Positions 1 to 23,906 of a DNA stretch of 23,906 bases are shown here, one piece after another. The DNA comes from a virus, in the IMG/VR virus record IMGVR_UViG_3300034375_007836, positions 1-23,906 of that record; one strand, 5' to 3'. The position numbers and the translations under genes are program-made. Positions within the stretch are counted from its first letter, which is position 1; each line of letters opens with the position of its first letter. The notes below the pieces were generated by a model. It searched no databases, was not told the origin of the DNA, and worked only from the letters and a program-made list of their open reading frames with translations.

Positions 1-2
1 CC

Positions 3-106
3 GGGGGGGGGTACCCCAGTGCACATGACCCCAGTAGCCCCTATTAGCGTAAGCATATAAGCATGTTGTACCTCGTTTATGAATAGAACGCTCCCCTAGT
101 AGCCCC
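3..106. repeat. GC-rich left edge with short C-tract direct repeats
   Basis: This gene-poor edge has nine G residues at 3-11 that form the palindrome GGGGTACCCC at 8-17. The element CCCCAGTAGCCCC at 29-41 is nearly repeated as CCCCTAGTAGCCCC at 93-106, and a partial copy CCCCAGT lies at 14-20. On the minus strand these are G4 tracts. A ribosome-binding-type leader on the minus strand (GAGGTACAAC just before an ATG at 62-64) opens only a six-codon frame (MLICLR, stop at 44-46). No convincing gene is seen here. An ATG at 24-26 on the minus strand could start a gene running off the left edge, but only eight codons are visible. Confidence 0.4.
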
Positions 107-382
107 TTACCTTCTTCCGCTTCTGTATGAAGCTCTACGGGTGCGAGGTTGAGTTCTTCTTCTTGTATCTCTGTAGGAAGCTCTACGGGTTCGAGATTCG
201 ACTCTCCGCTTCCCTGAAGTAGTTTTCTTCTTCGGCTTCGAGGCTGGTACGCTTCCCCTTAGTTCTCCATCCCTATACATTCGGAAAGCTATAGCGCGCG
301 CTTGATCTAGTCCGAATCCTTCTCGCTGAAGCTTTGAAACTTTATAGGAGATGAGCTCATTATCTTTTTTACTTCGTGCCAT
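107..382 (-). CDS. Small basic protein with duplicated Arg-rich tail (protamine-like)
   Basis: A 91-residue protein with two parts. Residues 1-43 form a predicted helical region with the pattern KVSKLQREGFGLDQARAIAF, which resembles short motifs I recall from many phage and large-virus proteins (KLxREGYPxxQAVAIA); this is memory, not a search. Residues 47-91 are almost all Lys, Arg, Ser and Thr, with TRRASYR occurring twice, at about residues 65 and 82. Such tails bind nucleic acid non-specifically, so a DNA-compaction or packaging role is possible but inferred. GGAGG lies about 7 bases before the ATG at 380-382. The start overlaps the end of the upstream gene by 14 bases, so the two are probably co-translated. 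Confidence 0.7.
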   Translation of the reverse strand: MARSKKDNELISYKVSKLQREGFGLDQARAIAFRMYRDGELRGSVPASKPKKKTTSGKRRVESRTRRASYRDTRRRTQPRTRRASYRSGRR

Positions 383-680
383 AGCGAGCCTCCAGTTCTC
401 TGATGATGATTAGAACCGTACCTAGTAACCCAAGGATGGGAAAGGCTTCCGTATGGGGAGCGCATTCGTATCCGCGAGGATTCCACTTGATATCTAAGTA
501 AGGTATACCATTCACTGTTATAATAGAGGTATCTCCGATGCGAGTATGCTTAACTCCTTCGGGATACTTTGCGATGCCATCTGATAAGAGAGTAATCGCT
601 TCTTCGATGGGTAGATCCCATCCCAGATCGATTCTCCCGAATACAGATTGGATAATAGATTCGTTCTCATTCATAATCAT
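369..680 (-). CDS. Hypothetical protein with C-terminal hydrophobic segment
   Basis: A 103-residue protein that I do not recognise. The N-terminal two thirds look soluble and mixed alpha/beta. Residues about 79-93 (AFPILGLLGTVLIII) are strongly hydrophobic and are followed by a charged end, so the protein could be anchored in the inner membrane by its C terminus or have a buried helix. Two ATGs (678-680 and 672-674) are possible starts; only a weak GAG precedes the first. The gene diverges from the rightward gene at 704 with about 23 bases between the two ATGs, so the promoters of the pair must overlap or lie inside the opposite gene. Confidence 0.65.
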   Translation of the reverse strand: MIMNENESIIQSVFGRIDLGWDLPIEEAITLLSDGIAKYPEGVKHTRIGDTSIITVNGIPYLDIKWNPRGYECAPHTEAFPILGLLGTVLIIIRELEARYGTK

Positions 681-703
681 AATATAACTCAGGATTGACC
701 GTT

Positions 704-1051
704 ATGCCTACTATAAACGTACCAAAGAACATTCAGCTCATAGCCCAAAGAGCTATCGATTATAATCTATCCCTCCCGATGAGTAAGAGAGCGGCCTATA
801 AGGATTCAGAGAAGGGAGAGAGAGTTCCCGGTACTGGAATGAGAACCGCGAGAAGAATCGCTTCGGGTGCGGTTGACTTAGAGCAGCTTCAGTTAATGGA
901 TGCGTGGTTCGCTAGGCATGGAGAAGCGGAGGAGGAGAGCCTCGCGCGTAGAGATAAGACATCCAAGGCAGCAATTGCATGGGCCTTATGGGGAGGAACC
1001 CCAGCTCGGAGATGGGTAAAGCAAGCTATAAAGAAGCTTGAAAACAGATAA
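704..1051 (+). CDS. Conserved phage-type small protein with WALWGG motif
   Basis: This is one of only two rightward genes in the window. An in-frame TTG at 695 extends the frame, but the ATG at 704 has AGGA nine bases upstream and is the better start, giving 115 residues. The protein is basic and helical. Residues about 44-62 hold a GxGMRTARRIASG pattern, residues about 67-74 a DAWFARHG segment, and residues about 90-102 IAWALWGGTPARRW. I recall this RAxxLA ... FxRH ... WALWGG layout from short domains in other phage proteins, but its function is unknown to me. The last codons contain the first ACAGAT repeat of the putative origin (1044-1049), so gene and origin overlap. A possible promoter (TTGGAT at 648-653, CATAAT at 672-677) is weak. 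Confidence 0.75.
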   Translation: MPTINVPKNIQLIAQRAIDYNLSLPMSKRAAYKDSEKGERVPGTGMRTARRIASGAVDLEQLQLMDAWFARHGEAEEESLARRDKTSKAAIAWALWGGTPARRWVKQAIKKLENR

Positions 1052-1101
1052 CCGCGCTCTAAATACAGATGATAACAGATGATATACAGATGAAAACAGA
1101 T
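1044..1101 (+). repeat. Left iteron array (ACAGAT x5)
   Basis: Copies lie at 1044-1049, 1065-1070, 1075-1080, 1086-1091 and 1096-1101. The middle copies extend to ACAGATGATA or ACAGATGAAA; the innermost reads ACAGATACCA. A degenerate CCAGAT follows at 1103-1108. The outermost copy is inside the last codons of the rightward gene. The slot between the first and second copies (about one turn) is empty, which accounts for the 21-base step. Confidence 0.9.
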
Positions 1102-1170
1102 ACCAGATTCTCCTATTACTTCGGTGTTGCCTTAGGTATAGCTTGTTTTTTAGCTTCCTACGTACTTCGG

Positions 1171-1228
1171 CCCTATATATAATATAATTACTACTATTAA
1201 AAAAGTATTCTATATATAGATTATAGGG
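1171..1228. other. AT-rich core with CCCTATA/TATAGGG inverted repeat
   Basis: Almost only A and T between the short inverted ends CCCTATA (1171-1177) and TATAGGG (1222-1228). It includes TATAAT-like hexamers at 1178-1183 and 1183-1188 and an A6 run at 1199-1204. It sits near the centre of the mirrored repeats, where an origin would be expected to melt. It could also hold promoters; no good -35 box was found. Confidence 0.55.
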
Positions 1229-1287
1229 AGAATATCGGTTTTTTTGGCTACACTTACGAAGCTATCGAGGCTATAACAGATTAGGGT

Positions 1288-1345
1288 ATCTGTAATCATC
1301 TGTATTTTATCTGTAATCATCTGTATAATCTATCGAAGTATCTGT
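1288..1345 (-). repeat. Right iteron array (ATCTGT x5, inverted)
   Basis: Copies lie at 1288-1293, 1298-1303, 1309-1314, 1319-1324 and 1340-1345. Read on the minus strand they give ACAGAT followed by ACCC, GATT, AAAA, GATT and ACTT. The innermost copies of both arrays share the ACC extension. A degenerate ATCTAT at 1328-1333 partly fills the empty slot. One additional copy in the opposite orientation lies at 1276-1281, making a small inverted pair with 1288-1293. Confidence 0.9.
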
Positions 1346-1405
1346 TATCGATGGATTATTCTACGCGGTAGAACTGAAGTATTAGTTAATCTACAGAGAA
1401 AAAAA

Positions 1406-1439
1406 CAAACCCCAAGGGGAGAGAAGCCCTTGAGGTTTG
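1406..1439 (-). terminator. Rho-independent terminator of the replication operon
   Basis: Thirteen bases at 1406-1418 (CAAACCCCAAGGG) pair with 1427-1439 (CCCTTGAGGTTTG) with one C/A mismatch, around an 8-base loop. On the minus strand the stem is followed by TTTTTTT. It lies 86 bases past the stop of the VapE gene and would protect the origin from leftward transcription. The remaining intergenic sequence (1346-1405 and 1440-1524) shows nothing else I can name. Confidence 0.8.
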
Positions 1440-1524
1440 AAAAACAACATAATAACCGATAGCCTGAAGCATTAATCAATCATTATTATTATAATCACTT
1501 CGAGATTAGAATCAAGTGAAAAGA

Positions 1525-2787
1525 TTATTTTAATCTCCAAACTCTAGTTCCTTCGGATACTACCTGCTCATATCCATAGTCTCTAGCGATCTGAGCGATC
1601 CTTCGCGCATTACCTGAATGTTGCTGGGATACTGGAAGCTCTATCTCCTTCATAATCATCGAGGTAGTATTCTTCCCAGATACAATGGCATCCCGTACCT
1701 GTAGTGCCCAAGGATCATCGATTATGTAAGCTTGCTGGAGATGGGATAGCATCGCTTGAGAATCGCGCTCCAGATGCCATATCTCTCTATCTCTGAGAGC
1801 CTCCATAGCCTCAGCGAATATTTGATCTCGCCAAGTTCTTAGATAATCCGTATCGATACTTCCCGTACACGTGATAGGCCATACCCTTCTCTCTGGTCCA
1901 TCGCTAAGGAACTGATAGTTATTCGAGGTTCCAGCGAATACCACTCTCCTTTGATAGCTCTTAGGGAACTGTTGATATGATGGCCTGAACTTATCGGATG
2001 CGCTAGATATGAATGCTTTGAAGTTATCCGCGGTTCTTCCCTGTAGCGAATGGAGCTCTGCGAGTTCCCATAGCCAAGTCTCCGAGGAATGAATAAGCTC
2101 TAATGAATCCTTCTTCGAGATATCGAGCGGAGAGTCAGCGAACCAAGCTTCCCCGATAAGAGTTTTTAACGCGGTAGACTTCCCTAATCCCTTCTCTCCA
2201 CAGAGTACGAGGAAGGTATCCATCTTACACCCCGGATAGATGATTCGAGCTACCAGAGATAGGACCCACTTACGAGACATCTCTCTAATAAGTTGTTTCG
2301 AACCCTTGATAACTTGAGCGCGGAATACTACTTCGAAAAGATCATCGATTCGATGGCTGCCATCCCACTTGAGACTATTCAAGTAATCTTTAATCGGTTC
2401 TTCGATATTCTGATAGGCTACCCGTAGAACTGCGCGCTTGATATCGTGAGATGGGTACTTTATCCGGTAGCATCTCTCTACATGTAATCCAATATCTTCG
2501 AGATGCGGATCCCAGAGCTCCTCTCCATTCCACTTAATTTTATTCGCGTGATCATTGAAGCATAGCGTAGCGAACTCTGGATCATTCTCCAATATAACCG
2601 CGAGATTATTACGATTCGCGAATGGTTTGATCGCTCTCTTGAGGTTCCCTTCTTTATCATACTGCGGAGAAGGCTTCTCCAACATATCCCACGTATCGAT
2701 ATCCGCTCCCTCTGGAGCGTGTTTATATTCTGCATCGATCCCCATCTCGGATGCGAGCTGGAGTAGTTTTCTCATGTTCTCATTCAT
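1525..2787 (-). CDS. VapE-family (virulence-associated E) replicative helicase
   Basis: A 420-residue protein of the VapE family, P-loop ATPases related to superfamily 3 helicases that replicate phages, satellites and plasmids. The Walker A motif GEKGLGKST is at residues 197-205, a Walker B-like WLWELAEL at 238-245, a sensor-like VVFAGTSNN at 282-290, and GPERRVWP at 297-304 carries the probable arginine finger. The upstream part (residues about 55-150) has the usual family features, including the YLNSLKWDGSHRIDDLF stretch. Residues about 375-420 look like a winged helix that could contact DNA. The start overlaps the previous stop as ATGA (2784-2787). The gene is last in its operon, next to the mirrored repeats, and is the best candidate for the helicase that unwinds them. 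Confidence 0.9.
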   Translation of the reverse strand: MNENMRKLLQLASEMGIDAEYKHAPEGADIDTWDMLEKPSPQYDKEGNLKRAIKPFANRNNLAVILENDPEFATLCFNDHANKIKWNGEELWDPHLEDIGLHVERCYRIKYPSHDIKRAVLRVAYQNIEEPIKDYLNSLKWDGSHRIDDLFEVVFRAQVIKGSKQLIREMSRKWVLSLVARIIYPGCKMDTFLVLCGEKGLGKSTALKTLIGEAWFADSPLDISKKDSLELIHSSETWLWELAELHSLQGRTADNFKAFISSASDKFRPSYQQFPKSYQRRVVFAGTSNNYQFLSDGPERRVWPITCTGSIDTDYLRTWRDQIFAEAMEALRDREIWHLERDSQAMLSHLQQAYIIDDPWALQVRDAIVSGKNTTSMIMKEIELPVSQQHSGNARRIAQIARDYGYEQVVSEGTRVWRLK

Positions 2788-3053
2788 TTTTTACTAGCCT
2801 CGATTCGTTCTACTGCGTGATAATAAGCTCTGGTGGACTTGATAGCCTCCAATAAGAGCGCATGGAAGTTATCTTTATCTCCTCCTTGCTTCTCATTGAT
2901 TACCTCACAGAATATCACCAGATTCGCGCTCGTGGGATCGTATCTTTTAGCGGTGTTAAAAGTACCCTGACCGAACCCATTCTCTACTACGAACGAAGTT
3001 ACGCTCTTTCCAATTTGTCTTATTTTTGTTGTGGCCCATTTTGAATAATGCAT
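2784..3053 (-). CDS. Small protein of unknown function in the replication operon
   Basis: An 89-residue protein that I do not recognise. It is mixed and soluble-looking, with a central segment (NLVIFCEVINEKQGGDKDNF, residues about 44-63) and a helical C terminus. The ATG at 3051-3053 follows the phage's recurring leader GAGGTACAAA, and the stop overlaps the VapE start as ATGA, so it is probably translated with the helicase. A single-strand binding or helicase-loader role would fit the position, but nothing in the sequence proves it. Confidence 0.75.
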   Translation of the reverse strand: MHYSKWATTKIRQIGKSVTSFVVENGFGQGTFNTAKRYDPTSANLVIFCEVINEKQGGDKDNFHALLLEAIKSTRAYYHAVERIEASKK

Positions 3054-3074
3054 TTTGTACCTCTGATTATTCGG

Positions 3075-3371
3075 TTATTTAAGTTGTTTTTCAGCTCTCC
3101 TTCTGTATCGAGTAGTAGCGAGCTGGTATTCTACTATCGACTCCATTGTAGACTTAATGATTTGATCGAACTCCTGTTCATTTCGTGCGAGCGCATCACA
3201 TATCACGATCCACGAATCCAAGCGAGGTAAAGTTCTACCCTGCATCCATCTTAATATCGTACTCTTAGGGATTCCGGCTTTATCCTCTAGTATATCGAGG
3301 TTCCACTTACGAACTTCGATATATCTGAATAGTCTCATTCCCCAAGGAGTTAAAGTTTTAGGCATTCTCAT
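3075..3371 (-). CDS. XRE/Cro-type helix-turn-helix DNA-binding protein
   Basis: The frame is open from 3404, but the start that fits is the ATG at 3369-3371: GGAGG lies about 8 bases upstream and it overlaps the primase stop as ATGA. That gives 98 residues. Residues about 6-55 form a helix-turn-helix domain of the lambda-repressor-like fold, with the recognition pattern AGIPKSTILRWMQGRTLP. The rest is a helical, basic C-terminal tail. It could be an operon repressor or the protein that binds the ACAGAT arrays; being between primase and helicase favours a replication role, by inference only. A lone ACAGAT occurs at 3373-3378, inside its own leader, but single copies occur elsewhere at about chance frequency. 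Confidence 0.8.
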   Translation of the reverse strand: MRMPKTLTPWGMRLFRYIEVRKWNLDILEDKAGIPKSTILRWMQGRTLPRLDSWIVICDALARNEQEFDQIIKSTMESIVEYQLATTRYRRRAEKQLK

Positions 3372-4219
3372 AACAGATCCTCCAGTTTGCCCCACCATGT
3401 ACATTTATTCGCGCGGTTACAGTGAGGCCATAAAACCGCGTGAGGAAGCGAAGGATCGATAGAGAAGTAAACCTCATTCTCTCCACAGCTAGGGCACCGG
3501 ATACCGCGAGCCATATTACCCTCGACATTTGCCCCAGCTTTATTCGCTACTCCCATTCTAAATTCTGGATTATGGAATAGAGCCTCGATTCCCATTTTTT
3601 GTCCTTCTTTGCGCGAAGTCCATCTCTGGTATCTTCGAACAATCTTCGGAGCCTCGATGGGAATATGGGAGTAATCGAGATCGAAGTAGTTCCCAGTATG
3701 GTTATCGAATACCTCATGCACTTCCGAAGCTCCCTCATAATCAGGATGAGCGAATCGATAATACATTCGTGCACAATCGGTAAGAGCATTCGAATCCGGT
3801 TTTCCTACTGCGATAATCAGATCCCAGAACTCCTTAGCGGCCTTCGCTGCTCGCTTCCAGTCCTGAGCTGGTATAGGATTCTTCAGAGGAAGGATTACTC
3901 TATACTTATGATGGGCTTCGGAATGGGAGAAGGAAGTATGGAATAGATAATCATAATCTAAGAAGTTGTTATGGAATGCTATATCCGTACCATCATCCAT
4001 ATCGAATACTAGGCAAGAGATGAACCGCGCATTCGCTCCAGATCTACTTCCATCGAAGCTAGTAGGACTCCATAGAGGTAGAGTATTCTTCTGGGTTACA
4101 GGATAAGGTACTGCTGGCATCAGAAGCCCTCTACCCAGATCTCTCCGGGATACCTCATGAGAGATGGGGATCCTCGCGTATCGATTGGAGAATAAAGATA
4201 TCTTGAATCGTTTATCCAT
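3368..4219 (-). CDS. Archaeo-eukaryotic-type primase (PrimPol) with zinc finger
   Basis: This protein makes primers, and possibly DNA, for phage replication. Numbering from the first Met of the open frame (4222), residues 73-77 (FDMDD) give the metal-binding acidic pair, residues about 97-112 (SFSHSEAHHKYRVILP) the nucleotide-binding sxH-type motif followed by the typical RVILPL strand, and D149 in DCARMYYRF is the third acidic position. The C terminus has CxxC at 243-246 and Cys at 268 and 274, a likely zinc ribbon for template recognition. GGAGG lies 2 bases before the first ATG and 5 before the second, so 4219 (283 residues) is the preferred start. It lacks its own helicase domain; the VapE gene downstream probably supplies that, as split versions of fused primase-helicases do. 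Confidence 0.85.
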   Translation of the reverse strand: MDKRFKISLFSNRYARIPISHEVSRRDLGRGLLMPAVPYPVTQKNTLPLWSPTSFDGSRSGANARFISCLVFDMDDGTDIAFHNNFLDYDYLFHTSFSHSEAHHKYRVILPLKNPIPAQDWKRAAKAAKEFWDLIIAVGKPDSNALTDCARMYYRFAHPDYEGASEVHEVFDNHTGNYFDLDYSHIPIEAPKIVRRYQRWTSRKEGQKMGIEALFHNPEFRMGVANKAGANVEGNMARGIRCPSCGENEVYFSIDPSLPHAVLWPHCNRANKCTWWGKLEDLL

Positions 4220-4847
4220 CATCCCCTCCGAATAATCTGAGTTGTCTGGAATGCTTCTCGAAGCGTGCTACCGCTTTCGAATGATAATCGGGATCGATCT
4301 CCCAAGCATCCAGAGAATATCCAGCATCATAGCAAGCGAGCGCGATACTTCCCGATCCGAGATGAGTATCCAGTATTCTATCCCCTTCCTTCGCGAATTT
4401 ATCCAGTAGCCATCTGTAGAGTTGGAGAGGCTTCTGAGTAGGATGGATCTTTCCCTTCGTTCGATTATCGAATCGGAAGATCGGAGCTGGTTTATTGTAC
4501 GAAGTCCAAGCCATCTCCCATCCTGAGAAGTTCTCCCAAGGTTGGACCTTATCCCAAGCGATTACGCAGCGAGTAGGAGGGAGATCGAAGTAGTTTCCTC
4601 CCCATATAATCTGCTCTTTACTCACTCGGAAGAGCTCCGAGAAGTATTCTGGAGAAGGAGCGGTATCCCATCGATCGATCTTCGTATCTCGATTAAGAGT
4701 TCTATTTTTGAGCTTCCCGGAACCATTGAACGCGCTCTTCGTGTCCACTCCATAGGGAGGATCTACGATAGCGAGATCGTACTGGTTATCCTTCATCTCT
4801 CTCATCGCTTCCAGAGAGCATCCCAGATTCAGATTAATATTACCCAT
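4212..4847 (-). CDS. DNA methyltransferase (N6-adenine or N4-cytosine, beta class)
   Basis: A 211-residue S-adenosylmethionine-dependent methyltransferase. The catalytic DPPY motif is at residues 29-32 and comes before the cofactor-binding motif (ILDTHLGSGSIALAC, residues 158-172), an order typical of the beta class. HPTQKPL at 135-141 is the usual motif preceding the cofactor site. There is no matching restriction enzyme nearby, so this is an orphan enzyme. Protection from host restriction or marking of phage DNA are likely uses. The target sequence cannot be read from the protein. GGAGG is 5 bases before the ATG, and the ends overlap RusA by 8 bases and the primase by up to 11. Confidence 0.9.
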   Translation of the reverse strand: MGNINLNLGCSLEAMREMKDNQYDLAIVDPPYGVDTKSAFNGSGKLKNRTLNRDTKIDRWDTAPSPEYFSELFRVSKEQIIWGGNYFDLPPTRCVIAWDKVQPWENFSGWEMAWTSYNKPAPIFRFDNRTKGKIHPTQKPLQLYRWLLDKFAKEGDRILDTHLGSGSIALACYDAGYSLDAWEIDPDYHSKAVARFEKHSRQLRLFGGDDG

Positions 4848-5289
4848 CTTCCCTCCATTCGTGAATGGTGAATAGAGTATGGGGATCCTCCGAGCGCGAT
4901 GCGTAGTAATCTTCGCATGAGATACACACTACTCGATTATCATCGATCCAGATCTCGCTCTGAGTGATGATATCGAGTACCATCTTCAGTAGATTATCGA
5001 TATCTGGCTTCGTGGTCTTATAGATTCTCCCTTCTGGAGTATCTCCGGCCTTAAGGAATAATCTTTTCGGTCTCGGAGATACGAACGTTACATTCACGCG
5101 GAGAGGCCCTTCTAGCGGCTTCCAGTTCTCTCCTTTCGCTGCTACGAGATGAGCGATCTGATCGTTCTTATATTGTCTGGAGCTCTTAGCGGTGTACGCT
5201 CTACCGCTTCTAGTGAATCGAGGCCTACCCATCGGAACTGGAGTTCCTTGGAGAATCCCCTGATATACTTGTAACCATCCCATAATCAT
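4840..5289 (-). CDS. rusA: RusA-type Holliday junction resolvase
   Basis: A 149-residue endonuclease of the RusA family, which cuts four-way DNA junctions formed in recombination and late replication. The signature KPDIDNLLKMVLD (residues 94-106) carries the two acidic metal ligands and the conserved Lys 102, and the second acidic pair is in WIDDNRV (residues 114-120). Length and order match the family. The ATG at 5287-5289 overlaps the upstream stop as ATGA; an internal ATG at 5281-5283 is equally well placed for the GGAG leader. It probably resolves branched or concatemeric phage DNA before packaging. Confidence 0.92.
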   Translation of the reverse strand: MIMGWLQVYQGILQGTPVPMGRPRFTRSGRAYTAKSSRQYKNDQIAHLVAAKGENWKPLEGPLRVNVTFVSPRPKRLFLKAGDTPEGRIYKTTKPDIDNLLKMVLDIITQSEIWIDDNRVVCISCEDYYASRSEDPHTLFTIHEWREDG

Positions 5290-5771
5290 CTCTCCAGTTC
5301 TATCATCTGAGATAGTTCTTCATACTTCTCGAACCACTCATCCACGAATATAATCTTACATATTCTAACCAGAGATGAGATATTCGGATACATTTCTCCT
5401 GCGATCCACTTCGCGATGGTGGCCTTCGTGAGATCTGAGAGAGAAGCTAGATCCTCATGAGTGAAGTTCGAATCGGTTATATATTCTCCAATCGTTCGAG
5501 CGAACTGTGGATTCTGTAAAGCATCCTGTTTAGAGTATAACCATAACTTCGCTTCCAGTGCATCCGCTCCAGTAAACTCTCGCTTATAGATAAGGCCTTC
5601 TCTCATGAGCTGCGCTTCCCATACCCACATGCAATAGATCGGACTCCAATACCGACATACTACTCCAGTATCCCCATTAATATCGAATCTCTGTTCATCC
5701 CTTCGCTGCCCTGAGTTCTCTCGATATTGTGTTCTTCCATTTCTTCGTATATATGTTCTTCTGTAACTCAT
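5286..5771 (-). CDS. HTH protein with unknown N-terminal domain
   Basis: A 161-residue protein. Residues about 96-142 form an XRE-type helix-turn-helix (YITDSNFTHEDLASLSDL, then KATIAKWIAGEMYPNISSL). The N-terminal 95 residues start very basic (RRTYIRRNGRTQYR) and then become rich in aromatic residues with two Cys (residues 39 and 47); I recognise no domain there. It may regulate the early operon or bind the origin. The operon thus carries two HTH proteins with similar recognition helices, which could be distant paralogues. GGAGG lies before the ATG, and both ends overlap their neighbours as ATGA. Confidence 0.75.
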   Translation of the reverse strand: MSYRRTYIRRNGRTQYRENSGQRRDEQRFDINGDTGVVCRYWSPIYCMWVWEAQLMREGLIYKREFTGADALEAKLWLYSKQDALQNPQFARTIGEYITDSNFTHEDLASLSDLTKATIAKWIAGEMYPNISSLVRICKIIFVDEWFEKYEELSQMIELER

Positions 5772-6172
5772 TGTTCACCTCCATTAATTTTGCATGTTTT
5801 ATATGCGATCTCACAGTCTACGAGAACGGTACATCTTACTAGGCATTTATAATCCTCCGTTCTAAAGTCATGAATCCGTAATACTTCCTTCTTCGAGATG
5901 AAGATCCGATCGATTAATGGATTATTCATCATGGTTTTACAGGTTTTACGAATCCATAGATCATCGATGAATGGTAGAAGCTCCCGTAAGCTAAAGTCAT
6001 GTATATCACTTGGGATAGCATCTATTACACCTCCTCTCCTGAAGGTTCGCATATCCATGTTAGTAAAGGTTGGTATTAGTTGCTTTATCCTTAGAGGACA
6101 TTGGATGGTAATATTTAGAGAGAAGGTTCTTCCTTCATCGAATCTGTTAAGTTGTGGTTCGTTGTAACTCAT
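5768..6172 (-). CDS. Hypothetical protein of the early operon
   Basis: A 134-residue protein that I do not recognise. It has six Cys, three in the C-terminal third (KCLVRCTVLVDCEIAYKTC region), and an Arg/Asp-rich middle with no hydrophobic segment. It starts with MSYNE, much as its downstream neighbour starts with MSYRR, and both follow GGAGGT leaders. The start overlaps the upstream stop as ATGA (6169-6172) and the end overlaps the next start as ATGA. Early-expressed host-takeover genes often look like this, but no function can be assigned. Confidence 0.7.
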   Translation of the reverse strand: MSYNEPQLNRFDEGRTFSLNITIQCPLRIKQLIPTFTNMDMRTFRRGGVIDAIPSDIHDFSLRELLPFIDDLWIRKTCKTMMNNPLIDRIFISKKEVLRIHDFRTEDYKCLVRCTVLVDCEIAYKTCKINGGEQ

Positions 6173-6306
6173 TGTATACCTCCCGTAATAGTTACTGCGA
6201 TAGCGTTAAGCGCGTGAAACATAGGAAACCAGAGCATAACTGCACCCAGTACCACGAATCCGAACCCGATGTTCTTTCCGATTTGTTTAGCTGTTTTTCT
6301 TGTCAT
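6169..6306 (-). CDS. Small single-pass membrane protein
   Basis: The frame is open from 6384, but the start consistent with the phage's leader is the ATG at 6304-6306, preceded by AACGAGGTACAAA. This gives 45 residues: a basic N terminus (MTRKTAKQIGKNIG) followed by one long hydrophobic segment (residues about 15-40, FVVLGAVMLWFPMF and onward). It should sit in the inner membrane with the basic end in the cytoplasm. Possible roles are superinfection exclusion or another host-membrane effect; a holin role is less likely since a better holin sits by the amidase. Confidence 0.65.
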   Translation of the reverse strand: MTRKTAKQIGKNIGFGFVVLGAVMLWFPMFHALNAIAVTITGGIQ

Positions 6307-6355
6307 TTTGTACCTCGTTAGATGAGGAGGAGCTCGAAGGCCCCTCCGATGGTTG

Positions 6356-6583
6356 TTATCTTCTGCTTTCTTCGATTGCTTCAATGATATCTAATAGAAG
6401 ATCTACTGCTTCTTCTCCGTTACGATTCTCATATTCATCATAGAGATAAGCTTTTACCATTCTTTCTTCATGAGTGTATTTATCCCAAGGTTTAGCCATA
6501 CTCTTTAGAACTGAGATAATCAGATCATCGCTCATATTAGAGATTTTTGTTTTCATCTTGTTGATTGCTTCTTGTTTAGTCAT
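6356..6583 (-). CDS. Small acidic protein, first gene of the replication operon
   Basis: A 75-residue acidic helical protein (MTKQEAINKMKTKISNM at its start, Glu-rich end) that I do not recognise. The leader AACGAGGTACAAA lies directly before the ATG at 6581-6583, and 18 bases around the start are identical to those of the membrane protein at 6306. It is first behind the probable leftward promoter, so it should be expressed early. The stop is 49 bases from the next start. Confidence 0.65.
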   Translation of the reverse strand: MTKQEAINKMKTKISNMSDDLIISVLKSMAKPWDKYTHEERMVKAYLYDEYENRNGEEAVDLLLDIIEAIEESRR

Positions 6584-6624
6584 TTTGTACCTCGTTGTTT
6601 TTATATCCTCATTGGATATATTAA

Positions 6625-6653
6625 TATATACTATAGTTTTATATACTATGCAA
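6625..6653 (-). promoter_or_regulatory. Probable leftward promoter of the replication operon
   Basis: Read on the minus strand, TTGCAT (6648-6653) and TATATA (6625-6630) are 17 bases apart, a good fit to a sigma70-type promoter. It sits 41 bases upstream of the first operon gene in a strongly AT-rich divergent region (6600-6700), which makes the exact -10 box uncertain. Confidence 0.5.
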
Positions 6654-6688
6654 ACAAAAAAGTATAATAAAATGCATCTTTTTTCGGT

Positions 6689-6710
6689 TATAATGCTATC
6701 ATCTCGGAGG
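6689..6710 (+). promoter_or_regulatory. Possible rightward -10 box and ribosome binding site
   Basis: TATAAT at 6689-6694 is a perfect -10 hexamer, followed by GGAGG at 6706-6710, seven bases before the ATG at 6718. No clear -35 box is present (the matching position reads AATAAA), so an activator may be needed or the element may be weak. The leader would be only about 15-20 bases long. Confidence 0.45.
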
Positions 6711-6717
6711 TATCGAT

Positions 6718-7242
6718 ATGAGTACGCAATTCAGATTAAAAGAATCGGATCGGTTATGGTTTGGATTCGTGGTTCCAACCATCGCGAAACAGTATCCCGG
6801 TACATGGAAGTCTACTCTAGGAATGGCCATCGATACCGATAATGGGATCGATTATCTGTATCAGTTCAATGGAGAGGAGAAAACTATCTCCGCTCGGCTA
6901 TGGAAAAGTAGACCCATGCAGCATTTTTCGATGAGACATAGAAGAAGCGCATTCCCCGAAAGAGGATTGGAGATCGCTTCGCGCTTAACCTCGATCGAGA
7001 AGGGAGAGCTCATCTCTGATCTAACTATGGAAGGCTTCCTCTATAAAGGAAAGCTCTATATGGGGATTATTGATACCCGATTACTATATACTACGATAGA
7101 AGGGATGGTTCCCTTCCTGAGTGAGTTCTGGGTCCATAATGACTCCCCAGAGGACCTTACTTTTTTTAAGCGCGCGCCTTTTAGCCTGTTCTCTGAGGAT
7201 AGCATCGAGAAGATTATCGAACCGTTACGAAACGGGCCTTAA
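6718..7242 (+). CDS. Solitary rightward gene of unknown function
   Basis: A 174-residue soluble protein read against all its neighbours. Residues about 36-62 (GMAIDTDNGIDYLYQF, then ISARLW) resemble a D..xGIDY..(I/V)A.R pattern that I recall from uncharacterised phage and bacterial proteins, perhaps with a nuclease-like fold; this is unverified. The remainder is mixed alpha/beta with no membrane segment. It has a strong ribosome binding site. Its last 29 bases overlap the end of the holin gene on the other strand with no terminator between, so late leftward transcription would run antisense through it. A lone early gene placed this way could be a regulator or an anti-defence protein. Confidence 0.7.
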   Translation: MSTQFRLKESDRLWFGFVVPTIAKQYPGTWKSTLGMAIDTDNGIDYLYQFNGEEKTISARLWKSRPMQHFSMRHRRSAFPERGLEIASRLTSIEKGELISDLTMEGFLYKGKLYMGIIDTRLLYTTIEGMVPFLSEFWVHNDSPEDLTFFKRAPFSLFSEDSIEKIIEPLRNGP

Positions 7243-7531
7243 TCTCATCTACGATCTTGAAAATATGTTCGATTTTTGTTTCGAGCGTGGTTACCTTGCG
7301 CTCTAGCTCATTAATCTCCGATACCAGTTCTCTCCGAATGGTATCTTCGCGTAGTTGCATATCCGCGATAACTCTATCGTAGCGATCTCGAAGATCTTGT
7401 TCTTTTTGATCTTGCTTCGCTTCTCTATCATCCGCGCGCTTCTGGAGTTCTTTATTTTGCATATAGAGGAAAAGACCGAAGGCTATGTTCGCTCCTCCAT
7501 TTAGCATTAGATGAATTAGATTTTCTTCCAT
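7214..7531 (-). CDS. BhlA/UviB-like holin
   Basis: A 105-residue protein with a short N-terminal membrane segment (residues about 8-24, containing GGANIAFGLFLYM) directly followed by QNKELQKRADDREAK and a long charged coiled coil to the end. This layout is typical of BhlA/UviB-type holin-like proteins, which form lesions in the inner membrane so that the endolysin reaches the cell wall. It starts as TAATG with the amidase stop (one shared base), a classic holin-endolysin pair, although here the holin comes second. The 3' end overlaps the rightward gene by 29 bases. Confidence 0.75.
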   Translation of the reverse strand: MEENLIHLMLNGGANIAFGLFLYMQNKELQKRADDREAKQDQKEQDLRDRYDRVIADMQLREDTIRRELVSEINELERKVTTLETKIEHIFKIVDEIKARFVTVR

Positions 7532-8118
7532 TATATCACCCAGTCAAAGATCCCTACCGCGATCGAATTAGCTATCGATTCGAGATGGGGGAGCGTTAAG
7601 TATTCGCGATGGGTATCGATGAACATAGGTTCGCAGCAGATCGCTACAGGATCGGATACTCCGCGGATCGTGTAATATGCGTTTCTGGTCCAATCATCTG
7701 GATTTGCGGCCTTCGCGAGATATCTCTTAATCTCTGGAAACTTCTCTTGATGACTCTCCATTCGAGCTGCGATCTTCTCCGCGAGATTCTTTCCGTTACT
7801 ACTGAGATGATGATGGAAAAAACTAGCATAATCTCCATTCCCAGCGTTGAGATGCAGGGAGAGATATACTTGAGGCCCTTCGAACTGGGAAGCGATATCG
7901 TTTACTCTACGATGCCTATCTCGATATTCTCCATCCGATACAGAGAATACAGTAGCCCCAAGATCCAGAAGCTTCTCCTCCAATAGGAGAGATAGATATC
8001 CCGTATACATAGCTTCGCGGCCCATACCGAAGGCTGGAGCTGGTGTAACACTCGCTCCGCGATCCATGGGCTTCGAAGGCTTTCCGCAGTGTTGTCTATC
8101 TAAATATACAATGACCAT
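7531..8118 (-). CDS. N-acetylmuramoyl-L-alanine amidase (Amidase_3 type), endolysin
   Basis: A 195-residue zinc amidase that cuts the bond between muramic acid and the stem peptide of peptidoglycan. The expected ligands are visible: His 10 in YLDRQHCG, Glu 35 in GMGREAMYTG, His 89 in YLSLHLNAG and the catalytic Glu 163 in CCEPMFID. It is a bare catalytic domain with no cell-wall-binding repeat and no signal peptide, so it depends on the holin for release. The usual DPGHGG is DRQHCG here, a mild divergence. A ribosome binding site AGGA lies 7 bases before the ATG, just past a hairpin at 8132-8153. Confidence 0.88.
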   Translation of the reverse strand: MVIVYLDRQHCGKPSKPMDRGASVTPAPAFGMGREAMYTGYLSLLLEEKLLDLGATVFSVSDGEYRDRHRRVNDIASQFEGPQVYLSLHLNAGNGDYASFFHHHLSSNGKNLAEKIAARMESHQEKFPEIKRYLAKAANPDDWTRNAYYTIRGVSDPVAICCEPMFIDTHREYLTLPHLESIANSIAVGIFDWVI

Positions 8119-8131
8119 GATATTATCCTAT

Positions 8132-8153
8132 CCGATATTTTTTTGAATATCGG
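8132..8153 (-). promoter_or_regulatory. Hairpin between the tail and lysis genes
   Basis: CCGATATT (8132-8139) and AATATCGG (8146-8153) form a perfect 8-bp stem with a 6-base loop, just upstream of the amidase ribosome binding site. On the minus strand no T-run follows, so it is not a standard terminator. It could partly block read-through, protect an RNA end or tune amidase translation. Confidence 0.45.
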
Positions 8154-8159
8154 CAAATT

Positions 8160-9854
8160 CTAATCTCTGAGATTTACGAGAGGATTATCTTCGAGCTGAA
8201 GAATGAATCTCCATCGGTTGTTTGACCATGATTTACTCATAATCTGACATTTGTGATTATCATATCCGATTCTTTCCGAAGTGAGAGAAACAATATCTCC
8301 GAGATCCAGATATCCATACTTCGGGGCAGCTGAGATCTCTATCGCGTATGCTGGGAGAGCGTGGTAACGAATCTTATCTCTCGCGATTCGAACCGCGGTA
8401 TCCAGATCCCATACGAATGGAGCCTCGATAATCAGTTCACGAAGGCCATACCGGGAGAAGGAGATCTCCGCGAGCGCATCCGTATAAGTTAACCCGATCT
8501 CCTCAGTAGCATCGGGATCGATGATTACCTTCGAGCGATAGTTCCCTTGATTACCTTCGTATCCGAAGCGAACCGTTATCTTATTGTATATCTCCTGTTC
8601 GAGCGGACTTAATGGAGAGATGATTTGGAGCTCTCCCGAATCATAGAGATAATGAGTAGGTTCGATGGTTTGGGAGTACATATACAGATCTAACGTAGGC
8701 TTAATCCCCTTCGATCCATTCGTTATCTCGATGGGGAGAAGCTCCCAGATATTACTCTGAATCCAATCAAGAGCGGATACTTCTATATCGTTTACATACC
8801 CAGAGAACTTGTAACGATTGAGAACTCCTTCGAGGCCTCTCCACGCTCCGAGATCATAATCTAACCCCGATAACTGGAGAACGAATAGAGAGAGATCTAC
8901 TGCGGACTTGAGAGAACCATTCGAGAAGGGATTCGGATGCGCTCCATCAGATTCTCCCCATGAAGCATAATAACCGAAGGAGAGCTCCGGTGAGGAAAGC
9001 TGGAAGCTATTATCTTCGAGATTCGTTCCCTCTGGAGTTCCTACTCCTGTAACGTAATAAGGGACATAAGAGAGAGTTTTACCACGAGAATCTACCAGAG
9101 ATCTCACGCGGTTAACCATATTACCTCCGTTACCATCATATACTCGAACCTTCCCTCCGATTACTTCGTGATAGGCTACAAGGAAGTACTGGGTGAGGAG
9201 AGTTGGAGTTCCTCCAGCTTGATAGGCTGGAGAAGTTGGTATCTGGTTCTCTGTAGTGAGATTCCCATCGGAACTCTCCAGAGTAGCGATCCCTAGATCC
9301 CCGAATACGAATGGAACGACCTTTCCCTTAGATTGTTCGATAATCCCGATAGAGAACTCCTCCTCTCTAATGATATGATGAGTTCCTACTAGCTTAATAT
9401 TCCGAATATTCGTACTATTCTCGATGGAGAAGGAGATAGTTCCTAACTGAGCTGCTGGGTCTCCGAAGATGGCATCCAATACGCGGCCCTTAAATATCCC
9501 GATTCGATCTTGGATGGTGAAGCTCGTTTTCCCTTCGAATACGATAACCATCGAGAGCTCACAGGAAGCATCGTTAAGAGTTCTTCCTCGCTTCCATTCT
9601 CGAATCCAGTCTACTTCTTCGAATACCAGCTCCATTGAGATAGTATTCGCTTCGAGATCTACTCCTACCCTCTGAGATTGGAGATTGACATCGGGATCCG
9701 ATAAGCCTCCGCGATATGGGATAATCTGATTCTCCGCGATATCTTCGATCTGTATCGGGATAGTAGAGAATCGATATGGAGTTCCATAATAATCGATCTC
9801 CAATAGGAAGCAGATATCCCCTTGGAGAATCTCACTGCGCTTTATCGAATCCAT
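8160..9854 (-). CDS. Tail tip/hub-like structural protein
   Basis: A 564-residue beta-rich protein placed directly after the large tail protein and before lysis genes, where siphophages carry tail-tip or hub proteins. The N-terminal 170 residues read like a tail-hub domain (GDICFLLEIDYYGTPYRF, then VDWIREWKRG). The C terminus has a stretch reminiscent of hub or tail-associated proteins (YLDLGDIVSLTSERIGYDN, near residues 520-538). I see no lysozyme or peptidase motif. It probably sits at the tail tip and helps contact the cell. The start shares TAATG with the previous stop. The exact family is uncertain. Confidence 0.7.
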   Translation of the reverse strand: MDSIKRSEILQGDICFLLEIDYYGTPYRFSTIPIQIEDIAENQIIPYRGGLSDPDVNLQSQRVGVDLEANTISMELVFEEVDWIREWKRGRTLNDASCELSMVIVFEGKTSFTIQDRIGIFKGRVLDAIFGDPAAQLGTISFSIENSTNIRNIKLVGTHHIIREEEFSIGIIEQSKGKVVPFVFGDLGIATLESSDGNLTTENQIPTSPAYQAGGTPTLLTQYFLVAYHEVIGGKVRVYDGNGGNMVNRVRSLVDSRGKTLSYVPYYVTGVGTPEGTNLEDNSFQLSSPELSFGYYASWGESDGAHPNPFSNGSLKSAVDLSLFVLQLSGLDYDLGAWRGLEGVLNRYKFSGYVNDIEVSALDWIQSNIWELLPIEITNGSKGIKPTLDLYMYSQTIEPTHYLYDSGELQIISPLSPLEQEIYNKITVRFGYEGNQGNYRSKVIIDPDATEEIGLTYTDALAEISFSRYGLRELIIEAPFVWDLDTAVRIARDKIRYHALPAYAIEISAAPKYGYLDLGDIVSLTSERIGYDNHKCQIMSKSWSNNRWRFILQLEDNPLVNLRD

Positions 9855-12800
9855 TACTCAATCTCCTCTAAGTTCATCGTAGAGACTCGGAATAACTCGT
9901 TCTCTAGTTCTTCACCAAGTACGGACTCGATAGAGATCGCTCCGGTAGTTCTACAGAGAAGATGATCATATAATCGATTCTGGAGCTGTTCATCGGTTCC
10001 CTTCTTCAGGAGAGGAAGGTATACGATGGGTTGTCTATTCTGGAGATATCGAACTATCCCTTGCATGAGGAATGGGGCATCTCCATAGTTAGCTACGGGG
10101 AGCGCTCCGCTAGTGCTACTCATTTGCCAGTAATCTGGAGCTCTCTCATATAATCGAGTAGTATCGATGGGTTCGGTCCATGCGATCGATACAGTTCTAC
10201 GGCCTTCGCTCATCTTACGAGAGAAGAACATCCCATCCAAGGTATTCTCGGTTTGGATATTCGGTTCGTATGAGATAACGCGGCCTCTCTGGTATTGAGG
10301 AGCTGGGAACGCGATCGAACCCATAAGCATCGATCCAATCTGGAAGTATCCTTCGAGAGTAGCTTGGGGAGGAATGGAGATCGCGAGAGCTCTGGTTCCC
10401 AAGTTGACTCCATCGAGCCTCGCCTTAGTGAATGTCATACTCGGAGGTATTAACTCAATCTTTCCAGTAGCTGGAATGGTAGCAGGATCCGTTAGCTTAG
10501 TGTCATATACCAGAACCGCTTGCTTAGAGTCCGTATTATCTCCCCAGATGCCTTCGCTATTCTGTACGATCTTAACCATTACTTCCGTATCTTCTCCTAC
10601 GGATAACTTCGCTCTCCATCCTACTACTTCCCCATAATGGAGATAGAAGTCATTCGCTACCCCATTCGGTACGATCGTAGCCCCTCGGAGCGTATAGTCC
10701 CCTACGAAGTCTCCAGCAGTATCGATGGAAGCAAGAATATCCCATGCGCTCCCATTCCATGATAGGAGATCGAACTTCTGGAAGTTGATATTCCCCAAGT
10801 ACAGACCGAGAACATCCGATAACCCCATCGATTTAACCGCGCTCCCTACGTTCTCATCCATAAGGAGAGGTATTCTATTCGTGGCAGTGTCATCCTGAGA
10901 TCTCCACGTAATCCGAGGAGATAGAGAGATTTGATGGAAGATATTATCGATAGGATAATCGTATCGAGCTTCGATTTTGTAGATATCTTCCCCACGAGCT
11001 GGTGAATCCTTCGCGGTTATATTGAGGCCTCCATCGAGATAGATATATTCCCCATAGTTCGGATATAGAGCTCCTCGAAGGGAGGTATCGAATAATCCAG
11101 CCTGTTCTCCGCTCGATATTGAGACTTCTTGCCAGTGAGAGATATACTGGGTAACCCCGGAGAAAGCTCTATGGCCCCATTCGATACGGTTCCCCAGTCC
11201 CGTAGCGATCTTCGCGATGCTGGAGATCGATTCGAGGTTCCACTTCTTAGCGCTTCCGAGATCTGCGGTTCGATAATAGATCTTCGCGTTCGTATCGTTC
11301 CACACGATAACGATCTCTGTAGATACTGTCATATCATGAGAGATGGTAGCCTTAATCCCAGAGTTATCTCGTACTTGTATCGTAGTCTCAGAGAATCGAA
11401 GGATTAACTCCGCGCTATTCGTTGAGAGATCATCTTGGGATACTCTTAATCCAATATAATCGGATGCTACGCTAGTATTCTGATCTACTTGGAGCCTTAA
11501 TCGGATAACCTGTCCTTCAGTGAAGTAATTACCTGAATGAGTGTATCGGTATTCGCGAATATTACCACTTGTATCTAGCTTGAGGCCTTCGCTATCGAGC
11601 TGCTGAGTTCCTGCTCCTGTAGTTGTATACTGAGAGGAAGTAGCTGGAAGCATTACTGGAATATAGGTAGAATCCCATCTCATATACTGAGATCTTGATG
11701 GCTGCTCTAATCGCTTCGGATAGTTGAAGGTAGAGAACCCGGAAAGCGCGAGATACCATACTGAGTTCGTATTATGAGCGAAGATCTTCGCTCTCCCTTC
11801 GTGTACGCATGCGGAAAGCGCAGTTAATCGATCTAAGTTCGAACCATAATCGGAGATAACCGCATCTTCGATTACTCCTCCCCCAGAAGTAGCGCGCTCC
11901 CAGCTATCTCCGAGATCATCCGAGTAGAACATAAGTAACCGGCCATCCGCGTGTTCTTGAGCTACTACGTAGATTTTCCCATCTTTATAGAATGAACATA
12001 CATTCCCTTCGGAGAGAATCCCCGATACGATCTTCCCATAGTTAAGCGAGGATTCGATAGTCTCCTCTCGGATATCTCTCCAATCGTTGGAAGTAGCTCG
12101 GATCCCAGCATTCGGTATTTTGGTCCATTTGAGATCCGCGTTCGAATCTACCCAAGCTAAACCGATTGAAGCATCCGGGAGAGCGATCGGGGATGGTTCA
12201 TGGAAGTCACCTTCGGAGATCTGAGATCTTTTATCCTGAAGCTGGAAGGAGCTCCCACCATCGCGAGATACGTACTGATAAACGGAGTTTCGATTACTGG
12301 TAACCGCTTCGATGAATAAAACCACACTAGAATCGATATTCACCATTCGCATTTTTTGAGGATCTGCATCTGAAGTATCAATCGAAGTTCTTAATCCTCG
12401 GTTCGAGATGCGCTTCCACGTATCCCCATTATCGACACTGCGCTCGATGATGATATTTACATCTCCTTGGGTTACGTACTGGAAGAAGGCCACCAAGAGA
12501 GCTCCATCCTGCGTTCGAGTTATACAAGGGAGGCCTCGCGTAGTGAATATTCCGCTCTGGGTTACGAATGTTTTAACCAGAGTAATCGAACCATTCTTCT
12601 CCTGTCTATGGAGTTGAATGGAGTATGTAGTACCCAAGCGAACTCGCTCCGATACTACCCATAAGCGACCTTCGGGATCCGATACACAATCAGAATAAAA
12701 GTAGACTCCGGTAGTAGAGCTCGCGCTATACTTCCAGTATCCAGATTCGGTTATGATATTATTCGCATCCTGTCCTAGATCGATCGAATCCTCTCCTCTC

Positions 12801-13036
12801 CATACGAACTGAGCTTCTCCGGGGATCCCTCCTTCGATGGTTTCCACTTCGATATTCTCACCCTGAGAACCGATAGCACCCAATACGAGGCCCGTACCGA
12901 TATTCTGCGCTTCAGGGATACCGCTTCGAGAGTTCGCTTGGGTGAAGTTCGATTGAGCATCCCATAACGCGCTCTTTTTAATTCCGATATACGGGATAAG
13001 AATCCCTCTCATATTATCCGGTGTAATATTTGACAT
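9854..13036 (-). CDS. Large tail protein with sialidase-type Asp boxes and lectin-like region
   Basis: The frame is open from 13102, but the ATG at 13034-13036 is the start: GAGGA lies 7 bases upstream and it follows the tape measure stop directly, giving 1060 residues. Three Asp boxes are visible (SVDNGDTW at 200-207, SRDGGSSF at 257-264, SDDLGDSW at 372-379), so residues about 100-440 probably fold as a BNR beta-propeller as in sialidases and glycan-binding proteins. Residues about 500-640 look like a concanavalin/LamG-type beta sandwich. The C-terminal 400 residues resemble a phage tail structural domain (MFFSRKMSEGRRTVSIAW segment). It is likely the receptor-binding part of the tail, recognising or cutting surface glycans. 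Whether sialidase catalytic residues are present cannot be told by eye. Confidence 0.75.
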   Translation of the reverse strand: MSNITPDNMRGILIPYIGIKKSALWDAQSNFTQANSRSGIPEAQNIGTGLVLGAIGSQGENIEVETIEGGIPGEAQFVWRGEDSIDLGQDANNIITESGYWKYSASSTTGVYFYSDCVSDPEGRLWVVSERVRLGTTYSIQLHRQEKNGSITLVKTFVTQSGIFTTRGLPCITRTQDGALLVAFFQYVTQGDVNIIIERSVDNGDTWKRISNRGLRTSIDTSDADPQKMRMVNIDSSVVLFIEAVTSNRNSVYQYVSRDGGSSFQLQDKRSQISEGDFHEPSPIALPDASIGLAWVDSNADLKWTKIPNAGIRATSNDWRDIREETIESSLNYGKIVSGILSEGNVCSFYKDGKIYVVAQEHADGRLLMFYSDDLGDSWERATSGGGVIEDAVISDYGSNLDRLTALSACVHEGRAKIFAHNTNSVWYLALSGFSTFNYPKRLEQPSRSQYMRWDSTYIPVMLPATSSQYTTTGAGTQQLDSEGLKLDTSGNIREYRYTHSGNYFTEGQVIRLRLQVDQNTSVASDYIGLRVSQDDLSTNSAELILRFSETTIQVRDNSGIKATISHDMTVSTEIVIVWNDTNAKIYYRTADLGSAKKWNLESISSIAKIATGLGNRIEWGHRAFSGVTQYISHWQEVSISSGEQAGLFDTSLRGALYPNYGEYIYLDGGLNITAKDSPARGEDIYKIEARYDYPIDNIFHQISLSPRITWRSQDDTATNRIPLLMDENVGSAVKSMGLSDVLGLYLGNINFQKFDLLSWNGSAWDILASIDTAGDFVGDYTLRGATIVPNGVANDFYLHYGEVVGWRAKLSVGEDTEVMVKIVQNSEGIWGDNTDSKQAVLVYDTKLTDPATIPATGKIELIPPSMTFTKARLDGVNLGTRALAISIPPQATLEGYFQIGSMLMGSIAFPAPQYQRGRVISYEPNIQTENTLDGMFFSRKMSEGRRTVSIAWTEPIDTTRLYERAPDYWQMSSTSGALPVANYGDAPFLMQGIVRYLQNRQPIVYLPLLKKGTDEQLQNRLYDHLLCRTTGAISIESVLGEELENELFRVSTMNLEEIE

Positions 13037-13037
13037 C

Positions 13038-15053
13038 TTAATATCCTCTGATTCCTTGGAGTTTAGGAGATGAGATTCCGAGATCCTTCGCGAATCTTCC
13101 AAAGTGTTTAAAAGGTTGGATTACTACGACTGGAGAACCATTCGCTCCTCCCCTCTGGAGATTACGAACTCCCTGTTCTCCTCCGATTCTTCTTACTGTA
13201 GCTCTATCCAGAACCGCTTCCCCTTTCAATAATCGAGCGGTAGATTCATCCTGAGCGAGTCCCCCCATGTGGAAGCTAGGCATCTGTTGAGACATTACTA
13301 CACCCATCTGAGCGGCCCCGATACCAGTAGCTAAACCGGCCTGAATTAAGTTAAAAGGAGGAGGTAGTTTCATAGCTGCAGCGATGGCCTCTGCGGTTTG
13401 CATCGCTACTTCAGCTAACGACATCCCCTTCTGGAATACGAATAACGCGCGGAGCTGCTTCTTCTTCTTTTCGTATGCTTCGCGCTCGATATCGCTCATC
13501 TTCTCTAGTTCTTCTCGCTTCTGATCGTTCATATCGATTTCTAGCTGAGAGTTATTAATCAGATTCTGAGAAAGCTCATTCGCTACCGCTCCGAACTCTA
13601 GCATGGATTCGAGATTAGTTATAGCAGCTTCTTGTCGTAACTTCTGAAGCTCCTCCTCCTTCTCTTTCTCCTCATCTAGGTTTTCCATTTTCTGATCGTG
13701 CCTTAAAGTCTCGATAACCATCGCGGCCTCGGCTTCTCTACCAGTAGCGATTCCCAATAGCTCAATATCTGCGATCTGATCCTCGATTCGCTCCCTAGCT
13801 GCCATCGCTTTACGCCCTTCTTCATCGATGAAGGCTTCCGCGAGTGCTTTATCCATGCTTTTTTGGAGTTCGTATTCTTTTATCTCATCATCTCCCATTT
13901 CGAGAGCTTCTTCTAAGAGCTTATTGTATAACTCTCTCGCTCTGGCAGCGCGTTCCTCTAAAGCGGCTTTTAATGCGCTCTGATTCGCGGCTTCCTCGGT
14001 TGCCTCCGCAAGTTCATATTCAAGCGTTACCATTTCAGTAGCAATTTTTACAGATTCTTCCTGTGCTTTCTGGATAGCTTGGATTTCGATATTTCTCTGC
14101 TTTGCTTCTTCAGTAAGTTGATTCTGTAACTGGAATAAAGCTGCTAAAACTTTCGGTTTCTTCTGTTGTAGATTTAAACCATCATCGATGGCAGTATTCT
14201 GTAATTGTAGAAGTCTTAATCTTTCGATCTCATCATCTGATAGAGGAACATCTCCGAGCTTCGTATAGTTTCCTATCAGAGCCTTAACCATCTTAATGTT
14301 ATCTTCGGTTTGAGAAGCTGCTTGCTTTGCGTAATCAATATTAGCAACAAAAGCAACCTGAGCAGCCTCTCCTGCTTTCTCCAGATCGTATTCATACTGG
14401 GTAATCTGACCTGTAAGAAGCTCATAATCCCTCTGGAGTTCTCGAAGCTTCGATCCAGCATCTACAAGGTTATCCTCTTGTTCTTTTTGAGAAGCAGCGA
14501 GAGCATCCTGAGCGCTCTTTAGCTCCATCATTAACTGTCTGGTTTTCTCAAGTGCCTGTTGATGAGATACGTATCCCAGAGTTAAGGCCCCAAGAGCAAC
14601 ACCGGCAGCGAGCAATGCTGGGCTTAAGTTCATTACGGTAGTAACTACACCTTCAGCCATTGCGAAGAAGTCTGCTAGGCCTCCAGCGGCCTCGGCTAGT
14701 TCTGGATTAACGAACTCAAGAGCCATACCAACGGAAGCGAACCCCTGATCGACATCCCCAGCAGTATCCGCTACTTCTTCTAAGCGTTCCTCGGCATCTC
14801 TTGCGCTTTCCTCTAGCTCATCGAAGTCATCAGCGGCATCATCAGCGGCCTCTCCAGCTCGTTCTGCTGCTCTCCTAGATGCTTCCGCGCTCTGTCTAGC
14901 GGCTTTCTCCGCTTGCTTCAATTGCCTATCGAGAGCAGCCACCATCTTCTTGGCTTCTGCTTCGGTTACATTAGGCATCTGTTTCAGCTTATGGATAAGA
15001 TCCTTCAGATCCGCTTTATACGAGATATTAATCGATCTATTTTCTTGTGACAT
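13038..15053 (-). CDS. Tail tape measure protein
   Basis: A 671-residue protein dominated by helices and coiled coils. Residues 30-100 are an Ala/Arg/Glu/Asp heptad region, residues about 125-162 form a hydrophobic stretch (ALLAAGVALGALTLGYV), and a long coiled coil runs to about residue 550. The C-terminal part has a second hydrophobic segment and the end typical of tape measures (GEAVLDRATVRRIGGEQGV). It sets tail length and is ejected into the host. At about 1.5 angstrom per residue it predicts a tail near 100 nm. It follows the frameshifted chaperone and gp10-like genes, and its start shares TAATG with the latter's stop. Confidence 0.9.
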   Translation of the reverse strand: MSQENRSINISYKADLKDLIHKLKQMPNVTEAEAKKMVAALDRQLKQAEKAARQSAEASRRAAERAGEAADDAADDFDELEESARDAEERLEEVADTAGDVDQGFASVGMALEFVNPELAEAAGGLADFFAMAEGVVTTVMNLSPALLAAGVALGALTLGYVSHQQALEKTRQLMMELKSAQDALAASQKEQEDNLVDAGSKLRELQRDYELLTGQITQYEYDLEKAGEAAQVAFVANIDYAKQAASQTEDNIKMVKALIGNYTKLGDVPLSDDEIERLRLLQLQNTAIDDGLNLQQKKPKVLAALFQLQNQLTEEAKQRNIEIQAIQKAQEESVKIATEMVTLEYELAEATEEAANQSALKAALEERAARARELYNKLLEEALEMGDDEIKEYELQKSMDKALAEAFIDEEGRKAMAARERIEDQIADIELLGIATGREAEAAMVIETLRHDQKMENLDEEKEKEEELQKLRQEAAITNLESMLEFGAVANELSQNLINNSQLEIDMNDQKREELEKMSDIEREAYEKKKKQLRALFVFQKGMSLAEVAMQTAEAIAAAMKLPPPFNLIQAGLATGIGAAQMGVVMSQQMPSFHMGGLAQDESTARLLKGEAVLDRATVRRIGGEQGVRNLQRGGANGSPVVVIQPFKHFGRFAKDLGISSPKLQGIRGY

Positions 15054-15526
15054 TAGATTCTCCGCATCAGATCATCTGCTAGAGCGGAGATTACCTTCTT
15101 CGCTTCTTTATTCTGTGGTTTGACCATTAGCTCCTGAGCTACCCTCTTACCAGTGGGCTGGATGATCTCCCTCCCTTGATGATTCATGGGATCCGCTCCG
15201 AACTTAATAGCCCATGAGTAACGAGCGGTATTACGGAGGAAACCTTCGAATCCCCCATCGGGAGTAATGCGATATCCACGCTCGAACTTTTTCCAAGAGT
15301 TTTTCGAGGTTTTCTTAAAGAAGATTATCTTCCCATTACTATCGGTTTTAATCTCTGGTTGTCGTACTGGCCAGTCCTTCTTCGCTTCTCGCTCAATCTT
15401 CTCTAAAGTCTCATCGATGATAGATCGCGCATTCGGAGCTACCTTATCGATGAAACCTGTGAAAAACTCCTGAAGATCTGTATCTATTGATACTCCAGCA
15501 TTACCCGAATTAATATTTGTGCTCAT
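15053..15526 (-). CDS. Tail completion protein, HK97 gp10-like
   Basis: A 157-residue protein between the tail chaperone and the tape measure. The segment RYSWAIKFGADPM near residues 102-114, preceded by FFKKTSKNSWKKFERGY, resembles HK97 gp10-like proteins that act at the head-tail joint or tail end. In most siphophages such genes precede the tail tube gene, so the position here is unusual and the assignment is tentative. Its ATG at 15524-15526 overlaps the stop of the frameshifted chaperone as ATGA, which supports the frameshift reading frame as real. Confidence 0.6.
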   Translation of the reverse strand: MSTNINSGNAGVSIDTDLQEFFTGFIDKVAPNARSIIDETLEKIEREAKKDWPVRQPEIKTDSNGKIIFFKKTSKNSWKKFERGYRITPDGGFEGFLRNTARYSWAIKFGADPMNHQGREIIQPTGKRVAQELMVKPQNKEAKKVISALADDLMRRI

Positions 15527-16082
15527 CTTTTCGCTCTCCGAATCATATCTTCCATTCTAGCCCTTTTTATCGCTTCTTGTCTATCCTTTCTTGATTCTGG
15601 AGATTCATTGGATAATCGATATTCCGCGAGAACTGAGATTCGGAGATCTTCCGATAGAGTATAGAACCATTCAGGATCTTTACCCCATCGGAGAGCTACT
15701 TGGAGAGCTAGGTAATCTAGCCATCCTCTGGAGCTTGCGTAAAATTTGCGCGTTCTTCTACTCCATCTTCGGAAGGGATAATTCTCATCATCTCTACCAG
15801 AATCGCGCTCCCCATCTCGTATACTGCGCTCGGAGTTACTCCATTATCCAGTAGTCTATCGAGAACCTTATGCCCATACGCGATCGGATCCCCAGAGGAG
15901 ACCGGATAGGCTGGGAGGATTCGCGCATGGTCTACGCTTATTGCAATACACGCTGCGCATAATCTCCCCAGTTGAGCGCGATTGGGATGAGATCCCCAGA
16001 TGCTCACGAAGTCTAAACAAGTTGCGATAGAACTCGGAAGCCTTGATTCATGCTTTCCGAGTTTTTTCAAGTCTAATTCCAT
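15523..16082 (-). CDS. Tail assembly chaperone, long form made by -1 frameshift
   Basis: The long product joins the first 114 codons of the upstream frame (16082 to 15741) to 72 codons of the -1 frame, ending at TGA 15523-15525, for 186 residues. The added part begins YASSRGWLDYLALQV and contains ALRWGKDPEWFYTLSEDLR, typical of C-terminal domains of phage tail chaperones (equivalent to lambda gpGT). It has no start codon and no ribosome binding site of its own, so it is only made by frameshifting. In known phages the long form binds tape measure and tail tube proteins and is not part of the virion. The tape measure gene follows one gene later, as expected. Confidence 0.85.
15717..16082 (-). 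CDS. Tail assembly chaperone, short form (gpG-like)
   Basis: The zero-frame product is 121 residues and ends QAPEDG at TAG 15717-15719. It is helical and starts MELDLKKLGKHESRLPSS. AGGAGGTAC lies just before the ATG. It sits between the tail tube gene and the tape measure region, the standard chaperone place. The short and long forms are normally made in an excess of short over long; the ratio here is unknown. Confidence 0.85.
   Translation of the reverse strand: MELDLKKLGKHESRLPSSIATCLDFVSIWGSHPNRAQLGRLCAACIAISVDHARILPAYPVSSGDPIAYGHKVLDRLLDNGVTPSAVYEMGSAILVEMMRIIPSEDGVEERANFTQAPEDG
15741..15747 (-). promoter_or_regulatory. Slippery heptamer A AAT TTT for programmed -1 frameshift
   Basis: On the minus strand the sequence AAATTTT is in the right phase (codons GCA AAT TTT ACG) for tandem slippage of AAT to AAA and TTT to TTT. 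It lies 21 bases upstream of the zero-frame stop, and the -1 frame is then open for 72 codons. No stable downstream pseudoknot was obvious by eye. Confidence 0.8.
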
Positions 16083-16113
16083 TAGTACCTCCTATGGATT
16101 AGAATATAATAGA

Positions 16114-16623
16114 TTATGCTGGCCCTGTAACGGAGATTCCACCATAACATGTAAAGTTCAATGTAAAGCTTGAAGGATCTCCCTCTGAGAAGTCCAAAGA
16201 GCAAACACATTTAGACAATGTAACAGTATGATCTCCATCATCACCGAAGTCCGTTCCTTCTGCGGTGTATTTGATATCGATGCAGTAGAACTCGATATAT
16301 GGAGTTCCAGTAGAACCGGTGGAGATATTACCAGAATAGTTACCAGCTTGCTTAATGAAGTCACGAACCGAACCAGCTTCGGAACCATCTGTAAACTGTC
16401 TGAAGTGAAAAGAGAATGAACCACTCTTAGCTTGTTCATCTTGCTTTCGGATAGCTGCGAAGTTACCGCGATCCATGATAACTAGCTCTGAGAACTGTTG
16501 AGGATCGGAGAAACTGAAGTTTCCATCTTCGTAAGCTACATCGAGAGTTACTGGAACTCCAGTTCCATCGAGAAGTGTAATAAGACCATCGCGTTTAGTC
16601 TTGGGTACTACTGAATAAGCCAT
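16114..16623 (-). CDS. Major tail tube protein
   Basis: A 169-residue beta-rich protein with the composition of a tail tube subunit: alternating strands (SGSFSFHFRQFTDG at about 67-80), an acidic loop (GTDFGDDGDH) and a C-terminal SLDFSEGDPSSFTLNFTCYG segment of the kind common in tail tube proteins. Hexamer rings of it would form the tail tube around the tape measure. A strong GGAGG lies before the ATG. Its place just upstream of the chaperone agrees. Codons here look less rich in CGA and GCG than in the neighbours, as in the capsid gene, which fits high expression. Confidence 0.8.
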   Translation of the reverse strand: MAYSVVPKTKRDGLITLLDGTGVPVTLDVAYEDGNFSFSDPQQFSELVIMDRGNFAAIRKQDEQAKSGSFSFHFRQFTDGSEAGSVRDFIKQAGNYSGNISTGSTGTPYIEFYCIDIKYTAEGTDFGDDGDHTVTLSKCVCSLDFSEGDPSSFTLNFTCYGGISVTGPA

Positions 16624-16664
16624 CGCGGCCTCCTGTGTTATGTTTTATATTCTATCCGAATATA

Positions 16665-17093
16665 TTAGATAGTGTGCAAAATATTAAAGGTTAAAGAGAT
16701 GATTATGTATTCCTGAGAATCCGTTACGTTTCTCTGAGACTGAACATATCGAATGGTGAACGCATTATCCGTAATATACGCTCCGAGAATCCCTTGGATA
16801 ACTTCTTGCTCAGTATCGAGAGCGAGATCGTAATCAGTAGGATAGACATCGAGCGGCCTCAATCGATACGCGAAGGTAACGATCATCGGAGTAGACATGT
16901 ACACTCCTACCGCTCTACGTTGTCTTTCATCGATCCCAGTAGAACTAGATACTCCTACCGCGAATGCCTTATTCGCGATGGTGTTTTCAGTTCTCCCGAA
17001 GTAGTCTGGAGTATGATTCGATTCTTTGAATCCAGTAATCGCGGCTACTTTATCCGCTATTTGTTTTCGGATGCTGGAAAGGGATTGGGCCAT
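16665..17093 (-). CDS. Tail terminator-like protein
   Basis: A 142-residue protein just upstream of the tail tube gene, where the tail terminator or tail-to-head joining protein is encoded. It has an amphipathic N-terminal helix (SLSSIRKQIADKVAAI), a central strand pair (MIVTFAYRLRPLD) and a C-terminal strand (QEYIIISLTFNIL), a layout seen in tail terminator proteins. It would cap the growing tail tube. The start shares TAATG with the previous stop. The assignment rests on size, fold impression and gene order. Confidence 0.6.
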   Translation of the reverse strand: MAQSLSSIRKQIADKVAAITGFKESNHTPDYFGRTENTIANKAFAVGVSSSTGIDERQRRAVGVYMSTPMIVTFAYRLRPLDVYPTDYDLALDTEQEVIQGILGAYITDNAFTIRYVQSQRNVTDSQEYIIISLTFNILHTI

Positions 17094-17860
17094 TATCTTC
17101 TTCTCCGAAACGAACCGAATCTTCCCGGATTGGAAAGATATATTACCGGTTGTTTAGCTATCCGGTTATTTGGCTGCTCGGATAGTCCATTATGATCATG
17201 GTCATAGATGAAGTTTATCCGCTTCCATTCATCGTTATATACTCTGAAGTGCTCATTCGCGAGATCCAGATATCTTCCGTTCGATTGACCTAGAGAGCTA
17301 TGGAAGTCTCTGAAGATATAGTACAAGGATAGATTCTGATGAGCTGCGCGGAAGGCCTCTGGAGACATTACAAGATACTCCAGTCCTCCTCCCTCTTGTC
17401 TCATTCTCTGAAGCATATTGTACCAAGCTTCATCGATATATGTTTGATAGGAGGATAGGTTCGAAGGCCGTATATCTGCGAGCTGAGAATACGTAGAAGT
17501 AATATCAGCATCTGATACTACTGGGTACAACCTCCGAAGAACTACAGAAGCCATTCTTCGGAAGATATACTCCTCTCCTACAATTGTAATCTTCCACTCT
17601 TGGAGGTAGCCTTCTCCGAGGATGAGCGATTCATCCATAATCCCTGCTGAATGTACATAAGTAGGAACATTAGCAGGATAGGAAGCAGTAGCATTATCGA
17701 TTAACTTGGTTTGATCTGGTTTAATGAGAGTATACCGTACCGCATCCGGTACCACGAGAGAACCATCGCGATAGATGGGGAGCGTACTCGTATTCGCTTT
17801 CCCTCGCTCTAGGAGCTCTGGGATCTTGATTTGTGGAGCGTATGGTATACTGGTAGACAT
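17093..17860 (-). CDS. Head-tail connector region structural protein
   Basis: A 255-residue protein that I do not recognise firmly. Residues about 100-165 look helical (YPVVSDADITSTYSQL, then SSYQTYIDEAWYNMLQRM), similar to head-tail adaptor proteins, and the N-terminal 90 residues look like a beta domain (DAVRYTLIKPDQTKLI). The C terminus is basic (FGSFRRRR). Its position between capsid and tail terminator genes fits a neck or adaptor protein joining the portal to the tail. Start and stop share TAATG overlaps with both neighbours. Confidence 0.6.
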   Translation of the reverse strand: MSTSIPYAPQIKIPELLERGKANTSTLPIYRDGSLVVPDAVRYTLIKPDQTKLIDNATASYPANVPTYVHSAGIMDESLILGEGYLQEWKITIVGEEYIFRRMASVVLRRLYPVVSDADITSTYSQLADIRPSNLSSYQTYIDEAWYNMLQRMRQEGGGLEYLVMSPEAFRAAHQNLSLYYIFRDFHSSLGQSNGRYLDLANEHFRVYNDEWKRINFIYDHDHNGLSEQPNNRIAKQPVIYLSNPGRFGSFRRRR

Positions 17861-18525
17861 TAGAATAACTCTCTATATATTTCGATCCCATTGAGTTCGA
17901 ATCGTTGAATACATTCTATCATATCATCTTTGAGTTTGTAAGCTTGATTCATCTTGATTTTAACTTCGGGGATATGTTGGGATGGAGCCAAGCGATCGAT
18001 GGTTTTCTGGTGCGTTATCGTTTCGAGTTCCCAGAAGTGAGATTCGATAGGAGATAGAGTTCCATCGAGTACGAGCTTCGCGCTCCACTTTCGGAAGGCA
18101 TCATTATCGAACTTCTTAATAACTCGGTTTCCTACGGTGCGAACGTTCTCCCAGATTGGAGAATGGTATCGACCACCCCGTACTGGATAAACGTTAATGT
18201 ATTGAAACCGCTCCGGGTTGAGATATACCCATCCATCCTGTTGGAGCTTACCGATTCGAGAACCCGGATTACCAAGCTCTCCAGAGATCTGATGGATTCC
18301 GTTTACACCCGGAACAATATATTCCATTCGAACATTGGGGATGAAGAATCCCTTCTTCTCTATCTTCGTACTCTTTCCGCTCTTGACTTCGACATCGAAG
18401 TAATGAAACATCCAGTTTGAAGGATGCCATTTATAATAGAACGGATGGTTCGGAGGTTCTGGTAGAACCTGTTGGGGATTCGCTCGCTGGGGGGCCCATG
18501 GTTGGGGAGTGTAATTATTACTCAT
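17860..18525 (-). CDS. Virion-region protein of unknown function, first gene after the capsid
   Basis: A 221-residue protein with a Pro/Gln-rich N terminus (residues 1-28), an aromatic patch (NHPFYYKWHPSNWMFHYFDVE at about 26-46) and a beta-rich middle. I recognise no family. By location it may be a neck, capsid-linked or minor head protein. The start is preceded by the recurring leader AAACGAGGTACAAA, and it lies just after the terminator-like hairpin behind the capsid gene, so read-through probably sets its level below that of the capsid protein. Confidence 0.6.
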   Translation of the reverse strand: MSNNYTPQPWAPQRANPQQVLPEPPNHPFYYKWHPSNWMFHYFDVEVKSGKSTKIEKKGFFIPNVRMEYIVPGVNGIHQISGELGNPGSRIGKLQQDGWVYLNPERFQYINVYPVRGGRYHSPIWENVRTVGNRVIKKFDNDAFRKWSAKLVLDGTLSPIESHFWELETITHQKTIDRLAPSQHIPEVKIKMNQAYKLKDDMIECIQRFELNGIEIYRELF

Positions 18526-18556
18526 GTTTTGTACCTCGTTTAAAATGTAGGAAAAG

Positions 18557-18580
18557 AGGAGAGAGAAAACCCTCTCCCCT
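18557..18580 (-). terminator. Terminator-like hairpin after the capsid gene
   Basis: On the minus strand AGGGGAGAG (18580-18572) pairs with CTCTCTCCT (18565-18557) with one G-U pair and a 6-base loop, followed by CTTTTCC. The T-run is short, so it is probably a partial terminator that lets some transcripts reach the tail genes while giving extra capsid mRNA. Confidence 0.6.
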
Positions 18581-18605
18581 TAACCAAGGAAAATAATCGA
18601 CTAGA

Positions 18606-19541
18606 TTATACTAAAGTAGCGATCTCGACACCGCGATCATCATCGATGATAGCCATACCCAAGTAGCAATGGCCCACGATACGAGTCAAAGCTTTAGTAG
18701 CATCGCGATCCATCTCTACCATTACTTCGCCCATCTCCATAGTTTGAGCAGCACCCGGAAGCGCAGCTGGCATACCTGAAGCGTAACCGATAGCACCAGC
18801 AGCGAACATAGCACCTTGATAGTTAGAAGAATTATCCAACACGTAAGAGCTAGTGTAGATCTCTACACCCAAGTAAGAACCTTTATAGTGAGATCCTTTC
18901 GCTGAGATAGCATCGTAAGAAGCTGGGATGAACTGAACGATACCATTAGTTTCGTTACGGATTGAATCTTGAAGCTCTGCGAACTGAGCAGGATGCAATA
19001 CACATACGTAAGGACCCGGAGCACCTTTATTAGAACCGGCAGCTTCCAAAGTTTGGATACAATCTACGAAAACATCTACAGTCATCGCGGAAGTAGCACC
19101 TTTCTGAGCGGTGAATCCAGTGAACAAAGCAGCAGTTAACTTAGCGAACAAAGCATCGTAAGACTTAGCGATATGTTCTGCAATACGAAACGGATCGATA
19201 TCACCGGCACCCATGCCAGTCATAGAAGCCATATCAGTGATAGAGTAAGCTAAAGCATTACGCTTAACTACGACATCCACGTGGCCATCTACCAAAGCTT
19301 TATCAGATACTGCATCACCTTCGGTAGCACCAGTGAACTGAGAGAAGTCTGATTCACCATCTAAGAACGCTTTACGAACTCGAACGGTATCAGAACCAAG
19401 GCCATTAATAGATCCTACGAAGTCCATGAATGGAGTATTTCGGAGGTTTACGCTGTCCTTCAGGAGCAAGCGAATTTCTTGAGAGATCATTTGGGCTAGT
19501 CGCAAGTCACCGACCAAGCCATTATTAGTAATTGTTGACAT
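18606..19541 (-). CDS. Major capsid protein (HK97 fold)
   Basis: A 311-residue protein with the outline of HK97-type capsid proteins: an N-terminal helical arm (LRLAQMISQEIRLLLK), an E-loop-like region with charged residues at about 50-65, a long spine helix (IDPFRIAEHIAKSYDALFAKL near 115-135), and an A-domain with ALFTGFTAQKG, CVLHPAQFAELQDS and a C-terminal AIGYASGMPAALPG stretch. It lacks a large N-terminal delta domain, in line with a separate scaffold gene upstream. Many copies form the icosahedral head. It has its own promoter and is bracketed by terminators. The codon choice differs by eye from the replication genes, as expected of a highly expressed gene. The ribosome binding site is weak (GGTG). 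Confidence 0.85.
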   Translation of the reverse strand: MSTITNNGLVGDLRLAQMISQEIRLLLKDSVNLRNTPFMDFVGSINGLGSDTVRVRKAFLDGESDFSQFTGATEGDAVSDKALVDGHVDVVVKRNALAYSITDMASMTGMGAGDIDPFRIAEHIAKSYDALFAKLTAALFTGFTAQKGATSAMTVDVFVDCIQTLEAAGSNKGAPGPYVCVLHPAQFAELQDSIRNETNGIVQFIPASYDAISAKGSHYKGSYLGVEIYTSSYVLDNSSNYQGAMFAAGAIGYASGMPAALPGAAQTMEMGEVMVEMDRDATKALTRIVGHCYLGMAIIDDDRGVEIATLV

Positions 19542-19618
19542 AGTTACACCATGAAAAGAAGAATATTGGATTAGTTACGGGCTATTCTGCTATTACGGGA
19601 GCGACCCTACCCATTCAA

Positions 19619-19647
19619 AGTATAAACGAATCTAAACCCATTCGCAA
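19619..19647 (-). promoter_or_regulatory. Promoter of the major capsid gene
   Basis: On the minus strand TTGCGA (19642-19647) and TATACT (19619-19624) are exactly 17 bases apart. It lies directly behind the fibre-gene terminator and about 78 bases before the capsid ATG. This is the best sigma70-type promoter match I found in the window. Confidence 0.7.
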
Positions 19648-19650
19648 GAT

Positions 19651-19680
19651 AAAAAAAAACCCCCCAGAGGATGGGGGGGG
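19651..19680 (-). terminator. Strong Rho-independent terminator after the fibre gene
   Basis: On the minus strand CCCCCC (from 8 C residues, 19673-19680) pairs with GGGGGG (19660-19665) around the 7-base loop ATCCTCT and is followed by nine T residues (19659-19651). It lies 49 bases past the fibre gene's stop and just before the capsid promoter. Confidence 0.9.
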
Positions 19681-19728
19681 AAAGGAAGCGAGGTACGAAC
19701 TCCCCTTCATTATGGGAAAAGCTTTGGA

Positions 19729-21117
19729 TTACAAAGATACTACGATCTCAGCTCCAGTTACATTGATAACCGAGCGAACCTTCACATTATTATTATCTAC
19801 GAGTTGGACATCCAATTGAACCAAGTTACCGCTTGAGTCATAAGCTGAAACATGAATGATCTTCTTACCCAATCCATGATTCAAAGTAGCCCATGTATTA
19901 GCAGTCAAGTTCTGAGGAGCGAACTCTTTACGGAAGTCTCCGATATCTACCAAGATCTCACCAGTAGCATCATCATACTGAGCAAGGTTACCAGCAGCTG
20001 GATCCGCAGAGATAGCTCCGCGAGCTCTTGCATCGGTGAAGAACTTATTCGAAGCACCATCGGCCTCTACGATATCATCTGTATTCGCATCGAGAGCGTA
20101 TTCACCATTCGAGTAGCTCAAGCCCTGACCAGCTACGAACTCAGCGAATACATCAGATAACTGTACAGAGAGATCTCCGTTTGCTTCTTTAACTAGAAGT
20201 TGAACATCTGGACCTGTTACAGACTTGATAGTAATCGCACTTTTTGCGCGTGCATCTGTGAAGTATAGGTTCGAACCTTCCGCGATATCACCAGTATCAG
20301 CAGTTAGCTCGAATACACCGGTAGAAGAAGTGTAAGATAAACCAGCACCAGTTACAGATACCGCTCCGCGAGCGCGCGCTTGAGTGAAGAACTGATTAGT
20401 AGCTCCATCTTGCTCTACTACGTCATCAGTATCTACAGCCAAAGCAATAGCACCAGTAGCGCTATTGTAAGTGATACCGTTACCAGATACGCTAATAGCC
20501 CCACGAGATCGGGCTTCTGTGAAGTATAGGTTCGAAGTTCCTTCTGAGATACCATCTGAATCGACATTCAATTCGAAAGCACCATTAGCATCATCGTAAG
20601 ACAAGCCAGCACCAGCAGAGAAGAATCCGCGGATCTCAGCTTGATCGGCAGTGAACTCACCAGTAGAAGCATTGTAATCAATACCGGAAGAAGCACTCAA
20701 AGCAGCGCGAACTTCAGCATCGCTTACGGATTGCCCTTCGATCTCTGTAAAGTCAGCATCAGTACCAGCAGCTCCACCATTATGGATAAAGGTTTGAGCG
20801 CGACCACTAACACCAGTCAAGATAATGATATCACCTTCTTGTTTTTCATCTCCATTAGTGTAGTTAGAGCTTACCCAGTTTGCGATACTGGTAGCTGTAG
20901 TATCTACAGCGACATCAGTGATAGTAAGAGGCTTAAGCTTAAGTTGCTTCTCTCCGTTCACTGTTACCAGCTCGGCATAATTAGCTGAGTCTGTAGCGAT
21001 TCCGACTACTGCGTTCGCTTCCAAGTAAGAGCGAGTAACAGCATGGTTATCAGCAGTTGGTTGTTGGTTCAATTGAACCGTACCTTCAAAAATATTATTA
21101 GGAGCTAAAAAGTCCAT
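19729..21117 (-). CDS. Repeat-rich fibre-like virion protein (probable head fibre)
   Basis: The ATG at 21115-21117 has GGAG six bases upstream and is preferred over an ATG four codons earlier, giving 462 residues. Four copies of an N(L/Q/K)(Y/F)FT(E/Q/D)AR motif occur near residues 196, 241, 283 and 357, each but the third followed by GAIS/GAVS; the units resemble repeats I recall in phage fibre and head-decoration proteins, especially of marine phages. Earlier degenerate units occupy about 137-193. The C-terminal 60 residues form a separate domain (LNHGLGKKIIHV onward) that recurs in the gene at 21177. Lying among head genes and upstream of the capsid gene, it is more likely a head fibre than a tail fibre. 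A 21-base DNA repeat (20255-20275 and 20516-20536) shows recent unit duplication or exchange. Confidence 0.7.
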   Translation of the reverse strand: MDFLAPNNIFEGTVQLNQQPTADNHAVTRSYLEANAVVGIATDSANYAELVTVNGEKQLKLKPLTITDVAVDTTATSIANWVSSNYTNGDEKQEGDIIILTGVSGRAQTFIHNGGAAGTDADFTEIEGQSVSDAEVRAALSASSGIDYNASTGEFTADQAEIRGFFSAGAGLSYDDANGAFELNVDSDGISEGTSNLYFTEARSRGAISVSGNGITYNSATGAIALAVDTDDVVEQDGATNQFFTQARARGAVSVTGAGLSYTSSTGVFELTADTGDIAEGSNLYFTDARAKSAITIKSVTGPDVQLLVKEANGDLSVQLSDVFAEFVAGQGLSYSNGEYALDANTDDIVEADGASNKFFTDARARGAISADPAAGNLAQYDDATGEILVDIGDFRKEFAPQNLTANTWATLNHGLGKKIIHVSAYDSSGNLVQLDVQLVDNNNVKVRSVINVTGAEIVVSL

Positions 21118-21176
21118 ATCAATCTCCATTGAGTAAATTAATCATGATTAGAGGAAGGCTTTCCTCGCTCTAAAGA

Positions 21177-21392
21177 TTACCTCAAGATTATCTCTCCAGA
21201 GATTGAATTTTGGAAACTTATTCGAACCTCATTCGATGAGGTATGAGTAACTGTAGCGAGAGCGATCTCCCCATTGACTACTACTTGAACCAGAGGCTTA
21301 TAACCGAGGTTATGAGTAATCACTACGGAAGCAACATTCGAGAAGGTATGGACTTGAGGCTTCGAGGAAGCTGGAGCGAAGTATAGAGCCAT
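21177..21392 (-). CDS. Small virion protein, copy of the fibre C-terminal domain
   Basis: A 71-residue protein whose body (ITHNLGYKPLVQVVVNG and following) aligns by eye with the last 60 residues of the adjacent fibre-like protein: H(N/G)LG(Y/K)K, a hydrophobic strand, a short turn, then N(E/N)V(R/K) and a final SGEIILR or TGAEIVVSL. It therefore looks like a free-standing copy of that domain. Such domains could be capsid decorations or bind the same site as the fibre end. GGAG lies about 8 bases before the ATG. Confidence 0.65.
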   Translation of the reverse strand: MALYFAPASSKPQVHTFSNVASVVITHNLGYKPLVQVVVNGEIALATVTHTSSNEVRISFQNSISGEIILR

Positions 21393-21394
21393 CG

Positions 21395-21703
21395 TTAAGT
21401 CTCCTCGAATATGAGAGTAACGAGCGCGCTCGAACTACTCTTGGTAGCGATATAGATCTGATTCGTTCGATTCTTCCCTCTACCTACCTTAATTGCTTGT
21501 TTAGCTCCTCCGGTTAACCAGTCCTTATCCGCTCCGAGAACCTGTCCATGGGTCCCCTCGTGACTCCAATAGATATCATGCTGCTCGCATCCGATAGTAA
21601 CGGTATTCGTATTCCGAGGAAGGATTATCTCGGTAGCGGTTTGATTCGCTGTGAATGTTTTCACGAATAAAGCTTTGGTTTGACTGCTTAGATCGATACT
21701 CAT
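21395..21703 (-). CDS. Small virion-region protein, possible decoration protein
   Basis: A 102-residue beta-rich protein (FTANQTATEIILPRNTNTVT, then LGADKDWLTGG) with an acidic end. I recognise no family. Between scaffold and capsid genes, small proteins of this size are often head decoration proteins that stabilise the capsid, but this is position-based inference. A ribosome binding site AGGAGA lies 8 bases before the ATG. Confidence 0.6.
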   Translation of the reverse strand: MSIDLSSQTKALFVKTFTANQTATEIILPRNTNTVTIGCEQHDIYWSHEGTHGQVLGADKDWLTGGAKQAIKVGRGKNRTNQIYIATKSSSSALVTLIFEET

Positions 21704-21716
21704 CTCTCATTCTCCT

Positions 21717-22355
21717 TTATACTCTGCGAGAACTGCGATAAGCGGCCATGATAGCCTCGCGATTCTGCTCGTAGAACTGTATATCGGTTAACCCTCGCTC
21801 GATGATATTCCCCGATTGAACTGGAGCTGGCTTCGCTGCGGTATTCGTTTTCGGTGGGAGAAGGGGAGCTTCGGGAGCGGCTTCCGCTACTACTGGAGCG
21901 GCTTCCATAGAGGCCTCTGGAGATGCTTCGGGAGCAGCTTTAGATTGGAGATGAGGTTTCAGGATAGCAGGAGCGGATTCTGGATTCTCTTTGATTCCCT
22001 TAATCCAGTCTCCCATTGGAACTCGTTTCTCCTGTCCTCGCATCGCTCTTTCATAGCTCCATTCTACCGCTTCTCGAATATCGGGATCGGTGAATCCTAG
22101 ATCTGATAACATCGATACGCGTGAGAAGCGATTCTCCGCATCCTCAAGAGATGACTTGAGAGTCGTAATCTTCTCTTGAAGCTTAGAGATCTTCTGGAGT
22201 TCTCCAGCTTGGTTATCGATTTGCTCTTGAAGTAGAATGGCAGCTTCTTCCGCTTGGATAGCGCGAGAGCTTAACTTCGAGATTCGTTCTTTAAAAGCGG
22301 CTTCGATCTCGCTCTTTAGAACGTATTCTTCGCCTTCGTGGTTAATGGTTCGCAT
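21717..22355 (-). CDS. Scaffold-like protein
   Basis: A 212-residue protein with the typical scaffold layout: a coiled coil at residues about 14-78 (IEAAFKERISKLSSRAIQAE start), a middle helical region, a long Ala/Pro/Glu-rich linker (about 135-175) and a short basic C-terminal end (IMAAYRSSRRV) of the kind that contacts the capsid protein. It should guide procapsid assembly and leave or be degraded. Position between portal and capsid agrees. Its start follows GGAGGTACACC and overlaps the upstream gene by 14 bases. No protease motif is visible here, so any maturation protease lies elsewhere or is absent. Confidence 0.75.
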   Translation of the reverse strand: MRTINHEGEEYVLKSEIEAAFKERISKLSSRAIQAEEAAILLQEQIDNQAGELQKISKLQEKITTLKSSLEDAENRFSRVSMLSDLGFTDPDIREAVEWSYERAMRGQEKRVPMGDWIKGIKENPESAPAILKPHLQSKAAPEASPEASMEAAPVVAEAAPEAPLLPPKTNTAAKPAPVQSGNIIERGLTDIQFYEQNREAIMAAYRSSRRV

Positions 22356-22674
22356 GGTGTACCTCCATAAGTTGGTTTCTTTCAGTAATATATCGAATAA
22401 ATGCGCTTTCTGCTAGATTCTTTGAATCCCAAGGCATCTCCCAAGCGATATCGAGTAAAGTTTCGATATCGATGAGAGGTAACCAGTGATCATTCGCATT
22501 AATATCTTCGAGAAGTTGTCTCTTAGACTTATAATAACAGCAGTTGGGATGCACTAATCGAATATAAAGAGCGATGCCCCAGTCCTCATTCGATAGCCAT
22601 TCTACGATCGAATCTCGAAGATCGGAGATGGGTTCGTTACACTCCTCGCAGCGAATATCACATTCAGTAGGCAT
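22342..22674 (-). CDS. Small Cys/His protein between portal and scaffold
   Basis: A 110-residue protein with Cys at residues 5, 9 and 12 (TECDIRCEECNEPI) and a later HPNCC at about 42-46, which could bind zinc in a finger-like fold. The rest is helical and acidic, with several Trp residues. The family is unknown. It is squeezed between portal and scaffold genes and overlaps both (TAATG with the portal stop, 14 bases with the scaffold start), so it is probably made with the head proteins. It might help head assembly or be a moron acting on host factors. Confidence 0.6.
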   Translation of the reverse strand: MPTECDIRCEECNEPISDLRDSIVEWLSNEDWGIALYIRLVHPNCCYYKSKRQLLEDINANDHWLPLIDIETLLDIAWEMPWDSKNLAESAFIRYITERNQLMEVHHANH

Positions 22675-23906
22675 TATAAAAACTCCGCTCGCTCTCTACG
22701 GATCTGGAGTAGATATTCGCGCGCTTCTCTATCATCCATATCATCGTACATCATCATAACCGCTTGAACCGGAGAGATTAACCCGGCCTGCATCTTCTGA
22801 ACGATATCTTCTCGTTGTGCTCTCATCTCATCCGGTGTCAATGGCATCGAATGATAGCTTACGCGATATCCATCTTCTGGAAGATTCGTTCCGAGATAGC
22901 GATTCGAAAGCATAGCGGTTTTCGCGAGTAACTCCTCATCTCCCATTCGGAATACTGGAGCGAATTTCTTCTGAGCTTCTCGCTGGCCAGCCTTCGAGAT
23001 TGCAAGGGAGTAACCGCTTCGAGGATCTCCGCTCTGTCTGGAGATATCCGATGGAGATAGTCCAGCAGCGAGTCCTACGCGCATCTCATATTTAGAGATC
23101 GATTCCAATAGAGCATGAGGATCCGTAGGAATGGAGAAGGAACCGACCAGAGGCTGGCCCTGAGCATCTGGATCCTGAGTGAATACGAGAATCGAACTCG
23201 GATCGGTAGCGATCGAAGATCTTCGAGCGATCTCATTCTGGTCCATCTGAGATAGCCCGGCTACAGATAGCCCGGCTACGTACTTCTGACTCCAGCAGGC
23301 ATCTCGAACTAGATGGACCCACATAGAATACAGTACCGCGCTCGTAAGAGAACCGTATACCATCTGAGAAGCGTTATACGAATCCCATAGAAACCCAGTT
23401 TTCTCCGCATGATAGAGAACTACTGGGAGGAATGGATTACCCTTCGAATCTCGATACGGATAATCCTCTCCGCGATGGGTAGGATGGCCCATGAAGTATT
23501 CTGAAACATCCATTCCGATAGAACCATCCTTCTCGATGATGAACATCCCGAAGATCGGATTCGAGGCATCTCGGATATCCATGATATCCGCTACCCATAC
23601 CGGAGCTCCCTCCATCTCTCGGAGCCTCGCTTCCTGATAGTATACTGGGATATCTGGCTGGTCTGGATGCGCTTCGCAATAGAGGAGATCTGGAGTAACG
23701 ATTCGATACTGGATACCGGGAGCGAGAGTAGGAGCGCCTTCTACATGGGGATTGACATCGATTCGGATTACTGATTCCCGAAGTCCGATAACCATCTGCT
23801 GCGCTCTTTGCATGAGTTGCCATAATCCAGCCTTCGTTACCAGTCCTTCGCGAGAAGTTAGATCGGAGATATCCCCATTCAGATTCGTAACCGATGGAAT
23901 CTCATG
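22674..23906 (-). CDS. Portal protein (partial, 5' end beyond the window)
   Basis: The frame is open to the right edge with no stop, so the ATG at 23813 is internal; at least 410 residues are visible. The sequence has portal features: GNPFLPVVLYHAEKTGFLWD in the middle, a long helix-turn region at about residues 150-190 of the piece, AAGLSPSDISRQSGDPRSGYSLAIS, and a C-terminal helical tail with VQKMQAGLISPVQAV. The portal is a dodecameric ring at one head vertex for DNA entry and exit and joins the tail. The large terminase gene should lie just upstream, outside the window. Confidence 0.8.
   Translation of the reverse strand, partial: HEIPSVTNLNGDISDLTSREGLVTKAGLWQLMQRAQQMVIGLRESVIRIDVNPHVEGAPTLAPGIQYRIVTPDLLYCEAHPDQPDIPVYYQEARLREMEGAPVWVADIMDIRDASNPIFGMFIIEKDGSIGMDVSEYFMGHPTHRGEDYPYRDSKGNPFLPVVLYHAEKTGFLWDSYNASQMVYGSLTSAVLYSMWVHLVRDACWSQKYVAGLSVAGLSQMDQNEIARRSSIATDPSSILVFTQDPDAQGQPLVGSFSIPTDPHALLESISKYEMRVGLAAGLSPSDISRQSGDPRSGYSLAISKAGQREAQKKFAPVFRMGDEELLAKTAMLSNRYLGTNLPEDGYRVSYHSMPLTPDEMRAQREDIVQKMQAGLISPVQAVMMMYDDMDDREAREYLLQIRRERAEFL

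Follow-up and report, generated by a model that had tools for sequence, protein, structure and literature searches.

A conserved double inverted iteron array downstream of a VapE-type helicase gene in tailed phages, most likely a PICI-type replication origin of unusually regular geometry

PICI origins are located 3' of rep, always have an AT-rich region with an iteron set on either side, and function as replicons (PMC6092414). According to the authors of that study, this organization is common to PICIs and is found in no other known bacterial replicon (PMC6092414). SaPI origins are positioned directly downstream of rep, and their iterons are read by the C-terminal domain of Rep, apparently as two hexamers (PMC7581432). 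The locus analyzed here lies in a viral record 23,906 bp long (“the window”, i.e. the whole stretch of DNA that was studied). It is a real, conserved site that most likely serves as a PICI-type, VapE-driven replication origin with an unusually regular geometry.

All ten ACAGAT sites listed in an earlier, sequence-only reading of this DNA were found exactly where that reading had placed them. The left iteron array (1044..1101, + strand) comprises five copies with starts at 1044, 1065, 1075, 1086, and 1096, and the right array (1288..1345, - strand) comprises five inverted copies with starts at 1288, 1298, 1309, 1319, and 1340. Both arrays face inward, and homologous arms are present in relatives. 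The midpoint of all five left/right pairs is 1194.5, as had been claimed, and the description of the DNA between the repeats as non-palindromic was borne out (the proportion of positions complementary about the axis is 11/28 between sites and 32/93 in the center). ACAGAT occurs 27 times in the whole window (14.8 expected); the 16 copies outside the locus represent chance level, in agreement with the same reading. An eleventh copy (1276, + strand) was absent from its list. This copy is contained in a conserved AATCTG-type element (1271..1287) just inside the VapE-side arm, and its ATCTG is located 11 bp inside the innermost site. The ATCTG is retained in two relatives (L042 and L054) whose repeats are ACACTA; because it persists where the iterons have switched motif, the 1276 copy is probably not an iteron.

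Between the arms lies an AT-rich core (1165..1230), which is proposed to be a DNA-unwinding element on the basis of its base composition and of the AT-rich core at or near the center in relatives. The 40-bp A+T peak reaches 90% at the midpoint (dyad) of the arrays, and the GC content is 12.5% at 1180-1219; in relatives, the 40-bp AT peak is at or near the dyad. In L012, the core is missing and the inter-arm gap is 105 bp. At that locus (8208-8468), the arms are intact and ca. 87 bp of the center, including the AT core, are absent, which could reflect a real deletion or an assembly artefact. The array starts 180 bp past the VapE stop codon in the window, and a terminator-like hairpin with a T run (1406..1439, - strand) is situated between the two. 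A DnaA-box scan of the window returned matches at chance level only. DnaA-box-like words (TTATCCACA/TTATCAACA-like) were seen just outside the array in L008 (ca. 4495-4530) and L144 (ca. 1140-1170). The GC skew, which had been suggested as a check, had no clear turning point in this fragment, which has one dominant gene strand.

On one side of the site, a leftward replication operon ends; on the other lies a convergent gene encoding a 115-aa protein. The operon encodes an HTH protein, RusA, a methyltransferase, a primase-like protein, a second HTH protein, and VapE. The primase-like protein (PrimPol; 3368..4222, - strand) is a probable priming partner, given weak PHROG primase matches, its membership in the same operon, and its presence in most relatives. 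The conserved 115-aa protein (704..1051, + strand) converges on the array, and the last codons of its gene overlap with the outermost ACAGAT; the protein is 62-84% identical even where VapE is only ca. 47% identical. A PDB fold search with this protein yielded nothing significant, and viral predicted structures matched it to domains within prohead-protease and XkdF-like phage proteins. The position of the methyltransferase gene varies among relatives: in some it precedes VapE, and in others it separates VapE from the array or lies past the array (L017 7260-7886, L027 6061-6696, and others). Virion and lysis genes in the window include those for a major head protein, a tape measure, and an endolysin. 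A host search in GTDB genomes provided a single remote match, a Myxococcota MAG.

Relatives were gathered by VapE searches (45-100% identity), and more were obtained via a neighboring gene. The DNA downstream of VapE was scanned, with no fixed motif imposed, for any 5-mer whose copies make up two sets that face inward at 10-, 11-, 20-, or 21-bp steps. A double inverted array was present in 43 of 46 relatives, many of which are near-identical contigs (42 scored >8 and one exactly 8). No score above 8 was obtained in 96 upstream or within-gene control regions or in 920 dinucleotide shuffles, versus a score of 16 for the relatives L001 and L006, which carry the array of the window; a chance origin of the array is thus excluded. 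By the same scan, the array was absent in L027, L050, and L063, loci that end soon after VapE or hold inserted genes; irregular CAGAT copies are present in L063. The repeat word differs by clade, being ACAGAT, ACAGAT/TCAGAT (WCAGAT), ACACTA/ACAGTA (ACASTA), or ATACAC(C/G/T). All repeats of one locus switch together between clades, and the orientation and the 10/11/20/21-bp steps are unchanged. In distant lineages, a similar arrangement is built from GACAGAT, AATAAC, GTCCCA, or TGTTCC-type words. Extra site pairs, spaced ca. 7-9 bp apart, were observed beside the AT-rich core and inside the main arms in L105, L139, L146, L141, L144, and L032. Among 37 loci with VapE at ca. 30% identity, only L032, L078, and L105 displayed the strict geometry clearly; the matches in L109-L111 at this level of identity are directly adjacent GC-rich repeats. 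Phased facing arms were detected by the same scan in none of six cultured VapE phages. Few new lineages came from two additional viral scans aimed at independent motif switches.

The spacing of the repeats in relatives had been proposed as a check on the idea that exact placement is under selection. Within-arm steps are indeed nearly all 10, 11, 20, or 21 bp, but the mirror identity of the two arms is not family-wide. Exact mirror steps hold in close relatives of the window and in L036, L009, L042, L041, and L094, and they fail in L037-L039, L044-L051, L052, L054, and the distant clade. Selection for exact mirror spacing itself was therefore rejected for the family, the arms being unequal in, e.g., L037 (10,11,10 / 11,11,10) and L017 (10,10,10 / 10,10,21). 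In the larger clade of the window (VapEs ca. 70-100% identical), the arms are 191-194 bp apart from start to start, even though the center DNA is only ca. 50% identical there. In other groups, the gap is 203-204 or 184-209 bp. Because the gap varies in this way (191-194 bp in one clade, 184-209 bp elsewhere, and 105 bp in L012), the phase between arms is not conserved. Hence the notion that all ten sites occupy one helical face can be retained within each arm, but not between the arms. The distance from VapE to the array ranges from ca. 135 to ca. 1,120 bp among relatives. Taken together, the step and gap data indicate that what is constrained appears to be the helical phasing inside each arm, the facing orientation, and the approximate gap, rather than an exact mirror or a shared inter-arm phase.

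VapE (1525..2787, - strand) is an AAA+ helicase (Pfam PF05272, E=3.8e-60) and the proposed initiator, a role suggested by its match to PDB entry 7pds, by an AlphaFold model, and by the covariation described below. Comparisons by sequence (E=2.6e-35) and by fold (1.5e-22) establish that it is homologous to PriRep1 (7pds), which is described in the PDB as “similar to D. nodosus vapE”. In the AlphaFold model (mean pLDDT of 86), the C-terminal end forms a predicted winged helix (ca. residues 361-420), with a recognition helix at 391-403. The Walker A motif near residue 202 reads GEKGLGKST in the clade of the window. In L014, L017, L023, and L059 (the 46-49% clade), Arg replaces the glycine before the catalytic lysine (G-x-K-G-[LM]-R-K-S-T).

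Within the main clades, residue 395 of the recognition helix is Arg in 25 of 25 CAGAT-class VapEs, and the 19 others (ACASTA and TACACS classes) all have Lys. On a tree calculated from the helicase part only, the motif and residue 395 switch together at two independent places. An independent-pairs test on these two concordant switches gave p=0.5, so few switches leaving the formal covariation test without power. Among ca. 1,280 columns of six proteins, column 395 was the only one having the same clean swap in both clades. Singly, 15 and 32 of 400 VapE columns discriminated the clades, and three did so in both. Because about one such doubly discriminating column is expected by chance, the weight is carried by the identity of the swap and its location in the recognition helix. 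Arg395 accompanies CAGAT words in the distant L063, L139, L140, and L146 as well. A third motif change is found in L089, where Arg395 occurs with TAACAS repeats in an altered helix context; L144 also has Arg395 with another motif and an altered helix context, and L098 (Lys395) has mixed sites. Arg395 is accordingly put forward as a candidate specificity residue, as judged from sequence comparison.

An origin acted on by two facing oligomers, the leading idea of the sequence-only reading, emerged as the best-supported interpretation, because relatives conserve facing, phased arms beside VapE and because VapE is homologous to the PICI/SaPI initiator helicases. The site is very probably a tailed-phage replication origin organized like a PICI/SaPI origin, at which VapE would read the arrays and two facing hexamers would melt the core. 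We infer that VapE binds the arrays, assembles into hexamers, melts the DNA, and initiates replication in the following way. The C-terminal winged helix would recognize each hexamer site, at about one site per helical turn, such that VapE subunits would align on one face of each inward-facing arm. These subunits would assemble two head-to-head AAA+ hexamers flanking the ca. 190-bp center. The hexamers would then melt the AT-rich core, move onto the single strands, and power a pair of diverging forks, for which the neighboring primase-like protein would supply primers.

The site could also be an origin whose arrays are bound by another operon protein, with VapE recruited indirectly; the likeliest binders would be HTH5286 (5286-5771) or the 115-aa protein. 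Both are encoded in most relatives, HTH5286 occurring in almost as many as VapE, and in many lineages the 115-aa gene directly borders the array. However, neither protein has a column that switches with the motif alike in both clades, and the array is away from the 115-aa gene in L139, L141, and L146. HTH3075, the 89-aa protein, and the methyltransferase were undetected in some array-bearing lineages, and in SaPIs, the iterons are bound by the Rep protein itself (PMC7581432). Such an arrangement is thus considered unlikely, although its probability is appreciable. A transcription-control region for the flanking convergent genes would be in keeping with the intergenic location and the terminator-like hairpin on the VapE side. 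Promoter-like sites were at chance level, however, the genes converge on the site, and neither termination nor repression calls for two symmetric, phased arrays about an AT core; this explanation is very improbable.

A centromere-like partition site, or one for plasmid-prophage maintenance, had been offered as the alternative to an origin. The two sets of about five repeats in 10-11-bp steps do superficially resemble R1 parC. The repeats of parC point one way, whereas the arms here face each other. ParB_N turned up in just 2 of 21 records and not in the window, in a search confined to that partition family. In addition, the locus is downstream of VapE throughout, and the motif tracks VapE residue 395. 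The centromere alternative is accordingly disfavored, with very little probability assigned to it. Finally, inverted arms with 10-bp-spaced sites look like the arm-type integrase sites of an attP, and a recombination site or transposon-like ends might be envisaged. The tyrosine recombinase family PF00589 was detected in none of 20 related contigs of 24-30 kb, several of which may be incomplete (the control was positive in 14 of 14 genomes; the search was confined to this family). No core site was seen, and the AT-rich core and the linkage to VapE also argue against recombination, which is exceedingly improbable.

How self-loading helicases of the VapE/D5 group come to sit on duplex DNA as a pair of opposed hexamers is, to our knowledge, an unsettled question. 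The present family offers more than ten lineages that differ in the spelling of the sites but keep their facing orientation and helical spacing, together with a candidate specificity residue; this series renders the question of helicase placement directly testable. A further proposition, on which our judgment is evenly divided, is that these sites constitute a distinct class of phage origin, in which phased facing arms would set the register for two VapE helicases and the initiator and array would co-evolve via residue 395 while the geometry stays nearly fixed. If true, the PICI-type origin would extend to autonomous phages, and these loci would be a natural series for studying how self-loading helicases are positioned.

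Among other known systems, a functional analogy exists with SV40 T-antigen and papillomavirus E1, initiator helicases that form two hexamers on facing sites by an AT-rich stretch (mentioned in PMC7581432). Those proteins differ in having an unrelated N-terminal origin-binding domain, far fewer sites, and a compact core. In Listeria phage LWP01 and Corynebacterium phage IME1320_01, repeats are likewise present in the gap after the gene for a VapE-type primase-helicase, but their spacing and orientation are irregular, and the same scan found no phased facing arms. SCCmec Cch2 is a Primase_Cterm/D5-type helicase related to SaPI5 Rep, and its C-terminal domain binds short repeats just downstream of its own gene; it differs in having three direct-repeat iterons only, without paired facing arrays (PMC7581432).

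The likeness to PICI/SaPI origins is closer. The site is 3' of the gene for the initiator helicase (in relatives, sometimes beyond inserted genes), an AT-rich region lies between two sets of short iterons (matched to PICI by the published description), and the initiator is a VapE/Rep-type AAA+ helicase that matches PriRep1 and has a predicted C-terminal DNA-binding domain. The differences are that the helicase and primase-like genes are separate here, that inserted genes can part the array from the VapE gene, and that the arms are inverted, with sites at about every helical turn and a gap that is nearly fixed within clades, the PICI side of this last comparison being taken from the published description. 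Moreover, the carriers are phages with capsid, tail, and lysis genes, not satellites: a PICI element is a satellite with an integrase and an incomplete virion set, and here virion genes are present and 20 relatives contain no tyrosine integrase. The statement of the sequence-only reading that no phage origin with this geometry was known must therefore be divided, since the general layout is known from PICI/SaPI origins, but the phasing, the presence of this layout in the phage family, and the motif-residue covariation look new as far as the literature searched shows. The locus would thus extend an origin organization reported as unique to PICIs to a family of phages that carry virion genes of their own, an observation of relevance to the ancestry of satellite replicons.
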